Positions 1 to 64,000 of a stretch of DNA of 64,000 nucleotides are shown here, piece by piece. Under the pieces are notes generated by a model. It ran no database searches. It was not told where the DNA came from and saw nothing but the letters and a program-made list of their open reading frames with translations. The position numbers and the translations under genes are program-made. The stretch's first letter is position 1. Each line of letters begins with the position of its first letter. The stretch is from Pelomonas sp. Root1444 (GTDB lineage: Bacteria; Pseudomonadota; Gammaproteobacteria; Burkholderiales; Burkholderiaceae_C), in assembly GCF_001426885.1 (NCBI RefSeq), contig NZ_LMFP01000011.1, positions 33,017 through 97,016 of the forward strand. Reading direction: 5' to 3'.

Positions 1-436
1 TGTCCAGCCGCGCCTCGGACTCGCGCACCGCGCGCTCCGCCAGGCGGTGCTTGGTGATGTCGTTGATCAGCACGCAGCTGGCGACCGGCTCGCCGTCTTC
101 GCCGAGCTGGGGAATCAGGTGCACCTCGATCCAGCGCGGCGTGCCGTCGGCCTCGGGCAGCTCGCGCTCGTAGGTCACGGCCACGCGCTCGGACAGCACC
201 TTGTCCACGGCCGGCTGGATGCGCGCCTCGGCATCCGGGCCGATGATCTCGCCGAAGGTCTTGCCGAGGATGCTCTGCTCCGTCTGCCCGAAGGCCTCGG
301 CATAGCCGCGGTTGGCGAACAGGCAGACCTGGGTCTTGGAATCGTAGAGGGCGATCCAGGCCGGCAGGTAGTCGGCGAGCAGCTTGAAGCGTGCCGCCTC
401 GACCGCCCGCGCCGCGTTGTCACCGGGCAGGCTCAT
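1..436 (-). CDS. PAS-domain sensor protein, 3' part cut by window edge
   Basis: The first 145 residues of a protein that runs off the left edge. Residues about 12-125 read as a PAS domain (FANRGYAEAFG, then TFGEIIGPDAEARI, WIEVHLIPQ and a closing VLINDITKHR), followed by the start of a linker helix (LAERAVRESEARL) of the kind that leads to a histidine kinase, GGDEF or second PAS domain. There is no signal peptide or membrane segment, so a cytoplasmic sensor is likely. The ATG overlaps the stop of the upstream glycosylase gene as ATGA, which indicates translational coupling at the end of the tspO-tsaB-rimI-UDG run. The output domain lies outside the window, so enzymatic type is unknown. Confidence 0.85.
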   Translation of the reverse strand, partial: MSLPGDNAARAVEAARFKLLADYLPAWIALYDSKTQVCLFANRGYAEAFGQTEQSILGKTFGEIIGPDAEARIQPAVDKVLSERVAVTYERELPEADGTPRWIEVHLIPQLGEDGEPVASCVLINDITKHRLAERAVRESEARLD

Positions 437-1203
437 GGGTGGGAGGTCTTGCGGGCCAGACACAGGTCGTCCCAGGCGCCGGCCTTGTCGGCCGGTGATC
501 GCAGCAGGTAGGCTGGGTGGTAGGTCACCACCAGCGGCAGGCCGCGCCAGGCATGCACGCGGCCGCGCAGCCGGCCCAGCGGCTCGGCCAGGCCGGTGAG
601 CCGGCGCGCCGCCTGCAGGCCCATGGCCAGGATGAGGCGGGGCTGCAGCAGCTCCACCTGGCGTGCCAGCACCGCCTCGCAAGCGGCCAGCTCGGCCGGC
701 TGCGGCGCGCGGCCGCGCGGCGGCCGGCACTTGACGATGGGCGTCACGAAGGCGGTCGGCAGCTCGGCATCGTCGCGGCCGCTGCGCCGCTGGCCGGCGG
801 CGAGCAGCATGCGGTCCAGCAGGCGGCCGGCATCGCAGGTGAAGGCGTCGCCCGCGGCATCGTCGGCGTCGTCCGGCGGGTCCGTGACGACCAGCCACTG
901 CACCTGCTGCAAGGCGCCGCCGCCGAAAACGGCGTTGCGGCGCTGCTCGCACAGGCCGCAGCCGCGGCAGGCGGCCACGGCGTCGCGCAGGCCGGGCAGG
1001 TCCAGCGCCGCGAAATGAGCCGGCACGGCCGATGGCTCCACCGCCGGCGCTGGGGGCACGGCGACGCGCATGACGGCCGGCGGCGGCGCGGCGACGGCGA
1101 TCGGCTCGGGTTCGTCCTCGACGATGGCCGCCGACGCCATGGCAGCGGGCAGCCGGTAGCCCATTTCAGCCAGCATGGCCCGTTGTCGCGCGTCCCAACT
1201 CAT
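433..1203 (-). CDS. Uracil-DNA glycosylase family 4-like protein with degenerate motif 1
   Basis: A 256-residue protein of the UDG superfamily, family 4/5 type (iron-sulfur uracil-DNA glycosylase, base excision repair). The C-terminal motif TYHPAYLLRSP (about 227-237), the KCRPP segment (158-162) and cysteines 79, 82, 159 and 175 fit the [4Fe-4S] family. Residues 1-65 are a low-complexity Ala/Pro extension. Motif 1, normally GEAPG followed by E/D, reads VTDPPDDAD (106-114), and the usual GEPFVGRAG reads GDAFTCDAG, so the water-activating and uracil-binding loop looks altered. The ATG overlaps the rimI stop (ATGA), which fixes the start. An in-frame upstream extension inside rimI was discarded. 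It may be a catalytically divergent paralogue rather than the main UDG. Confidence 0.85.
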   Translation of the reverse strand: MSWDARQRAMLAEMGYRLPAAMASAAIVEDEPEPIAVAAPPPAVMRVAVPPAPAVEPSAVPAHFAALDLPGLRDAVAACRGCGLCEQRRNAVFGGGALQQVQWLVVTDPPDDADDAAGDAFTCDAGRLLDRMLLAAGQRRSGRDDAELPTAFVTPIVKCRPPRGRAPQPAELAACEAVLARQVELLQPRLILAMGLQAARRLTGLAEPLGRLRGRVHAWRGLPLVVTYHPAYLLRSPADKAGAWDDLCLARKTSHP

Positions 1204-1685
1204 GGGGCAGGCACCACGAGGCTCATCAGCACGGCGTCCTCGCGCGGCCCCTGCTGCACCGGGTAGTAGGCGCGGCGCCAGCCCACTTCGGCAAAGCCGT
1301 AGCGGTTGTAGACCTCGCGCGCCCGTTCGTTGCCGACACGCACCTCCAGCCACAGCTGCGCCAGGCCGCGGCGCCGGCACGCGTCCACCAGCCGGTCCAG
1401 CATCACGACGGCCAGGCCGCGCCCCTGCCAGGCCGGGACGACCGTGATGTTGAGCAGGTGCAGCTCGTCCACGCCCGGCATGGCCACCCAGTAGCCCAGC
1501 AGTTCGGCGCGCGGGCCGCGCAGCACCTCGGCCGCATAGCCCGCGGCCAGCGAGTCGACGAAATTGCCATGCGTCCAAGGCACCGGGTAGGCGCGGCGTT
1601 CGGCCGCCATCACCTCGGTCAGGTCGGGCACCCGCATCGCCGCCGCCTCGTAGGGCGGCAGGCTGCGCTCCAGCAGCGCGCTCAA
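1200..1685 (-). CDS. rimI: Ribosomal protein S18-alanine N-acetyltransferase
   Basis: A 161-residue GNAT enzyme. RimI acetylates the N-terminal alanine of ribosomal protein S18 using acetyl-CoA. The RimI signature is clear: ERRAYPVPWTHGNF near residues 29-42, the acetyl-CoA loop VVPAWQGRGLAVVML, and the C-terminal NERAREVYNRYGF followed by RRAYY. The start is a TTG with AAAGG about 8 nt upstream. The nearest in-frame ATG (1637) would remove the first beta strand. An ATG overlapping the tsaB stop at 1711 is in another frame. The order tsaB-rimI is the common one in proteobacteria, both acting on the translation apparatus. Confidence 0.93.
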   Translation of the reverse strand: MSALLERSLPPYEAAAMRVPDLTEVMAAERRAYPVPWTHGNFVDSLAAGYAAEVLRGPRAELLGYWVAMPGVDELHLLNITVVPAWQGRGLAVVMLDRLVDACRRRGLAQLWLEVRVGNERAREVYNRYGFAEVGWRRAYYPVQQGPREDAVLMSLVVPAP

Positions 1686-1707
1686 CGCTGCACCTTTCGC
1701 GACGGGC

Positions 1708-2391
1708 TCATACCCGCTGCTCTCGCTCGGCCGTCGTCAGCGCGACCTTGTCGCGCACATACACCGGCAGCGCCTCGGCGGCATCGCGGGTCTCGCCACG
1801 CTGCCAGGCGGCCAGCGCCAGCGCGCCCAGCGCCGCGGCGCGCGAACGGGCCTGCGGCCAGGCGCGCGGCAGCGTGCCGAGGGCCGCGGCGTACTCGGTC
1901 AACGCGGTGCCGGCGGCGGCGGCAGGCACACCCCAATGGGCCGCCAGCGCTTCGGGGCGGTACAAGGCCGGCGGCTCGGCCACCTGCCAGGCGCCGCCGG
2001 CCCAGCGGTAATGCGCGGCGTAGATCTCGCCGATGCGCGCGTCCATCGCCACCCAGACATCGTCACCGGCGCCCTGGGCGCGCGCGTCCTCGGCGACCAG
2101 CATCAGGCTGTCGACGGCCAGCACCGGCTTGTCCAGGCCGAACGCCAGGCCCTGGGCGACGGCACAGGCAGTGCGCAAGCCGGTGAAGGCGCCCGGGCCC
2201 TGGCCGAAGGCGATGGCATCGAGGTCGTCCATCTGCACGCCGGCGCCGGCCAGCAAGGCCTTGATCTCCGGCAGCATGCGCGCCGAGGCCTGGGCGCCGC
2301 CCGCGGCCTCGAAGGCGGCCGTCCGCCCCGGCATCACGAGGGCCAGGGCCATCGTGTCGGTGGCGCTGTCGAGGGCAAGCAGAACGGGCAT
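1708..2391 (-). CDS. tsaB: tRNA threonylcarbamoyladenosine biosynthesis protein TsaB
   Basis: A 227-residue ASKHA-fold protein. TsaB partners TsaD and TsaE to transfer the threonylcarbamoyl group to A37 of ANN-decoding tRNAs. The N-terminus LALDSATDTMALAL, the FGQGPGAFTGLR loop (about 73-84) and the C-terminal LPVYVRDKVA ending typical of the family are all present, and length matches. It sits 22 nt before rimI and 45 nt after tspO on the same strand, so a tspO-tsaB-rimI transcript is likely. Confidence 0.95.
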   Translation of the reverse strand: MPVLLALDSATDTMALALVMPGRTAAFEAAGGAQASARMLPEIKALLAGAGVQMDDLDAIAFGQGPGAFTGLRTACAVAQGLAFGLDKPVLAVDSLMLVAEDARAQGAGDDVWVAMDARIGEIYAAHYRWAGGAWQVAEPPALYRPEALAAHWGVPAAAAGTALTEYAAALGTLPRAWPQARSRAAALGALALAAWQRGETRDAAEALPVYVRDKVALTTAEREQRV

Positions 2392-2436
2392 CGAGGCAGT
2401 TTACCGTCGGGGTCCCGGCCCAACGGGAGCGCGGCG

Positions 2437-2931
2437 CTACAACAGTGCCGGGTTGCGCTGCCAGACCGCCCAGGTCAGCGCGGCGGCGAAACCGACCCAG
2501 GCCAGGTACGGCAGCAACAGCAGCGCCGCCAGCCGCCGGATGCGCCAGAACGCCACGGCCGTGAGGGCGACAAGGGCCAGCAACAGCAGCACGTCGACGA
2601 AAGCCAGCGCACCGCGGTGCCAGGCGAAGAACAGCCACGACCACAGCGCGTTGACCCCCAGCTGGCCGACGTACAGGCCGAGCGCGACCGGGGAGCCCGG
2701 GCGCCGCTCCTCGCGCCACACCAGCCAGGCGGCGATGCCCATCAGCAGGTAGAGCAGCGACCACACCGGGCCGAACACCGAGGCCGGCGGCGCCCAGTCG
2801 GGAAGGGACAGCCGGGCGTAGAACTCGGCCGCGTCCGTCGACGCGATGGCGCCGGCCGCCGCGGCCACGAAGGTGAGGGCCAGCCAGGCGGCCAGGCCAA
2901 GCGCCGGGTGGCGCAGCGCGCGTCGGGGCAT
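2437..2931 (-). CDS. tspO: TspO/MBR family tryptophan-rich sensory protein
   Basis: A 164-residue integral membrane protein with five predicted helices. TspO/MBR proteins bind porphyrins and other tetrapyrroles and modulate stress or pigment responses. Family marks seen are LPDWAPPASVFGPVW (about 43-57), the WSWLFFAWH stretch (about 96-104) and the high Trp content. AGGA lies 8 nt before the ATG. In photosynthetic relatives TspO regulates pigment genes; no such genes are seen here. The product is an inner-membrane protein, probably first gene of the leftward tsaB operon. Confidence 0.92.
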   Translation of the reverse strand: MPRRALRHPALGLAAWLALTFVAAAAGAIASTDAAEFYARLSLPDWAPPASVFGPVWSLLYLLMGIAAWLVWREERRPGSPVALGLYVGQLGVNALWSWLFFAWHRGALAFVDVLLLLALVALTAVAFWRIRRLAALLLLPYLAWVGFAAALTWAVWQRNPALL

Positions 2932-3123
2932 GTGAACGTTCCTGGGCGTGCAAGGGAGTCGCCAAGATAGCGGCGGCGCAGCGGCGCAGGCCAGCAGCCG
3001 ATGTCTCCGCAGCCGGTAGGAGCGAGCCTACGGGCGTCACTGCCGGCGTCCGACCGCCGCGCCGGGGCTGCAGGACTAGAGTGGTTTGACCGTCGGGCAC
3101 CGGCCCGCTTCCCTGGAGGTCCT

Positions 3124-3297
3124 ATGTCGTTCGCCCTGTACATCCTCGGGCTTGCCGTGCTGCTTGGCGGCGTCGCCTGGGCCCTGCTCTCAGCAGGACT
3201 GGCGGCCACCTATGTGGCGATAGCCTGCCTCATCGTCGCCGGCGTCGGCATCATGATGGCCGTGTCGCGCACCCGCGCGAAGGATCCACCGGCCTGA
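3124..3297 (+). CDS. Small two-helix membrane protein, unknown function
   Basis: A 57-residue protein made of two hydrophobic helices (FALYILGLAVLLGGVAWALL and YVAIACLIVAGVGIMMAV) and a short basic tail (SRTRAKDPPA). GGAGG stands 5-6 nt before the chosen ATG. An upstream in-frame ATG at 3001 would add 41 residues of unlikely composition. It resembles the short conserved hypothetical membrane proteins common in Burkholderiales, but I cannot assign a function. It stands alone between the divergent tspO and a convergent frameshifted gene. Confidence 0.65.
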   Translation: MSFALYILGLAVLLGGVAWALLSAGLAATYVAIACLIVAGVGIMMAVSRTRAKDPPA

Positions 3298-3428
3298 AAG
3301 GATGCCGGGCGGGGGACAGCCCCGCCCCGCGACTGCTGGCATGTCCGCAGCCGCACCGCGGCGGCCCGCACGCCGCGGCGGCGATCCGGGCGACGACGCC
3401 CGTGTCGCGCAGCCGAATGCTCGGTGGC

Positions 3429-3715
3429 CTAGAAGGCGACCTTCTCGGGTGTCTCCTGCCATTGAAGGGGCAGCGGCGCCCAACGCGGGTCCGGCTCCCG
3501 CGCCAGCATGGCGCAGGCGGCAGCACCCAGGCGTAGGTCTGCACGGCGGTCCAGTCGAGCACCGGGAAGCCGTTGGCATCGACCCACGCGGGCGCCAGCT
3601 CGAAGGGCTCCACACCCGGCGCGACGACCCGGCGCGGGGGCGGCTCGGCGCGAGTGGCCTCTTCCACGGGGCCGGGCGCCACCGGCCGCACCAGTGACTT
3701 GAAGAACTTCAGCAT
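3429..3715 (-). pseudogene. Frameshifted small gene (about 95 codons), unknown function
   Basis: Reading from the ATG at 3715 gives MLKFFKSLVRPVAPGPVEE and on to VLDWTAV, protein-like with high third-position GC. After about position 3545 that frame turns into Cys/Arg-rich noise. A shift of one base resumes a natural sequence, ADLRLGAAACAMLAREPD and then WAPLPLQWQETPEKVAF with a TAG at 3429-3431. The span is 287 nt, one short of 96 codons, so a single-base deletion, or a sequencing error, near 3540-3550 explains it. The start overlaps the end of the upstream GNAT gene by 7 nt, so the two formed an operon. The family is not recognised. Confidence 0.6.
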
Positions 3716-4218
3716 GCGCTCAACCGAGGTGGCCGGCAGCGCATCAGTAGCGCCGGCCCGTCGGGCGTGACGACCTCGCCGACCGCCGTGAAACCGGCGG
3801 CCGCATAGCAGCGGATCGCACGGGCGTTGTCCGGCGACGGATCGGTCTGCACGACGGTGACGGCAGCGTCCGCAGAAAGCTGCTGTACGAAGGCCCGCAC
3901 CATTGCGCGGCCCAGCCCCCGGTTCAACTGCGACGCGTGCGCGAGGAACTGGTCGATGCCGCGCGCGCCGGGGTCGGTCTCATCCGCCCACCAGCCGTCG
4001 CCCGAGCCCATGACGACATAGCACTGGATGAAGCCGACCGGTTCACCCGCGTGATGCGCGATGAACGCCTGCGTCGTGCCGCCGGTCAGGAAGTCTTCGC
4101 GCAGCTCGTCGACGCTCTCGGCCGGCCCCCACCAGCGCGCCACGTGTGGCCGCTGCAGCCAGGCGTGCAGCATGGGAAGGTCGGGCTCGGCGAGGGGGCG
4201 GAAATCGAACGCGTGCAT
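3709..4218 (-). CDS. GNAT acetyltransferase, AAC(6')-like
   Basis: A 169-residue GNAT-fold enzyme of the aminoglycoside 6'-acetyltransferase/siderophore-acetyltransferase subgroup. Visible are the N-terminal FDFRPLAEPDLPMLHAWLQ, the HVARWWGP motif, GIDQFLAHASQLNRGLGRA (acetyl-CoA loop) and TDPSPDNARAIRCYAAAGF. The substrate cannot be read from sequence, and most chromosomal members are not resistance determinants. The start at 4218 gives a family-typical N-terminus; its only Shine-Dalgarno candidate, AAGGA, is distant (13 nt). ATGs at 4251 and 4287 are alternatives. It overlaps the following frameshifted gene by 7 nt. Confidence 0.85.
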   Translation of the reverse strand: MHAFDFRPLAEPDLPMLHAWLQRPHVARWWGPAESVDELREDFLTGGTTQAFIAHHAGEPVGFIQCYVVMGSGDGWWADETDPGARGIDQFLAHASQLNRGLGRAMVRAFVQQLSADAAVTVVQTDPSPDNARAIRCYAAAGFTAVGEVVTPDGPALLMRCRPPRLSAC

Positions 4219-4378
4219 GGGCGGCTTGCGATCCTTGGGGTGGAGCGTCATTCTGCGGCGCATGCGCCGACGCGGCGGTTCCGCCATTCATGCGGCCATG
4301 CCGCCATCGGCGCGGCCCGCGCCGCCATCCAGCCCGGCCGCGTCGACGCGGGCCGCGGCGGCGCGCAGCATTGGCGGC

Positions 4379-5068
4379 ATGACGAACCTCAAGCACACCC
4401 TGCGCGCCAACCGTGGCTTCATCCTGTTCCTGCTCAGCTTCGCTCTGTTCCGCACCGCGGTGGCCGACTGGAACCCCATCCCCTCGGCGTCCATGCGGCC
4501 GACGCTGCTGGAGGGCGATGTGGTGCTCGTGAACCGGCTGGCCTACGACCTCAAGCTGCCGCTGACCGACGTCGTGCTGCTGCCGCTGGGCGAGCCGCAG
4601 CGCGGCGACGTGGTCACGCTGAGCTCGCCGGCCGGCGGCACGCGGCTGATCAAGCGCATCGTCGGCCTGCCCGGCGACCGCATCGCGATGCGTGGCGACG
4701 TGCTGGTCATCAACGGCCAGCCGCTTGCGCATCGCGATGCGCTGACGCGCGGCGAGGCCGTTGCGCCGGGCTGGGTGGTCGACGCGGTGCGGGCGACCGA
4801 GGACCTCGGCGGCCGCGCGCATGCGGTGCAGCTGCTGCCGTCGCTGCGCGCGCGGCGCGACTTCGCCGAGATCACCGTGCCGGCGGGCCAGTACTTCCTG
4901 CTCGGCGACAACCGCGACAACAGCGAGGATTCGCGCTTCATCGGCACGGTGCCGCGCGAGAAGCTGATCGGCCGCGCGCACCACGTGCTGGTGTCGGCGG
5001 ACTGGCTGGGCGAGGACGGCTGGCGCATGGCGCCGCGCTTGGAGCGCTGGTTGACGGCCATCCGTTGA
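4379..5068 (+). CDS. lepB: Signal peptidase I (S26 family)
   Basis: A 229-residue inner-membrane serine protease that removes signal peptides from exported proteins. One N-terminal membrane helix (about 13-29) is followed by the catalytic Ser38 in PSASMRPTL and the general-base Lys92 in RLIKRIVGLPGD. The C-terminal box GDNRDNSEDSRFIG is intact. It lacks the second N-terminal helix found in the main E. coli enzyme, and it is not next to lepA or rnc, so it is probably an additional type I peptidase. The neighbouring GNAT gene diverges from it. Confidence 0.93.
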   Translation: MTNLKHTLRANRGFILFLLSFALFRTAVADWNPIPSASMRPTLLEGDVVLVNRLAYDLKLPLTDVVLLPLGEPQRGDVVTLSSPAGGTRLIKRIVGLPGDRIAMRGDVLVINGQPLAHRDALTRGEAVAPGWVVDAVRATEDLGGRAHAVQLLPSLRARRDFAEITVPAGQYFLLGDNRDNSEDSRFIGTVPREKLIGRAHHVLVSADWLGEDGWRMAPRLERWLTAIR

Positions 5069-5099
5069 GCGGGCCGCGGCGCGCCCGCAGAATGGCGCC

Positions 5100-5765
5100 A
5101 TGTTCGCCCCGCGCCAAGTCCTCGCCGCCACGCGGCGCCATCCCTCAGCCATCCTGCTGATCGTGCAGCTCGTGGGCCTGCTGCTCTACCCGATGCTGGA
5201 GTCGACGCGCGTCGGCCCGGTCGCGCTGAGCGCCTTCGGCATCGTGGTGCTGGTGTTCACGACCGGCATGGTGCGCCGCACGCCGGGCCTGACCTGGCTG
5301 AGCGTCTGCCTCGCGCTGCCCGCCATCGTCATGCTGGTGCTGCAGGCGGTGCAGGAGATGCCCTGGCTGCAGCCGTGGTCGGCGACGCTGGAAGCGCTGT
5401 TCTATTTCTACGCCGCCGGCAGCCTGGTCGCCTACATGATGGGCGACATGCACGCGACGACGGACGAACTGTTCGCGGCCGGTGCCACCTTCACGCTGCT
5501 GGCCTGGGGCTTTGCGTACAGCTACGTCGCGCTGCAGGCGCTGCAGCCGGGCAGCTTCGGCGCGGCCATCCACCCGGAGCAGCCGCGCAGCTGGACGGAG
5601 CTGATGTTCCTCAGCTTCGCACTGCTGTCCAGCACCGGCATCGGCGACGTGATCCCGCTGCGCCCGCTGGCCCGGGCGCTGACCAGCCTGGAGATGTTCG
5701 TCGGCGTGATGTACCTGGCCGCGGTCGTTTCGCGGCTGATCGGGCTGACGCTGCTGCGCCGCTGA
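5100..5765 (+). CDS. Two-pore-loop potassium-channel-like membrane protein
   Basis: A 221-residue membrane protein with about six hydrophobic segments. The C-terminal third has the ion_trans_2 pattern: ELMFLSFALLSSTGIGDVIP, a pore helix followed by a TGIGD filter, then the inner helix ALTSLEMFVGVMYLAAVVS. The filter differs from canonical TVGYGD by Ile for Tyr, a variant known in bacterial Kch-like proteins. It has no RCK/TrkA-N domain. It starts 31 nt after lepB and may be cotranscribed, and it ends 8 nt before a convergent gene. Ion selectivity is inferred only. Confidence 0.75.
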   Translation: MFAPRQVLAATRRHPSAILLIVQLVGLLLYPMLESTRVGPVALSAFGIVVLVFTTGMVRRTPGLTWLSVCLALPAIVMLVLQAVQEMPWLQPWSATLEALFYFYAAGSLVAYMMGDMHATTDELFAAGATFTLLAWGFAYSYVALQALQPGSFGAAIHPEQPRSWTELMFLSFALLSSTGIGDVIPLRPLARALTSLEMFVGVMYLAAVVSRLIGLTLLRR

Positions 5766-5773
5766 CAGCCCGA

Positions 5774-6046
5774 TCAGCCAGCAGGCACAAAGACGACCGA
5801 AGGCAGCGCGCCGAACAGCACCGCGGCCGTGGCGATCGCGATCGCGCCCTGCGCAAGGCGGCAGGGCCTGGCCTTGACGCGCATGAACTGCACACCCAGG
5901 GCCATCGACGCAGCGGCCGTGGCGCCCCAGGCCAGCACATTGGCGTGCCATTGGTGCGGCCAGATTTCGCCCGCCGCCCAGCACGCCATGAAGTGCGCGA
6001 ACCAGATCGAGAAGGCCGTGACGATCGGCCGCCAGGGCGGCTTCAT
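5774..6046 (-). CDS. Small membrane protein at the end of the oxidase operon
   Basis: A 90-residue hydrophobic protein with three predicted helices (starts MKPPWRPIVTAFSIWFAHFM, ends GALPSVVFVPAG). The ATG overlaps the stop of the cytochrome oxidase I/III gene as ATGA, so it is translationally coupled to it. By position it is a candidate accessory or subunit-IV-like component of this oxidase, but no family is recognised. A much longer in-frame extension upstream lies opposite the oxidase reading frame and is not credible. Confidence 0.75.
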   Translation of the reverse strand: MKPPWRPIVTAFSIWFAHFMACWAAGEIWPHQWHANVLAWGATAAASMALGVQFMRVKARPCRLAQGAIAIATAAVLFGALPSVVFVPAG

Positions 6047-8640
6047 GCCCCGCCCCAGGGCAGCAGGCGCGGCAACAGCAGGCCGGCGGCGCCTTCCAGC
6101 GCGGCGTAGATGAACAACAGGCGCAGCGCCTCCAGTGTCTTGTTGGCCGGGCCGGGCGCCAGGCCGCGCATCCAGCGCAGCACGTAGTAGACGGCCGACA
6201 GCACCACAGCCGCCACGACGCTGCCGTGCCAGGCCAGCATGGCGTAGATCGCGGCGCCCTGGCCGCTGGCATCCCCGCGCAGCCCGGCGTCCCACCAGTC
6301 GCGCAGGTCCACCCCCAGCGCCGCGGCGAGGCACGCCATGCTCAGCGCCATCGCCACGGCGCTGGCCCCGCTGCCGCGCCGGAGCTTCGCCATCAACGGC
6401 CGGGCCGCATAGGCCAGGCCCGCCGCCGCACCCAGCAGCAACAGGCCCGGCAGCAGCGCACCGCGCGGCGCTTCGAGCCGCCACCAATCGGGATGGGCGC
6501 CGTACAGGTACAGGTAGGCGAACATCGCCATCAGGAAGATCATGCCCAGCACGATGTCCAGCAGCACCGCGGCCCACCAGCCGTGCGAGGTGGGCCCGGC
6601 CACATAGGTCGGCAGCAGGATGCCGCCGCCGGCGTCGACCTGCTGCTGCGCGATGTGGCGGTCGTTGCCCCAGACCCAGCGCATCAGGCAGAACACCGTC
6701 AGCACGCCGCAGACGGCGCTCAGCGCCATGGCCTTGACCGTCAGCAGCAGGAAGAAGCCCGCCGTGAACAGCGCCGACAGCAGCGGCCACCAGGACGGCC
6801 CGGGCATGATCTGCACGTACTGCGGCTCGGCGCGCGAGGGGCTGGTGATGAGCGTCTCGCGCTCGCCGGTGGCGGTGTTCGGCAGGAAGTAGCGTCCGGC
6901 CTCGACGTCGTCGGCCAGCCCGGGGTCGGTCCACAGCGGTTCGAGGTCGTTCACCACCGGGATGGAGCGCACGCCGTAGTTGCCCGCCGACAGCCACTCC
7001 AGCGTACCGCCGCCAAACACGTTGCGCGCCTCGCCGCCACTGCCGCTGCGCGCGTAGCAGCGGATCGCATCGATCAGGAACAGCAGCGCACCCGCCGCCA
7101 TGGTGAAGGCGCCCACGGTCGAGACGATGTTGGGCAGATCCCAGGCCCGGTCAGGCAGGTAGGTGTTGACGCGCCGCGGCATGCCCATCAGCCCGCTCAG
7201 GTGCATGGGCAGGAAGCAAACGTGCACGCCGATGAAGGACAGCCAGAACACCCAGCGCCCGAGCCGCTCGGACAGCTGGCGGCCGTTGATCATCGGCGTC
7301 CAGTAGTAGAAGCCGGCGAACAGCGGGAACAGCATGCCGCCGATCAGCACGTAGTGGAAATGCGCGACGACGAAGTAGGTGTCGTGCGCCTGGCCGTCGA
7401 AGGCCACCATGCCCACCATCACACCGGTCAGGCCGCCCATCACGAAGATCAGGATGCCGCCGACGAGAAACAGCGAGGGCACGTTGCGCTGCACATTGCC
7501 CGAGGCGAGCGTGCAGATCCAAGCGAACACCTGGGCGCCGGCCGGAATGGCCACCGCCATCGACGCCGCCGAGAAGTAGCCGGCCGACAAGCCCGGCAGG
7601 CCCACCGTGAACATGTGGTGCGCCCACACGCCGAAGCTGATGAAGCCGGTGGCGATCATCGCCAGCACCACCAGCTCGTGGCCGACCAGCTTCTTCTGGG
7701 CCACCGTGACGACCATGGTCGACACCATGGCCGAGGCCGGGATGAAGATGATGTAGACGTCGGGGTGGCCGAAGAACCAGAACAGGTGCTGGTACAGCAG
7801 CGGGTCGCCGCCGCGCGTGGCGTCGAACAGCGGCCAGTTGAAGGCGCGCTCCAGCTCCAGCAGGAAGGTCACCATGATCATGGCCGGGAAGGCCAGGATG
7901 ATCATGACGCCGAAGATCAGGATGGCCCAGGCGTAGACCGGCATCTTCGCCAGCGTCATGCCCGGCGCGCGCGTGCGCAGCACGCCGACGATGAGCTCGA
8001 TGGCGCCGGCGATGGCCGATATCTCGATGAAGCCTATGCCCAGCAGCCAGAAGTCGGCGTTGATGCCCTTGGCGTAGACACCCGAGCTGAGCGGCGGGTA
8101 CATGAACCAGCCGCTGGACGGCGCCAGGCTGAAGAAGATCGAGCCGAAGAAGACCACGCCACCGATGGCATAGGCCCAGTACGAGTACGCCGACAGCCGC
8201 GGGAACGGCAGGTCGCGCGCCGCCAGCATCTGCGGCAGCAGCAGCACGGCGACCGCCTCGACGGCCGGCACGGCGAACAGGAACATCATCACCGAGCCGT
8301 GCATGGTGAACAGCTGGTTGTAGGTCTCCTGCGGCACGACGGCAGCCAGCGGCGCGGCCAGCTGCACTCGCATCACCAGCGACAGCACGCCCGCGGCGAT
8401 GAAGAAGCCGAACGCCGTGGCGATGAACAGGAAGCCGATGAAGTTGTTGTTGACGGCGCTCAAGGCGCGCCAGCCGGTCGGTGTTTCCCAGACCTTCTGC
8501 AGCGCCTCGAACTCGCCCGCCGGCCGGCCGCCCTGGGTCGGGAAGCGCGCATAGCGCCTGGCGTCGAAGCCGGTCTCGGACGGCTCGGCCGCGGCGTCGC
8601 GGATGGCACCCTCCACACCCGGGGCAGCGGCTCGCGTCAC
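6043..8640 (-). CDS. ctaD: Cytochrome c oxidase, fused subunits I and III
   Basis: An 865-residue fusion of the catalytic subunit I (about 1-560) and subunit III (about 640-865) of a heme-copper oxidase that reduces O2 and pumps protons across the inner membrane. Ligands seen are His114 (low-spin heme, MHGS), His292 and Tyr296 (GHPDVYI), CuB His341/His342 (VWAHHMF), and His427/His429 (HFHYVL). The motif usually written GHPEVYI has Asp294 in place of the D-channel Glu. The GTG start overlaps the coxB stop (GTGA). Similar I+III fusions are known from Thermus-type caa3 oxidases and several proteobacteria. An accessory terminal oxidase is likely. Confidence 0.93.
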   Translation of the reverse strand: MTRAAAPGVEGAIRDAAAEPSETGFDARRYARFPTQGGRPAGEFEALQKVWETPTGWRALSAVNNNFIGFLFIATAFGFFIAAGVLSLVMRVQLAAPLAAVVPQETYNQLFTMHGSVMMFLFAVPAVEAVAVLLLPQMLAARDLPFPRLSAYSYWAYAIGGVVFFGSIFFSLAPSSGWFMYPPLSSGVYAKGINADFWLLGIGFIEISAIAGAIELIVGVLRTRAPGMTLAKMPVYAWAILIFGVMIILAFPAMIMVTFLLELERAFNWPLFDATRGGDPLLYQHLFWFFGHPDVYIIFIPASAMVSTMVVTVAQKKLVGHELVVLAMIATGFISFGVWAHHMFTVGLPGLSAGYFSAASMAVAIPAGAQVFAWICTLASGNVQRNVPSLFLVGGILIFVMGGLTGVMVGMVAFDGQAHDTYFVVAHFHYVLIGGMLFPLFAGFYYWTPMINGRQLSERLGRWVFWLSFIGVHVCFLPMHLSGLMGMPRRVNTYLPDRAWDLPNIVSTVGAFTMAAGALLFLIDAIRCYARSGSGGEARNVFGGGTLEWLSAGNYGVRSIPVVNDLEPLWTDPGLADDVEAGRYFLPNTATGERETLITSPSRAEPQYVQIMPGPSWWPLLSALFTAGFFLLLTVKAMALSAVCGVLTVFCLMRWVWGNDRHIAQQQVDAGGGILLPTYVAGPTSHGWWAAVLLDIVLGMIFLMAMFAYLYLYGAHPDWWRLEAPRGALLPGLLLLGAAAGLAYAARPLMAKLRRGSGASAVAMALSMACLAAALGVDLRDWWDAGLRGDASGQGAAIYAMLAWHGSVVAAVVLSAVYYVLRWMRGLAPGPANKTLEALRLLFIYAALEGAAGLLLPRLLPWGGA

Positions 8641-9617
8641 TTGAGCGATTCCATGTAGGCCGCCAGCGCGTTCAGCTCGTCGGCCTTCAGCGAGCGGTAG
8701 GCGGGCATGCGGTTGTTCGGCTTGATGGACTGGCTGTCGCCGATCCAGCCGATCAGCGTGGCGCGGGTGTTGGGCAGGATGCCGGCGCCGAGCGAGCGGC
8801 GCGACCCGACGAAGGTCAGGTCGGGGCCGGAGAGGCCTTGCGCCTGGGTGCCGGCGACGCGGTGGCAGGCCGCGCAGCCGACCTCGTTGAAGAGCTGCTT
8901 GCCGCGCAGCGCCTCGACGCTGAGGGGCGTGTTCGTCACTGGCTTCAAGCGCGAGTCCAGCCAGCGCTGCCAGTCGGCCGGCTCATGCGCCACGACGACG
9001 AAGCCCATCAGCGCATGCGCGCCGCCGCAGAACTCCGCGCATTGGCCGCCGTAGACGCCTGCCTTGTCGGCCTGCAGCTTGAGCTGGTTGGTGCGCCCCG
9101 GGATCATGTCCATCTTGCCGCCGAGCTTGGGCACCCAGAAGCTGTGGATCACGTCCTCCGACACCATGTCGACGACGACGGGGCGGCCGACCGGGATGTG
9201 CAGCTCGTTGGCGTCGGCCAGCATCTCCTTGCCTGCCGCATCGAGGTAGGACACACGCCACCAATAGATGTTGCCGGACACGCGCATGCGCAGCTCGTCG
9301 CCCTTGACCGTCGTCATCCCGGCCGCCAGCGTCAGCCCCCAGGCCAGCAGCAGCAGGAGCACGCCGGCCGGGATGATGAGCCCGAACCACTTGACGACCC
9401 GCTCGCCGCCGAGCTTGGCGCGCAGCCCGTCGCTGCCGTACAGCGCCACCCACATCGCCGCGCACACGCCGATGAAGATCAGCGTCATCAGCGCGATCAG
9501 CCCCCAGGCCAGCGTGGTGACCGTGTTGGAGAACGGGCCGTGCGGGTCCAGCACCGGCGGCGGCCAGCCGCTCAAGGCCTCAGCGAGGCTTGAGCGCGAG
9601 GAGGTAGGCGGTGACAT
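8637..9617 (-). CDS. coxB: Cytochrome c oxidase subunit II with C-terminal cytochrome c domain
   Basis: A 326-residue caa3-type subunit II. Two membrane helices (about 36-58 and 77-99) precede the cupredoxin domain, whose CuA site is complete: His158 (VIHSFWVP), Cys193, Glu195, Cys197, His201 and Met204 (GGQCAEFCGGAHALM). A cytochrome c domain follows with CAACH at 248-252 and a likely axial Met in NNRMPAYR. It takes electrons from soluble or lipoprotein cytochrome c and passes them to subunit I. The chosen ATG has AGGAAG upstream and lies inside the 3' end of the preceding cytochrome gene (38-nt overlap). Confidence 0.93.
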   Translation of the reverse strand: MSPPTSSRSSLAEALSGWPPPVLDPHGPFSNTVTTLAWGLIALMTLIFIGVCAAMWVALYGSDGLRAKLGGERVVKWFGLIIPAGVLLLLLAWGLTLAAGMTTVKGDELRMRVSGNIYWWRVSYLDAAGKEMLADANELHIPVGRPVVVDMVSEDVIHSFWVPKLGGKMDMIPGRTNQLKLQADKAGVYGGQCAEFCGGAHALMGFVVVAHEPADWQRWLDSRLKPVTNTPLSVEALRGKQLFNEVGCAACHRVAGTQAQGLSGPDLTFVGSRRSLGAGILPNTRATLIGWIGDSQSIKPNNRMPAYRSLKADELNALAAYMESLK

Positions 9618-9963
9618 CACGGGCTTCCTGGTCTGACATGGGAATGGCCGGCATGGCCGTGCCGGGCACCATGGCGGGTGCATTGCGGACGAACTGCATC
9701 AACACGCCGGGCTGGTTCGGCAACTGCCCTGCGATCAGGCCCTGACGCCCGAAGCCGTCCAGCGTCGGGCCCAGCCCGCCGCGCGGCCACTTCACGTCGG
9801 GGAAGGTGTGGCAGGCGACGCAGCCCTTGTCGGCCACGAGCTGCCGGCCACGTGCTTTGTCGGCGTCGCCCACCGTCGGCGTGCGATCGGGCGGGCCATC
9901 GCATGCGACGAGGAAGGCACAGGCGAGCACGAGGCTTGCCAGGGACCATGATTCACCCGCCAT
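9580..9963 (-). CDS. Monoheme cytochrome c lipoprotein
   Basis: A 127-residue c-type cytochrome. A short signal ends in a lipobox (VLACAFLVAC), so the mature protein is probably membrane-anchored in the periplasm. The heme site is CVACH, and Met ligand candidates lie in MVPGTAMPAIP. It is the first gene of the leftward oxidase operon and overlaps coxB, so it is a likely electron donor to the oxidase. AGGTG lies 7 nt before the ATG. That ATG shares the CATG tetranucleotide with the start of the divergent diheme cytochrome gene. An in-frame upstream ATG at 10062 would run through the other gene and lacks a signal peptide. Confidence 0.87.
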   Translation of the reverse strand: MAGESWSLASLVLACAFLVACDGPPDRTPTVGDADKARGRQLVADKGCVACHTFPDVKWPRGGLGPTLDGFGRQGLIAGQLPNQPGVLMQFVRNAPAMVPGTAMPAIPMSDQEARDVTAYLLALKPR

Positions 9964-10603
9964 GCGCCACCTGCCTCTTCTCGTCCTCACGCTGCTGGCC
10001 CCGGCCTGCACCGACCGCATGAGCCCCAGTGACGACCGCTGGGGCCGCGGCGGCGAGCTCATCGCGATGAGCGGCGGCGAAGGCGGTGCGCGCTATGCCT
10101 GCGCGACCTGCCACGGTGCGCGCGGCGAGGGCAACGGCTTCGACGCGCCGCGCCTGGCCGGCCTGCCGCGCGGCTATCTGCAAAAGCAGCTGGAGGACTA
10201 CGCCGCCGGCCTGCGGGCGCACGAGGTGATGCGCGACGTGGCGCGCTTCCTCGACAGCGCCGAACGCGTGCGCGTGGCCGACTACTACGCCGCGCTGCCG
10301 GCGCAGGCCCTGCCGCCGGCCACCGGCGAGGCCGTCGCCGCAGCCACCCCGGCGCTGTATGCCAAGGCCTGCCAGCAGTGCCATGGTGTGGCGGGCGCTG
10401 GCACCCAGAGCGGGCCGCCGCTGAACGCCCAGCCGGCGTTCTACCTGACCCAGCAGCTGCAGGACTGGCAGGTGGCCAAGCGGCGCAATGACGGCAACCA
10501 TGTGATGTTGAAGGTGGCGCAGCAGCTCAGGCCGGAGGAGGTTCATCAACTGGGCCTTTATCTGGCGCAGATCCCAGCACGCCCGGCTGCTGCGGCCCGT
10601 TGA
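9962..10603 (+). CDS. Diheme cytochrome c (c4-like) lipoprotein
   Basis: A 213-residue periplasmic cytochrome with two CxxCH heme sites, CATCH and CQQCH, in two homologous halves. The N-terminus MRHLPLLVLTLLAPAC is a lipoprotein signal. Cytochromes of the c4 type carry electrons between the bc1 complex and terminal oxidases, which fits its place between the oxidase operon and the cytochrome b/ctaG genes. No strong Shine-Dalgarno is visible, and an internal ATG at 10019 would lose the lipobox. Its 3' end overlaps the convergent cytochrome b gene by 77 nt. Confidence 0.87.
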   Translation: MRHLPLLVLTLLAPACTDRMSPSDDRWGRGGELIAMSGGEGGARYACATCHGARGEGNGFDAPRLAGLPRGYLQKQLEDYAAGLRAHEVMRDVARFLDSAERVRVADYYAALPAQALPPATGEAVAAATPALYAKACQQCHGVAGAGTQSGPPLNAQPAFYLTQQLQDWQVAKRRNDGNHVMLKVAQQLRPEEVHQLGLYLAQIPARPAAAAR

Positions 10604-11189
10604 GGTCGAACATCGAAGGCAGCACGCGGTCGCGCTTGACGAGGTAGTGCAGCACGGCCGCGCCGGCATGGCCGGGAATGGCCAGCACCGTGATCCAGAC
10701 GATCCAGAAGTGCGCCTTCGCGGCCCATTGCATCAGGCGCTGCTGCAGGCCTTCGGACAGCTGATGGAACGGCAGGTTGGGGAATGGGATGACGCCCGCG
10801 ATGGACAGCGGCAGGTCGCTGGGCAGCGTGGACCACATGACCCAGCCGCTGATCGGCAGCGCGAAGAAGCTGAAGTAGAACCACGCCTGCAGCACACGGC
10901 TGGCGCGGCCTGCGAGCGAGTCCTCGTCGACGTTCTGCGGGCCGGCGATCTGGCTGCGCCACAGGAAGCGCAGCGTGCCCAGCATCATGATCGTCAGGCC
11001 GATCTGCGTGTGGGTCTGGTAGCCGACGTACTTGTCGCCGCCGACCGGTTGCCAGCCCAGGTACCAGCCATAGCCCAGCTGGAAGATCACCAGCGCGGCC
11101 ATCACCCAGTGGAAGGTGACGCCGATCGGCGAGTACAGGCCGCGCCGGTTGTAGCCCTCGGCCCATTCGATGGCCGTGATGAGGTTCAT
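10527..11189 (-). CDS. Cytochrome b561-family membrane protein
   Basis: A 220-residue protein with four membrane helices typical of prokaryotic cytochrome b561 (diheme b, quinol-linked electron transfer). Candidate heme His residues occur in VTFHWVMAAL, THTQIGL, AAKAHFWIVW and GHAGAAVLHYL. The start overlaps the ctaG stop as ATGA. The C-terminal tail, PSMFDLNGPQQPG to PVDEPPPA, is non-membrane and runs 77 nt into the convergent cytochrome gene. Context suggests it feeds electrons to the neighbouring c-type cytochromes, but this is inference. Confidence 0.87.
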   Translation of the reverse strand: MNLITAIEWAEGYNRRGLYSPIGVTFHWVMAALVIFQLGYGWYLGWQPVGGDKYVGYQTHTQIGLTIMMLGTLRFLWRSQIAGPQNVDEDSLAGRASRVLQAWFYFSFFALPISGWVMWSTLPSDLPLSIAGVIPFPNLPFHQLSEGLQQRLMQWAAKAHFWIVWITVLAIPGHAGAAVLHYLVKRDRVLPSMFDLNGPQQPGVLGSAPDKGPVDEPPPA

Positions 11190-11944
11190 GCCGATACGGT
11201 GCGCACGCCGGCGCGCATCCAGCGCCAGCCGACCCACATCGCCGCGGCCAGGTAGGCGATGCTGCCCGGCGCCCACATCGTGACGCCGGCCAGCTGCTGG
11301 TCGTCCAGCGGTGCGACGCCCCACGGCAGCGTCGATGCGATATGCGGCGCATACAGCGGCCGCGCGGCAAAGGTAATCAGCGCGCCCAGCAGCCCCATCT
11401 GCACCGTGGTGGCCAGGAGGGCGCCCAGCGCCGCCGCCGGTGCGGCGCGCCGCACCGCGAGCCAGAAGGCGGTCGCACTGGCCAGCAGCGTGAACTGCAT
11501 CAGCGCATAGACCGGCACCGACGACAACGCCGCCGCATAGGGCGCGGGCGCATGCCAGGTCCAGAACGTCGCGGCGGCGAGGGCGGTGCAGGTCCACAGC
11601 GGCGTGGGCAGGCGGCGCAGCCCAGGTTCCAGGCCATGCGCCAGCAACGGTGCCATCACCAGCACCAGTGCGATGTGATGGACCACCCGCACCGTGAAGA
11701 ACGCCGAGCTCAGCGCGCACAGCGGCGACACGTAGAGCAGCACCGTCAAGGCCCAGGCGGCGCACAGACTGCGATGCCGGCCCGGCGCCGCACGCGCCCG
11801 CTCGCGCCACAACACCAGCGCCAGCAGCACGAGGGCCACGCCGAGCACCGGGTCGAGGTTCCAGCGGCCCAGCCACACGTCCGGGCCGGGCGCCTCGCCG
11901 CAGTACGGGATCCACCTTGTCGGCTCATCCATGGCCAGCTTCAT
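11186..11944 (-). CDS. ctaG: Cytochrome c oxidase assembly factor, CtaG/caa3 family
   Basis: A 252-residue polytopic membrane protein (about seven helices) of the caa3-type CtaG family, associated with assembly of the copper-containing oxidase. Family marks are YCGEAPGPDVW near the N-terminus, the helix-borne VRVVHHIALVLVMAPLLAHG, FWTWHAPAPY, and MWAPGSIAYL near the C-terminus. This is distinct from the Cox11-type CtaG. It is coupled to the cytochrome b gene by ATGA. It lies beside, not inside, the oxidase operon, with both transcribed leftward and the diheme cytochrome between them. Confidence 0.9.
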   Translation of the reverse strand: MKLAMDEPTRWIPYCGEAPGPDVWLGRWNLDPVLGVALVLLALVLWRERARAAPGRHRSLCAAWALTVLLYVSPLCALSSAFFTVRVVHHIALVLVMAPLLAHGLEPGLRRLPTPLWTCTALAAATFWTWHAPAPYAAALSSVPVYALMQFTLLASATAFWLAVRRAAPAAALGALLATTVQMGLLGALITFAARPLYAPHIASTLPWGVAPLDDQQLAGVTMWAPGSIAYLAAAMWVGWRWMRAGVRTVSA

Positions 11945-12111
11945 TTCGCGTGCATCCCGTCATTGGGTTCGCGCTGCGGCGCACCGTCGCCCGTGTTTGC
12001 AGCAATTTTTACGGCAGCGCCCGAACATCCGGTCGCCGTGGCCGACGGCTCCTGCATCGGCAAAAGCGGTTCCCGCCCGACGGGTGGCATCGCGATTGCC
12101 GTAGCCGGCCA

Positions 12112-12492
12112 ATGCATGCCGTCATCGCGTTCTCCGCACTGCCGCTCTTCATCGGCGCGCTGCTCAGCGACTGGGCCTACACCAGCAGCTTTCAGCTGCA
12201 GTGGGCCAACTTCTCCTCGTGGTTGATCGCCGGCGGCCTGCTCGTCGCGGGCCTGGCACTGCTGTGGGGCATCGTGGATGTGCTGCGCGGCGCCGAACGC
12301 CGTCGCCGCGGCACGGTCTACCTGCTGTTGCTGCTGGCCACTTGCGTGATCGGCTTCGTCAACGCACTGGTTCACGCCCGCGACGGCTGGGCCGCGATGC
12401 CGACCGGCCTGGTGCTGTCGGCCGTGGTGGCGGCGCTGGCGGCGGCCGCCAGCGCGGTCGGCCTGGCCGGCTGGCGCCGGGGTGCGGCATGA
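12112..12492 (+). CDS. DUF2231-type membrane protein
   Basis: A 126-residue inner-membrane protein with four hydrophobic helices and a cytoplasmic basic loop (RGAERRRRGT). The layout and the paired PQQ-type dehydrogenase gene match DUF2231 proteins, a family often found next to sorbosone/glucose dehydrogenase-like proteins and cytochromes. No heme-binding pattern is evident. The stop overlaps the next start (ATGA), so the two are coupled. The Shine-Dalgarno is weak. It diverges from ctaG across a 167-bp gap in which I see no clear promoter. Confidence 0.75.
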   Translation: MHAVIAFSALPLFIGALLSDWAYTSSFQLQWANFSSWLIAGGLLVAGLALLWGIVDVLRGAERRRRGTVYLLLLLATCVIGFVNALVHARDGWAAMPTGLVLSAVVAALAAAASAVGLAGWRRGAA

Positions 12493-13787
12493 AGGCGCGG
12501 GGCTTGCGCGTCGCCGCGGTTGCCATGCTTGGCGCCGCACTGACCTGGGCCATCGCCGCAACGGCGCAGGGCAGCGGGCAACACGGCGCCAACCCCGAGC
12601 TGCCACCGCCGGAGCGCGGGCTGCTGCCCGACATGCGCATCGCCGAGCCCACGGGCTGGGGCGAGCGGCGCCCCACGGTGCCGCAGGGCTGGAAGATCCA
12701 GGCCATCGCCACCGACCTGAAGATCCCGCGCCAGACGCTGGTGCTGCCCAACGGCGACATCCTCGTGGCCGAAGGCAAGGGCGGCGGCGCGCCCGTGCTG
12801 ACACCCAAGGACTACCTCGCCGGCCTCATCAAGGCCAAGGGCACCACGCCCGTCAAGGGAGGCAACCGCCTGACGCTGCTGCGCGACGCGGACGGCGATG
12901 GGAGCTATGAAGGCCGCTGGGTGTTCGCCGAGAACCTCAATGCGCCCTACGGCCTGGCCCTCATCGGCGACAAGCTCTACATCGCCAACCAGGACGCGCT
13001 CGTGCGGCTCGACTACGTGGCCGGCCAGACCAAGGCCGCTGCGGCGCCGGTGACGGTGGCGAAATTGCCATCGGCGATCAACCACCACTGGACCAAGTCG
13101 CTGACGGCCGATGCCGAGGGCCGCCACCTCTACGTGGGCATCGGCTCCAACAGCAACATCGGCGAGCGCGGCCTGGCGGTCGAGGAGAGCCGCGCCATGG
13201 TCTGGCAGGTCGATGTCGCCACCGGCGCCACGCGGCCCTTCGCCACCGGCATCCGCAACCCCACGGCACTCGCCTTCGAGCCCGGCAGCAAGCAGCTCTG
13301 GGTCGTGGTCAACGAGCGCGACGAGCTCGGCCCCGACCTGGTGCCGGACTATCTGACGTCGGTGCGCGAAGGCGCCTTCTACGGCTGGCCCTACGCGTAC
13401 TGGGGCCCCAACGCCGACCGCCGCGTGCAGCCCCAGGACGACCAGAAGGTGCAAGCCACGGTGCGGCCGGACTACGCGCTGCAGTCGCATTCGGCGCCGC
13501 TGGGGCTGTCGTTCGCGCAGCCGGGGTTGGCCGCACCGTTCGCCGAGGGCGCCTTCATCGGCCTGCATGGCAGCTGGAACCGCAAGCAGCCGGTCGGCTA
13601 CAAGGTCATCTTCGTGCCGTTCTCGGGCGGCCGCCCCAACGGCGCGCCGCTGGACTTCGTCACCGGCTTCCAGGCCGACGGCAAGACCATGGGCCGCCCG
13701 GTCGGCGTGACGGTGGACCCCAAGGGCGCGGTCATCGTCGCGGACGACCTGTCGAACACCGTCTGGCGCGTGACGCCGGCGCGGTGA
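12489..13787 (+). CDS. Sorbosone dehydrogenase-like PQQ beta-propeller protein, exported
   Basis: A 432-residue protein with a signal peptide (about 1-26, ending ATAQG) and a six-bladed propeller of the L-sorbosone/soluble glucose dehydrogenase family. Family segments include LVLPNGDILVAEGKG, FAENLNAPYGLALIGDKLYIAN, TGIRNPTALAFEP, VVNERDELG and FAEGAFIGLHGSWNR. Such enzymes oxidise sugar aldehydes or alcohols with PQQ in the periplasm and pass electrons to cytochromes, which are abundant just upstream. The substrate is not predictable. No PQQ biosynthesis genes lie in the window. It ends 3 nt before a convergent gene. Confidence 0.88.
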   Translation: MKARGLRVAAVAMLGAALTWAIAATAQGSGQHGANPELPPPERGLLPDMRIAEPTGWGERRPTVPQGWKIQAIATDLKIPRQTLVLPNGDILVAEGKGGGAPVLTPKDYLAGLIKAKGTTPVKGGNRLTLLRDADGDGSYEGRWVFAENLNAPYGLALIGDKLYIANQDALVRLDYVAGQTKAAAAPVTVAKLPSAINHHWTKSLTADAEGRHLYVGIGSNSNIGERGLAVEESRAMVWQVDVATGATRPFATGIRNPTALAFEPGSKQLWVVVNERDELGPDLVPDYLTSVREGAFYGWPYAYWGPNADRRVQPQDDQKVQATVRPDYALQSHSAPLGLSFAQPGLAAPFAEGAFIGLHGSWNRKQPVGYKVIFVPFSGGRPNGAPLDFVTGFQADGKTMGRPVGVTVDPKGAVIVADDLSNTVWRVTPAR

Positions 13788-13790
13788 GGC

Positions 13791-15062
13791 TCACTCCTCC
13801 CAGCGGAAGCGCCACACCGCCAGCGCCATGAACGCCGCGGTGAAGCCCAGCATCACGAGGCTGGGCAGCACCGCGTCGCCGAAGCCCAGGCCGCGCCAGG
13901 TCATCGCGTCCAGCGCGTCGACGGCCCAACGGGTCGGCACGGCGAGCGACGCCGCCTGCAGCCACTCGGGGAACAGGAAGGCCGGCACCCAGGCGCCGCC
14001 CAGCATGACCATCAACAGCGTCGCGAGGATGGCCAGGCCGCGCGTGGCCTCGGGCGTGCGGCCCAGCGCCGCGACCAGCAGGCCGAAGCTGGCCGTCAGC
14101 AGCGAGAAGCACACGAGCACCAGGCCGAAGCCCGCCACGCTGCCCAGCACGCGCACGCCGAAGCCGGCAATGGCCACGGCGTAGATGACGGCGAAGACGA
14201 TCAGCGAGATCAGCGCGCTGGCCAGCACGCGGCTGCCCAGCAGCTGCGTGCGCGACAGCGGCGCGGCGCGCAGGCGCTTCCACAAACCCAGGCGGCGCAT
14301 CAGCAGCAGGCCCACGGCCATGTCGATGCCGCTCATCAGGATGAACTGCACGCCCATGCCGGCGAATGAATGGGCATAGCTGTTGTAGGCCACGGGCGCC
14401 GCGTTGGCTGTGGACTGCACGGCCTCGAGCTCGCGTGTCGTGTAAGGCAGCGACAACCCTGCGCCCTGGGGCGCGGATGCAGCGGCTTCGTGTCCCTGCA
14501 CCTTGCCGATGGCGTCGAACATCCTGGCGAGGTCGTCGCGCTCGCCCTCGGGCATGCTGGCGGCGCGCACCTGCCGCTGCAGGTCGGTGAGGCCCGCGGG
14601 GCTGAGCGCGGCGCGGCTGACCTCCTGCATCAGCGTCTGCGCCAGCAGGCCGCGCACGACGGCCAGCGCGCTGGCCTGCGAGGGGTCGTAGTGCAGCACG
14701 ATCTCCGGCTTGTCGCCGGTGCCGAACATCGCGCCGCCGGCTTGCTGGCCCAGCCCCCTGGGCAGCACCGCGACCGCGCGCAGCTTGCCGGCGCGCACCT
14801 GCGCCAGCGCATCGGCCTCGCCGGTGACGGTGGTCTTCAGCGAGGTGTCGGCCTGCAGCGCCGCGACGACCCGCTGCGACAGCGGGCTGCCGTCCAGGTC
14901 GACCACGCCGACGGCGATGCCGGCCATCCTGCTGCCGGTGCCGAACAGGCTGCCGAAGAAGGCGGCGATGAGGATGGGCGCGACGATGCTCATCAGCACC
15001 GCGCGGCGGTTGGAGAAGTGCAGCTTGAGTTCTGCACGGACGAGGGCGAGCAAGGCTTGCAT
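13791..15062 (-). CDS. ABC-2 type transporter permease
   Basis: A 423-residue permease of the NatB/YhhJ type: one N-terminal helix (about 19-41), a large extracytoplasmic domain (about 45-240) and five C-terminal helices from about 240. It starts 10 nt after the ATP-binding protein gene and must form the exporter with it. The substrate is unknown; relatives export Na+, drugs or lipids. The external domain includes LKTTVTGEADALAQVRAGKL, a pattern frequent in the family. Confidence 0.9.
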   Translation of the reverse strand: MQALLALVRAELKLHFSNRRAVLMSIVAPILIAAFFGSLFGTGSRMAGIAVGVVDLDGSPLSQRVVAALQADTSLKTTVTGEADALAQVRAGKLRAVAVLPRGLGQQAGGAMFGTGDKPEIVLHYDPSQASALAVVRGLLAQTLMQEVSRAALSPAGLTDLQRQVRAASMPEGERDDLARMFDAIGKVQGHEAAASAPQGAGLSLPYTTRELEAVQSTANAAPVAYNSYAHSFAGMGVQFILMSGIDMAVGLLLMRRLGLWKRLRAAPLSRTQLLGSRVLASALISLIVFAVIYAVAIAGFGVRVLGSVAGFGLVLVCFSLLTASFGLLVAALGRTPEATRGLAILATLLMVMLGGAWVPAFLFPEWLQAASLAVPTRWAVDALDAMTWRGLGFGDAVLPSLVMLGFTAAFMALAVWRFRWEE

Positions 15063-15072
15063 GTCGTTGACC

Positions 15073-16002
15073 TCAATCGCGCAGGGCGCGGCCGGTGAGT
15101 TGGAGGAAGACGTCTTCGAGCGTGGCGCGAGCCGTGGCGAGGCCCCGCACCTTCACGCCGCGCTGCGCCAGTGCGGCCAGCACGCCGCCGGTGTCACGCG
15201 CGAGATCGGCCACGCCGATCTCCAGCCGCTGGCCGACGCGCTTCATGCCCGTCAAGCCTTGCAGCGCCACGTCGTCCGGTTCGCCGTCGAGTTCGAGCTG
15301 CAGCAGCTGCGCCGCGGGCAGCAGCGCGAACAGTTCCGCTTGCGTGCCGCTGGCGACGACACGGCCGTGGTCGACGATGACGATGCGGTCGGCCAGGCGC
15401 TCGGCCTCTTCCATGTAGTGCGTCGTGTAGATCAGCGCCTTGCCCGCGGCCTTGAGCGTCTCGAGGTTGTCGAAGATGGCGTTGCGGCTTTGCGGGTCGA
15501 CGCCGGCGGTCGGCTCGTCGAGCAGGATGACCTCGGGGTCATGCACCAGCGCGCAGGCGATGTTCAGGCGCCGCTTCATGCCGCCGGAGAAGGTGGCCGG
15601 CTTGTCCGCGGCGCGATCCGACAGTCCGACCATGGCCAGCACCTCGTCGGCGCGGCGCTTCAGCACCTCGGGCGCCATGCCGTACAGCGCACCGAACAGC
15701 TCGATGTTCATGCGCGCCGGCAGCTCCTCGTACAAGGCGATGTCCTGCGGCACCAGGCCGATGCGGCGCTTGTAGCCGGCTTCGTCATTGCCCAAGCTCA
15801 GGCCGCCGGCCAGCGTCACCGTACCCGCATCAGGCACCGTCAGGCCGCAGATCATGCCGACCGTCGTCGACTTGCCGGCGCCATTGGGGCCGAGCAGGCC
15901 CAGCACCTCGCCGGCCTTCAACGAGAGGCCCACCTCGTGCACGGCCACCCGATCGCCATAGGCCTTGCGCAGGCCCTGCGCCACCAACACGTCTTGCTTC
16001 AT
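15073..16002 (-). CDS. ABC transporter ATP-binding protein, NatA/CcmA type
   Basis: A 309-residue ATPase with Walker A GPNGAGKST (about 39-47), a Q-loop in LVPQDIALYEELPARMN, signature FSGGMKRRLNIA, Walker B VILLDEPTAGVDPQ, and the H-loop in YTTHYMEEAE. The DEPTAGVDP form is typical of NatA-like exporters. The ATG has GGGAGG 5 nt upstream; the longer in-frame start at 16116 lacks one. It is followed by its permease. Confidence 0.93.
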   Translation of the reverse strand: MKQDVLVAQGLRKAYGDRVAVHEVGLSLKAGEVLGLLGPNGAGKSTTVGMICGLTVPDAGTVTLAGGLSLGNDEAGYKRRIGLVPQDIALYEELPARMNIELFGALYGMAPEVLKRRADEVLAMVGLSDRAADKPATFSGGMKRRLNIACALVHDPEVILLDEPTAGVDPQSRNAIFDNLETLKAAGKALIYTTHYMEEAERLADRIVIVDHGRVVASGTQAELFALLPAAQLLQLELDGEPDDVALQGLTGMKRVGQRLEIGVADLARDTGGVLAALAQRGVKVRGLATARATLEDVFLQLTGRALRD

Positions 16003-16142
16003 TGCCGCCTCCCGGATTTCGAATGGGCGCCATGCTAGGCAATGCCCCGGGAGGGCCGGGCCTGCGTTGCGACGAACGGCAAGGGTCGGGCGTGAATGAA
16101 CGGCAGGGCGCGCCAAACGCTGCGGCGCACGGCCGCAGTCGC

Positions 16143-18035
16143 TCAGGTCGGCGACAACCCCGGTCCGTAGCGGTCCAGCTTCAGCTGGCGCAGCAGCGCG
16201 ACGAAGCGCGGCTGCCCGCGCAGCGGCGCCCAGCGCGGGTCGTCCTTCAGGAACACCAGCTGCGTGTCATGCGCCGCATGGGCGCGCTCCAGTGCGTCGA
16301 GTGCCAGCGCCGTTTCGCCCAAAGCGGCATGCAGCACGGCCAGCGAGATGGGCGGCACATAGCCTCGGCTCGCGCGCTGCAGCAGCCGGTCCAGGATGTC
16401 GCGTGCCTCGGCCATGTGGCCCAGCCGCGCCAGGTGCATACCCAGCAGCGCTTGCGGCCGGCTGTTGCCGCCGGCCCCGGCCGCCATCTGGCGCAACTCG
16501 GTCAGCGCCAGGTCGTTGCGGCCGTCGGCCAGGTGCAGCAGCGCCTGGGTGCGGTGCGCCAGGTAGAAGTCGGGCGCGATGTCCAGCGCGCGCTGCAGCC
16601 GCAGGCGGGCCGCGTCGCGCTCGCCGCGCGCGAGCAGGTAGCCGGCCTCCAGCGCGTTGAGGAAGGCTGACATCGGGTCCAGCTCCCGCGCCAGCCGCAG
16701 GTGTCGCATGCCTTCGTCGGGCCGGTCCTGCGTCAGCAGCAACTGCGCCAAGCCGAAGTGGGCCATCGCCACATTGGGGTTGACGGCCAGCGCGCGCCGA
16801 AAGCCCTGCTCGGCACCCGGCCAGTCGAAGTCGAAGTAGTAGCGGCTGAAGCCCTGCTCGGCCAGCGCCTCGGCCAGGTCGGGCGCCAGCGCCAGCGCGC
16901 GCGCCACGGCCTGCCGCGCGGGCTCGAACACGTCGGCCGGCGCGGCGTCGGCGGCCAGCAGCGTCTCGCGCAGCGCCTCGGCCAGGCCGACATGGGCCAT
17001 CGCATAGCCGGGGTCGACGGCCAGCGCCTCGCGGAACAGCGTGATGCTCTTGCGCAGGCTGTCGCCGCGGCGCGGCTGCGCGTGCCGCGTGGCGGCCAGG
17101 TAGAGCTCGTAGGCCTGGGTGCTGCGCGTGCCGCCGAGCGGCTTGTCGGGCAGCCCCTGCGCCACGCCGGCCGCCCGCAGGCGCGGCGCCAGCGCCTGCA
17201 GCACGCGGGCGGAGATCTGGTCCTGCATGTCGAACACGCCGGTGAACTGCGCATCGAAGCTGTCGCTCCAGCTGGCGCTGCCGTCGCTGGCGCGCAGCAG
17301 CCGGGCGTTGACGCGCAGCTGGTCGCCGCGCCGCTGCAGCGAGCCGTCGACGATCCAGTCCACGTCCAGGTCGCGCGCGGCGCGCACCGGGTCCTGCTCG
17401 TTGCCGGCGTAGCGCCGCACGGAGGCGACCGAGCGCACCACCAGCCCGGGCACCAGCGACAGCCGCGTGATGAGGCTGTCGGCCATGCCCAGCTCCAGCA
17501 GCTCGTCGCGGCTGTCGGCGGCCAGCGGCTTGAAGGGCAGCACGGCCAGCGTGGCACGCGCGGGCGGGCCGCTGCCGGCGCGCCAGAACGCGGCTGCGGC
17601 CAGCGCGGCCGCGGCAGCCACCGCGGCACCGGCCAGTGCCAGGCGCCGGCTGGGCCGGTCGACGGGCTCCGCCACCGCCGGCATGGCGGCGGGCGGTGGC
17701 TCGGCATCGTCGAGCGCGGTCACCGGCGCGATGAAGCGGTAGCCGCGCCGCGCCACCGTCTGGATGTAGCGCCGCCCAGCCGGCTCGTCGCCCAGCGCGC
17801 GGCGCAGGGCCGAGATGGTCTGGCTGAGGTTGTTCTCCTCCACCACCAGCCCGGGCCAGAGCGCCTGCATCAGCCGGTCCTTGTCCAGCAGCGTGTCGGG
17901 GTGGTCGACGAACAGCTGCAGCGCGCCGAAGAGCCGCGGCGTCAGGCCCAGCTCGCTGCCGTCGCGCAGCAGCACGCGTTGCTGCGAGCGCTGCAACACG
18001 AAGTCGCCGAAGGCGAGGCGTTCAGGCGCGGGCAT
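16143..18035 (-). CDS. CadC-like transmembrane transcriptional regulator with TPR sensor
   Basis: A 630-residue one-component regulator. Residues 5-100 form an OmpR/PhoB-type winged helix (LTPRLFGALQLFVDHPDTLL, VVEENNLSQTISALRRALGD, YIQTVARRGYRFIAPV). A single membrane helix follows at about 130-150, then a TolB/FlgO-like periplasmic domain (LAVLPFKPLAADSRDELLEL) and TPR repeats from about 300 to 600. Such proteins bind DNA from the membrane and respond to periplasmic signals. Four direct repeats at an 11-bp period lie just upstream of its start, which suggests autoregulation. It diverges from the MauG-like gene, its likely target. Confidence 0.9.
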   Translation of the reverse strand: MPAPERLAFGDFVLQRSQQRVLLRDGSELGLTPRLFGALQLFVDHPDTLLDKDRLMQALWPGLVVEENNLSQTISALRRALGDEPAGRRYIQTVARRGYRFIAPVTALDDAEPPPAAMPAVAEPVDRPSRRLALAGAAVAAAAALAAAAFWRAGSGPPARATLAVLPFKPLAADSRDELLELGMADSLITRLSLVPGLVVRSVASVRRYAGNEQDPVRAARDLDVDWIVDGSLQRRGDQLRVNARLLRASDGSASWSDSFDAQFTGVFDMQDQISARVLQALAPRLRAAGVAQGLPDKPLGGTRSTQAYELYLAATRHAQPRRGDSLRKSITLFREALAVDPGYAMAHVGLAEALRETLLAADAAPADVFEPARQAVARALALAPDLAEALAEQGFSRYYFDFDWPGAEQGFRRALAVNPNVAMAHFGLAQLLLTQDRPDEGMRHLRLARELDPMSAFLNALEAGYLLARGERDAARLRLQRALDIAPDFYLAHRTQALLHLADGRNDLALTELRQMAAGAGGNSRPQALLGMHLARLGHMAEARDILDRLLQRASRGYVPPISLAVLHAALGETALALDALERAHAAHDTQLVFLKDDPRWAPLRGQPRFVALLRQLKLDRYGPGLSPT

Positions 18036-18042
18036 GGCGCGG

Positions 18043-18080
18043 TTTCACAGAGGTTTCAGGGATTTTTCAGGCACCGTTCA
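18043..18080. promoter_or_regulatory. Four half-sites TTTCA/GTTCA at exact 11-bp period
   Basis: TTTCA occurs at 18043, 18054 and 18065, and GTTCA at 18076, each start 11 bp apart, about one helical turn. OmpR/PhoB-type winged-helix proteins bind direct half-sites with this spacing. The array starts 8 bp upstream of the CadC-like gene's ATG and 76-113 bp upstream of the divergent cytochrome start, so one bound regulator could act on both. Binding is inferred from periodicity, not known. Confidence 0.6.
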
Positions 18081-18155
18081 AGACGGCGCGCCGGGGTGCG
18101 GGCCATTGTGCGTGCCGGGTCGCGCCCTGCGACCGAGCCTGCAAGGACACCCCCC

Positions 18156-19604
18156 ATGAACCTCACCCATCCCGCGTGGCTCAACACGCTGCTGGCCGTG
18201 GCCCTGGCCATGTCCGCCTGCGGTGGCGGCGGCGAACCTCACACCGCCGCGCTGGACGAAGACGGCTGCGCGCTGACCGACACGGCGGCGCTGGCCGCCT
18301 CCCAGCCCAGCGCGCTGTGCCGCGGCAAGGCCGGCTTCAACGACCGCCAGCTGCTGGGCCTGGGCGGCAACGGCCGCGCCTGCGCCGACTGCCATTCGCC
18401 CGCCGACCGCTTCCAGCTCAGCCCGGCGAAGGCGCAGCAGCGCCTGGCGACGATGATGGCCACGGGCGTCGACGACCCGCTCTTCCGCCCCATCGATGCG
18501 AACGACTTCCGCGTCCTCGGCGCGGCCGCGCGCGACTTCACCAACCTGACCGTCAACGGCCTGATGCGCGTGACGATGCCGCTGCCGGCCAACGTGAAGC
18601 TGCTGGACTGCGGCGCCGCCGTGCCCTGCCCCGCCGCGGCCCAGCCCACCGCCGAGACGCAGGCCGACGTCTGGCGCGCGGTGCCGTCCATCCTGGACGC
18701 CCGCCTGACCGGCCCCGACGGCCAGGCGCCGGCCTGGCCGCGCGGGCCCAACCCCAGCGGCGGCTACCAGCTCGACGGCCGCATCGACACGCTGCAGGCC
18801 CAGGCGCTGAGCGCGCTGCGCAGCCACGCCGGCACGACGGTGGACGCGCAGCCGGCCTTCCTGGACGACCTGGCCGCGTTCCAGAACGCGATGTTCTCCA
18901 GCCCGGGCGTGAAGCGGCTGGCCGCCGCCATGGCGGCCAGCGCGCCGTTGCCGGACCCGGACCCGCCGCTGAACGCGCTGGAACTGCTCGGCAAGCAGGT
19001 CTTCAACCGCGCCTGCGCGCAGTGCCACGGCAACCTGGGCGCGCACCCCAGCGGCAGCGCGCCCATCCGCCAGGGCATCGCCGGCACGCCGACGCTGCTG
19101 GTGCGCTATCACGACATCCTCACCGCCTGCCCGCGCCCGGTGGACACGGTGAACCCGCCGCGCTTCCAGTTCGCACCCTGCAGCGCCAGCCAGATGGCCA
19201 ACGTGCGCACCTACCAGATCACCAACAGCGGCACGCCGCCCTCCGGCACGGCCTGCGGCGGCGGCGCGCCGCAACCGCCCTGCGTGACGCGCGTCACCAC
19301 GTCGGACCCGGGCCGGCTGCTGATCACCGGCTACCCGGCGGCCGGCGGGCCGGGCGACATCCAGAAGCTGGACATTCCCAGCCTGCGCGGCATCGCGCAG
19401 ACGGCGCCCTACTTCTCCAACAACACCGCCGCCACGCTGGAGGAGATGCTGGAGCACTACAAGCAGTTCTTCAAACGCGTGCAGGTGCAAAACCCCGCCG
19501 CGCCGCTGCTGACCACCCAGCCCGGCGTGACGCCGCCGGTCGTCGACCGACCCTTCACCGACGACGAGACCCCGGCGCTGCTGGCCTACCTGCGCAAGCT
19601 GTGA
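18156..19604 (+). CDS. MauG/cytochrome c peroxidase-like diheme lipoprotein
   Basis: A 482-residue exported protein. The signal ends in a lipobox (VALAMSAC) followed by GGGG, so it is a periplasmic or outer-membrane lipoprotein. Two c-heme sites are present, CADCH (76-80) and CAQCH (287-291), with the MauG/CCP family tail LDIPSLRGIAQTAPYFSNN and ATLEEMLEHY. Relatives reduce H2O2 or oxidise partner proteins. It is longer than classical CcpA (about 330), with an insertion between the hemes. AAGGA precedes the ATG. It diverges from the CadC-like regulator. Confidence 0.87.
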   Translation: MNLTHPAWLNTLLAVALAMSACGGGGEPHTAALDEDGCALTDTAALAASQPSALCRGKAGFNDRQLLGLGGNGRACADCHSPADRFQLSPAKAQQRLATMMATGVDDPLFRPIDANDFRVLGAAARDFTNLTVNGLMRVTMPLPANVKLLDCGAAVPCPAAAQPTAETQADVWRAVPSILDARLTGPDGQAPAWPRGPNPSGGYQLDGRIDTLQAQALSALRSHAGTTVDAQPAFLDDLAAFQNAMFSSPGVKRLAAAMAASAPLPDPDPPLNALELLGKQVFNRACAQCHGNLGAHPSGSAPIRQGIAGTPTLLVRYHDILTACPRPVDTVNPPRFQFAPCSASQMANVRTYQITNSGTPPSGTACGGGAPQPPCVTRVTTSDPGRLLITGYPAAGGPGDIQKLDIPSLRGIAQTAPYFSNNTAATLEEMLEHYKQFFKRVQVQNPAAPLLTTQPGVTPPVVDRPFTDDETPALLAYLRKL

Positions 19605-19635
19605 AAGCCTGTTCCGGCGGTTGATACTGCCGGGC

Positions 19636-20553
19636 ATGAAGGCACGCATCGGCATCATCGGCACAGGCTGGGTCGGCACCAGCGTCGCGTTTTCCACGCT
19701 GCTCGCCGGGCACGCGCGCGAACTCTGGCTGTACGACCAGCGCACCGCCGTCGCCGAGGGCGAGGCGCTGGACATGGCCGACGGCGCGGCCTTCTACCCG
19801 CGCTGCGCGGTCAGCGCGGTGCCGCTGGCGCAGATGCGCGAGGCCGACATCGTCGTGCTGGCCGCCGGCCGCAACGGCCGGCCGGACGAGAGCCGGCTGG
19901 AGCTGCTGCGCGACAACGCCCGCATCGCCGCCGGCATGGGCCGGGCGCTGGCGGGCTTTGGCGGCATCGTCATCGTCGTGACCAACCCGGTCGACGTGCT
20001 GACGCGCGTGGTCGCCGCGGCCAGCGGGCTGCCGGCCGAGCGGGTCATCGGCACCGGCACGCTGCTGGACACCGCCCGGCTGCGCGAGCGGCTGGCGCTG
20101 CACCTGCGCGTGTCGCCGACGTCGGTGCATGCGCAGGTCGTGGGCGAGCATGGCGACTCGTCGGTGGTGCTGTGGTCCGGCGCGCAGGTGGGCGGCGTCG
20201 CGCTGCGCGACTGGCCCGGCTGGCCGGCGGACGAGGAGCCCACCGTCGCGGGCCATGTGCGCCGCGCGGCCTACGACGTCATCCAGCGCAAGGGCGCCAC
20301 CAACCATGCCATCGGGCTGGTGGCCGCCGAGCTGATCGGCGCCATCGTCAACGACGAGCGCCGGATCCTGCCGGTCAGCCGCGTGCAGGACGGCGCCTGC
20401 GGCATCCGCGGGCTGGCGCTGTCGCTGCCGGCGCTGGTGGGCGCGGGCGGCGCGGTACAGGTGCTGGAGCCGGCCATGGACGCGGCCGAGCGGGCGGCGC
20501 TGGCCGCCTCCGCCGCGGTGCTCGAGCGGGCGTTCACCACGCTCGCCGGCTGA
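19636..20553 (+). CDS. Lactate/malate dehydrogenase-family NAD-dependent oxidoreductase
   Basis: A 305-residue LDH/MDH-fold enzyme that should interconvert a 2-hydroxy acid and a 2-oxo acid with NAD(H). The Rossmann motif GTGWVG (9-14), Asp34 for NAD, NPVD (117-120), the substrate Arg in DTARLR, and the catalytic pair in GEHGDS (His172) are present. The loop residue that separates LDH (Gln102) from MDH (Arg102) aligns with Gly81 in AAGRNGRPDESR. Arg87 keeps the transition-state Arg109 position. Substrate preference is therefore uncertain. It lies between the MauG-like and xylanase genes, all rightward. Confidence 0.87.
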   Translation: MKARIGIIGTGWVGTSVAFSTLLAGHARELWLYDQRTAVAEGEALDMADGAAFYPRCAVSAVPLAQMREADIVVLAAGRNGRPDESRLELLRDNARIAAGMGRALAGFGGIVIVVTNPVDVLTRVVAAASGLPAERVIGTGTLLDTARLRERLALHLRVSPTSVHAQVVGEHGDSSVVLWSGAQVGGVALRDWPGWPADEEPTVAGHVRRAAYDVIQRKGATNHAIGLVAAELIGAIVNDERRILPVSRVQDGACGIRGLALSLPALVGAGGAVQVLEPAMDAAERAALAASAAVLERAFTTLAG

Positions 20554-20563
20554 GGAGGCACCG

Positions 20564-21706
20564 ATGCCGGCCGTTTTCCCGGATCGCCGTCGCCTGCTGC
20601 TGAGCGGCCTGGCCCTGCACGTGCTGAGCGCCTGCGGCGGCGGTGGCAGCGCGGGCGCCGCGCCCAGCCCCGCCCCCGCGCCGGCGCCCGCCGAGATCCC
20701 CGCCCTCAAGGCCCATTTCGCGGCCCACTTCAAGATCGGCATGGCCGCCGACCCGGGCGGCTACAAGAACGCGGTCGCCAACCCGGTGATCCTGAAGCAC
20801 GCGAACTCCATCACCGCCGAGAACTGCTTCAAGCCGGCCAGCCTGGCCGTCTCGCCCGGCGTCTACAACTGGGCCACCGCCGACGAGCTGGCCGCATTCG
20901 CCGCCGCCAACGGCATGGTCGTGCGCGGCCACACGCTGTGCTGGCACCAGCAGACGCCGGACTGGTTCTTCACGGGCACGGCGGCCGAGGTGCGTGCCCG
21001 GCTCGAAACCTATGTGCACGACGTGGTGACGCACTTCAAGGGCAAGGTCGCCTGCTGGGACGTGGTCAACGAGTGCACCAGCGACGACGCCAGCTCGGCG
21101 TACCGCAACTCCCGCTGGCTGCAGATCCTCGGGCCGGACTACATCGAGCACGCGCTGCGCGCCGCCCGGTCCGCCGACCCGGACGCGAAGCTCTTCATCA
21201 ACGACTACGGCACCGAGGACCCGGCCAAGCTCGCGCGGCTGATGACCATCGTGGCCGGCCTGCAGGCCAAGGGCGTGCCGCTGGACGGCGTGGGCCACCA
21301 GCTGCACGTCAGCACCACCTCGCCCACGCCCGCCAACGTCGACAACGCGCTGCGCAGCGTGGCCGGCAAGGGCCTCGTCAACCACGTGACCGAGCTGGAC
21401 GTGTCGCTCTACAACGACCCGGGCTCCTGCTTCGCCAGCCGCACCGGCTGCGCCGCCGACATCACCGGCGACGCCACGCTGCTGGCCGCCGCGCTCAAGG
21501 CGCAAGCGCTGCAGTACCGCGCGCTGTTCAACGTCTTCAAGCAGCACGCCAGCCTGCAAAGCGTCACGACCTGGGGGATCGCCGACAACAGCACCTGGCT
21601 GTCGGGCTTCCCCATCGCGCGCGGCAACCGGCCGCTGCTGTTCGACGCCACCGGCGCGCCGAAGCCGGCCGCGCGAGCGATCACGTACGACAGCTATCTG
21701 CCCTGA
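20564..21706 (+). CDS. GH10 endo-1,4-beta-xylanase, exported
   Basis: A 380-residue glycoside hydrolase family 10 enzyme that cuts the xylan backbone. The N-terminus has RRRLLLSGLALHVLSAC, a lipoprotein or Tat-like signal, then a Pro/Ala linker (about 31-45). The catalytic domain shows HTLCWHQQTPDW, the acid/base Glu170 in WDVVNE, FINDYGTE, GHQLHVS, the nucleophile Glu278 in VTELDVS, and a late TTWGIADNSTWL. It is not in a xylan-utilisation cluster. It starts 10 nt after the dehydrogenase stop and may be cotranscribed. Its presence suggests use of plant-derived polysaccharide. Confidence 0.93.
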   Translation: MPAVFPDRRRLLLSGLALHVLSACGGGGSAGAAPSPAPAPAPAEIPALKAHFAAHFKIGMAADPGGYKNAVANPVILKHANSITAENCFKPASLAVSPGVYNWATADELAAFAAANGMVVRGHTLCWHQQTPDWFFTGTAAEVRARLETYVHDVVTHFKGKVACWDVVNECTSDDASSAYRNSRWLQILGPDYIEHALRAARSADPDAKLFINDYGTEDPAKLARLMTIVAGLQAKGVPLDGVGHQLHVSTTSPTPANVDNALRSVAGKGLVNHVTELDVSLYNDPGSCFASRTGCAADITGDATLLAAALKAQALQYRALFNVFKQHASLQSVTTWGIADNSTWLSGFPIARGNRPLLFDATGAPKPAARAITYDSYLP

Positions 21707-21728
21707 GGGGTCCAGCGCCTTTCGCCAC

Positions 21729-21759
21729 GAGCCGCGCGTGCCTGAACGCGGTTCGGCTC
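21729..21759. terminator. Imperfect GC-rich hairpin between convergent genes
   Basis: GAGCCG (21729-21734) pairs with CGGCTC (21754-21759), with an inner CGCGT/ACGCG pairing, between the xylanase stop and the convergent MCP stop. No U-tract follows on either strand, so it may only be a weak or bidirectional terminator. Confidence 0.3.
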
Positions 21760-23332
21760 AGGTTCCTTGGGTGCTGCCCGGCGCCAGCTTGAACACCTCG
21801 ACCGTCTGCACCAGCCGCAGCGCCTGCTGCCGCAGGCTCTCCGCCGCCGCCGCGCTTTCCTCGACCAGTGCCGCATTCTGCTGCGTGACCTGGTCCATCT
21901 GCCCGACGGCCTCGCCCACCTGGCACACGCCGGCGCTTTGCTCGGTACTGGCCGCGTTGATCTCGCCCATGATGTCGGTCACGCGCTTGATCGAGCTGAC
22001 CACCTCGGTCATCGTGATGCCGGCCTGATCGACCAGCGCGGCACCCTGCTCGACGCGCTGCACGCTGGCGCCGATCAGGCTCTTGATCTCCTTGGCCGCG
22101 TCCGCCGATCGACCGGCGAGGCTGCGCACCTCGCTGGCGACGACCGCGAAGCCGCGGCCCTGCTCGCCGGCGCGCGCCGCTTCCACCGCCGCGTTCAAGG
22201 CCAGGATGTTGGTCTGGAATGCGATGCCGTCAATGACGCCGATGATGTCGGCGATCTTCTTCGAGCTGTCGTTGATCGCCTTCATCGTGTTGACCACCTG
22301 GCCGACCACCTCGCCGCCCTTGACGGCGACGATGCTGGCGCCCTGCGCAAGCGCATTGGCCTGGCTGGCGTTGTCGGCGTTCTGCTTGACGGTCGCGCTG
22401 AGCTGCTCCATCGACGCCGCGGTCTCCTCGAGCGCCGAGGCCTGCTCCTCGGTGCGCTGGCTCAGGTCGTTGTTGCCCTGGGCGATCTGGGCCGAGGCGG
22501 TGGCCACCGCCTCGGCGTTCTCGCGCACGCCGGCCACCACGCCGGACAGGCTGCCCTGCATCTCCTTGAGCTGCGCCATCAGGCTGCTCCTGTCGCCCTG
22601 CCTGAGGTCGATGCGCACGCTCAGGTCGCCCGCGGCAACGCTGCGCGCCAGGTCCGCCGCGACACGCGGCTCGCCACCGATCTGGCGGGTGATGGAACGG
22701 ATGATCCAGGCCGCCATCGCCACGGCCAGGGCCAGCGCGAGCGCACACGACACCCACACGGCGCTGTTGATGGCCGCCAACGCGCTCGCGGCTTCGGTGC
22801 CGGACTCCTTCAGCAGCTCGCCCTGGAAGCCGAGCAGTTCGTCCACCGTGGCGAAATACGCCAGCTGGGCCGGGCGGGCGACGCCGAGCAGGTGGCTCTT
22901 GGCCTCGTCGACCTTGCCCGCGGCCACCAGCTTGATGAGCTCAATCTGCGCCGGCACGTAGACGCCACGGGCCTCGAGGATCTTCGCCAGCAAGGCCTTG
23001 CCTTTCTCGCTCTGGATCTCGGCCTGCAGCTTCTCCAAGCCCTGGCCGATGGTCCTGCGGGCGGACTCGATCTGCGCCTCCTGCTTCTTCAGGTCCGCCG
23101 GCGCACTCATGATGAGCATGTTGCGCATGGACAGGCCGATCTGGTTGAGGTTGCCCTTGATCTCGTTGAGCAATGCCACTCGCGGCACACGCTCCTCGGT
23201 CACCTTGCGGAATGCCTCGTCCACCGTGGGGATCCGCACGAGCGTCATGCCGCCCATGAAGACGATCAGCAGCACCAGCGTGCCGAACCCCAGACCGAGC
23301 CGGGTGGAGAGTTTCATGTCATCGAACATCAT
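21758..23332 (-). CDS. Methyl-accepting chemotaxis protein (four-helix-bundle sensor)
   Basis: A 524-residue chemoreceptor. An N-terminal helix (about 14-30) and a second at about 190-212 bound a periplasmic four-helix-bundle (MCP-type) sensor of about 160 residues. HAMP follows ([20 protein letters not shown]), then the signalling domain with the conserved hairpin [20 protein letters not shown] and [19 protein letters not shown]. No CheR-docking pentapeptide ends it. AAAGGAG lies 8 nt before the first of two adjacent ATGs. The HTH-REC gene 112 bp upstream on the same strand might be functionally linked. Confidence 0.92.
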
Positions 23333-23444
23333 GATGAGGGCTCCTTTGAGCGGACAAATACGGCTCACTGCGCGCGAGGACAGCCCCGCCGCTTCGGCAG
23401 TGAATTGGGGTGGGTGGCTGCGACCCTGGGGGCGCAAGGCCGCT

Positions 23445-24044
23445 TCAGGGTTCCTTGTCGGCGCCGGTGCGGCCGGCCCGGGGCGCTTCGCCCAGGATCC
23501 GCGCGACGGCCTGCCGCAGTTCCTCGTTTTCGAAGGGCTTGGCCAGCGCGCCATGCGCACCCAGCTCGAGCGCCTGCCGCAGGCGCGGCTCGCTCTCGCC
23601 CGAAACGACGAGCACCTTCAACGGGAACGGCGGCGGCTGCTCGCGCAGGAAGCGCAGCACACCGAAGCCGTCGATCCCGGGCATGTGGATGTCCAGCGTC
23701 ATCAGGTGCGGCTTGAAGACGTGCAGCATCGAACCCGCCAGGAAGCCGTCACTCGCGGTGGCGACCTCGAAGCCGTCGCGCCGCAGCGTGCGCCTGATCG
23801 CGCTGGCCATCGCCGCCTCGTCGTCGACCACCAGGATGCGTTTGGGCTGCCCAGGCATGTCCTCGGGTTCCGGGATGCCGTGCAGGCTCATGAAGCGGCG
23901 CAGTTCGGTGGCGAGCACACGGTAGTCGCCCCGCCCAGGCAGGCGATAGCCCTGCAGCTCGTTGCGCTCTATCCAACGGATCACCGTGCGGAAGCTCACG
24001 CCGCAGATGCGGGCGGCTTCGCTGCTGGTCAGGGTTTCGTTCAC
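23445..24044 (-). CDS. Response regulator with N-terminal helix-turn-helix (HTH-REC)
   Basis: A 199-residue protein with the reverse of the usual order. Residues 3-52 are an excisionase/MerR-like HTH ([20 protein letters not shown], then [11 protein letters not shown]), and residues 69-190 are a receiver with Asp74/Asp75, phosphoacceptor Asp118 ([12 protein letters not shown]) and Lys169 (LAKPF). It should bind DNA in a phosphorylation-dependent way. The GTG start is fixed by AGGAG 8 nt upstream. No kinase gene is adjacent; the MCP lies downstream. A sigma-70-like promoter and paired direct repeats lie upstream. Confidence 0.87.
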
Positions 24045-24069
24045 GGCGTCTGCTCCTGCTTGGGACCGA

Positions 24070-24102
24070 TGTCAGGTTAGATCCGTGTGTCACGTTAGTC
24101 AA
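24070..24102 (-). promoter_or_regulatory. Sigma-70-like promoter with overlapping direct repeats, HTH-REC gene
   Basis: On the minus strand TTGACT (24102-24097) and TAACCT (24079-24074) are separated by exactly 17 bp. Two near-identical 11-mers, CTAACGTGACA (24098-24088) and CTAACCTGACA (24080-24070), lie 18 bp apart and cover the -35/spacer and the -10. They could be operator sites, for example for the HTH-REC protein itself. Confidence 0.55.
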
Positions 24103-24413
24103 CAACCTGGCCTGCGCCTGAAATCACGAAAGGCGAGGCCGTCGGCCGCGAAGCTTGCGCGAAGTCTTCAGCGCACAGGCTGGGGTTGCCGCGTGTCGGC
24201 CGTCTCGCGCAGATCGGCCCGGGCCCGACCGCTGCCAGCCTCAACGCCACCGCCGGCCCGCTCGGCATGTCGACCGCCGCCGTGACGCTGCCGCGCGGCT
24301 TCGCCATCAGCGCGGCTACTCGCCCTTCCTCTGCGGCGCGCCGCCGGCGCAACGCGCCACCGCGGCGCCCGGGAGCCGGTAACGCCCCGCCGCCGGCGCC
24401 CGCGGAGGCCCGC
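24103..24413. other. Non-coding gap with coding-like composition but no supportable gene
   Basis: About 310 bp between the HTH-REC promoter and the acyl-CoA dehydrogenase stop. On the plus strand around 24186-24310 one frame has almost only G or C at third positions and reads RVGRLAQIGPGPTAASLNAT onward. It has no Shine-Dalgarno and no recognised domain, and it runs into an Arg/Pro-rich tail. It may be a decayed gene fragment. Confidence 0.3.
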
Positions 24414-25550
24414 TCAGCCGGCGGCTAAGGCCCGCCCGATCAGGATCTTCTGCACCTCGCTCGTGCCTTCGTAGATCTGGCAGACGCGCACGTCGCGGTA
24501 GATGCGCTCGACGGGGAAGTCAGCGAGGTAGCCATAACCGCCGTGGATCTGGATGGCGTCCGAGCACACACGCTCGGCCATCTCGCTGGCGAACAGCTTG
24601 GCCATGGCCGCCTCTTTCAAACACGGACGGCCGGCGTCCTTCAGGCTGGCGGCATGCCAGATCAGCTGGCGTGCAGCTTCGATCCTTGTCGCCATGTCGG
24701 CCAGTTTGAACTGCACCGCCTGGTGGTTGAAGATCGGCTGGCCGAAGGTGACGCGGTCCTTGCTGTAGCGCAGCGCCGCCTCGAACGCGGCGCGCGCCAT
24801 GCCGACCGACTGCGAGGCGATGCCGATGCGCCCGCCCTCCAGGCCCGACAGCGCGATCTTCAGGCCCTGGCCTTCTTCGCCGAGGCGGTTGGCAGCGGGC
24901 ACGCGGCAGTTCCCGAAGAGGATCTGCGCCGTGTCGCTGCTGTGCTGGCCCATCTTCTCTTCGATGCGCGCGACGGTGTAGCCGGGCGTGTCGGTCGGCA
25001 CCAGGAAGGCGCTGATGCCCTTCTTGCCGGCGCTCTTGTCGGTCACGGCCATGACGATGGCCACGTCGCCATGCTTGCCGCTGGTGATGAACTGCTTGAC
25101 GCCGTTGAGCACGTAGTCGTCGCCGTCACGAACGGCGGTGGTGCGCAGCCCGCCGGCCTCGGAGCCGACGTGCGGCTCGGTCAGGCAGAAGGCGCCGAGC
25201 ATGTCGCCGCGCGCCAGCGGCTTCAGGAAGCGCTCCTTCTGGTCATCGTCGGCGAACGCCATCAGGATGGAGCACACCGGGCAGTTGTTGACGCTGACCA
25301 CCGTGCTGGTGCCGCCGTCGCCCGCGGCGATCTCTTCCAGGATGACGGCCAGCGCCAGGTAGTCCAGGCCCGCGCCGTCCCATTCGGTGGGCACGGCGAC
25401 GCCGTAGCAGCCGAGCGCGGCGAGGCCCTTCAGTTGTTCAGCGGGGAAGTGGTGAGCCTTGTCCCACGCCGCGGCATGGGGGGCGATCTCGGCCTGCACG
25501 AAGGCGCGGATGGCGTCCTGCACGGCGAGGTGGTCTTCGGTAAGGAGCAT
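24414..25550 (-). CDS. Acyl-CoA dehydrogenase (short/branched-chain type)
   Basis: A 378-residue FAD flavoenzyme that introduces the alpha-beta double bond into acyl-CoA. Visible are FCLTEPHVGSEAGGLRTTA, NGVKQFITSG, QHSSDTAQILFGNCRVP, FGQPIFNHQAVQFKLADMAT, IQIHGGYGYLADFPVERIYRD, and YEGTSEVQKILIGRAL with the catalytic Glu in the usual EGTSE position. It most resembles butyryl-CoA/2-methyl-branched acyl-CoA dehydrogenases. A MaoC-like hydratase gene is 141 bp upstream on the same strand, but with a hairpin between. Chain length is not determinable. Confidence 0.92.
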   Translation of the reverse strand: MLLTEDHLAVQDAIRAFVQAEIAPHAAAWDKAHHFPAEQLKGLAALGCYGVAVPTEWDGAGLDYLALAVILEEIAAGDGGTSTVVSVNNCPVCSILMAFADDDQKERFLKPLARGDMLGAFCLTEPHVGSEAGGLRTTAVRDGDDYVLNGVKQFITSGKHGDVAIVMAVTDKSAGKKGISAFLVPTDTPGYTVARIEEKMGQHSSDTAQILFGNCRVPAANRLGEEGQGLKIALSGLEGGRIGIASQSVGMARAAFEAALRYSKDRVTFGQPIFNHQAVQFKLADMATRIEAARQLIWHAASLKDAGRPCLKEAAMAKLFASEMAERVCSDAIQIHGGYGYLADFPVERIYRDVRVCQIYEGTSEVQKILIGRALAAG

Positions 25551-25666
25551 GGTGAGCTCGACCTCTGGTTTTGCGGTGCGCCATTGTCCCCGGCCGCCGT
25601 CAGGCCGTCCGCATCGGGGAAGCGCTCCGCGCGGCGTGCGCCTTGTTCACCAACGCTCCCGCACGG

Positions 25667-25686
25667 CGCACCCGCTGCCGGGTGCG
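25667..25686. terminator. Perfect 8-bp stem-loop after the MaoC-like gene
   Basis: CGCACCCG and CGGGTGCG pair perfectly around a CTGC loop, 5 nt downstream of the MaoC-like stop in the direction of transcription. No U-tract follows, so intrinsic termination would be weak; it could separate this gene from the acyl-CoA dehydrogenase gene. Confidence 0.4.
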
Positions 25687-25691
25687 ATCGT

Positions 25692-26159
25692 TCAGTCGTC
25701 GCCCTTGACCAGCAGCGTCCCGCGCCCGATGACGCAGGGATGCGCATGCCGCACGGTGGCGCGGCCGTCGAGTTGGGCGAGCCAGCCGCCCAGCGTGGCG
25801 TTCCACTCGACGCTGGCGACGCGCCAGTGCAGCACCAGGTCCTGCTCGGCGAACACCGGGGCCTTGAAGGCGAAGTTGAAGTTCAGGCAGAGCAGTTCGC
25901 GTTCACGGCCGTCATCGCTGCGCGAGAAGTGGCTGGCCACCAGGCCGATCATCTGCGCCGTGGTCTGCTGGCCGCTGGCGATGATCTCGCCGTGGCGGGC
26001 GCGCTGGGCGGCTTGTACGTCGTAGTGCAGGGGGTTGGTGTCGCCGGTCAGCCGGGCGAAGGTCGCGATGTCTTCGCGAGTGAACCGGATGAGGCGCTCG
26101 CAGGTTTCGCCAACGCGGATCAGCGTGGTCGATCGGGCTTCAACGACAGGGGTGTTCAT
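25692..26159 (-). CDS. MaoC-like (R)-enoyl-CoA hydratase/dehydratase family protein
   Basis: A 155-residue hot-dog-fold protein. The hydratase-2 motif is FTREDIATFARLTGDTNPLH, with the catalytic Asp/His pair in GDTNPLH, followed by the glycine-poor variant ARHGEIIASGQQTTAQMIG. Members hydrate enoyl-CoA or act on related thioesters. The C-terminal half, FAFKAPVFAEQDLVLHWRV and VEWNATLGGWLAQLDGR, fits the fold. ATG at 26159 chosen for alignment with the family; the in-frame start at 26216 adds an unlikely leader. It lies upstream of an acyl-CoA dehydrogenase. Confidence 0.82.
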   Translation of the reverse strand: MNTPVVEARSTTLIRVGETCERLIRFTREDIATFARLTGDTNPLHYDVQAAQRARHGEIIASGQQTTAQMIGLVASHFSRSDDGRERELLCLNFNFAFKAPVFAEQDLVLHWRVASVEWNATLGGWLAQLDGRATVRHAHPCVIGRGTLLVKGDD

Positions 26160-26264
26160 GAATCGGTCCTGTGGACTACGGACGGGGCGGATGGATGGCG
26201 CGCAGGAGACAAGCAAGGCGAATGCCCGGGACGGGACGTTAGCGCAGTCCGACCAGCCTCCGTG

Positions 26265-26345
26265 TCACCCGTTCAGGCGCCGTACGTCGTAAATGAAGAA
26301 GCCAGCTGTATCCGACGGCGCATTCGGCAGGGCGAAATGCCGATG
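26265..26345 (-). pseudogene. In-frame coding-like remnant downstream of GDSL stop, resembling an SDR tail
   Basis: Directly after the GDSL stop the same frame stays open for 26 codons, reading HRHFALPNAPSDTAGFFIYD and then VRRLNG before TGA. The core PSDTAGFFIYD closely matches PSDTGRFFNYD at the end of the SDR gene, which lies on the other side of the GDSL gene. The DNA is also similar (CCGTCGGA, CTTCTTCA, TACGACG). It looks like a duplicated or displaced SDR 3' end. Confidence 0.45.
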
Positions 26346-28394
26346 TCAACGGCCGAGTTCCAGCCCGTCGTTCTCCGCCTTGGGTGGCCGCCCGAGCACC
26401 CACATGAAGTAGAGGGCCTTGGCCGCCTTGGCGCGGCTGACCACCGCTTGCGGCTCCAGCCGGTCGCCGTTGAGCATGCGGCCGCGGGCGATGCCGGCTT
26501 CTGCGCGGATCAGCCCCAACGCATAGGCCTCCCGCACCGCCGCGGCGCGCGCAGGATTGACGGCGGCGCTGTCCTGCAGGCGCTCCCACGGCAGGAGGGG
26601 GTCGTAACGGGCGCTCGCCGCGCCATCCAGGTTGGGGTCGCTCGTGGCTGAGCCGCCAGCCGGTCGCAGCGCGTTGTAGTCGGTCATGTAGGCGGGCCTG
26701 GCGTGGAAGCGGGCGCGGTAGGCCCGCAGCAGCAACTGGGCCATCTGCTCGCGGACCAGGGCGCCGCCCGGCGGCGCGCCGGCCCAGGCGAGGTCTCGCA
26801 GGCCCAGCAGCCGCGCCAGCGCGGCGGCGAATTCGCTGGCGTCCATGGCCGCCTCGGGCTGGAAGCGGCCTTGCGCGTCGACCCCCAGCGCGCCCAGCTG
26901 CAGCAGCTTCTCGATCTGGTTGCGGTAGTAGGCGCCCTCGCCCGCCACGATGTCGGGCGCAATCTCGGGGTAGACCGCCGCCCAGTCGCCACTGGCAATT
27001 GCCGCGCGCACCTCCGGCTTCAGCGCCGCCGCCAGATCGGCAGCGGTCGGTTCGCGCTGCGCGGCCAGCCGCACCAGCTCGGTGACCACCAGGCGCGCGT
27101 ACTGCTTGGCCAGCGCCTCCTTGAAGTGCGTGCCGTCGATCTTGTCGGCCGGGTGGCCGTTGGCATAGCTGCCGGTGTTGGTCTTGCCGGGCGTCTCGCC
27201 GGCCTCGATGGACATGACCATGGCCGTGACCGCGGCCGGGCCGGCCTGGTTGTAGTACTCGACGCTGCGGGCGTTCAGGTCCACCACCGGCACGCCCAGC
27301 TCGGCGCCCAGGCGCCGCAGCAGTGCGGGGAAGCGCCGGGTCTGGAAGGAGTCCACGTAGGCCTCGCCCGCCTTCAGCGCGCCGGGCACGCGGGACATCG
27401 GCGTCACCAGCACGGCCGCCATGCCGCGCGAGCGGATGGCCGGCAGGTAGACCTCGCGGATCAGTGCGGCATACATCGCCTCGGTGGCGCCGCGGCCCCA
27501 GCGGCGCGCCTCATCGGTGCTCTCGTCGTTGTGGCCGAACTGGATCATGACGACATCGCCCTCGCGGCCCGCCAGCAGCAGGTCGTCCAGCCGGCCTTCG
27601 GCATAGGCGCTGCGGTAGGAGCGCCCGCCCATCGAGTAGTTCAGCAGCCGCAAACGCGCGGGGTCGAACAGGCGGGCGACGACCTGGCCCCAGCCGCTCA
27701 TCGGCGCCTCGTCGAAGGTGTAGCTCTTGACCGTCGAGTCGCCCAGCGTGAACAGCGTCGGCAGGCGGCCCGGTGCGCGCGGCTCGGGCGGCAGCGGCGT
27801 CAGCTCGATCGCCTCCAGCCCCGCCTCGACACCGGGCCGGCGCGGCTCCACCTCGATGTCGATGAAGCCGCGTCCGCTGACGTGGCGGTAGTGCCACTCC
27901 CGCCCCTGCACGGTCATGCGGTTGCGGTTGGGCAGCAGGCCGGCGGCGTCCCAGGTGGCGGTGGCCATCAGCCGGCTGGCCTGCAGGCCGCTGACCGACA
28001 CCGTTGCGTCGGCCGGGCCCACCGTCGTGCGCACGCGCACCGCATAGGCGCCCGGCGGCACCTGGATGCGGAAGGCCAGGCCGAAATGATTGGCGTGCTC
28101 GGCGCCGGCCGAGGTGTCCGCGGCGACGGCCGGCGCCACAGCGCCCGCGGCGTCGCTGCGCAGGCCGTCCAGCAGCACCGGGCGCGGCGGCCAGGCGGCG
28201 GTGGCGGCGACGAAACCGTGGCCGCGCGCGGCGTCGAAGCGCGGCGCCGGCTCGCCAGCGGGCCAGCGCACCGGCACGGCGCCCGGCCTGTCCTCGGCCG
28301 TGAAGTTGAACTGCTGGGCGGGCGCCGCCAGCGCCAGTTGCACACCCAGGAACAGCAGCGCCGCGAGGGCGGCGCGACGCCCCCGGCTCACCAC
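26346..28394 (-). CDS. Secreted SGNH/GDSL esterase with C-terminal SLH-like region
   Basis: A 682-residue protein. It has a signal peptide (about 1-23), a beta-rich N-terminal domain (about 27-205), and an SGNH hydrolase domain with blocks I (LGDS, Ser220), II (MGGRSYRS), III (QFGHND) and V (DGTHF). This layout resembles rhamnogalacturonan/pectin acetylesterases, which remove acetyl groups from plant polysaccharide. Residues about 500-682 contain SLH-like stretches (GRFQPEAAMDASEFAAALAR, GDRLEPQAVVSRAKAAKALY), which could bind the cell envelope. The start is GTG (a second GTG follows) and overlaps the SDR stop. A secreted esterase at the end of an acyl-CoA operon is unusual. Confidence 0.83.
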   Translation of the reverse strand: MVSRGRRAALAALLFLGVQLALAAPAQQFNFTAEDRPGAVPVRWPAGEPAPRFDAARGHGFVAATAAWPPRPVLLDGLRSDAAGAVAPAVAADTSAGAEHANHFGLAFRIQVPPGAYAVRVRTTVGPADATVSVSGLQASRLMATATWDAAGLLPNRNRMTVQGREWHYRHVSGRGFIDIEVEPRRPGVEAGLEAIELTPLPPEPRAPGRLPTLFTLGDSTVKSYTFDEAPMSGWGQVVARLFDPARLRLLNYSMGGRSYRSAYAEGRLDDLLLAGREGDVVMIQFGHNDESTDEARRWGRGATEAMYAALIREVYLPAIRSRGMAAVLVTPMSRVPGALKAGEAYVDSFQTRRFPALLRRLGAELGVPVVDLNARSVEYYNQAGPAAVTAMVMSIEAGETPGKTNTGSYANGHPADKIDGTHFKEALAKQYARLVVTELVRLAAQREPTAADLAAALKPEVRAAIASGDWAAVYPEIAPDIVAGEGAYYRNQIEKLLQLGALGVDAQGRFQPEAAMDASEFAAALARLLGLRDLAWAGAPPGGALVREQMAQLLLRAYRARFHARPAYMTDYNALRPAGGSATSDPNLDGAASARYDPLLPWERLQDSAAVNPARAAAVREAYALGLIRAEAGIARGRMLNGDRLEPQAVVSRAKAAKALYFMWVLGRPPKAENDGLELGR

Positions 28395-29053
28395 GGAAGC
28401 AATTGCCCGTCGTAGTTGAAGAAGCGGCCCGTGTCCGACGGCTTCACGCTGGCCAGCACGGTGCGCATGCCGGCGACGCTGGTCGCCGCGTCGATGTCGG
28501 CGCCGGCGCCGCCCATGTCGGTGCGCACCCAGCCGGGGTGGAAGCTGATGACGGTGGCCTTGCCGGCGAGCGCCAGCGCGGCGTCCGTCATGACGGAGTT
28601 GACCGCCGCCTTGGAGGCGCGATAAAGCCAGCTCGTCGCGTTGCTGCGCCCGGTGATGGCGCCCATCTGCGACGACATGATGGCCACGCGCGCACCGGGC
28701 GCCAGCGCGTCGGCGACCTGCGGCAGCAGCCGCATGGGACCCAGCACGTTGGTGTGCATGACGGCATCGAAATCCGCCGCGCTGGGCGTCTGCAGCCCGC
28801 TCGTGCGCGGGCCGAAGACGCCGGCATTGATGACGACCACGTCGAAGCGGTCGCCGTCGACCTGCCAGGCCAGGCCCGACACGCTGGCCGCGTCGGCCAC
28901 ATCCAGCTTCAGCACGCGGGCCCCATGCTCGCGCAGCCGCTCCAGTGCCGCGTCGTCGCGCGCCGTGGCCGTGATGCGTGCGCCGGCCGCGCGGTACTGG
29001 CGGACGAATTCGAAGCCGATGCCGCGTGAGGCGCCGATGATGAGGACGTTCAT
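28388..29053 (-). CDS. Short-chain dehydrogenase/reductase (SDR)
   Basis: A 221-residue classical SDR. The nucleotide motif is GASRGIGFEF (7-16), the NAG motif is INAGVFGP, Ser is in IMSSQMGAI, and the YRASKAA motif supplies Tyr and Lys, followed by SFHPGWVRTDMGG. The shape resembles C-factor/CsgA-like carbonyl reductases. The start overlaps the LysE stop (ATGA) and the stop overlaps the GDSL start, so it sits inside a fully overlapping operon. The substrate is unknown. Basic residues after the first beta strand (TARDD) leave NADP preference open. Confidence 0.9.
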   Translation of the reverse strand: MNVLIIGASRGIGFEFVRQYRAAGARITATARDDAALERLREHGARVLKLDVADAASVSGLAWQVDGDRFDVVVINAGVFGPRTSGLQTPSAADFDAVMHTNVLGPMRLLPQVADALAPGARVAIMSSQMGAITGRSNATSWLYRASKAAVNSVMTDAALALAGKATVISFHPGWVRTDMGGAGADIDAATSVAGMRTVLASVKPSDTGRFFNYDGQLLPW

Positions 29054-29679
29054 GGTTTGGTCAAGGCCAGCTTGGCGGCCAGCGCGGTGAACAGGCCCGC
29101 ACCGCCGAGGTTGAGGCCGCGGCCGACCCAGGGCCGCGGCCGGCTGCGGCGCAGCGGCGCGACGATGGCGATCAACGCCAGCAGGAACAGCAGGCCCTGG
29201 ACGATGAACCAGGCGCCGAGGAACAGGAAGGCCAGCGTCTTGTCCGGCGCATCGGTTGCGATGAACTGCGGCAGCAGCGCCAGGAAGAACAGCGCGACCT
29301 TGGGGTTCAGCGCATTCGTGAAGAAGCCCTGGCGCGCGGTGCGCCACAGCGAGCTCGGCGCGGCCACCTCGGGCGTCGCACCAGGCGGCCTGACGCCCGC
29401 GCGCGCCATGCCCCAGGCCACGTAGAGCAGGTAGGCCGCGCCCACGTACTTGACGACCGCGAACGCCTCGGCCGACGTCGCCAGCAGCGCCGCCAGGCCG
29501 AAGGCCGCGGCCAGCGTGTGCAGCACGCAGCCGCCGGCGACGCCGACGGCCGCCGCCACGCCCTGCCGCCAGCCGCCGCGCAGCGTGCTGGCCACCGTGT
29601 AGGCCATGTCGACACCGGGCGTCGCGTTGAGGACGAAGACGGTGGCGGCGAACAACGCCAGGTCGTGGGTTCCCAACAT
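29050..29679 (-). CDS. LysE/RhtB-family amino acid exporter
   Basis: A 209-residue inner-membrane protein with six helices. Family marks are ATVFVLNATPGVDMAYTVAS near the N-terminus, FFTNALNPKVALFFLALLPQF in the middle, and a C-terminal helix. Members export amino acids or small metabolites using the proton motive force. It is joined to the thiolase stop (TGATG) and to the SDR start (ATGA). The operon context suggests export of an acid or amino acid made or spared by the acyl-CoA pathway; this is inference. Confidence 0.92.
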   Translation of the reverse strand: MLGTHDLALFAATVFVLNATPGVDMAYTVASTLRGGWRQGVAAAVGVAGGCVLHTLAAAFGLAALLATSAEAFAVVKYVGAAYLLYVAWGMARAGVRPPGATPEVAAPSSLWRTARQGFFTNALNPKVALFFLALLPQFIATDAPDKTLAFLFLGAWFIVQGLLFLLALIAIVAPLRRSRPRPWVGRGLNLGGAGLFTALAAKLALTKP

Positions 29680-30857
29680 CAGAGCATCTCGACCGCCAGC
29701 GCCGTGGCTTCACCGCCGCCGATGCACAGCGCCGCCATGCCGCGCTTCAGGCCGCGTGCCTTCAACGCGCCCAGCAGCGTGACGACGATGCGCGCGCCGC
29801 TGGCGCCGATGGGGTGGCCCAGGGCAACCGCGCCGCCGTTCACGTTGACGATGTCGTGCGGCAGCTTGAACTCGGCCATCGCGGCCATCGTGACGGCGGC
29901 AAAGGCTTCGTTGACTTCCCACAGGTCGACCTCGCCCGCCTGCCAGCCGGCCTTGGCCAGCGCCTTCTGGATGGCGCCGACCGGCGCGGTCGTGAACCAG
30001 TCCGGCGCCTGCGCGTGCACGGCGTGGCTGACGATGCGGGCGACCGGCGTCAGGCCGCGCGCCTTGGCGGTGCTCTCGCGCATCAGCACCAGGGCCGCGG
30101 CGCCGTCGGAGATGCTGGACGACGTGGCGGCGGTGATCGCGCCGTCCTTCTTGAAGGCGGGCTTGAGCGTCGGGATCTTGTCGAGCTTGGCCTTGAAGGG
30201 CTGCTCGTCGAACTTGACGACCGTGTCGCCCTTGGGGGAGCTGATCGTCACGGGCGCCATCTCCCAGTCGAAGGCGCCGCTCTCGTTGGCGGCCTTGGCG
30301 CGCTGCGTGGACGTGATGGCGTACTGGTCCATGGCCTCGCGGCTGAAGGCGTACTTGGCCACGCATTGCTCGGCGAACACGCCCATGGCCTTGCCGCGCT
30401 CGTAGGCGTCCTCCAGGCCGTCGATGGCCATGTGGTCGTACATCTGCGCCACGCCGTACTTCACGCCCTTGCGCGCGAACATCAGGTGGGGCGCGTTGGT
30501 CATGCTCTCCATGCCGCCGGCCACGACGACCTCGGCCGAGCCGGCCGCCAGCATGTCGTGGCCGAACATCATGGCGCGCATGCCCGAGCCGCACATCTTG
30601 CTCAGCGTGACGGCACCGGCCGAATCGGGCAGGCCGGCGCGGCGCATGGCCTGGCGGGCGGGCGCCTGGCCCTGACCGGCCATCAGGCAGTTGCCCATCA
30701 GAACCTCGTCCACGGCGTCACCCGGCACGCCGGCACGCTCGACCGCCGCCTTGAGGGCGACGGCGCCGAGTTCCCAACCGGCGAGACCGGCGAAATCACC
30801 CAGCAGGCCGCCGATGGGGGTGCGGGCGGCGGACACGATGACGATGGGGTCGGACAT
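29679..30857 (-). CDS. Acetyl-CoA C-acyltransferase (thiolase)
   Basis: A 392-residue thiolase that cleaves 3-ketoacyl-CoA or condenses acetyl-CoA. The acylated nucleophile is Cys89 (LSKMCGSGMRA). The second site is VNVNGGAVALGHPIGASGAR (His), and the terminal Cys is in ALCIGGGEA. It is most like AtoB/acetoacetyl-CoA or branched-chain thiolases. AGGAG precedes the ATG at 30857; a longer in-frame start at 30920 lies within the upstream palindrome. It leads the overlapping thiolase-LysE-SDR-GDSL operon, with a TTGACGT palindrome 48-63 bp upstream. Confidence 0.95.
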   Translation of the reverse strand: MSDPIVIVSAARTPIGGLLGDFAGLAGWELGAVALKAAVERAGVPGDAVDEVLMGNCLMAGQGQAPARQAMRRAGLPDSAGAVTLSKMCGSGMRAMMFGHDMLAAGSAEVVVAGGMESMTNAPHLMFARKGVKYGVAQMYDHMAIDGLEDAYERGKAMGVFAEQCVAKYAFSREAMDQYAITSTQRAKAANESGAFDWEMAPVTISSPKGDTVVKFDEQPFKAKLDKIPTLKPAFKKDGAITAATSSSISDGAAALVLMRESTAKARGLTPVARIVSHAVHAQAPDWFTTAPVGAIQKALAKAGWQAGEVDLWEVNEAFAAVTMAAMAEFKLPHDIVNVNGGAVALGHPIGASGARIVVTLLGALKARGLKRGMAALCIGGGEATALAVEML

Positions 30858-30904
30858 GGAAGTCTCCTGAAGTGAAACGGATGCCGGCATTGTCAGACTT
30901 TTGG

Positions 30905-30920
30905 TTGACGTGCACGTCAA
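30905..30920. promoter_or_regulatory. 16-bp perfect palindrome upstream of thiolase (shared acyl-CoA motif)
   Basis: TTGACGTGCACGTCAA, a perfect palindrome between the AraC stop and the thiolase start. On the minus strand its left end TTGACG can serve as a -35, with a weak GACAAT 20 bp further. The same arms occur upstream of isovaleryl-CoA dehydrogenase and icmF, so it is probably the operator of a common acyl-CoA/branched-chain regulator. Confidence 0.7.
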
Positions 30921-31769
30921 TCAGCGCCAAAGCCGATAGGCCCAGAAGGCTTCCTCGGCCTGCATGCGCCGGCGCAGTTCCTCGGGGCTGAAGCCGGTCA
31001 GGCGGCGCGTCTCGCGGCACAGGTGGCTCTGGTCGGCGTAGTCGGCCTCGGCGGCGATGTCGGCCCAGTTGAAGCCGGGCCGGCCCTCGGCCGCGGCCAC
31101 CGCGTAGAAGGCGGTCTCGGCGCGCGACACGGCGCGCAGCTCGCGCATCGGCACGCCGGCCCAGGCCTTGATGCGGCGCTCCAGCTGGCGCAGGCTGCGG
31201 CCGGCCGCGCTGGTGGCGGCGCGCACCGCCAGCGCCTGGGTCCAGTCTGCATAGCGATGGCCGGGGCGCTGCGTGCCCAGCGCCTGCCAGCGCGGCAGCA
31301 GGAAGGCTTCGAGCCGCTGCAGCCGCGCCGCGTCGTCGGGCGCGGCAGACATGGCCTCCGCCCAGTCGCGCCAGTCCGGTGGCAGCAGCTCGCGGGCGTC
31401 GACGATGCGGTTGACATGCCGGTCCAGCGCGACACCGGTCAGCGCGGTGAAGGCGTCCGGCAGCATCAGCAGCTTGAAGGCGCACATCTCGCCCGGGTTG
31501 CGCGTGTGCGAGGGCAGCGTGAACGGCCCGCCGAACAGCACGGGCGCATGGCGGCGCTCCGGCGGCGGCACCGAGAAGCCCGGCGTCGCCAGCCATTCGC
31601 TGCTGCCCTCGGCCCACCAGAACAGGCTGACCAGCGGCGTGGCTGGGAAGTAGTTCTCGCGCTGCACGGCGTCCAGCCCGCGGCCGCGCGTGTCGCGCAG
31701 CATCACGGCGCGCACGCAGCCGGCCAGGGCCAGCGGCGGCAGCCACAGGCGGGTGCGCTCGTCATCCAT
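30921..31769 (-). CDS. AraC-family transcriptional regulator
   Basis: A 282-residue regulator. The C-terminal quarter has the AraC double helix-turn-helix (SLRQLERRIKAWAGVPMREL, FNWADIAAEADYADQSHLCR, LTGFSPEELRR). The N-terminal 190 residues are a ligand-sensing region of the DUF6597 type (LVSLFWWAEGSS, FGGPFTLPSHTRNPGEM). The ATG at 31769 is used; a TTG at 31793 would add eight residues. It diverges from the P450 gene with only about 50 bp between, so the P450 is a probable target. It ends directly at the palindrome upstream of the thiolase. Confidence 0.87.
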   Translation of the reverse strand: MDDERTRLWLPPLALAGCVRAVMLRDTRGRGLDAVQRENYFPATPLVSLFWWAEGSSEWLATPGFSVPPPERRHAPVLFGGPFTLPSHTRNPGEMCAFKLLMLPDAFTALTGVALDRHVNRIVDARELLPPDWRDWAEAMSAAPDDAARLQRLEAFLLPRWQALGTQRPGHRYADWTQALAVRAATSAAGRSLRQLERRIKAWAGVPMRELRAVSRAETAFYAVAAAEGRPGFNWADIAAEADYADQSHLCRETRRLTGFSPEELRRRMQAEEAFWAYRLWR

Positions 31770-31819
31770 CGGGCCAGTGTCGCATTCGTTCAAGACCTGT
31801 ACGGCCCCGCAGGCGCAGC

Positions 31820-33193
31820 ATGGCGGCCATGACGACCCTCACCTGGAACGACCTCCCAAGCCACCCCGCCCGCTGGTGGGGCCTGCCCGTGCTGATGGCG
31901 ATGCGGCGCGACTACCTGGCGGTCATCAGCGCGCAGCGCCCGCTGGGCGAGCTGGTGGCCCAGCGCATCCTCGGCGAGCGCAGCGTCGACGTCTTCGACC
32001 CCGAGCTGGTGCGCGAGGCGATGGTGGAGCATGCCGATGCCATGATCCGCTGGCAGCGCGGGCCCGAGGTGTTCGCCGAGCTGATGGGCCAGTCGGTGCT
32101 GGTCACCGAAGGGCCGACATGGCAGCGCCAGCGCCGCATGCTGATGCAGGCCTTCACGCCCAAGCGCGTGGCGGGCTATGCGGCGCTGATGACCGAGGCC
32201 GCCGTGGCCCGGCTGGACGGCGTCGCGGCGGGCGAGGTCGCAATGGACGCGCTGTTCAGCCACCTGACGATGGACGTCATCTCGCGCACGCTGTTCAGCA
32301 CGCCCATCGGCGGCGACACCGGCGCGGCGGCGCATGCGGTGCAGGTGCTCAGCGAGACGGCGCTGGCCGAGATGTTCTGGCCGGTCACGCTGCCCGACTG
32401 GCTGCCGCTGCCCGGCAAGGCCGCCAAGCGGCGCGCGAGCCGGCTGCTGCACGGCCTGCTGCGCGGCCACATCGATGCGCGACGGGCGAGCGCCGAAGCC
32501 AAGCCCGACCTGCTCGGCATGCTGATGGCGCTGCGCGACGACGCCACCAGCGCATCCAGCGGCCAGGCGCTGTCGGCGCAGGAGGTGTACGACCAGTGCA
32601 TGGTGAGCTTCCAGGCCGGCCACGAGACCAGCGCGACGGCGCTGCTGTGGTGGAGCTGGCTGCTGGCCGCCCACCCGGAGGCACAGGCACGGGCACGCGC
32701 CGAGGTCGACGCGCTGCTGGCCGGCCGCACGCCGACGGCCGATGACGCCAACGCGCTGCCGTTCCTGTCGGCGACGCTGAAGGAGGCGATGCGGCTGTAT
32801 CCGCCGGTGGCAGGCCTGCTGACGCGGCGGCTGACGCGCGACATCACGCTCGGCGGCGTGCGCCTGCCGGCCCGCACCCTCGTGCGCGTGACGCCGTGGC
32901 TGCTGCACCGCGACCCGCGCCGGTGGCCGCAGCCGCTGGCCTTCAAGCCCGAGCGCTTCCTGCCCGGCGCGGCCGACATCCCGCGCGGCGCCTACATCCC
33001 CTTCGGCCTCGGGCCGCGGGTCTGCCTGGGGCAGCATTTCGCGGTGCTGGAGATGACGCTGATCGCGGCGCTGGTGCTGCAGCGCTTCGAGCTGAGCCCC
33101 GTCAGCACCGAGGCCCCCAAGCCGCGCATGGCCGTCACGCTGCGGCCGGAAGGCGGGCTGACGTTGCGGCTGGCGGCGCGGAGGGCGGCGTGA
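31820..33193 (+). CDS. Cytochrome P450
   Basis: A 457-residue soluble P450 monooxygenase. Markers are the C-helix TWQRQRRMLMQAFTPKRV, the I-helix oxygen motif FQAGHETSA, ExxR in LKEAMRLYPPV, the PERF region FKPERFLPG, and the heme loop PFGLGPRVCLGQHF with the proximal Cys. No membrane anchor or fused reductase is seen, and no ferredoxin gene is adjacent, so redox partners must come from elsewhere. AGG stands 6 nt before the ATG at 31820; an ATG at 31829 is also possible. It is coupled to the next gene by GTGA. The substrate is unknown; fatty-acyl or terpene-like compounds are typical. Confidence 0.93.
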   Translation: MAAMTTLTWNDLPSHPARWWGLPVLMAMRRDYLAVISAQRPLGELVAQRILGERSVDVFDPELVREAMVEHADAMIRWQRGPEVFAELMGQSVLVTEGPTWQRQRRMLMQAFTPKRVAGYAALMTEAAVARLDGVAAGEVAMDALFSHLTMDVISRTLFSTPIGGDTGAAAHAVQVLSETALAEMFWPVTLPDWLPLPGKAAKRRASRLLHGLLRGHIDARRASAEAKPDLLGMLMALRDDATSASSGQALSAQEVYDQCMVSFQAGHETSATALLWWSWLLAAHPEAQARARAEVDALLAGRTPTADDANALPFLSATLKEAMRLYPPVAGLLTRRLTRDITLGGVRLPARTLVRVTPWLLHRDPRRWPQPLAFKPERFLPGAADIPRGAYIPFGLGPRVCLGQHFAVLEMTLIAALVLQRFELSPVSTEAPKPRMAVTLRPEGGLTLRLAARRAA

Positions 33194-33576
33194 ACGCCTG
33201 GCTCGTCGGCGCAGCTGCCGTCATCGCGCTGACCGGGCTGGCCCACTCGGTGGGCGGCGAGTGGCTGATCTTCCGCGCGCTGCGGCGGGGCGGCGTGGTG
33301 CCCAGCGGCGGTCAGCCGGTATTGCGCGGCTACCAGACGCGCATCCTGTGGGCCACGTGGCACCTCGTGACGGTCCTCGGCTGGGCGCTGGCGGCGCTGC
33401 TGCTGTGGCTGGCGCTGCCGGAAGCCCGCGCTGCGTCGGGCGGCGTCATCGAACGCGGCGCGGCCCTCACGCTGGCGGCCGGTGGTGCGCTGGTGCTGTG
33501 GAGCAACCGCGGCCGCCATCCCGGCTGGGCCGCCCTGCTGACGGCAGCCGTTCTGGTGTGGATGTCTCAGCGGTAG
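33190..33576 (+). CDS. Small four-helix membrane protein coupled to P450
   Basis: A 128-residue inner-membrane protein with four hydrophobic helices and a polar loop GYQTRILWATWHLVT. The GTG start overlaps the P450 stop as GTGA, so it is translated with it. The family is not recognised. The pairing suggests a membrane dock or accessory for the P450, but no heme or cofactor motif is visible. It overlaps the convergent DUF3297 gene by 10 nt. Confidence 0.75.
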   Translation: MNAWLVGAAAVIALTGLAHSVGGEWLIFRALRRGGVVPSGGQPVLRGYQTRILWATWHLVTVLGWALAALLLWLALPEARAASGGVIERGAALTLAAGGALVLWSNRGRHPGWAALLTAAVLVWMSQR

Positions 33577-33812
33577 AAGGCCTCGACCGCGCCCTTGAGC
33601 TTGATCGTCAGCGGCCGGCCCTTGCGGTCCAGCGTCTTGCCGGCGGGCACCTTGATCCAGCCTTCGCTGATGCAGTATTCCTCGACGTCGTGGCGCTCCT
33701 TGCCGTTGAAGCGGATGCCGATGTCGTGCTCGAAGACGGCGGCGACATGGTGGGGGCTGCGCGGGTCGACGCTGAGGTGATCGGGCAGTTCGGGGCGGGT
33801 GGCTTCGGACAT
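33567..33812 (-). CDS. DUF3297 family protein
   Basis: An 81-residue cytoplasmic protein of a conserved proteobacterial family of unknown function. The family pattern is clear: LPDHLSVDPRSPHH, GIGIRFNGKERHDVEEYCIS, EGWIKVPAGKTLDRKGRPL and TIKLKGAVEAF. Length is typical. It probably forms its own transcription unit between the convergent membrane protein and the kinase operon. Confidence 0.9.
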   Translation of the reverse strand: MSEATRPELPDHLSVDPRSPHHVAAVFEHDIGIRFNGKERHDVEEYCISEGWIKVPAGKTLDRKGRPLTIKLKGAVEAFYR

Positions 33813-33867
33813 GGACCTGGGCGGCAATGGAGCAAGGCCGGCATTGTCGCGCGCCCGGCGGGGCGGC

Positions 33868-35268
33868 TTAAGGCTTCGGTTGCCGCACCGGCAGCACGAC
33901 GCGGAACGTCGTGCCTTCGCCCACGCGGCTTTCCACCTCGATGCGGCCATGGTGCCTTTGCACGATGCCGTAGGACAGCGACAGGCCCAGCCCCGTGCCC
34001 TTGCCGACCGGCTTGGTGGTGAAGAAGGGGTCGAAGAGGCGTGACAGGTTCTCCGGCGGGATGCCGCTGCCGGTGTCGGCCACCTCCAGCCAGACGCTGT
34101 CGCCCTCCGTGCCGGTGGTGAGGGTGATGCTGCCGCGCTGCGGCCCCATCGCGTGCGCGGCGTTGACCACCAGGTTCATGACCACCTGGTTGATCTGCGA
34201 CGCCTGGCATTCGATCTCCGGGATCTGCCCGTACGCCTTGACGACGTCGGCCACCGCGCGCACTTCGCTGGCGACGATGTTCAGCGTCGAGTCGATGCCG
34301 GCGTGCAGGCTGACGGTCTGCCAGGCCTGCGCCGAGTCGACCTGCGAGAAGTCGCGCAGGTCCTGCACGATGGCGCGCACCCGCTCGATGCCTTCCTTGG
34401 ATTCGCGCATCAGGCCCGGCACGTCCTCCTTCAGGAAGTCGAACTGCAAGTCCTTGCGCAGCCGCGCGAGGCCGCTGGCGGTCTCGGGCGAGTTCAGCTG
34501 CGCCGCGGCGCGCTCGTAGGCATCGAGCAACGCGAACAGGTTGTCCAGGTAGCCCTGCAGGGCGCCGAAGTTGGAGCAGACGAAGCCGATCGGGTTGTTG
34601 ATCTCGTGTGCGACGCCGGCGGCGAGCTGGCCGATGGAGGCCAGCTTCTCCGACTGCACCAACTGGCTCTCGCGGTGCTTGCGTTCGGCGATCTCCACCT
34701 GCAGGGCTTCGTTGGCGTGCACCAGCTTGGCGGTGCGCTCGGCGACGGCCGCCTCGAGTTGGTCGATCTGCAAGTCCGCCTGCCGGGTCGCCTGCCACTT
34801 GGCGGTCAGCGCGCTGGCCAGCTGGCGCACCTCGATGTTGTCGAACGGCTTCTTCAGGATCAGCAGCCGGTCGCGCGCGTCCAGCCGGGCCAGCACCTCT
34901 TCCCAAGAGGTGTCCGAATAGGCGGTGCAGATGACGACCTGCAGCTGGGGGTCGGCGCGCCACAGGTGCTCGATGGTCTCGACGCCGTCCCAGCCCGGCG
35001 GCATGCGCATGTCGACGAAGGCCATCGCATAGGGCCGGCCGGCGGCCAGCGAAGCCTGCACCTTGGCGAGCCCCTCCTCGCCCTGGTAGGCGGAGTCGAG
35101 CTCGAACGGCACCTCGACCGACTTGACCTCGTCGTCGAAGAGCGCGGCCTTGGCGGCGTCCAGCGCCGATTTGGCGGCCGACGGCGGCAGCAGGATCTTG
35201 CGGAAGTCCTCGTGGATGGTCGGCATGTCGTCCACGAGCAGGATGCGTCGGTTCTGGATCGTGTTCAT
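33868..35268 (-). CDS. Receiver-histidine kinase hybrid (REC-HK)
   Basis: A 466-residue cytoplasmic protein. Residues 8-150 are a receiver (ILLVDDMPTIHEDF, phosphoacceptor Asp in FVDMRMPPGWDG, Lys in ILKKPF). A coiled coil follows (about 160-200), then HisKA with LASIGQLAAGVAHEINNPIG and HATPase boxes N (NQVVMNLVVNAAHAM), G1 (VADTGSGIP) and G2 (GKGTGLGLS). It can both accept a phosphate and phosphorylate a further partner. The start overlaps the stop of the membrane kinase gene (ATGA), so the two probably form one relay. It is the last gene of the riboswitch-led operon. Confidence 0.9.
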   Translation of the reverse strand: MNTIQNRRILLVDDMPTIHEDFRKILLPPSAAKSALDAAKAALFDDEVKSVEVPFELDSAYQGEEGLAKVQASLAAGRPYAMAFVDMRMPPGWDGVETIEHLWRADPQLQVVICTAYSDTSWEEVLARLDARDRLLILKKPFDNIEVRQLASALTAKWQATRQADLQIDQLEAAVAERTAKLVHANEALQVEIAERKHRESQLVQSEKLASIGQLAAGVAHEINNPIGFVCSNFGALQGYLDNLFALLDAYERAAAQLNSPETASGLARLRKDLQFDFLKEDVPGLMRESKEGIERVRAIVQDLRDFSQVDSAQAWQTVSLHAGIDSTLNIVASEVRAVADVVKAYGQIPEIECQASQINQVVMNLVVNAAHAMGPQRGSITLTTGTEGDSVWLEVADTGSGIPPENLSRLFDPFFTTKPVGKGTGLGLSLSYGIVQRHHGRIEVESRVGEGTTFRVVLPVRQPKP

Positions 35269-36935
35269 GAAACCGAGCTCCCAGTGGGTGGCTGCAGCGG
35301 CAGCTTGAGGGTGAAGGTGGCGCCGAGGCCGGGGCCGTCGCTGTGGGCAACGAGCGTGCCGCCCATCTCGCGCGCGGCGAGCACGCAGCTGTGCAGGCCG
35401 AAGCCGTGGCCGTCCTTCTTGGTGGTGAAGCCGTGCGCAAAGATGCGCGTCAGGTTTTCCGCCGGGATGCCCTCGCCGGTGTCGCTGACGGCCACCCGCA
35501 GCGTGCCGTCCGGCGCCACCTCGACCCGCAGCGTCAGCTGGTGGTGGGCGCCGGGCGCGCTCTTCATCGCGAAGCGCGCGTTGCCAATCAGGTTGACCAG
35601 GATCAGCAGCATGCGGTGCTTGTCGAGCATCAGCAGCGGCACGGGTGCGAACGCCCTGACCACGCTGACCTGATGGTCGGCGAGGCCGCCGGTGTCGATG
35701 CGCAGCGCGTCCTCGACCAGGTCGGTGACCTGGACCTCCTCCACCACGCTGGATGCACCGGCATACGACTGCTGCGTGGCGACGATCTCCTTGATGTGCT
35801 TGACGCTTTTCGTCAGCGCGGCAAGTTCCTCGGCAATGCCCTGCCGCTCCTCGGCCAGCGCCTGGGCGAGCTGCTTCAGGTAGCCGGGCAGCAGCCGGCC
35901 GCGCGGGTCGCTGGTGATGTAGTCGCCCAGGTCATGGGCATGCGCGTCCATCAGCGCGACGGCGCGCGCCAGGCCCGCCGACTCCGAGTCGCGCACCTTG
36001 GCGCCGATCAACTCGGCCGACACGTTGACGCTGTTGAGCACGTTGCCCACGTTGTGCAGCACATTGGTAGCGATCTCGGCCATGCCGGCGTGGCGCGCGT
36101 TCTCCAGCATCTGGCGCTGCGCGGCCTGCTGCTCGCGCGCCTTGCGCACCGCCTCCTCGGCCTCCTCGCGGCGGAAGAAGTAGTGCCCGGTGGTCAGCAG
36201 GATGACGATGATGGGCACGGCCGCCACGACGACGACGATGCCCGAGCTGCGAAAGCTCAGGTACAGGAAGCTCGCCACGGAGGCATTGCCGGCGTAGGCC
36301 ACGCCGAGCCAGCCGAACGAGTCGATGAAGCTGCGCAGCCGCAGCGGCTCGTTGCTCTTGAGCCGCGCCACCATCGTCACCATGACGGTGTTGACGACGA
36401 AGTAGGCCAGCGCAAAGCAGACGGCGCCGGCCAGCAGCAGCCCGTCGCTGTCCAGCCCGTGGCGCCTGAGGGCGTCCAGCGCCGCATGCAGCAGCGAGCC
36501 GGCGCTGAACATCGCGACCGCTGCCATCGCCGGGCTGGCGATGCGGCTGGTCCAGCGCCTGGAGGTGCGGTAGGAGCCCACCGCCGCCTCGCAGGCCGAG
36601 GCGATCGCGGCGGCCTGCGGCCCGTCGAGCAGCAGCAGCAGGAAGATGAAGATCTCGCCGGCGGTGAAGGAGTTGGTCGAGCGCGGGATGCGCACCGGCA
36701 CCAGCCCCGCCAGCATCGCCAGCACCGTGCCGCCGGCCAGGTGCATCCAGGCCCGTGGCGGCAGCCCGGCGACGTGTTGCACGGCATACGCCAGCACCGC
36801 CAGGCCCAGCACCACCACGGTCCACCAGTACACCGTGGCGCGGCGGTTGTAGTCGGGCATGAGCCGCTCGTGCAGGCGCAAGCACCATGCGGGGAGCAGT
36901 GGGTTCGTTGCCACGGTCGCCGCCGCCGGGTTCAT
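35265..36935 (-). CDS. Membrane histidine kinase with multi-helix N-terminal sensor
   Basis: A 556-residue kinase. About eight membrane helices (about 35-280), a MASE-like sensor with no large periplasmic domain, lead to a coiled coil. An unusual H-box follows, AGMAEIATNVLHNVGNVLNS, in which His is followed by Asn-Val-Gly-Asn rather than Glu-Ile-Asn. N-box (LILVNLIGNARFAM), G1 (VSDTGEGIP) and G2 (KKDGHGFGLHS) boxes complete it. The ATG at 36935 follows the protease stop by 7 nt with GAGG upstream; an ATG at 36971 would overlap the protease. The following REC-HK is its likely phosphoacceptor partner. Confidence 0.87.
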   Translation of the reverse strand: MNPAAATVATNPLLPAWCLRLHERLMPDYNRRATVYWWTVVVLGLAVLAYAVQHVAGLPPRAWMHLAGGTVLAMLAGLVPVRIPRSTNSFTAGEIFIFLLLLLDGPQAAAIASACEAAVGSYRTSRRWTSRIASPAMAAVAMFSAGSLLHAALDALRRHGLDSDGLLLAGAVCFALAYFVVNTVMVTMVARLKSNEPLRLRSFIDSFGWLGVAYAGNASVASFLYLSFRSSGIVVVVAAVPIIVILLTTGHYFFRREEAEEAVRKAREQQAAQRQMLENARHAGMAEIATNVLHNVGNVLNSVNVSAELIGAKVRDSESAGLARAVALMDAHAHDLGDYITSDPRGRLLPGYLKQLAQALAEERQGIAEELAALTKSVKHIKEIVATQQSYAGASSVVEEVQVTDLVEDALRIDTGGLADHQVSVVRAFAPVPLLMLDKHRMLLILVNLIGNARFAMKSAPGAHHQLTLRVEVAPDGTLRVAVSDTGEGIPAENLTRIFAHGFTTKKDGHGFGLHSCVLAAREMGGTLVAHSDGPGLGATFTLKLPLQPPTGSSVS

Positions 36936-36942
36936 GGCGGCC

Positions 36943-39168
36943 TCACGGCTCGCCGCGGTGGTTGGTTTCACTCATCACGACACCTTCGCTCATCACCACG
37001 CCCTCGCTCATGACGATGCCTTCACTCATGACGATACCCTCGCTCATCACGATGCCCTCACTCATGACGATGCCTTCGCTCATCACGATGCCCTCGCTCA
37101 TCACGATGCCGCTGCCCGAGGCCAGCCAGCCGGTGAGCGTGGCGACAGGCATGAATAGCCCGGCGCGCGCACGCAGCGACGTGCCGCCGGCCAAGGCGCT
37201 GGCCCAGACGACGCCCGGCGTGACGAAGCGCTGGTTGGGCGCGCGGGCCACCGTGACGGCCCGCACCCACGGGCCAGTGGCCTCGCCGGCGCGTGCGGGC
37301 GCGTAGACCACCGTGAGGCGCTGCGCCGACTGGCGCACCCACAGCACGCGCGGGTCGTAGATCGGCTGGTACTGCGTGAACAGCGCCGCGCCGCTCAGCA
37401 GGTGCACACCGCCGGCGAAGACGATGCGGCCCCAGTTCACGCTGGCGCCGTTGATGACCGACACGGGCGTGGGCATGGCCTTGCCTGGCGCCAGCAACGA
37501 CGCGCCCGGCTGGAGCGTGCCGGCCGCGATGGCGCTGGCGACGTCGCTGCGCAGCGCGCCGGCCAGGCGCACGGCGCCTTCGATGTTGAGCAGGCCCGCG
37601 CCTTGCTGCAGCAGGTTGGCGTCGGCGATCGGCTGCGCGGTGTACTGCAGCATGGCCTTGACCAGCGGCGGCGTGAGGCCGGGGTTGGCCTGCAGCATCA
37701 GCGCCACGGCGCCCGCGACGGCCGGCGCCGCCACTGAGGTGCCGCTCAGGTTCATCAGCTGGCGCTGGCGCGGCTGCGCCGTGCCACCGAACGGTGCCGA
37801 CAGCTCCGGGTAGGTGCTGGGCAGGTAGCTCCAGTCGCCACCGCGGCCCGGCCCGGCGGCCAGCACGCTGACCACCTTGTTGCCGGGCGCCACCAGGTCG
37901 GGCTTGATCAGGTTGTCGACAAGGCGCGCACCGTTGCTGGCGATGTGGAAGCCGCGCGTCGGGCCGCGCGAGCTGAAGAAGTTGACGCTGTCGTCGTCGC
38001 GGCGCGCCGTGGCGTGTGTGTTGGCCGCGCCGACGGTGATGACCGACGGTTCGTTGCCCGGGGCGCTGATGCTGCCGTACTGCTCGGCGCCGGCGGCCGT
38101 CTGGCCGTAGTTGCCGGCGGCCACCACCACCGTGATGCCGGCCGCCACTGCGCTGCGCACCGCGCGGCACAGCGGGTCGGTGAGGTAGGACTCGGTCGAG
38201 TCCGCCGCCAGGCTGACGTTCAGCACGCGGATGTTGTACTCCCGCGCATGCTGGATGACCCAGTCGATGCCGGCCAGCACGTCGCTGAGCTGGCCGGATC
38301 CGGCGTCGTCGAGCACCTTCACGTCAAGCAGGTTCGCGTTCGGCGCGATGCCGGTCGAATCCACCACCTGGTAGGCACCGCGCCCCGCGGCCACGCCGGC
38401 CACATGGCTGCCGTGGCCGTAGCCGTCTGCATCCAGCGCGCCGTCGGCCGCGATCCTTCTTTCGAAGGCAGACATCGACTGCGAGGCGGACAGGTCGACA
38501 CCGCCCGTCCAGTCGCGCATGCGACCGGAGCCGACGTCGCCGACCTTCAGCAGGTTGACCGCACGGATGACGCGTGAACGCTGCGAGCTCGCGCCGCGCA
38601 GGTTTTCGTGGTCCGGGTCCACACCCGAATCCAGCACCGCGATGCCGACGCCCGAGCCGTCCAGCCCCGGGACCGCGCCGATGCCGGCGCCGCGAACGCT
38701 GGTGGCGCCGGTGGCCAGCTCCAGCGCGCTCGCAGTGCGTGCGGCGGGCCGGTTGGGCGAGATGCTCTGCACGTCGGCCCGCGCGGCGATCTCGGCCACG
38801 CGCTGGGCCGGCAGCATGACCGACAGCGCGGGCAGCGACACGTAGCGGTGGTAGACCGACCCACCCGCCGCCAGCACATGGGCGCGCAGGTCGGCCAGTT
38901 CCGGGTCGGCGGAGTTGCTGACGACCAGGGCCTTCACGTAACGCGTGCCGGCGGCTTCACGCGTCCACGTCTGCCGGCCTGGCGTGCGTGCATCGAGTGC
39001 CTGCCGCAGGTCCGCGGCGATCTTGTTGGCCGCGCCGGCCTGCGCGCGGGCGGGCTGCGGGCCGCACAGCAGGCCCAGCAGCAGCGCCGCCATGAATGCG
39101 GCAAGCAGGCCGCGCGCCGCGCGGAACTCGACGAGGATGATGAACGGGAGGGATGCAGGGTGGCTCAT
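36943..39168 (-). CDS. Secreted subtilisin-like (S8) serine protease with C-terminal repeat tail
   Basis: A 741-residue exported protease. A signal peptide (about 15-43, ending PARAQA) and an I9-like propeptide (about 75-145) precede the S8 domain: Asp180 (VLDSGVDPDHE), His252 (GYGHGSHVAG), oxyanion Asn353 (AAGNYGQ) and Ser478 (NLSGTSVAAPAVAG). A beta-rich region runs to about 680, and the tail is eight copies of the hexapeptide G-I/V-V-M-S-E. AGGAG precedes the ATG. A c-di-GMP-I riboswitch lies in its leader, and two histidine kinases follow in the same operon. Confidence 0.93.
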   Translation of the reverse strand: MSHPASLPFIILVEFRAARGLLAAFMAALLLGLLCGPQPARAQAGAANKIAADLRQALDARTPGRQTWTREAAGTRYVKALVVSNSADPELADLRAHVLAAGGSVYHRYVSLPALSVMLPAQRVAEIAARADVQSISPNRPAARTASALELATGATSVRGAGIGAVPGLDGSGVGIAVLDSGVDPDHENLRGASSQRSRVIRAVNLLKVGDVGSGRMRDWTGGVDLSASQSMSAFERRIAADGALDADGYGHGSHVAGVAAGRGAYQVVDSTGIAPNANLLDVKVLDDAGSGQLSDVLAGIDWVIQHAREYNIRVLNVSLAADSTESYLTDPLCRAVRSAVAAGITVVVAAGNYGQTAAGAEQYGSISAPGNEPSVITVGAANTHATARRDDDSVNFFSSRGPTRGFHIASNGARLVDNLIKPDLVAPGNKVVSVLAAGPGRGGDWSYLPSTYPELSAPFGGTAQPRQRQLMNLSGTSVAAPAVAGAVALMLQANPGLTPPLVKAMLQYTAQPIADANLLQQGAGLLNIEGAVRLAGALRSDVASAIAAGTLQPGASLLAPGKAMPTPVSVINGASVNWGRIVFAGGVHLLSGAALFTQYQPIYDPRVLWVRQSAQRLTVVYAPARAGEATGPWVRAVTVARAPNQRFVTPGVVWASALAGGTSLRARAGLFMPVATLTGWLASGSGIVMSEGIVMSEGIVMSEGIVMSEGIVMSEGIVMSEGVVMSEGVVMSETNHRGEP
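36967..37110 (-). repeat. Eight tandem 18-bp coding repeats (GIVMSE/GVVMSE)
   Basis: Eight in-frame 18-bp units occupy 36967-37110 near the 3' end of the protease gene. On the minus strand each encodes Gly-Ile-Val-Met-Ser-Glu (six copies) or Gly-Val-Val-Met-Ser-Glu (last two). Variation is mainly synonymous (for example ATGAGC/ATGAGT, GGC/GGT). The short period makes copy-number change by slippage likely. Confidence 0.95.
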
Positions 39169-39309
39169 AGGGACTCCTGTACGAGCTGCGTGAAACGCAG
39201 GCGCATTCGTGCAAGACAGGGTCGCTGTGGCCGCCGTGGTGGCAGGGCTGCCGCCTTCGACAAGGCATCGAAGGGGGACGGACGGGGCACCTGGCGGGGC
39301 CGATCCGTC

Positions 39310-39390
39310 TTGGGGCAACCCCGCTGTCATGGCCCTAAGGCTGTAGACCGGAAGCTTTGCGACCCCGGCTTTCGCTCGGGTGTGCCTTTG
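39310..39390 (-). promoter_or_regulatory. Cyclic di-GMP-I (GEMM) riboswitch aptamer
   Basis: On the minus strand, reading toward the protease, the GEMM-I consensus is present in order. AAAGGCACACCC comes first, then a CCCG/CGGG stem capped by a GAAA tetraloop (GAGCGAAAGCCGGGG). Next are TCGCAAAGCTTCCGGTCTA, the CCTTAGGG receptor-side segment, and finally ACAGCGGGGTTGCC. It binds c-di-GMP and controls the downstream gene. The 142 nt between aptamer and ATG hold hairpins CCTTCGA/TCGAAGG and CTGCG/CGCAG, the latter just before the Shine-Dalgarno, so translational control is possible. I see no U-tract. Confidence 0.9.
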
Positions 39391-39407
39391 TCATCAAGTG
39401 ACTCGAA

Positions 39408-39413
39408 TGTATA
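39408..39413 (-). promoter_or_regulatory. Probable -10 element of the riboswitch-protease promoter
   Basis: TATACA on the minus strand, placing transcription start near 39400, about 10 nt before the aptamer. The hexamer 17 bp upstream (GTGTGC) is a poor -35, so an activator may be needed. Together with the riboswitch and the sigma-factor leader this accounts for the 39169-39531 gene-free stretch. Confidence 0.45.
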
Positions 39414-39531
39414 GAAACGAAACCTTCCGCGCACACGCCGGGCGGGGGCGCCAAAGTCAGAAGTCACGAAATGCAACCTTGATACAACTGCCGCAGCCTG
39501 CGCCTCGGCCGGGGGGCTTGGAGAGCTGGGG

Positions 39532-40113
39532 ATGGCCCTGGCGCCCCAGTCCACCGAGCATCGCGCCATGACGGAAATCACCCAGCTGCTGACGGCACTG
39601 TCCAGCGGCGACGCCGCGGCGCGCGACCGCCTCTACACGCTGCTCTATCCCGAACTCAAACGCCTGGCGCGGAGTCATCTCGCGGGGCATGCGCCCATGA
39701 CGCTGGAGCCCGCAGCACTCATCCACGAGGTCTGGCTGAAAAGCGCCGGGCCGACGCCCAAGGAAGCGGCGCTGCACCGTGGGCAGTTCTTCGCGCATGC
39801 CAGCAAGGTCATGCGCAGCGTCATCGTCGACCATGTGCGCGAGCGCCAGGCCGACAAGCGCGGCGGCGGCGCCCACGTGACGCTGTCGACCACGGCGCTC
39901 GACCAGCTGGGCACGCCCGACGTGCTCAAGCTCGACGACGTGCTGCAGACGCTGGAGCGCGCCGACGGCCGCGCCCACCAGGTCGTGCAGATGCGCTTTT
40001 TCGGCGGGCTGGAGATGGAGGAGATCGCAGACGTGCTGGGCGTGTCGGTGCCCACCATCAAGCGCGACTGGCGCAAGGCGCGCGCCTTCCTGTTCGACGC
40101 GTTGCAGCCGTGA
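39532..40113 (+). CDS. ECF-type RNA polymerase sigma factor (TIGR02999-like)
   Basis: A 193-residue sigma-70-family factor. Region 2 (LYTLLYPELKRLARSHLAGH, LIHEVWLKSAG, RGQFFAHASKVMRSVIVDHV) and region 4 (VVQMRFFGGLEMEEIADVLG, VSVPTIKRDWRKARAFLF) match the subgroup first seen in Acidobacteria and Planctomycetes and now common in Burkholderiales with Ser/Thr kinases. GGAGA 7 nt upstream supports the ATG at 39532; an ATG at 39568 is an alternative. The stop overlaps the kinase start (GTGA). Kinase phosphorylation probably sets its activity. Confidence 0.9.
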   Translation: MALAPQSTEHRAMTEITQLLTALSSGDAAARDRLYTLLYPELKRLARSHLAGHAPMTLEPAALIHEVWLKSAGPTPKEAALHRGQFFAHASKVMRSVIVDHVRERQADKRGGGAHVTLSTTALDQLGTPDVLKLDDVLQTLERADGRAHQVVQMRFFGGLEMEEIADVLGVSVPTIKRDWRKARAFLFDALQP

Positions 40114-42680
40114 ATACGCTGGACCGTGCCGGCGCGCTGGCGGCCTTCGACGCGTGGCAGGACGCGAGCCCGGCCGAGCGCGAGGCGTTCCTGTCCGAGC
40201 TGCCGCCGGCGCAGCGCGCGCGGCTGCAGGCGCTGATCGATGCCGACCGCGCCGCCGAGGCGCGCGGCTTCCTCGCCGCGCCGGCGCCCTGGCCCGCCGC
40301 GCACGAGCTGGCCGGCCAGGTGCTGGGCGCGTGGACGCTGGTCGCCCCACTGGGCAGCGGCGGCATGGGCGAGGTCTGGCGCGCGCGGCGCAGCGACGGC
40401 GCCCACCAGGGCGAGGCAGCCATCAAGCTGCTGCACAGCCCCTGGCGCGGCGAAGCACAGCAGGCGCGTTTTCGCCGCGAGGGCGAGCTGCTGGCGCGGC
40501 TGACGCACCCCCACATCGCGCAGCTGCTGGACATCGGCGAGGCCTGGGTCGGCGCGACGCGCACCCGCTACCTAGTGCTGGAGCTGGTGGACGGCGAGCG
40601 CATCGACAGCTGGTGCGATGCGCACGGCCTGGACGTGCCGGCGCGGTTGCGCCTCTTCCTGCAGGTGTGCGATGCGGTGGCGCATGCGCATGCGCGGCTG
40701 GTCGTGCACCGCGACCTCAAGCCCGGCAACATCCTCGTCACCCCGGCCGGCCAGGTGAAGCTGCTGGACTTCGGCGTCGCCAAGCTGCTGGCCGACGACA
40801 CGGACGTCGAGTTGACGCGACAAGCGGCCGCCGGCCTGACGCCGGAGTACGCCGCGCCGGAGCAGCTGCGCGGTGAGCCGGTCAGCACGGCCACCGACGT
40901 CTATGCGCTGGGCCGGCTGCTGTGCCTGCTGCTCACCGGCCAGCGCGAGCCCGGCCCCCGGCTGCGCGGCGAGCCGGCGCTGATCGTCGCGCAGGCGTTG
41001 AAGGAGCGCCCAGAGGCGCGCTATGCCGGCGCCAGCGCGCTGGCCGACGACGTGCGCCGGCACCTGGCCCACCAGCCCATCGCCGCGCGGCCCGACTCGC
41101 TGGCCTACCGCAGCGCCAAGTTCGGGCGGCGCTACCGGCTGCAGCTGGCCGCGCTGGGCCTGGTGCTGGCGAGCCTGCTGGCCGGCGTGGCGACCACCGC
41201 CTGGCAGTGGCGCGAGGCCAGCCGCGAGGCCGAGCGCACGCGGCGCGTGCAGAGCGTGCTGACGGAACTGCTCGCCGGCCTCAGCCCCGATGCCTCGGGC
41301 AGCGCGACGGTGCCGATGATCGAGCTGCTGCGGCGCAGCTGGGCCGAGGCCAAGCGGCGGCTGGCCGGCGACCCGGCACTGCTGGCCGACGTGGCGCGGC
41401 CGCTCGGCCTGCTGCTGGTGCAGAACGGCGACCTGGCCCAGGCCCGCGAGGCGCTGCAGACCAGCCACACCCAGGCCCTGCGCCAGGGCCGGGCCAACAC
41501 GCCGGAACAGCGCGAGGTGAGCTTCGAACTCGCCACCGTGCTGCAGCGGCAGGGCGAGGTGCTGCAGGCCGATGCGCTGCTGCGTGGGCTGGCCGCGTCG
41601 GGCAGCGACGACTTCGAGCTCTTCGCGCGGGCCAGCCTCGGCGAGATGGCGCTGGAGGCCGGCCAGCTGGCCGAAGCGCGCACGCAGCTGACGCAGACGG
41701 CCGAGAAGGCGCTGGCGCGCCACTCCGCGCAGCACCGCAGCTACATCAAGGCCGCCGACCTGCTGGCCGCCGTGGCGCGGGCCGAAGGCAAATGGGACGA
41801 GGCGCGGCGCTGGTTCGCGGCGGTCGCTGCGGCGACCGCCTCGGCGCGCCCGGTGGATGCCGCGCTGGCCCGGCTGTCGGCGGCCACGCTGGAGGTGGAG
41901 CTGGGCCGCTACGCGCAGGCCGTGCCGCTGCTGCGCAACGCCGTCGCCGAGCTGGAACGGGTGCTTGGCGCCCGTCACACGCAGACGCTGTATGCGCGGG
42001 CGTGGTGGGCGGCGGCGCTGTTCCACCATGGCGAGCCCGAAGCCGCGCTGGCGCAGGCCCGGCGCGCGCTGGCGGACGCCCAGGCCGACGCGCAGGCCGC
42101 GCCCGACCCGGACACGCGCCCGCTGCTCGGCCTGGTGCTGGCGCGGCTGGAGTTGCGCTCGGGCCAGGCGCCGCAGGCCGAGCCGCGGCTGCGCGCCGCC
42201 TGGGCGCATTTCTCGACGGCCAAGGGCGCAACCCCGGCCTGGCGGTCGCAGGTGCTGCTGGGTGAACTGGCACTGCGGCGCGGCCAGGCCCAGCAGGCGC
42301 TCGACTGGCTGGAAGCGGCCGAGGCCGGCGGCGGCGCCGACCCGGCCGACCGCTGGCTGGGGCTGGCGCTGCTGGGCATCGCGCAGCTGGACCTGGGCCT
42401 GATGGAACCAGGCGCACGGGCGCTGCGCGAGGCCGAAGCGGCGGCCGACCTGAGCCTGCCGCCGGGGCATCCGGACCGCCTGCGCATGCAGGCGCTGGCC
42501 GCCATGGCCGCCTGGGCCACCGAGCCGGCGGCGCAGGTCCGCGCGCAGACCGCACTGGCGCGCTATGGCCAGGCGCTGGACACTCGGGCGGATGCCGCCC
42601 GGGTGCGGGCCGAGTTGCTGTCGCTGTCCGCTTCCCCACGCCCGCCGCGGGCGGCACTCACCGCGCTGCTGCGCTACTGA
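40110..42680 (+). CDS. Membrane Ser/Thr protein kinase with C-terminal TPR-like repeats
   Basis: An 856-residue Hanks-type kinase. A short N-terminal helical region is followed by the kinase domain (about 74-330) with GSGGMGEVW, Lys106 (EAAIKLLH), the catalytic loop VVHRDLKPGNILV, DFG in LLDFGVAK, and TPEYAAPEQ. A membrane helix at about 345-367 and an extracytoplasmic TPR-like region (about 370-856) follow, suggesting that periplasmic signals are passed to the kinase. It is coupled by GTGA to the sigma factor, its presumed substrate. Confidence 0.93.
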   Translation: MNTLDRAGALAAFDAWQDASPAEREAFLSELPPAQRARLQALIDADRAAEARGFLAAPAPWPAAHELAGQVLGAWTLVAPLGSGGMGEVWRARRSDGAHQGEAAIKLLHSPWRGEAQQARFRREGELLARLTHPHIAQLLDIGEAWVGATRTRYLVLELVDGERIDSWCDAHGLDVPARLRLFLQVCDAVAHAHARLVVHRDLKPGNILVTPAGQVKLLDFGVAKLLADDTDVELTRQAAAGLTPEYAAPEQLRGEPVSTATDVYALGRLLCLLLTGQREPGPRLRGEPALIVAQALKERPEARYAGASALADDVRRHLAHQPIAARPDSLAYRSAKFGRRYRLQLAALGLVLASLLAGVATTAWQWREASREAERTRRVQSVLTELLAGLSPDASGSATVPMIELLRRSWAEAKRRLAGDPALLADVARPLGLLLVQNGDLAQAREALQTSHTQALRQGRANTPEQREVSFELATVLQRQGEVLQADALLRGLAASGSDDFELFARASLGEMALEAGQLAEARTQLTQTAEKALARHSAQHRSYIKAADLLAAVARAEGKWDEARRWFAAVAAATASARPVDAALARLSAATLEVELGRYAQAVPLLRNAVAELERVLGARHTQTLYARAWWAAALFHHGEPEAALAQARRALADAQADAQAAPDPDTRPLLGLVLARLELRSGQAPQAEPRLRAAWAHFSTAKGATPAWRSQVLLGELALRRGQAQQALDWLEAAEAGGGADPADRWLGLALLGIAQLDLGLMEPGARALREAEAAADLSLPPGHPDRLRMQALAAMAAWATEPAAQVRAQTALARYGQALDTRADAARVRAELLSLSASPRPPRAALTALLRY

Positions 42681-42691
42681 AAGGACTCCCC

Positions 42692-42994
42692 ATGCGCCGT
42701 TTCATCACCCCAGCGCTGAGCCTGCTGCTCGCCATCGGCACGGCTGCCCTCGCCGCCGAGCCCGCACCGCAGCCGGCCGGCACGGCCACAGCCAAGAAGG
42801 CGAAGCCCAGCACCGCGGCCAGTGCCACGGCTGCCACCGGTAACACCAGCCCCGGCGCCGCGCCCAACGCGGGGGGCTCGGGCGGCGGTGTCGGCAGCAA
42901 CAAGGGCACCAGCGGCCAGCAGATCGGGCCCAAGAAGCCCAAGTGCCCCGATCCGACGAAGGCCTGCCCCAAGGAGCAGGTGATCGGCCAGTGA
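42692..42994 (+). CDS. Small secreted Gly/Ala/Lys-rich protein
   Basis: A 100-residue protein with a signal peptide cleaved near TAALAAEP, then a low-complexity Ala/Thr/Gly region (GGSGGGVGSNKGTSG) and a Cys pair in KKPKCPDPTKACPKE. AAAGGA precedes the ATG, 11 nt after the kinase stop, so it belongs to the sigma-kinase operon. No family is recognised. The two Cys may form a disulfide. It could be the ligand or output of the kinase module, but this is a guess. Confidence 0.75.
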   Translation: MRRFITPALSLLLAIGTAALAAEPAPQPAGTATAKKAKPSTAASATAATGNTSPGAAPNAGGSGGGVGSNKGTSGQQIGPKKPKCPDPTKACPKEQVIGQ

Positions 42995-43000
42995 CATCCG

Positions 43001-43024
43001 GGCGCGGGTGCCACCGCCCGCGCC
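43001..43024. terminator. Bidirectional GC-rich hairpin between convergent genes
   Basis: GGCGCGGG (43001-43008) pairs perfectly with CCCGCGCC (43017-43024) around an 8-nt loop, midway between two convergent stops. There is no U-tract, as is common in very GC-rich genomes, so termination is inferred from position and stability. Confidence 0.5.
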
Positions 43025-43030
43025 GGTCCG

Positions 43031-43654
43031 TCAGCCCTTGGTCACGACGAAGGTGACGTCGTACTTGCCGCCGTCACCGACGATGGTCAGCGTCTTGGTC
43101 TTGGGGCCCGCGGCCACGTTCAGCAGGCTGGCGCTCAGCGGCACCTCCCGCGTCGAGCCGACGCGGTCGTCGAAGTTGGGCGCGCCGGTGGGGATGGCCA
43201 GCGCGCCGTTGATGTCGGCGATCAGCTTGGACACGCGCTGGGCCCGCGTCATGCCGGCGGACGCCGCCAGCGCGCCGACGACGGCGGCCTTGGCCAGCTC
43301 GCGCGCGGCACTGGCCTTGCCGTCGTCGTGCTCCATCATCGACACGAGCAGGATGGCGTTGGCCGGGTTGGGGATGGCCTTGGCGCTGCCCGACGGGCCC
43401 CAGGCGTTACGGCGCCAGACGAGGAAGGGAAAGTCGCTCGGGTTGACGCCCGGCTGCAGCGGCTGCGTCGTGCAGGTGTCGCCGGCGTCCACGCCGCCCC
43501 ACGGGCCGTACAGCGTGACCTCGGCGTTGGGCAGCAACGGGTTGGTCAGGTCGACGGCGGTGACGAGGACATAGGGCTCGTCCGAGCCGACCTCGTCGGT
43601 CTCGATGCGGCACTTGATCTTCTTCAGCGCGATGGTGACGGGCAATGCGGCCAT
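43031..43654 (-). CDS. Conserved-looking protein of unknown function
   Basis: A 207-residue soluble protein without a signal peptide. It starts MAALPVTIALKKIKCRIETD and has a DEPYVLVTAVDL strand, a central TLYGPWGGVDAGDT and an LLVSMMEHDDGKA helix. The C-terminal beta part is TLTIVGDGGKYDVTFVV. Alternating strands suggest a C2- or jelly-roll-like fold, but I recognise no family. GGAG precedes the ATG at 43654; an in-frame ATG at 43687 is less likely. It diverges from the M16 peptidase genes across a 203-bp gap with no clear promoter. Confidence 0.75.
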   Translation of the reverse strand: MAALPVTIALKKIKCRIETDEVGSDEPYVLVTAVDLTNPLLPNAEVTLYGPWGGVDAGDTCTTQPLQPGVNPSDFPFLVWRRNAWGPSGSAKAIPNPANAILLVSMMEHDDGKASAARELAKAAVVGALAASAGMTRAQRVSKLIADINGALAIPTGAPNFDDRVGSTREVPLSASLLNVAAGPKTKTLTIVGDGGKYDVTFVVTKG

Positions 43655-43857
43655 GATGGTCTCCGTGGGATGCAAGCGCGGCGACATGCCGGGCCTGCCT
43701 ACAAGGACGCAGCCACGGCCCGCCAGGGATCACGCGCCGCGACGTGAAAACTACCCGCACCACCGCGTGACAGCCCGTCACGGGTTTTCCCGGCATGGCC
43801 TGCGGCACTCCACCCAAAAGGCCCGAAACTGCGCGCCGTTCCCGCACAGGAGATCCC

Positions 43858-45309
43858 ATGTTGAAGACCACCCGCCGCGCGGTGCTGGGCGCCATCAGCG
43901 TCGCAGTGTTCGCGCTCGGCGCCGGCCCCGCGCTGGCCGCCCCCAAGGACGCGCCGCAGGCCGACCGCTGGCAGATTCCCGTCCACACCAAGAAGCTCGC
44001 CAACGGCCTGACCGTCGTCGTCTCACCCGATGCCAGCAGCCCGACCGTGGGCGTCAGCGTCGTCTACAAGGTGGGCATGCGGCTGGAGCCGAAGAACCGC
44101 ACCGGCTTCGCGCACCTGTTCGAGCACCTGATGTTCCAGGGCACGCCCAAGTCGCCCAAGGGCGTGTTCGACCAGGTCATCACCTCCGGCGGCGGCAACA
44201 ACAACGGCTCGACGCGGCCCGACTTCACCAACTACATCGAGACCGCGCCATCTTCGGCGCTGGAGTCGATGCTGTGGCTGGAGGCCGACCGCATGACGAC
44301 GCTGGACTTCAACCCGACGACGCTGAAGAACCAGCAGGACGTCGTGAAGGAGGAGATCCGCGTCAACGTGCAGAACCAGCCCTACGGCGGCTTCATGTGG
44401 CTGGACATCTCCGACCTGGCCTTCGACAAGTGGGAGAACAAGCACGACGGCTACGGCAGCTTCGTCGACCTCGAGAACGCGAACCTCGACGACGTGCGCG
44501 CCTTCCACCGCGACTTCTACGGCCCCAACAACGCGGTGCTGTCCATCGCCGGCGACGTGACGCCAGCGCAGGGCTTCGCGCTGGCCGAGAAGTACTTCGG
44601 CAAGATCCCGGCGCGCCCCACGCCCAAGCCGAGCGACTTCACCGAAGGCCTCAACACCCAGGAGCGCCGGCTGACCCAAGGAGACAAACTGGCCCAGGTG
44701 CCTGCCGTTGCCGCGGCCTGGAAGCTCCCCGCCCGTGCCAGCAAGGACCAGGCGCCCTTTGCCGTGCTGGGCCAGTTGCTGGCCGGCGGTGATGCGTCGC
44801 GCCTGTACCAGGGCCTGGTCAAGGGCCGCGAGCTGGCGTTGAACGTCAGCTCGCTGTACGGCCTGACCAGCATCTGGGAGTACGACGGCCCCAGCCTGTT
44901 CACCGTGTTCGCGCTCTACAAGCCGACGACCAACGCCGACGCGCTGCTGGCCGGCATCGACGAGGAGGTGGCCCGCATCGCCAAGGACGGCGTGGACGAC
45001 GCGACGCTGAAGAACCTGAAGACCGCGCTGCTGGCCGATTGGTACAACAACCTGGAGATGTTCCTGCTGCGCGCCGACCGCCTGGCCAAGCTGCAGGCGC
45101 TGTGGGGCGACGCGAACGTCGTCAACAAGGTGCCGGGCTGGATCGAGGCCGTCACGTCTGCCGACGTGCAGCGCGTGGCCGCCATCTACCTGACGAAGGC
45201 CAACCGCTCGGTCATCGACCGCAAGCCCGCCGCCATGCTGGCGCCGCCCGCGGCGGCGGCATCGGCAGCGTCCGCGCCCCTGCCCACCAAGCCGGCTTCC
45301 CAGCCTTGA
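43858..45309 (+). CDS. M16-family zinc metallopeptidase, catalytic member
   Basis: A 483-residue exported peptidase. A signal peptide (about 1-28, ALAAP) is followed by the inverted zinc motif HLFEH (86-90), with the third ligand Glu in VVKEEIRVN about 75 residues later. It also has LNTQERRLTQGDK and the second-half FAVLGQLLAGGDASRLYQGL. It should degrade peptides in the periplasm. The C-terminus ends in an Ala/Pro tail. It is paired with a second M16 gene 13 nt downstream that lacks the zinc motif, the usual heterodimer arrangement. Confidence 0.93.
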   Translation: MLKTTRRAVLGAISVAVFALGAGPALAAPKDAPQADRWQIPVHTKKLANGLTVVVSPDASSPTVGVSVVYKVGMRLEPKNRTGFAHLFEHLMFQGTPKSPKGVFDQVITSGGGNNNGSTRPDFTNYIETAPSSALESMLWLEADRMTTLDFNPTTLKNQQDVVKEEIRVNVQNQPYGGFMWLDISDLAFDKWENKHDGYGSFVDLENANLDDVRAFHRDFYGPNNAVLSIAGDVTPAQGFALAEKYFGKIPARPTPKPSDFTEGLNTQERRLTQGDKLAQVPAVAAAWKLPARASKDQAPFAVLGQLLAGGDASRLYQGLVKGRELALNVSSLYGLTSIWEYDGPSLFTVFALYKPTTNADALLAGIDEEVARIAKDGVDDATLKNLKTALLADWYNNLEMFLLRADRLAKLQALWGDANVVNKVPGWIEAVTSADVQRVAAIYLTKANRSVIDRKPAAMLAPPAAAASAASAPLPTKPASQP

Positions 45310-45322
45310 TGTCGGAGCTGTC

Positions 45323-46744
45323 ATGAAGAACTTCTCTCCCGCTTTCCGCCTCTGCATCCTCGCCGCCGCGCTGGCTGTTGCCACCGCCCACGCCGCCACC
45401 GTGCAGATGCCTGCCGAGCTGCCGCCCTTCGGCAAGGACAAGCCGCTGGCCGTGCCCAAGATCACCCAGCAGACGCTGCCCAACGGGCTGCAGGTCTGGG
45501 TCGTTCCGCGCCACGGCATCCCGCGCGTGGACTTCGTGCTCGCCGTGCGCGGCGCCGGCTTCGGTGCCGACGCGCCCGACGCCCCGGGCCGCGCCAAGCT
45601 GCTGGCCGGCCTGCTCTCCGAGGGCACTTCGCAGCGCAGCTCCAAGCAGATCGCCGAGGCCGCGCAGGCGATGGGCGGGGACCTCAGCGCCGCCGCCAGT
45701 AACGACGGCATCAGCGTCACCGCCAACGCGCTGGCCTCGCAGGCGGGCGACATGGCGCGGCTGCTGGCCGAGGTGGCCCGCCAGCCGGCCTTCCCGGACG
45801 GCGAGGTGCAGCTCGCCAAGGTCAACGCGCTGCAGGCGTTGAAGGCCGCCAGCACGCAGCCGGGCTTCCGCGCCGCCAAGGCGCTGGACGGCGCCATCTA
45901 CGGCAGCCACGCCTATGCCCGCACGCAGGAGACCGAGGCCGCCATCAACGCCGTCTCGGCCGAAGGCCTGCGCGCCGAGCATGCGCGGCGCTTCCGCCCC
46001 GACCGCGCGCTGCTGGTCATCACCGGCCGCATCGACGCCGCCCAGGCGCTCAAGCTCGCGCGCGACGCCTTCGGCGACTGGAAGGCCAGCGGCGAACCCC
46101 TGCCCGAGCTGACGCCCCCCGCCGCCACCGCACCGGTGCAGCGCCTGCTGCTGGAACGCCCCGGCAGCGTGCAGGCCACGCTGCGCCTGGGTCGCCCCGG
46201 CATGCCCGCCAGCGGCGACGAGCAGGTGGCGCTGCGCCTGACCAGCACCATCCTCGGCCAGGGCTTCTCCAGCCGTGTGATGCAGAACCTGCGCGAGGAC
46301 AAGGGCTATACCTATGGCGCCCGCGCCGGCGGCCAGTCCTGGCGCGTGGGCGGTGCCATCACCGGCGGCGCCGACGTGCGCAACGAGGTGACGGGCGCGG
46401 CGATGACGGAGTACATCAAGGAGTACCGCCGCATCGGTACGGAGCCCGTGCCCGACGCCGAGCTGGCGATGAACAAGCGCTACATGGCCGGCAGCTACCT
46501 CGTCAGCACGCAGCTGCAGGGGTCGCTGGGCCGCCAGCTCGCGAGCAACTGGCTGGTGGGCCTGCCGGCGGAGTTCCTCGGCAGCTTCGTGCCTGCGGTC
46601 CAGAAGGTCACGGCGGCGCAGGTGCAGGCGGTCGGCAAGAAATACTTCAACCCCGACGAGCAGAGCTGGGTCGTCGTCGGCGACTCGGCCAAGATCGCCG
46701 AGCAGCTGAAGGCGTTCGGGGAGTTCACCCCCGTCAAGCCCTGA
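45323..46744 (+). CDS. M16-family peptidase-like protein, non-catalytic partner
   Basis: A 473-residue exported M16 homologue (signal peptide about 1-24, AHAATVQ). At the zinc-motif position it reads GRAKLLAGLLSEGT in place of HxxEH, so it cannot bind zinc there. The C-terminal half keeps LREDKGYTYGARAG, the substrate-binding R/Y element of M16 dimers. It is therefore the probable structural partner of the upstream catalytic subunit. GGAG precedes the ATG. Confidence 0.92.
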   Translation: MKNFSPAFRLCILAAALAVATAHAATVQMPAELPPFGKDKPLAVPKITQQTLPNGLQVWVVPRHGIPRVDFVLAVRGAGFGADAPDAPGRAKLLAGLLSEGTSQRSSKQIAEAAQAMGGDLSAAASNDGISVTANALASQAGDMARLLAEVARQPAFPDGEVQLAKVNALQALKAASTQPGFRAAKALDGAIYGSHAYARTQETEAAINAVSAEGLRAEHARRFRPDRALLVITGRIDAAQALKLARDAFGDWKASGEPLPELTPPAATAPVQRLLLERPGSVQATLRLGRPGMPASGDEQVALRLTSTILGQGFSSRVMQNLREDKGYTYGARAGGQSWRVGGAITGGADVRNEVTGAAMTEYIKEYRRIGTEPVPDAELAMNKRYMAGSYLVSTQLQGSLGRQLASNWLVGLPAEFLGSFVPAVQKVTAAQVQAVGKKYFNPDEQSWVVVGDSAKIAEQLKAFGEFTPVKP

Positions 46745-46818
46745 CCCCCGGCGCGGGCTGCTGACAAGCCCTGGCAGCGCCGGCGCCGAGCATGGCGGCC
46801 TTTACCAAGGAGACCGCC

Positions 46819-47187
46819 ATGCAACCCGACTGCCTCATCCTCTACGTGCACAGCCCCGCCGAGAGCGTGCTCTTCTACCGCTCGCTGCTGGGCCGCGAGC
46901 CCGTCGAGCAGAGCCCGAACTTCGCGATGTTCATGTTGAACGACAAGACCATGCTGGGCCTGTGGGCCGCGCACGACGTGCAGCCCGCCAGCGGCCAGCG
47001 CGGCGGCGGCGCCGAGATCGGCATCACGGTTGAGACCAACGACGAGGTGCACGCCGCGGTGGCTTCCTGGAAGGCCGCCGGCTGGCCGGTGCTGCAGTCG
47101 CCGACAGCAATGGACTTCGGCTACACGGCCGTCACCGCCGACCCCGACGGCCATCGCGTGCGCATGTTCCGGCCGACTCAGGGCTGA
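46819..47187 (+). CDS. VOC-superfamily (glyoxalase/bleomycin-resistance fold) protein
   Basis: A 122-residue protein with the paired beta-alpha-beta-beta-beta modules of the VOC fold (LYVHSPAESVLFYRSLLG, FMLNDKTMLGLW, then GITVETNDEVHAAVASWKAA, VTADPDGHRVRMFRP). It resembles PhnB/YaeR-like members. The metal-ligand pattern is incomplete, so enzymatic or ligand-binding roles are both possible. AAGGAGA sits just before the ATG. It stands alone downstream of the M16 genes. Confidence 0.85.
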   Translation: MQPDCLILYVHSPAESVLFYRSLLGREPVEQSPNFAMFMLNDKTMLGLWAAHDVQPASGQRGGGAEIGITVETNDEVHAAVASWKAAGWPVLQSPTAMDFGYTAVTADPDGHRVRMFRPTQG

Positions 47188-47292
47188 GCGGCCCGGCAAC
47201 GCGGCCGTTGACGAGGCGTCCTGCGGGTCTGTCGAAAAAGCGCGGTGTGATTCGTCGTTGGCATGTACGTAGCCGATGCGAGGACCGACGCC

Positions 47293-47603
47293 ATGACCAT
47301 CACGATCACCGCTTTTGAACGCTCGCCCGACGGCGGCAAGGGCCTGGCGCGCGACACGCGCGTGCGCTGGGCGCTGGAGGAGGCGCAGCTGCCCTACGAG
47401 GTTCGCCTCGTCTCGACGGCGCCTTCAGCGCCGGGGACTTGATGATGGTCTCCGTGCTGCTCAGGTTGCGCGCCACGGGCGTGCTCGACGAGTTCCCGCG
47501 GCTCGCGGCCTATGTCGCGCGCGGCGAGGCGAGGCCGGCCTACCAGCGCGCGTTTGCGGCCCAACTTGCGGTCAACAAGCGCAGCCCCGAGGCTGGCGCC
47601 TGA
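47293..47603 (+). pseudogene. Glutathione S-transferase remnant with internal deletion
   Basis: The first 41 codons read MTITITAFERSPDGGKGLAR and then VRWALEEAQLPYEVRLVS, a GST thioredoxin-like N-terminus. The frame then ends quickly at a TGA (47440). In another frame, from about 47413, the sequence resumes as DGAFSAGDLMMVSVLLRLR and continues to QLAVNKRSPEAGA with a stop at 47603, the C-terminus of a GST. Roughly the middle half of a normal 200-residue GST is missing, with a frameshift at the junction. Not functional as such. Confidence 0.75.
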
Positions 47604-47623
47604 CCGTCTGCCGAGGTGCACCC

Positions 47624-49108
47624 ATGAATCCACGCTTGCACGACGTGATCCTCGCGGGAGGCGGCCCGACCGGCCTGATGCTGGCGGCAGAACTCGCACT
47701 GGCCGGCGTCGACGTCGCGATCGTCGAGAAGCGCATCAACCAGGATGTCGCCGGTTCCCGCGCCAGCGGCCTGCATCCCCGGTCGATCGAGGTGCTGGAC
47801 CAGCGCGGCGTCGCCGACCGGTTCATCGCCCAGGGCACCCAGCACCACGCGGTGATGTTCGCGGGCGCCGTGCTGGACGCGAGTGACCGCCCCAGCCGCC
47901 ACAACTACACGCTGGGCTTGTGGCAGGCCAGGATAGAGCGCACCCTCGCCGACTGGGTGGCTGAGCTGCGCGTGCCGGTGTACCGCGGCCGGGAGTTGAC
48001 GGCGTTCGTGCAGGACGACGCGGGCGTCGACATCACGCTGGACGACGGCGCAACGATGCGGGCCGGCTACCTGGTCGGTTGCGATGGCGGGCGCAGCCGC
48101 GTTCGCAAGCAGGCCGGTATCGCGTTCCCCGGCTGGGATGCGGATCTGAGCTACCTGATCTTCGAGGCCGACATGTCGGACGACCCGCCCCTGGGTTTCC
48201 GGCGGGGCCTGAAGGGCACGTCGGCCATCGGCAAGCTCGACGATGGCAAGCGGCTCCGCGGCGTCGTCATCGAACCCGCGCTGGAGCACGGCGCCGAGCC
48301 CGCCGTCGACGCCCTCCGTGCCGCGCTCACGGCGGCCTACGGCTCCGACTTCGGCGTCCACAACGTGACCTGGCTGTCGAGGTTCACCGACGCGGCACGC
48401 CAGGCCGCGCAGTACCGGCAAGGTCGGGTGTTGCTGGCCGGCGATGCGGCCCACGTGCATTCACCCGTCGGGGGCCAGGGCCTGAACCTCGGCCTGCAGG
48501 ATGCGGTCAATCTCGGCTGGAAGCTGGCCCAGGTGGTCAAGGGCGTCACGCCGGACGGCCTGCTCGACACCTACCACGCCGAGCGGCATCCCGTCGGCGC
48601 GGCGCTGCTGCAGCAGACGCTGGCGCTCACGGCGCTGAACCGGGGCGACGACCGCTCCAACGCACTGCGCGACATGATGGCCAAGACCATGCAGATGGAC
48701 GGGCCACGCCGCTGGTACTCGGCGTCGGTGTCGGGGCTGGACGTTCGCTACGAACTGGGCGCCGGGCACCCGCTGCTGGGTCGCCGGGTGCCCGACCTCG
48801 ATCTCGTCACCCACGGCGAGCGGCGGCGCCTCTTCGGCCTGCTGCACGAGGCCCGCCCGGTGCTGCTCAACCTCGGCGCACCCGGCCGCTTCATCCTTGC
48901 CGGTTGGGCGGACCGCGTGACGCTGTGCGACGCACAAGCCGAGGGCCGCTGCGAGCTTCCCGTCGTCGGCACGGTCGAGCTGCCAGCGGCGCTGCTGATC
49001 CGACCCGACGGGCATGTGGCCTGGGCCGGTCACGGCCACGATGCCGCGCTTGGGGAGGCGCTGAGGCGCTGGTTCGGCGAGCCGCGCTCGCCGGGCCGCG
49101 ATGCCTAG
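47624..49108 (+). CDS. FAD-dependent aromatic monooxygenase (PHBH fold)
   Basis: A 494-residue class A flavoprotein monooxygenase. The dinucleotide motif is [20 protein letters not shown] (about 9-28), the DG motif is [17 protein letters not shown], and the second FAD motif is [20 protein letters not shown]. The C-terminal thioredoxin-like domain includes [14 protein letters not shown]. It is similar in layout to rifampicin monooxygenase and polyketide hydroxylases, but the substrate is unknown. It starts 20 nt after the GST remnant. Its stop overlaps the convergent aceK stop by 4 nt. Confidence 0.92.
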
Positions 49109-50883
49109 CCCGGATGTTCCACGTCGCGCCGTGGCGTCACGGCGAAGCGGCGCGACGGGTCATACGGGAACACGTCGTGCACATGCCCCGCCAGGATGCG
49201 GGCCTTGTGCGCTTGCCAGAAGCCCGCATCCAGCAGGTCGGCGTGGTGCCGCATGAAGGCCTCGCGCACCTGCGGGTTGCCGAGCAGGAAAGGGCCGAAG
49301 GTCTCGGGGAACACGTCGCGCGGGCCGACCGGCCACCAGACCTCGCCGGACATCTCGTCCTCCTCGTTGCGCGGCGCGGGCACGCGGCGGAAGTTGCAGT
49401 CGGTCAGGTATTCGATCTCGTCGTAGTCGTAGAACACCACCTTGCCGTGGCGGGTCACGCCGAAGTTCTTCCACAGCATGTCGCCGGGGAAGATGTTGGC
49501 GGCCACCAGGTCCTTGATCGCATTGCCGTACTCGACGACGGCGCGCTCCAGCTGCTCGGGCGTGGCTTCCTGCAGGTAGATGTTGAGCGGCACCATGCGG
49601 CGCTCGATGTAGAGGTGGCGGATGACGAGGTCGTCCCCGCTCTCCTCAAGCAGGCTGGGGCAGAAGTGCTTCAGCTCGGCGATCAGCTCGTCCTCGAAGC
49701 GATGCCGCGGGAAGGCCACGCGCGTGTACTCCAGCGTATCGGCCATGCGGCCCACGCGGTCGTGCGCCTTCACGAGCAGGTATTTGGCCTGGATGCCCTC
49801 GCGCGTGGTGTCCTTCTGCGGCGGGTAGAAGTCCTTGATGACCTTGAACACGAACGGCCAGCTCGGCAGGTCGAACACCAGCATCACCATGCCCTTGATG
49901 CCCGGCGCGATGCGGAACTTGTCCGACGAATGGCGCAGGTGCGAGAGGAAGTCGCGATAGAAGAGGTTCTTGCCCTGCTTCTGCAGGCCGAGGGCTGAAT
50001 AGATTTCCGAGCGAGGCTTCCTGGGCATCAACGAGCGCAGGAACTGCACGTAGGCGCTCGGAACCTCCATGTCGACGAGGAAGTAGGCGCGCGCGAAGCT
50101 GAACAGCGCGAGCAGGTCGTCCTCGCCGAACAGCGCCGCGTCGATGACGTAGCGGCCGTCGTCTTCGTTGCGCAGGATGGGCAGCGCGAACGGCGTCTCG
50201 CTGAAGCCGTTGATGAGCTTGCCGACGACGTAGGCGCCCTTGTTGCGGTAGAACAGGCTGGACAGCACCTGCAGCTGGAAGTTGGCGCGCCAGCGGAAGT
50301 CACCCAGGCGCGCCAGCACCGCCGCGAGCACGCGCTCGACGTCGCGCCTGAGGTCGGCGAACTCTCCGTCGAGCTGGAAGTTGGTGAGCACGCGGGCGAG
50401 CGTCTCGCGCAGCGTGTCGGGCGTCGGGTAGTAGGCGCGGTAGGTGGGCGTGGCCGCGGGCTCGTCGTTCTCGATGTACTCGGTCGAGATGGCCGGCCGC
50501 ACGAAGATGAAGGCGTTGTGGAAGTACGCGTGGTGCAGGATGCGCGTGCACACCGAGTTGAAGAAGGTCTCGGCCAGCTCCGGCTGGTGGTGGTTGGTCA
50601 GCAGGCCGATGTAATGCAGCTTGACCTGTTGCCAGACCGCCATCGGCAGCGTCGAGGCCGAGAAGCGCTCCTCCAGCCGCTCGACGGCTTCGGCGACACG
50701 GGTGTCATAGAACTCGATCCGCAGCGCCTGGGCACGCTGCTGGCCCTGCCAGTCGCCACGCTCGAAGCGCGCCTTGGCCTCGGCCGACGTGGCGCGGAAC
50801 AGCCGGTAGTGCCGGTCGAAGCCCCCGAGCAGGGCCTGGGCGATCTCGAACGCGCGCGAATCGGTGAGCTGGGTCGGGAACAT
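49105..50883 (-). CDS. aceK: Isocitrate dehydrogenase kinase/phosphatase
   Basis: A 592-residue bifunctional enzyme that phosphorylates and dephosphorylates isocitrate dehydrogenase, switching carbon between the TCA cycle and glyoxylate bypass. Family marks are [20 protein letters not shown], the ATP loop [60 protein letters not shown] and a late [16 protein letters not shown]. Length is typical. Isocitrate lyase and malate synthase genes are not adjacent here. Its presence implies growth on acetate or fatty/branched acids, in line with the acyl-CoA genes. Confidence 0.96.
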
Positions 50884-50899
50884 GCGTCCCGATTCCCGA

Positions 50900-51571
50900 T
50901 CAGGCCGCGGCGTAGCGCGCCTTGACGCGCTCCAGCGCGCGCCGGTAGGCAGACTCCACGTCCTCGGCGCGCGAGGCCGTCAGCTGCAGGTCCTGCAGCA
51001 GGCCGTTGTGCAGGCCATAGACCCAGCCGTGCACGACGATCTCCTGCCCGCGTGCCCAGGCGTCCTGCACGACGGTGGTGTGGCAGGCGTTGCGGGCCTG
51101 CTCCAGCACGTTCAGTTCGCACAGTGCATCGACGCGCTGCGGCTCGGGTACGGTGTCCAGCCAGTCCTGGTGCATGCGCCGCACGTCCTGCACATGGCGG
51201 ATCCAGTTCTCCACCAAGCCCACCCGGAGGTCGTACAAGGCCGCGCGCACGCCGCCACAATTGCTGTGGCCGACGACGATGACGTGGCGCACCTTCAGAT
51301 GGTCCACCGCGAACTGCATGACCGACAGGCAGTTCAGGTCCGAGTGCACGACCACGTTGGCAACGTTGCGGTGCACGAAGAGTTCACCCGGCAGCAGGTC
51401 AACCAGCTCGTTGGCCGGCACGCGGCTGTCGGCACAGCCGATCCAGAGGTATTGCGGCGTCTGCTGCTTCAGCAGGCGCGAGAAGAAGCCGGGCTCGCGG
51501 GCCTCGGTGTTGGCCGCCCAGCGCTGGTTGTTGTCGAGCAGGTCCTGCAGTTCGTGGTTGGTCGTCGTCAT
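50900..51571 (-). CDS. can: Beta-class carbonic anhydrase
   Basis: A 223-residue zinc enzyme that interconverts CO2 and bicarbonate in the cytoplasm. Zinc ligands are Cys46 ([13 protein letters not shown], with the Asp48-Arg50 dyad), His102 and Cys105 ([14 protein letters not shown]). The tail [15 protein letters not shown] is typical of the E. coli Can clade. It lies 16 nt upstream of aceK on the same strand, so the two may be cotranscribed. Confidence 0.96.
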
Positions 51572-51613
51572 GCGCCTATTTTCTCAGCCAGCGGTTACAT
51601 GGTCTGGCTGCAG

Positions 51614-51638
51614 CTCACATCCGCCTTGCGGATATGAG
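51614..51638. repeat. Strong stem-loop between isovaleryl-CoA dehydrogenase and can
   Basis: CTCACATCCGC (51614-51624) pairs with GCGGATATGAG (51628-51638) at 10 of 11 positions, the mismatch being G-U tolerant on one strand, with a 3-nt loop. It sits 52 nt past the dehydrogenase stop and 43 nt before the can start, so it may end the upstream transcript. No U-tract is present. Confidence 0.5.
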
Positions 51639-51689
51639 CCTTCGCCGCAACGGCGCTGCTCCGCAGCTTGTTGTCCGTCCCGTCGACCA

Positions 51690-52868
51690 TTACATGGTCT
51701 CGACAAACAGCTCGCGACCGATGAGCATGCGGCGGATCTCGCTGGTGCCGGCACCAATCTCGTAGAGCTTCGCGTCACGCCACAGGCGGCCCAGAGGGTA
51801 CTCGTTGATGTAGCCGTTGCCGCCGAAGATCTGCACGCCCTCGCCGGCCATCCAGGTGGCCTTCTCGGCCGTCCACAGGATGACGCTCGCACAGTCCTTG
51901 CGCACCTGGCGTACATGCTCGGCGCCCAGCATGTCGAGGTTCTTGGCCACCGTGTAGGCGAAGGAACGCGCGGCCTGCAGCACGGTGTACATGTCTGCCA
52001 CCTTGCCCTGGATGAGCTGGAACTCGCCGATGCTCTGGCCGAACTGCTTGCGGTCGTGGATGTAGGGCACGACGTTGTCCATGACCGCCTGCATGATGCC
52101 CAGCGGCCCGCCGGTCAGCACGGCGCGCTCGTAGTCCAGGCCCGACATCAGCACCTTGGCGCCGCCGTTGACGGCGCCCAGCACGTTCTCGGCCGGTACC
52201 TCGACGTTGTTGAACACCAGCTCGCCGGTGTGCGAGCCGCGCATGCCGAGCTTGTCGAGCTTCTGCGCGATGTTGAAGCCCTTCATGCCCTTCTCGATCA
52301 GGAAGGCCGTCACGCCGCGCGCGCCCAGCTCGGGCTCGGTCTTGGCGTAGACCACCAGCGTGTCCGCGTCGGGGCCGTTGGTGATCCACATCTTGGTGCC
52401 GTTGAGGAGGTAGACGCCGCCCTTGTCCTCGGCCTTGAGCTTCATGCTCAGCACGTCAGAGCCGGCGCCCGGCTCGCTCATCGCCAGCGCGCCGACATGC
52501 TCGCCCGAGATCAGCTTGGGCAGGTACCTGGCGCGCTGCGCATCGTTGCCGTTGCGCTTGATCTGGTTGACGCACAGGTTGCTGTGCGCGCCGTAGCTCA
52601 GGCCCACCGAGGCGCTGGCGCGGCTGATCTCCTCCATCGCCACCATGTGGGCCAGGTAGCCCATGTTGGCGCCGCCGTACTGCTCGGGCACCGTGATGCC
52701 GAGCACGCCCAGCTCACCCATCTTGCGCCACAGGTCCATGGGGAACTGATCGCTGCGGTCGATCTCCGCGGCGCGCGGCGCGATCTCTTCATCGGCGAAG
52801 GCACGCACGGCGTCGCGCAGCGCATCGATGTCCTCGCCGAGCTGGAAGTTGAGGCCGGGCAAATTCAT
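51690..52868 (-). CDS. liuA: Isovaleryl-CoA dehydrogenase
   Basis: A 392-residue FAD enzyme of leucine catabolism that converts isovaleryl-CoA to 3-methylcrotonyl-CoA. Besides general acyl-CoA dehydrogenase marks ([54 protein letters not shown]), the C-terminal motif reads [12 protein letters not shown] without the usual catalytic Glu, and the active-site Glu is instead in [15 protein letters not shown]. That relocation is diagnostic of isovaleryl-CoA dehydrogenase. AGGAGA precedes the ATG. The rest of the leucine pathway (methylcrotonyl-CoA carboxylase, hydratase, lyase) is not downstream here. Confidence 0.94.
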
Positions 52869-52928
52869 GCGGAATATCTCCTGTTCACCCCGCGACAACC
52901 CGGTTACAACGGGGCTGCCGGGCGTTGA

Positions 52929-52944
52929 TTGACGTGAACGTCAA
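52929..52944. promoter_or_regulatory. Palindromic acyl-CoA motif upstream of isovaleryl-CoA dehydrogenase
   Basis: TTGACGTGAACGTCAA: perfect 7-bp arms around GA, 60-76 bp upstream of the dehydrogenase start, in the divergent gap shared with an MCP gene. It matches the sites before the thiolase and icmF. No good -10 follows at 17-20 bp on either strand, so the promoter itself is unclear. Confidence 0.65.
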
Positions 52945-52986
52945 CTGTAGCAAGCACCCAACCCACCCGCCCGGCGAGGAGCATCC

Positions 52987-54552
52987 ATGCTGAACCAGCT
53001 GAGTTTCCAGCGCCGCATCCTGCTGCTGCTGGGCACCGCCATTGCAGGCGTCATCCTGCTCGTGGCCATCAACAGCGTCCAGGCCTACAACGACATCATG
53101 GCCGGCCGCCGCGAGGTGCTGCAGACGGCCGTGCAATCCGTGGCCAACCAGGTGCTGGCGCTGCAGCAGCAGGCCGCCAGCGGCAAGCTGCAGGAGGACG
53201 CCGCCCAGGCCACGGCACGGGAGGCCATCCGCATGGCGCGCTTCGGCGGCACCGACGGCCGCAGCGAGTACTTCTATGCCTGGTCGCTGGACGGCGTCAG
53301 CGTCGTGCACCCTGTCAAGCCCGAGTGGGCCGGCCAGAACATGCTCGACAAGATCGTCGACGGCAACGGCCGCAAGACGATCCGGGACATGGTCGCCGGC
53401 GTGAAGGCGTCGAGCAACGGGCGGGCCTTCGTCGACACCCACTTCCCGCGGCCCGGCGGCACCGAGCCGGTGGCCAAGCTGCAGTACGTCGTGCAGATCC
53501 CCGGCTGGAACTGGGTCGTCGGCTCGGGGCTCTACCTCGACGACGTGAAGGCGCTGGTCTGGCGCGCCGCGCTGCAGCAGGTCGGCATCGGCGCGGTCGT
53601 GCTGGCCATCACCGTCGCGCTGGGCCTGGCCATCGCGCGCAGCGTGCTCGGCCAGCTGGGCGGCGAACCCCGCGTGGCCATCGCGGCGATGCAGGACGTC
53701 GCACGCGGCGACCTCAGCCCGCGGTTGTCCTCGGCACGCAGCGACAGCCTGATGGGCCAGATGCAGGCCATGGTCGAGGCGCTGCGCACGACCATCGGCC
53801 AGGTGCGTGACGCCGTCGAATCGATCACCACCGCGGCCGGCGAGATCGCGCAGGGCAACCACGACCTGTCCGGCCGCACCGAGCAGGCCGCCTCCAGCCT
53901 GCAGCAGACAGCCAGTTCGATGGAGGAGATGAGTGGGGCCGTCGGCCAGAGCGCCGATACCGCCCGGCAGGCCAACCAGCTCGCTGCGTCGGCCGCCGAA
54001 GCCGCACAGCGCGGTGGCCAGGTGGTGGCGCAGGTGACGCAGAGCATGCAGGGCATCACCGACAGCTCGCGCCGCATCGGCGACATCATCGGCGTCATCG
54101 ACGGCATCGCGTTCCAGACCAACATCCTGGCGCTGAACGCTGCCGTGGAGGCCGCGCGGGCCGGCGAGCAGGGCCGTGGCTTCGCCGTCGTCGCCGGGGA
54201 AGTGCGCTCGCTCGCCCAGCGCAGCGCCGAGGCCGCCAAGGAGATCAAGTCGCTCATCGGCACCTCGGTCGGCAATGTCGAGCAGGGCGCCGTGCTGGTC
54301 GCGCAGACCGGTCAGGCCATGCACGACATCGTCGGCAGCGTCAGCCGCGTGTCGGACCTGATCGGCGAGATCGCCGCCGCCGCCAGCGAGCAGCGCGACG
54401 GCATCCAGCAGGTCAACCAGGCCGTCACGCAGCTCGACCAGATGACGCAGCAGAACGCCGCGCTGGTGGAGGAATCCGCCGCCGCGGCGCAGTCGATGCG
54501 CGAGCAGGCGCACAAGCTGGCCGAGGCGGTGTCCGCCTTCCGGCTGAACTAG
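52987..54552 (+). CDS. Methyl-accepting chemotaxis protein with single-Cache sensor
   Basis: A 521-residue chemoreceptor. Two membrane helices (about 12-33 and 190-215) bound a periplasmic sCache_2-type domain (RMARFGGTDGRSEYFYAWSL, VVHPVKPEWAGQNMLD, IPGWNWVVGSGLYLDDV), a class that often senses small carboxylates. HAMP and the signalling domain follow, with [20 protein letters not shown] and [24 protein letters not shown] precedes the ATG. It diverges from isovaleryl-CoA dehydrogenase and overlaps the convergent LysR-type gene by 4 nt. Confidence 0.93.
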   Translation: MLNQLSFQRRILLLLGTAIAGVILLVAINSVQAYNDIMAGRREVLQTAVQSVANQVLALQQQAASGKLQEDAAQATAREAIRMARFGGTDGRSEYFYAWSLDGVSVVHPVKPEWAGQNMLDKIVDGNGRKTIRDMVAGVKASSNGRAFVDTHFPRPGGTEPVAKLQYVVQIPGWNWVVGSGLYLDDVKALVWRAALQQVGIGAVVLAITVALGLAIARSVLGQLGGEPRVAIAAMQDVARGDLSPRLSSARSDSLMGQMQAMVEALRTTIGQVRDAVESITTAAGEIAQGNHDLSGRTEQAASSLQQTASSMEEMSGAVGQSADTARQANQLAASAAEAAQRGGQVVAQVTQSMQGITDSSRRIGDIIGVIDGIAFQTNILALNAAVEAARAGEQGRGFAVVAGEVRSLAQRSAEAAKEIKSLIGTSVGNVEQGAVLVAQTGQAMHDIVGSVSRVSDLIGEIAAAASEQRDGIQQVNQAVTQLDQMTQQNAALVEESAAAAQSMREQAHKLAEAVSAFRLN

Positions 54553-55454
54553 GGGCCTGTTGACGCAATCGCCGCCGGCTGCGGCAGCAGGCGGCGCACC
54601 AGGGGGTGGGTGATCTTCTTGTCGGTGCCCACCGCGTAGAACTGCTCGGCCAGGCCCTCGGCCACGCCGACATTGACGAGGCCGTAGCGGCCGGTCAGCG
54701 CGTCGTCCACCGCGGTCGCTGCGGGGAACACGCCCAGGCCCTCGGCACCGAACGTCGCCAGCAGCGCGCTGTCCTCGAACTCGCCGGTCACGCGCACGCG
54801 CAGCCCCCGCTGCGTCAGCCATTGGTCCAGCTGCGGCCGCAATGCGGCGTGCGAGGTCGGCAGCAGCAGCGGCACATCGGCCAGCGAGCGGGGAAATTCG
54901 CGCGCCGCCGCGGCGGCCCAGCGTGGGTGCGCATACCAGGCCACGGGCGAGCTGCCCAGCGAGTGGCTGTAGACGCGCAGGTTGGGGTTGGGCGGCGCCG
55001 GGCGGTCGGCCAGCACGACGTCGAGGCGGTGCAGGGCCAGGTCGCCCAGCAGGTCGTCGAACTCGTCCTCGTGGCACAGCAGGCGCAGCTGCGGCGTGTC
55101 GAGGATGGGTGCCAGCAGGCGCTGCGCCACCAGTTTGGGCAAGCCGTCCGAGATGCCGACGGCGAGCCGCACGGTGGGCACGTCCACGGCCTCGCGCACC
55201 CGCTCGGGCAGCGTCTCGCCCAGCGAGAAGATCTGGTCGGCCACATCCAGCGCCGTGCGCCCGGCCTCGGTCAGCGCGACGCCGCGGCCGGCCGGCTTCA
55301 GCAGTGAAGCGCCCAGGGCCTGCTCCAGCTCCCGGACCTGGGTCGACACGGTCTGCACCGACAGGCCCAGCTTCTCCGCCGCGCGGGTCAGGCCGCCCTC
55401 CTTGGCGACGGCCCAGAAGTAGTAGAGGTGGCGGTAGCTGTAGTTCAGGCTCAT
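54549..55454 (-). CDS. LysR-family transcriptional regulator, NhaR-like
   Basis: A 301-residue regulator. The N-terminal winged helix begins NYSYRHLYYFWAVAKEGGLT and continues SVQTVSTQVRELEQALGASL and GRGVALTEAGR, wording close to the NhaR subgroup rather than generic LysR. The effector domain (about 90-295) has VRLAVGISDGLPKLVAQRLL. NhaR activates the Na+/H+ antiporter in response to Na+ in E. coli; no nhaA is seen here. ATG at 55454; a longer in-frame start at 55601 would run through the divergent gene. It faces the Bax inhibitor-1 gene across 112 bp. Confidence 0.9.
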   Translation of the reverse strand: MSLNYSYRHLYYFWAVAKEGGLTRAAEKLGLSVQTVSTQVRELEQALGASLLKPAGRGVALTEAGRTALDVADQIFSLGETLPERVREAVDVPTVRLAVGISDGLPKLVAQRLLAPILDTPQLRLLCHEDEFDDLLGDLALHRLDVVLADRPAPPNPNLRVYSHSLGSSPVAWYAHPRWAAAAAREFPRSLADVPLLLPTSHAALRPQLDQWLTQRGLRVRVTGEFEDSALLATFGAEGLGVFPAATAVDDALTGRYGLVNVGVAEGLAEQFYAVGTDKKITHPLVRRLLPQPAAIASTGP

Positions 55455-55473
55455 TGCCGGGTTCCCCCAATTT

Positions 55474-55485
55474 ATACGGAAGTAT
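55474..55485. promoter_or_regulatory. AT-rich divergent regulatory region with ATAC-GGAA-GTAT dyad
   Basis: The 55455-55566 gap between the NhaR-like regulator and the Bax inhibitor-1 gene is unusually AT-rich for this genome and holds the dyad ATACGGAAGTAT. LysR-type sites are often short interrupted dyads in such divergent gaps, so this is a candidate autoregulatory site. No convincing promoter hexamers are identified. Confidence 0.3.
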
Positions 55486-55566
55486 TCGTTCTTGATTTTC
55501 CGCTTTTTTATGCAGTGACGATGGCCTAGTCTGGCCGGCCTTATCGCCCCTCCCCGGAGAGCTGCC

Positions 55567-56250
55567 ATGCAAAACCAACCTCGCACCCTCGCGATCGCCA
55601 CGCCCTACGGCGGCGCGGTCGACCGCGGCACCGCCCACCGCGTGTTGCGCAACACCTATGCGCTGCTGTCGATGACGCTGTTGTTCAGCGCCGCCGTCGC
55701 GGCCGCCGCCGTGGCCTTCAACCTGCCGGCGCCGGGCCTGATCCTGACGCTGGTCGTCTACTTCGGCCTGCTGTTCGGCATCCACAAGCTGAAGAACAGC
55801 GGCATGGCCGTCGGCCTCGTGTTCGCGCTGACCGGCTTCATGGGCTGGACGCTGGGTCCGCTGCTGACCCGCACGCTGTCGCTGCCCGCGGGCGGCCAGG
55901 CCGTCATGCTGGCGCTGGGCGCCACCGGCGCGGTGTTCCTGGCGCTGTCGGCCTATGCGACGACCACCAAGCGCGACCTGTCGTGGATGGGCGGCTTCCT
56001 GTTCGCCGGCATGATCGTCGCCGTGCTGGCCGGCCTGGCCGCGGTGTTCTTGCAGATCCCCGCGCTGGCGCTGACGGTCTCGGCCGTCGTCGCGCTGCTG
56101 TCGGCCGGCCTGATCCTGTTCGAGACCCAGCAGATCGTGAACGGTGGTGAAACGAACTACGTGCTGGCCACGGTCAGCCTGTTCGTGTCGATCTTCAACC
56201 TGTTCACCAGCCTGCTGCACCTGTTCGGCTTTGCCGGCTCGGACGAGTGA
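55567..56250 (+). CDS. Bax inhibitor-1/YccA family membrane protein
   Basis: A 227-residue protein with seven helices. Family marks are TAHRVLRNTYALLSMTLLFS near the N-terminus, ALTGFMGWTLGPLL, GATGAVFLALSAYATTTKRD, LSWMGGFLFAGMIV, and the C-terminal ILFETQQIVNGGETNYVLAT with the Asp/Glu pair associated with Ca2+ leak. Bacterial members are proposed pH-sensitive Ca2+ channels and also interact with FtsH. GGAGA precedes the ATG. It is divergent from the NhaR-like gene and ends 4 nt before the convergent OPT gene. Confidence 0.93.
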   Translation: MQNQPRTLAIATPYGGAVDRGTAHRVLRNTYALLSMTLLFSAAVAAAAVAFNLPAPGLILTLVVYFGLLFGIHKLKNSGMAVGLVFALTGFMGWTLGPLLTRTLSLPAGGQAVMLALGATGAVFLALSAYATTTKRDLSWMGGFLFAGMIVAVLAGLAAVFLQIPALALTVSAVVALLSAGLILFETQQIVNGGETNYVLATVSLFVSIFNLFTSLLHLFGFAGSDE

Positions 56251-56253
56251 CCC

Positions 56254-58230
56254 TCAGGGCTGCTTCCTGAGCAGCCCGCGATAAAGGCCGATGCCGATGC
56301 CGGCGAAGGCCAGGCCGCCCAGCCACTGGGCGGTCGTCGCGAAGCCCTCGCCGACGACCGCCAACGGCGTGTTCTGGCCCGAGAACACGACGATGGCCGC
56401 CAGCAGCACGCCCAACAGGCTCTCGCCGACGATGAGGCCCGAGGCCATCAGCACGCCGAGCTGGCGGGCGGCTTCGGGGTCGCGCTGGAGCGCGGCGCGG
56501 CGCTCGTAGGCCCAACCGGCCACGGCGCCGACGACGATCATCAGCGTGCTGCTCGGCGGCAGGTAGATGCCCAGGCCCACCGCCAGGGGCGCCAGGTGCG
56601 CCCGGCCTGACGTCGCATGCTTCAGCATGCCGTCCAAGACGATGCAGGCCCCCCCCACGGCCACGCCGATGCCGATCAGGTTCCAGTCCAGGTCGCCCTG
56701 GATGACGCCCTTGGCCAGCGCCGAAATCAGCGCGGCCTGCGGGGCGCCCAGCGCGGTCTTCGGGTCCACGCCGGGCGCGCCGGCAAAACCGTAGGCCTTG
56801 TTCAGCAGGTCGAGCACCGGCGGGATCACCAGCGCGCCGGCGACCACGCCGATGACGAGGGCCACCTGCTGGCGCCAGGGCGTGGCGTCGACCAACTGGC
56901 CGGTCTTCAAGTCCTGCAGGTTGTCGTTGGAGATGGTCGCCACGGCGAACACCACCGCCGTGACGAACAGCGCGAACGCGACCAGTGCCTGCCCTGTGGC
57001 GGCCGGCAGCAGCGGCTTCACACCAAGCGCCAGCAGCAGCGAAGCACCGATGACGACCAGGATGCCGACGCCCGACAGCGGGCTGTTGGACGAGCCGATC
57101 AGGCCGGCCATGTAGCCGCACACCGCAGCGACGAAGAAGCTCATCAGGAACACATACACCAGCCCGCCGACGACGAGCAGGCCCAGCTGGTCGCCCAGCC
57201 CAGCCGAGCTGGCGAAGCGCGACAGCATGACGCCGATGGGCAGCATGCAGGCCAGCGTGACCAGGCCGACGGTGCCGATGGGGATGTCGCGCTCGTTGCG
57301 CGGCAGCGTGTCGGCGCGGCCGGCGCGGCGCACGCGGGCGGTCATCGCGGCGCCATGCAGGCCGGCGATGACCGGCCCGGCCAGCTTGACCAGCGTCCAG
57401 ATCGCGGCGACCGCGATGCAGCCCGCGCCGACGAAGCGCACCTGCCGGCTCCAGGCCGCCAGCGCGACCGCCTCGGCCGCGCCGTCTGTGGCCTGCGTCA
57501 GGACCGGCACGAAGCCCAGCCAGGCGATGGCCGCGCCGGCCAGGATGGCGACGCCCACCCACAGGCCGACCAGATGGCCCACGGCCAGCAGCGCGAAGCT
57601 GAAGCTCAGGTCATAGCCCGTGGCCCCGCTGCGCTGGCCGGGCAGCCGGAAGTACTGCGCCAGGTTGGCCGCGAACAGCTGCATCGCCACGGCGATGCTG
57701 AACCCGGCCGACACGACGGCGCCGGTGACGATGGCCGCCAGCCCTTGCCGGCTGCCTTCGCCGCCACCGGTGGCGTGGCCGACCTTGAGCACCTCCGCAC
57801 ACGCCACCCCCTCTGGATACGGCAGCGGCGAGTTCGTCACGAGCGCCCGGCGCAGCGGGATGGAGTACATGACGCCCAGCACGCCGCCCAACGCGCACAG
57901 CGTGGCCGACATCCAGTACGGGAAGCCCGTCCACCAGCCGATCATGACCAGCCCGGGCAGCACGAAGATGATGGACGACAGCGTGCCCGCGGACGACGCG
58001 ATGGTCTGCACGATGTTGGTCTCGCCGATGGAGCTGCCCGCCGCGCGGCGCAGCAGGGCCATCGCGATGACGGCGGCCGGGATGGAGGTCGCGAACGTCA
58101 GTCCGGCCTTCAGGCCGAAGTAGACGTTGGCCGCCGTGAAGACCAATGTGATCAGGATGCCCAGCACGATGCCGCGCAGGGTCAGCTCGGTGCCCAGCTG
58201 GGGCGCGGTGGCAGGCGATGAGGAGCTCAT
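56254..58230 (-). CDS. Oligopeptide transporter, OPT family
   Basis: A 658-residue inner-membrane protein with about 15 helices. OPT family blocks include NVYFGLKAGLTFATSIPAAV, SSIGETNIVQTIASSAGTLS, TNSPLPYPEGVACAEVLK, and SSNSPLSGVGILVVIGAS. Members import oligopeptides or metal chelates by proton symport. ATG at 58230 chosen; an upstream TTG at 58245 is weaker. It diverges from icmF across 148 bp. Substrate is unpredicted. Confidence 0.92.
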   Translation of the reverse strand: MSSSSPATAPQLGTELTLRGIVLGILITLVFTAANVYFGLKAGLTFATSIPAAVIAMALLRRAAGSSIGETNIVQTIASSAGTLSSIIFVLPGLVMIGWWTGFPYWMSATLCALGGVLGVMYSIPLRRALVTNSPLPYPEGVACAEVLKVGHATGGGEGSRQGLAAIVTGAVVSAGFSIAVAMQLFAANLAQYFRLPGQRSGATGYDLSFSFALLAVGHLVGLWVGVAILAGAAIAWLGFVPVLTQATDGAAEAVALAAWSRQVRFVGAGCIAVAAIWTLVKLAGPVIAGLHGAAMTARVRRAGRADTLPRNERDIPIGTVGLVTLACMLPIGVMLSRFASSAGLGDQLGLLVVGGLVYVFLMSFFVAAVCGYMAGLIGSSNSPLSGVGILVVIGASLLLALGVKPLLPAATGQALVAFALFVTAVVFAVATISNDNLQDLKTGQLVDATPWRQQVALVIGVVAGALVIPPVLDLLNKAYGFAGAPGVDPKTALGAPQAALISALAKGVIQGDLDWNLIGIGVAVGGACIVLDGMLKHATSGRAHLAPLAVGLGIYLPPSSTLMIVVGAVAGWAYERRAALQRDPEAARQLGVLMASGLIVGESLLGVLLAAIVVFSGQNTPLAVVGEGFATTAQWLGGLAFAGIGIGLYRGLLRKQP

Positions 58231-58321
58231 GCTTCGAGACGGCAACGCCGGGTGGACGGAGCGCCGATCATCGTGGCAGCCCGCACGGCCCGCCGGTCCC
58301 GGATAACCCTAGCGGCGCGCT

Positions 58322-58343
58322 CAATTGACGTTAACGTCAATTG
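58322..58343. promoter_or_regulatory. 22-bp perfect palindrome at icmF (core TTGACGTTAACGTCAA)
   Basis: A perfect 22-bp palindrome, the 16-bp core flanked by CAA and TTG, ending 36 bp before the icmF start. It is the strongest of the three shared acyl-CoA sites in the window and overlaps the icmF promoter -35 and spacer. Confidence 0.8.
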
Positions 58344-58355
58344 GCGACCTAGAAT
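58325..58355 (+). promoter_or_regulatory. icmF promoter with 19-bp spacer (MerR-type architecture)
   Basis: TTGACG (58325-58330) and TAGAAT (58350-58355) are separated by 19 bp. Over-long spacers with a palindrome between the hexamers are the hallmark of promoters activated by MerR-family proteins, which untwist the spacer. LiuR, a MerR-family regulator of branched-chain amino acid catabolism, is a natural candidate; its gene is not in the window. Confidence 0.6.
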
Positions 58356-58378
58356 CCGCGCCGAGCAAGGAGACAGCC

Positions 58379-61300
58379 ATGACCGATCTCTCTAGCGACT
58401 ACAAAGCGCTGGCCGAGTACCGCCCGACCCACAAGGTCCGTTTCGTCACCGCCGCCAGCCTGTTCGACGGGCATGACGCCGCCATCAACATCATGCGGCG
58501 CATCCTGCAGGGCATGGGTGCGGAGGTCATCCACCTCGGGCACAACCGCTCGGTGGATGAAGTCGTCACCGCGGCGCTGCAGGAGGATGCGCAAGGCATC
58601 GCCATCAGCAGCTACCAGGGCGGGCACGTCGAGTACTTCAAGTACATGGTGCAGCTGCTGAAAGAGCGCGGCGGCGAGCGCATCCAGGTGTTCGGCGGCG
58701 GCGGCGGCGTCATCGTGCCGGCCGAGATCAGTGAGCTTGCCCGAATCGGCGTGCGCATCTTCAGCCCCGAGGACGGCCAGCGCATGGGCCTGCAAGGCAT
58801 GATCGGCGAGATGGTCATGAAGGCCGACCAGGACTTCAGCGTGCATGCGCCCAAGGATCTGTCCGCCATCACCGGGCACTCCGAAGCGGCCTGGCGTTCC
58901 CTCGCCCAGTTGCTGACGGCGCTGGAGAACGGCAAGGCCGACGGTTCAATCGTCGACGCGCTGCGTTCACGGGCCAAAGACATCAAGACGCCGGTCCTCG
59001 GCATCACCGGCACCGGCGGCGCCGGCAAGTCCAGCCTCACCGACGAGCTGATCCGCCGGCTGCGCCTCGACCAGGGCGACGCGCTGCGCGTGGCGCTGGT
59101 CTCCATCGACCCGTCGCGGCGCAAGAGCGGCGGCGCGCTGCTGGGCGACCGCATCCGCATGAACGCGATCGGCCCGTGGTCGCAAGGCCAGCGCGTGTTC
59201 ATGCGCAGCCTCGCCACACGCGACTTCGGCTCCGAGATCTCCCCTGCACTGCCCGACGTCATCGCCGCCGCCAAGGTCGCCGGCTTCGACCTCGTCATCG
59301 TCGAGACCTCCGGCATCGGCCAGGGCGACGCCGCCATCGTGCCGCTGGTGGACGTGCCCATGTACGTGATGACGCCCGAGTTCGGCGCCGCCAGCCAGCT
59401 CGAGAAGATCGACATGCTGGACTTCGCCGAGTTCGTCGCCATCAACAAGTTCGACCGCAAGGGCTCGCTGGACGCGCTGCGCGACGTGGCCAAGCAGGTG
59501 CAGCGCAACCGCGAGGCCTTCACCGTGATGCCGGACCAGATGCCGGTGTTCGGCACGATGGCCAGCCGCTTCAACGACGACGGCGTGACGGCGCTCTACC
59601 AGGCGCTGAAGGCCCGCCTCGCCGACCTGGGCCTGCCGCTGACCGACGGCCGCCTGCCCCCGGTGCACACGCGCCACAGCACGCACCAGACGCCCATCGT
59701 GCCGGCGGGCCGCGTACGCTACCTCGCCGACATCAGCGAGACGGTGCGTGGTTACAAGGCACGCGCGCGCCGGCAGGCGGCGCTGGCCCGAGAGATCCAG
59801 CAGCTGGATGCCAGCCACGCGATGCTCGAAGCGGCCAGCCAGGACGACGCCGGCGGCGCATTGGCCGGCCTCGCCGAGCAGCGCCGCGCCAAACTGGACG
59901 GCGACGCACGCCAGTTGCTGCAGCAGTGGCCCGACATGGTCAAGGCCTATGCCGGCGATGAGTACGTCGTGAAGATCCGCGACAAGGAGATCCGCACCGC
60001 GCTGGTCACGCAGAGCCTGTCCGGCACCAAGATCCGCAAGGTGGTGCTGCCCGGCTACGAATGCCATGGCGAGCTGCTGAAGTGGCTGATGCTGGAGAAC
60101 GTGCCCGGCAGCTTCCCTTACGCGGCCGGCGTGTTCGCGTTCAAGCGCGAGGGCGAAGACCCCACCCGCATGTTCGCGGGCGAAGGCGACGCCTTCCGCA
60201 CCAACCGCCGCTTCAAGCTGGTCAGCGAAGGCATGCCCGCCAAGCGCCTGTCCACGGCCTTCGACTCGGTGACGCTGTACGGCGCCGACCCCGCGCCGCG
60301 GCCGGACATCTACGGCAAGGTCGGCAACTCCGGCGTGTCCATCGCGACGCTGGACGACATGAAGGTGCTGTACGACGGCTTCGACCTGTGCAATCCGAGC
60401 ACATCGGTGTCGATGACGATCAACGGTCCGGCGCCGAGCATCCTCGCGATGTTCATGAATACGGCCATCGACCAGAACCTCGCCAGGTTCCGCGCCGACA
60501 ACGGCCGCGAACCCACGGCCGACGAGGCCGCCAAGATCAAGGACTGGGTGCTGGCCAATGTGCGCGGCACCGTGCAGGCCGACATCCTGAAGGAAGACCA
60601 GGGCCAGAACACCTGCATCTTCTCGACGGAGTTCAGCCTCAAGGTCATGGGTGACATCGCCGAGTTCTTCGTGCACCACAACGTGCGCAACTTCTACTCG
60701 GTGTCGATCTCGGGTTATCACATCGCTGAGGCCGGCGCGAACCCGATCAGCCAGCTGGCGCTGACGCTGTCCAACGGCTTCACGTTCGTGGAGGCCTACC
60801 TCGCGCGCGGCATGCACATCGACGACTTCGCGCCCAACCTGAGCTTCTTCTTCAGCAACGGCATGGACCCGGAGTACACCGTCCTCGGTCGCGTTGCACG
60901 CCGCATCTGGGCCATCTCGATGCGAGACCGCTACGGCGCCAACGAGCGCTCGCAGAAGCTGAAGTACCACGTGCAAACCTCGGGCCGCAGCCTGCACGCG
61001 CAGGAGATCGCGTTCAACGACATCCGCACCACGCTGCAGGCGCTGATCGCGATCTACGACAACTGCAACTCGCTGCACACCAACGCGTTCGACGAGGCGA
61101 TCACGACGCCGACGGAGGACAGCGTGCGCCGCGCGATGGCCATCCAGCTCATCATCAACCGCGAGTGGGGCCTGGCCAAGAACGAGAACCCGTCGCAGGG
61201 CGCCTTCATCATCGACGAGCTGACCGAGCTGGTGGAAGAGGCGGTGCTGACCGAGTTCGAGCGCATCAGCGAACGCGGCGGCGTGCTCGGCGCGATGGAA

Positions 61301-61663
61301 ACCGGCTACCAGCGCGGCCGCATCCAGGAGGAGTCGATGCACTACGAGATGCTCAAGCACACCGGCGAGTACCCCATCATCGGCGTCAACACCTTCCGCA
61401 ACCCCAAGGGCGAGCCGGTGCCGGAGCACATCGAGCTGGCGCGCTCGACGGACGAGGAGAAGCAGTCGCAGCTGCAGCGGCTGGCCGACTTCCACGCCCG
61501 CCACGCGGCCGAAGCGCCGGCCATGCTGGCCCGCCTGCAACAGGCCGTCATCGAGAACCGTAATGTCTTCGACGTGCTGATGGACGCTGTGCGGGTGTGC
61601 TCGCTGGGTCAAATTACCGGCGCGCTGTTTGAAGTGGGCGGGCAGTACCGGCGCAGCATGTGA
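58379..61663 (+). CDS. icmF: Fused isobutyryl-CoA mutase (IcmF)
   Basis: A 1094-residue adenosylcobalamin enzyme that interconverts isobutyryl-CoA and n-butyryl-CoA (some also isovaleryl/pivalyl-CoA). Order: B12-binding domain (about 18-150) with cobalt-ligand His32 in DGHDAAIN and GGGGG near 106-110; MeaB-like G-protein chaperone (about 205-420) with Walker [10 protein letters not shown] (Lys217) and NKFDRKG; then the mutase barrel. [20 protein letters not shown] is IcmF-like, not methylmalonyl-CoA mutase-like. AAGGAGA precedes the ATG. The fused chaperone makes a separate MeaB unnecessary. Confidence 0.95.
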
Positions 61664-61696
61664 ACAGCCTGCGCACCGGCCGCCGCCCGGGAAAAG

Positions 61697-62692
61697 TCAA
61701 CGCGACTGGATCGCCTGCATCGCCGCCTTCACGCGCTGCAGCATGGGCGAGGCCGGCGCCGCCTTGGCATCGAACGGGTGCAGCCGCTGGCCGCCGACCG
61801 CCGCCATGATCTTGCGCACGTACAGCCGCGTCTCGGCATAGGGCGGCACGCCGAGGTAGCGGTCCACCGCGCGCTCGCCGGCGTTGTAGGCGGCCAGCGC
61901 CAGCATCACATCGCCCTCGAAATAGGCCAGCAGCCAGCGCAGGTAGGCCATGCCGGCGCGGATGTTCTGCGAGGGGTCGGTCAGGCGCGTGACGCGAAAG
62001 CGCGCGGCCGTGTCGGGCATCAGCTGCATCAGCCCCTGCGCCTTCTTGGGCGACTCCGCCAGTGGGTCGAAGTTGGACTCCTGCGCCATCACGGCCAGCA
62101 CCAGCGCCGGCGCGAGCTGGTACTCGGGCGCCAGCAGCTTGACGTAGTTGACGATGGCCGGCGGCGCGCGCTCGGGCAGCGGCAGCGTGGCCCACAGCGA
62201 GGTGGCCGACGGCAACCCCTTGGCGCCACGCGCCGGCGGCTGTGCCACGGCCACCGGCGGGTCGGTCTCCGGCGGGCGCAGGCAGGGCGGCGGGTCGCCC
62301 AGCGGCGTGCCGCCCATCGAGTCGAGCATGTTCTGCGCCTGCTGCATGCCCTGCTCGGCGGCGGCGGCGAACATGTGGGCCGCCTCGGCATCGTTGCGCT
62401 GGATGCCGCGGGCGTTCGTCAGCATCCAGCCCAGGCTGTACTGCGCCTCGGCATCGCCGTAGCGGGCAGCGCGGCAATACAGCTTGGCGGCCGCCACCTC
62501 GTCGCGCTTGACGCCGTCGCCATACTCCAGCGCCTTGGCCTCCTGTCGCCAACGCTCCACTTGAGCGGGCACCACCGGCCCGCGCTCGCCCGGCGGCATC
62601 GTCGGGCGGGGCAGCTGTTCCAGCGTCAGCGAGGGCGTCTGGGCCAGGGCGGTCAGGGGCGCGAGCAGCAGCGCCAGCAACAGGGTTCTCAC
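61697..62692 (-). CDS. Lytic transglycosylase (SLT domain) with Sel1-like repeats
   Basis: A 331-residue exported protein. A signal peptide (about 1-18) is followed by two Sel1-like repeats (about 45-125: AAKLYCRAARYGDAEAQYSL, AAHMFAAAAEQGMQQAQNML), a Pro-rich linker, and a soluble lytic transglycosylase domain from about 180. The catalytic Glu205 is in VMAQESNFDP, with GLMQLMPDTAARF and NIRAGMAYLRWLL and AAYNAGERAV. It cleaves peptidoglycan glycan strands. It converges with icmF. Confidence 0.92.
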   Translation of the reverse strand: MRTLLLALLLAPLTALAQTPSLTLEQLPRPTMPPGERGPVVPAQVERWRQEAKALEYGDGVKRDEVAAAKLYCRAARYGDAEAQYSLGWMLTNARGIQRNDAEAAHMFAAAAEQGMQQAQNMLDSMGGTPLGDPPPCLRPPETDPPVAVAQPPARGAKGLPSATSLWATLPLPERAPPAIVNYVKLLAPEYQLAPALVLAVMAQESNFDPLAESPKKAQGLMQLMPDTAARFRVTRLTDPSQNIRAGMAYLRWLLAYFEGDVMLALAAYNAGERAVDRYLGVPPYAETRLYVRKIMAAVGGQRLHPFDAKAAPASPMLQRVKAAMQAIQSR

Positions 62693-62808
62693 GGGCAGAA
62701 GACGACGGCGGCGAAAGCGGGCTGCGAGTCTAGGGCCTGTTCACGCTGCGGCAACGGACCGTCAGAATGGCGGCCCCCGCTGACGCCTGTGATGGACGAA
62801 GAGCTCTC

Positions 62809-63183
62809 ATGACCACCGACAAGGACTCCCCTTCCGAACGCATCACCGCCAAGATCGCCGCCCTCGGCGACTGGCGCGCCGACACGCTGGCCAGGCTGCG
62901 CCAGCTCATCCTGGCCGCGGACGACGCCGTCGTCGAAGCCTGGAAATGGGACGGCCCGGTGTGGGAGTGCGACGGCATCCTGTGCACCGGTGAGACCTAC
63001 AAGGCCAAGGTCAAGCTGACCTTCCCGCACGGTGCCGCCCTGCCCGACCCCAAGGGCCTGTTCAACTCCAGCCTCGAAGGCAAGGTGCGCCGTGCCATCG
63101 ACTTCGGTGCGGCTGACGAAGTGGACGCGGCCGCCTTCAAGGCGCTGATCCGCGCGGCGATCCAGCACAACCGGGCGAAGTGA
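62809..63183 (+). CDS. DUF1801 (YdhG-like) family protein
   Basis: A 124-residue cytoplasmic protein of the DUF1801/iron-chaperone-like fold. Family segments are LRQLILAADDAVVEAWKWDG, VWECDGILCTGETYKAKVKL and FNSSLEGKVRRAIDFGAADE. The molecular function of bacterial members is unestablished. The ATG at 62809 is preferred over one at 62767, which adds a poor leader. Divergent from the transglycosylase gene. Confidence 0.87.
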   Translation: MTTDKDSPSERITAKIAALGDWRADTLARLRQLILAADDAVVEAWKWDGPVWECDGILCTGETYKAKVKLTFPHGAALPDPKGLFNSSLEGKVRRAIDFGAADEVDAAAFKALIRAAIQHNRAK

Positions 63184-63196
63184 CCCGGACGCCGCT

Positions 63197-63526
63197 TCAG
63201 CCTTGCGCCGGCTGGCTGCGGCTGGCGCGCCAGCACTGGATCAGCTGCTCCGCGAGCCCCGGCAGCTCGCCCCGCCCCACCCGCTTGGCGAAGCCGAAAC
63301 GCTCGCCGGCATAGATGCGGTCGTAGGCCAGGCGCGAGACATGCGCGGGCCAGCCCTGGCCGGCCATCAGCGCCGAAAAGCGCTCCAGCAGGTGCAGCTC
63401 CGCCTGCACCGGCCGTTCCTGGCTGGGGACGCGTTCGTCCACGACCAGCCGCGCCGCGCCTTCATGGCAACGGATGCGACGCGGGCCGAAGCTGGGCAGC
63501 GGGATTGGGCGGCGATGGCGGGTCAT
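63197..63526 (-). CDS. Small protein of unknown function
   Basis: A 109-residue basic protein beginning MTRHRRPIPLPSFGPRRIRC, with an acidic helix QAELHLLERFSALMAGQGWP and a conserved-looking RLAYDRIYAGERFGFAKRVG segment. There is no signal peptide or membrane helix. No family is recognised. The ATG at 63526 gives the most natural N-terminus; a start at 63607 adds a Cys/Ala-rich leader. It converges with the DUF1801 gene 13 nt away. Confidence 0.65.
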   Translation of the reverse strand: MTRHRRPIPLPSFGPRRIRCHEGAARLVVDERVPSQERPVQAELHLLERFSALMAGQGWPAHVSRLAYDRIYAGERFGFAKRVGRGELPGLAEQLIQCWRASRSQPAQG

Positions 63527-63643
63527 GGCCGCAAAGATAGGACCGCAGGCCGCCCGGCCAGCGTTCAGAAACAGCGCTTGCGCCGTTCGCGTGCGGGCCG
63601 GATTCACGCAACGGCCGACGGCGTGTTTTTGTTCACGCGTGGA

Positions 63644-64000
63644 TCAGGCTTCCGGCTCGTGGCACACGGCCTCGATGTTGTGCCCGTCCGGGCCGATGAC
63701 GAACGCGGCGTAGTAGTGGGCGTGATAGTGCGGGCGCAGCCCCGGCGCGCCGTGGTCCCGCCCGCCCGCCTCGAGTGCCGCGCGATGGAAGGCGTCGACC
63801 TGGGCGCGCGTGGCCGCCGTGAATGCGAGATGCAGGTGCGCCGGCTTCTCCTGGGTCTCGAACAGGCACAGCGACTCCTTGCCGTGCGGCTGAGCCAGCT
63901 CCGCACCATAGGCCGGCGGCCCCTCGGAGACGAGGGTGACGCCGAGCGGCGCCAGCGCTTCGAGGAAGAACGCCTTGCTCGCGGCGTAATCGCTGGCGCC
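63644..64000 (-). CDS. VOC-family (glyoxalase-like) protein, 5' part cut by window edge
   Basis: The last 118 residues of a VOC-fold protein whose start lies beyond the right edge. Visible are SDYAASKAFFLEALAPLGVT, LAQPHGKESLCLFETQ, then AHLHLAFTAATRAQVDAFHR and the closing HYHAHYYAAFVIGPDGHNIE followed by AVCHEPEA. The His/Glu positions (HLHLAF, GHNIEAV) match metal-ligand sites of glyoxalase-like dioxygenases and lyases. Function is not determinable. The DNA around 63582-63629, just downstream, has a weak hairpin. Confidence 0.88.
   Translation of the reverse strand, partial: GASDYAASKAFFLEALAPLGVTLVSEGPPAYGAELAQPHGKESLCLFETQEKPAHLHLAFTAATRAQVDAFHRAALEAGGRDHGAPGLRPHYHAHYYAAFVIGPDGHNIEAVCHEPEA

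Follow-up and report, generated by a model that had tools for sequence, protein, structure and literature searches.

A c-di-GMP-I riboswitch ahead of predicted subtilase and sensor kinase genes in Pelomonas sp. Root1444, and the probable derivation of this operon from a GGDEF-EAL operon

In the 64-kb stretch of DNA from Pelomonas sp. Root1444 that was analysed here as a whole (the window), we found a c-di-GMP-I riboswitch aptamer encoded on the minus strand and followed by genes for a subtilase, a membrane histidine kinase and a receiver-kinase. The genes and the aptamer are located as follows:

33868..35268, minus strand: third gene, receiver-histidine kinase (REC-HK), with receiver and HATPase_c (PF02518) domains
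35265..36971, minus strand: membrane histidine kinase, a membrane domain fused to an HNVGN-type kinase, with HATPase_c (PF02518)
36943..39168, minus strand: S8 subtilase of 741 aa (PF00082, E 3.2e-49), with its ATG at 39168
36971..37110, minus strand: 18-bp tandem repeat of 7.8 copies, which codes for the GIVMSE repeats at the C-terminus of the subtilase
39311..39396, minus strand: c-di-GMP-I riboswitch aptamer (RF01051)

When the window was scanned against all of Rfam (cmscan), c-di-GMP-I (RF01051) was the sole family above its cut-off. The match runs on the minus strand from 39396 to 39311, covers model positions 1-87 of 87 and thus the full length, and reached 69.8 bits against a gathering cut-off of 35 (E 1.3e-11), by which a chance aptamer was rejected. 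The class that had been proposed in the initial annotation therefore held in an Infernal search. A covariance model of our own gave 84.1 bits, the window aptamer itself being among the rows from which this model was built. In a search of the whole genome for RF01051 the window aptamer was the only match found. The aptamer itself is an ordinary, canonical c-di-GMP-I aptamer, and the distance from its GCC to the subtilase ATG is 145 nt.

Both guanines of the GGC that opens the window aptamer are intact, and an alignment of 53 aptamers (A2) showed the second G in 53/53 and the first in 51/53 of them. One of the two presumably corresponds to G20 of Vc2. The counterpart of Vc2 G20 has been described as a factor in ligand selectivity (PMC9262584). 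Because both guanines are present in the window and nearly invariant across the 53 aptamers, the ligand is likely c-di-GMP rather than cGAMP. Recognition of another cyclic dinucleotide, e.g. 3',3'-cGAMP (GEMM-Ib), would be in line with the cGAMP riboswitches of Geobacter, which are described as structurally akin to the c-di-GMP riboswitch with an altered binding pocket (PMC8835794); with a G at both candidate selectivity positions we consider it highly improbable here.

The gene directly downstream encodes a predicted secreted and proteolytic subtilase, which agrees with the secreted S8 protease named in the initial annotation. Its N-terminus is signal-peptide-like as judged by eye, and residues D180, H252 and S478, which we take to be the catalytic triad, are invariant across 13 aligned sequences including that of the window. 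The C-terminus consists of eight GIVMSE-type repeats. The predicted structure of this protein had a mean pLDDT of only 46.2. Genome-wide there were 12 Peptidase_S8 matches in 10 open frames. A plasmid-borne spread of the subtilase was considered and rejected, as the matches in 74 plasmid records were partial and none covered 80% of it.

The second gene encodes a kinase with its membrane domain at residues about 20-275, for which Pfam reported PF02518 without HisKA and in which an HNVGN box is present. In the product of the third gene HisKA scored slightly below the cut-off (25.5 vs 26.9) and HATPase_c was present. The third gene overlaps the second by 4 nt. According to which start codon is used, the first and second genes either overlap or are separated by a few nt; the true start of the membrane kinase may be the ATG at 36935. 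The three genes are presumably transcribed as one operon. Two neighbouring candidates were rejected as parts of the unit, namely the divergent ECF sigma factor/Ser-Thr kinase region (39532-42680) and the DUF3297 gene (33567-33950), neither of which had a tblastn match of at least 60 bits in 30 related loci (27 of them distinct, some with short flanks).

For the membrane domain no Pfam family was above its cut-off; in L092 a stray Pfam match scored 21.4 bits, with the cut-off at 26.9. The AlphaFold model had a mean pLDDT of 88.6. In a Foldseek search of the PDB it had no match that reached E 0.001. Membrane components of ECF-type transporters made up the top nine matches, the best of which had E 2.9e-3, with TM-scores of 0.53-0.71 when normalised by target length and 0.34-0.48 by query length; we count 4m5b and 4huq among these components, although their titles do not name the type. 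As a lead, these matches hint that a small ligand could be recognised by the sensor.

Within the genus the subtilase was found at E 1e-40 or better in 4/20 genomes, and RF01051 lies just upstream of the gene in all four. In the family sample it was found at E 1e-60 or better in 25/299 genomes; an aptamer is likewise positioned upstream of the subtilase in G244 and G287 of this sample and on contig L091. The order aptamer, subtilase, membrane kinase, REC-HK is the same in 7/7 riboswitch-bearing loci (the window, L091, L104, L105, L107, L108 and L109), of which the last three are near-copies, with the REC-HK of L109 incomplete at the contig end. This constant order of two co-directional kinase genes supports the two histidine kinases behind the protease that had been annotated initially, with the correction that the second of them is a receiver-kinase, because receiver plus HATPase_c domains were found in it.

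A comparison set of 43 subtilase genes was taken from the window and 40 loci, two of which contribute two genes each; L106, L117 and L120 were excluded since they duplicate the contigs of L100, L096 and L099. The aptamer is present at 7 of these 43 genes. A search of all 41 sources with our own covariance model (cmsearch) returned seven matches of 82-85 bits and a next best of at most 14.1 bits, and because the model was built from these seven aptamers or near-copies of them, the result is informative for absence elsewhere. With this model no aptamer was found at the 36 other homologous subtilase genes of the set, among which L098 is represented by a sequence that starts inside the subtilase and has its leader outside.

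The leader between putative promoter and ATG holds the following elements:

39174..39178, minus strand: Shine-Dalgarno sequence (SD) AGGAG, before the ATG at 39168
39186..39200, minus strand: CTGCG-TTTCA-CGCAG hairpin, between anti-SD and SD
39216..39223, minus strand: possible anti-SD, GACCCTGT
39241..39253, minus strand: strand B, CGGCAGCCCTGCC, by pairing analysis and leader alignment a candidate competing partner for strand A
39314..39326, minus strand: strand A, CAGCGGGGTTGCC, the 3' strand of the aptamer by RF01051 match and pairing analysis
39408..39413, minus strand: TATACA, a -10-like element

A -10 element had been placed ahead of the aptamer before. Since ATACA is invariant in all five distinct leaders compared, we regard the site as a conserved -10-like element; a sigma-70 promoter scan at TATACA found no consensus match.

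Downstream of strand A (AGCGGGGUUGCC) lies a strand with which it is able to pair and whose core, GGCA[AG]CCC, is common to the window, L091, L104 and L105 in the five-leader alignment. This core occupies the same position in these 4 of the 7 leaders, starting 61-63 nt past the aptamer and 83-86 nt before the ATG. As good a pairing between strands A and B was reached by 3, 6, 14 and 21 of 300 dinucleotide shuffles (window, L091, L104 and L105, respectively); in the shorter leaders of L107-L109 it was at chance (186, 100 and 175 of 300). In the mechanism that we propose, bound c-di-GMP would keep the 3' strand GGGGUUGCC within the aptamer. In the absence of ligand this strand would pair with GGCA[AG]CCC about 60 nt downstream, the two folds being mutually exclusive, and the leader fold would then set the access of ribosomes to the SD.

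Further downstream, the SD and its possible partner showed a two-sided change, with GGCUCC/GGAGCC in L091 vs GACUCC/GGAGUC in L105. Compared with letter shuffles this pairing was notable only in L105 (10/300) and L091 (23/300); it was unexceptional in the window, L104 and L107, where 100, 90 and 83 of 300 shuffles paired equally well. When the aptamer fold was enforced, the mean predicted accessibility of the SD dropped from 0.52 to 0.14 in the window and from 0.61 to 0.33 in L107, fell slightly in L104 (0.59 to 0.51) and L105 (0.36 to 0.30), and was practically unchanged in L091, L108 and L109. The SD may be sequestered in the leader.

A terminator scan (38950-39560), which covered the window leader alone among the seven, found no intrinsic terminator on the coding strand and one site on the opposite strand, inside the gene. 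The translational control that the initial annotation had read from the CTGCG/CGCAG hairpin, which is indeed present at 39200-39186, is therefore plausible from the sequence of the window leader, on account of the missing coding-strand terminator and the covariation between L091 and L105, while the anti-SD pairing in the window itself does not stand out from the shuffles. A riboswitch that acts on transcription instead, through a Rho-dependent or non-canonical terminator, might be suggested by the long leader and by an A:B switch that makes no direct contact with the SD. We rather doubt it, given that the scan of the window leader found nothing resembling a terminator on the coding strand and that SD and anti-SD showed a two-sided change.

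The A:B alternative, the SD/anti-SD change, the fall in predicted SD accessibility and the lack of a terminator in the window together make us lean towards translational control of the OFF type, and we hold it to be moderately probable that c-di-GMP turns the operon OFF. The opposite sign is conceivable since GEMM switches of either sign for cyclic dinucleotides have been described (PMC9262584). Activation is nevertheless somewhat doubtful to us, as the enforced aptamer never raised the predicted SD accessibility, which was lower or equal in 7/7 leaders, and as the class I c-di-GMP riboswitch Cdi-1-12 on the gene of the secreted protease ZmpI (zmpI, PPEP-1) of C. difficile is described as an OFF switch, with repression by c-di-GMP (PMC6200980, PMC11477304). 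There is thus a precedent for a class I c-di-GMP riboswitch ahead of a secreted protease gene. Cdi-1-12 resembles the window in that a GEMM-I aptamer is found ahead of a secreted protease gene; it differs in that the protease is a metalloprotease from a different phylum and that sensor-kinase genes are unmentioned in the accessible portions of those sources, whereas the window encodes a subtilase and two kinases.

Behind 30 of the 36 aptamer-less subtilase genes, and within 7 kb of them, we found a fusion of the same membrane domain to GGDEF-EAL; a kinase match above 100 bits followed none of the 36. Three of the remaining six are situated at a contig end (L125, L135 and L136), L129 is followed by a partial membrane domain, and L110 and L134 have neither. 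Two subtilases precede the membrane protein in L092 and L093. PAS, GGDEF and EAL domains were identified by Pfam in all five examples of the GGDEF-EAL type that were scanned. The GGDEF, EAL and DDFGTG motifs were intact in 19/24 such frames inspected; the exceptions were L092_5409 (AGDDF), L096 (SGDEF), L093_12736, in which GGDEF was not matched, L098, in which EAL was not matched and sequence is masked, and L111, whose chosen frame lacked any motif although the domain aligns. These subtilase and membrane-domain-PAS-GGDEF-EAL operons share with the window a homologous subtilase (46-62% identity), repeats of the same kind and the same membrane domain. They differ in that no riboswitch was found, and they have a c-di-GMP enzyme as output where the window has a kinase.

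The seven riboswitch/kinase loci form one side of a branch both in the subtilase tree (41 rows; SH-aLRT 99; 0/500 shuffles as low) and in the membrane-domain tree (37 rows; support 100). By this comparison the gain of the riboswitch coincides with the exchange of enzyme for kinase in a single clade. With midpoint rooting the group sits among GGDEF-EAL relatives in both trees, which makes the enzyme-fused state the likelier ancestral one. The genome itself encodes a paralogous PAS-PAS-kinase that shares 59% identity with the membrane kinase over the kinase part only, next to a REC-HK of 70% identity; the existence of this separate pair shows that kinase and REC-HK form a cassette that does not depend on the membrane domain. 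In the REC-HK tree this cassette falls inside the operon group. Second REC-HK copies were also present in G007, G009 and G016 (L211-L213), and no kinase resembling the membrane kinase of the operon was found above 150 bits in their fetched flanks.

These comparisons suggest that evolution rewired the tie between the protease and c-di-GMP. The older, ancestral operon would have consisted of a subtilase and a membrane-domain-PAS-GGDEF-EAL protein; the membrane domain would then have been fused with the kinase from an HK/REC-HK cassette, and a c-di-GMP riboswitch would have been gained in the leader, so that the tie to c-di-GMP would have moved from an enzymatic output to an RNA input. As a single clade represents one event, a functional linkage between riboswitch gain and exchange is put forward here with caution. 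Both changes might be unrelated events on one branch, for which speak this single observable event and the position of c-di-GMP-I switches ahead of numerous further proteases whose groups differ widely, and against which speak the retention of both traits in 7/7 loci and the absence of any mixture among the 30 GGDEF-EAL loci; we place such a coincidence just short of even.

c-di-GMP-I riboswitches (RF01051) were found in 16/20 genomes of the genus, in 88/299 of the family sample (150 places in the family table), in 115/300 of the order sample (113 above the cut-off) and in 49/274 of the class sample. We surveyed the downstream genes of 118 places, every one of the 28 in the genus plus 90 of 145 outside it; as these 90, which do not include the operon copies of G244 and G287, were the best-scoring of the 145, the sample is non-random. 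The downstream frame was picked by length and third-position GC. S8 or sedolisin-like proteases, joined in one blastp cluster, follow 58 of the 118 riboswitches (16/28 in the genus, 42/90 outside), and among the surveyed places this riboswitch class has proteases as its most frequent target. The other 60 places, of which 59 were scanned (L180, with masked sequence, was omitted), include genes for FliF (6), chemotaxis (4), receiver (4), TPR (4) and GGDEF/EAL (3) proteins.

Clan SB comprises the S8 peptidases and the sedolisins. A serine motif of the GTSxxxP type was present in 57/58 of the clustered proteases, the exception (L001) being cut short, and Peptidase_S8 was matched by Pfam in 30/58. 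A group of 28 includes L141, which matched sedolisin structures (1nlu, E 1.5e-13), and is identical with the 28 proteins lacking a Pfam match as deduced from the numbers and not from a per-protein table. An E-x3-D motif, read by eye in this group, we take as sedolisin-like; NCBIfam held no name for five of the sedolisin-like proteins. At 50% identity the 58 proteases fall into seven groups. Their riboswitches share with that of the window the aptamer class and the broad target type, and differ from it in that 54/58 precede proteases of groups other than that of the window subtilase.

In an upstream control with L001-L058, the same proteins were present in 1/58 upstream flanks vs 39/58 downstream. 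Profiles built from the proteins of this family likewise gave 39/58 downstream, a figure that is by construction, and 1/58 upstream. With these profiles the best-scoring place per genome from up to 30 genomes each gave downstream counts of 7/30 in other families of the order and 2/29 in other orders of the class, where distant S8 proteins could be missed, and upstream counts of 0/30 and 0/29.

Overall we propose, with good confidence, that a canonical c-di-GMP-I riboswitch governs an operon of three genes, for a secreted subtilase, a membrane sensor kinase and a receiver-kinase, and that this operon was derived from a subtilase and GGDEF-EAL operon. We consider evenly balanced the broader proposal that combines a rewiring in one clade, from GGDEF-EAL output to histidine kinase with a riboswitch gained by the mRNA, with a family-wide regulon of riboswitch-run secreted proteases from several S8 groups and the sedolisin-like group. 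In the open-access literature, a scope to which subscription papers including the original GEMM papers do not belong, we met neither the association with serine proteases in this family nor the exchange of enzyme and kinase; a c-di-GMP riboswitch together with a subtilisin was not found, and riboswitch and sedolisin never occurred together in a related sense.

The second messenger c-di-GMP governs the choice between biofilm and motile life, and the secretion of proteases is one means by which cells leave a biofilm or remodel it. If our model is true, the second-messenger output of a signalling protein was turned into the RNA input of its operon, and the exchange of enzyme for kinase would offer a natural before/after comparison for the study of rewiring in signalling circuits. 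Through a riboswitch protease regulon in this environmental bacterial family, c-di-GMP would act on exoprotease output directly, with no protein in between.

Alignment of 53 c-di-GMP-I aptamers at the DNA level, with that of the window included, showed a sub-type of 15 sequences in which two positions of the internal loop (window 39382 and 39362) are occupied by C and T and P2 has gained an additional base. The internal-loop letters of this sub-type read ACA/GTC in place of AAA/GAC, and 35 of the 53 aptamers carried A at both positions without the extra P2 base. The ACA/GTC sub-type takes in the subtilase operon as well as other target genes. Within and beside this operon we distinguished the following features of the window:

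36147-36914, membrane sensor domain without a family name
36971-37110, six-residue GIVMSE-type repeats at the subtilase C-terminus
39532-42680, plus strand, divergent from the operon, overlapping genes for an ECF sigma factor (TIGR02999 Sig-70_X6) and a TPR-containing Ser/Thr kinase

GIVMSE-type repeats were found in 40 of the 43 subtilase C-termini compared, the other three being truncated by contig ends, and their letters varied between subtilases (GIVLSE, GFILRE and others). The membrane sensor domain was common to kinases and GGDEF-EAL proteins, and its predicted fold weakly resembled S components of ECF transporters (best E-value 2.9e-3). Neither the ECF sigma factor nor the Ser/Thr kinase was matched in the 30 related loci (27 distinct, some with short flanks; tblastn cut-off 60 bits). 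At one locus (L111:3337-3517, minus strand) an RF00080 manganese riboswitch (87.3 bits) lay some kb from a subtilase homologue, to which it is apparently unrelated.

Genome G771 (locus L258), from another order of the class, contained 15 c-di-GMP-I matches. Another genome encoded two strong aptamers about 2.4 kb apart (L053 and L139; G274:C1:434001 and 436357), each followed by a protease gene, which are perhaps a tandem duplication. At six loci (L021, L022, L023, L165, L172 and L179) a c-di-GMP-I riboswitch preceded a fliF-type gene by 0.7-0.9 kb, which suggests that a flagellar operon is under riboswitch control in the bacterial family of the window's genome.
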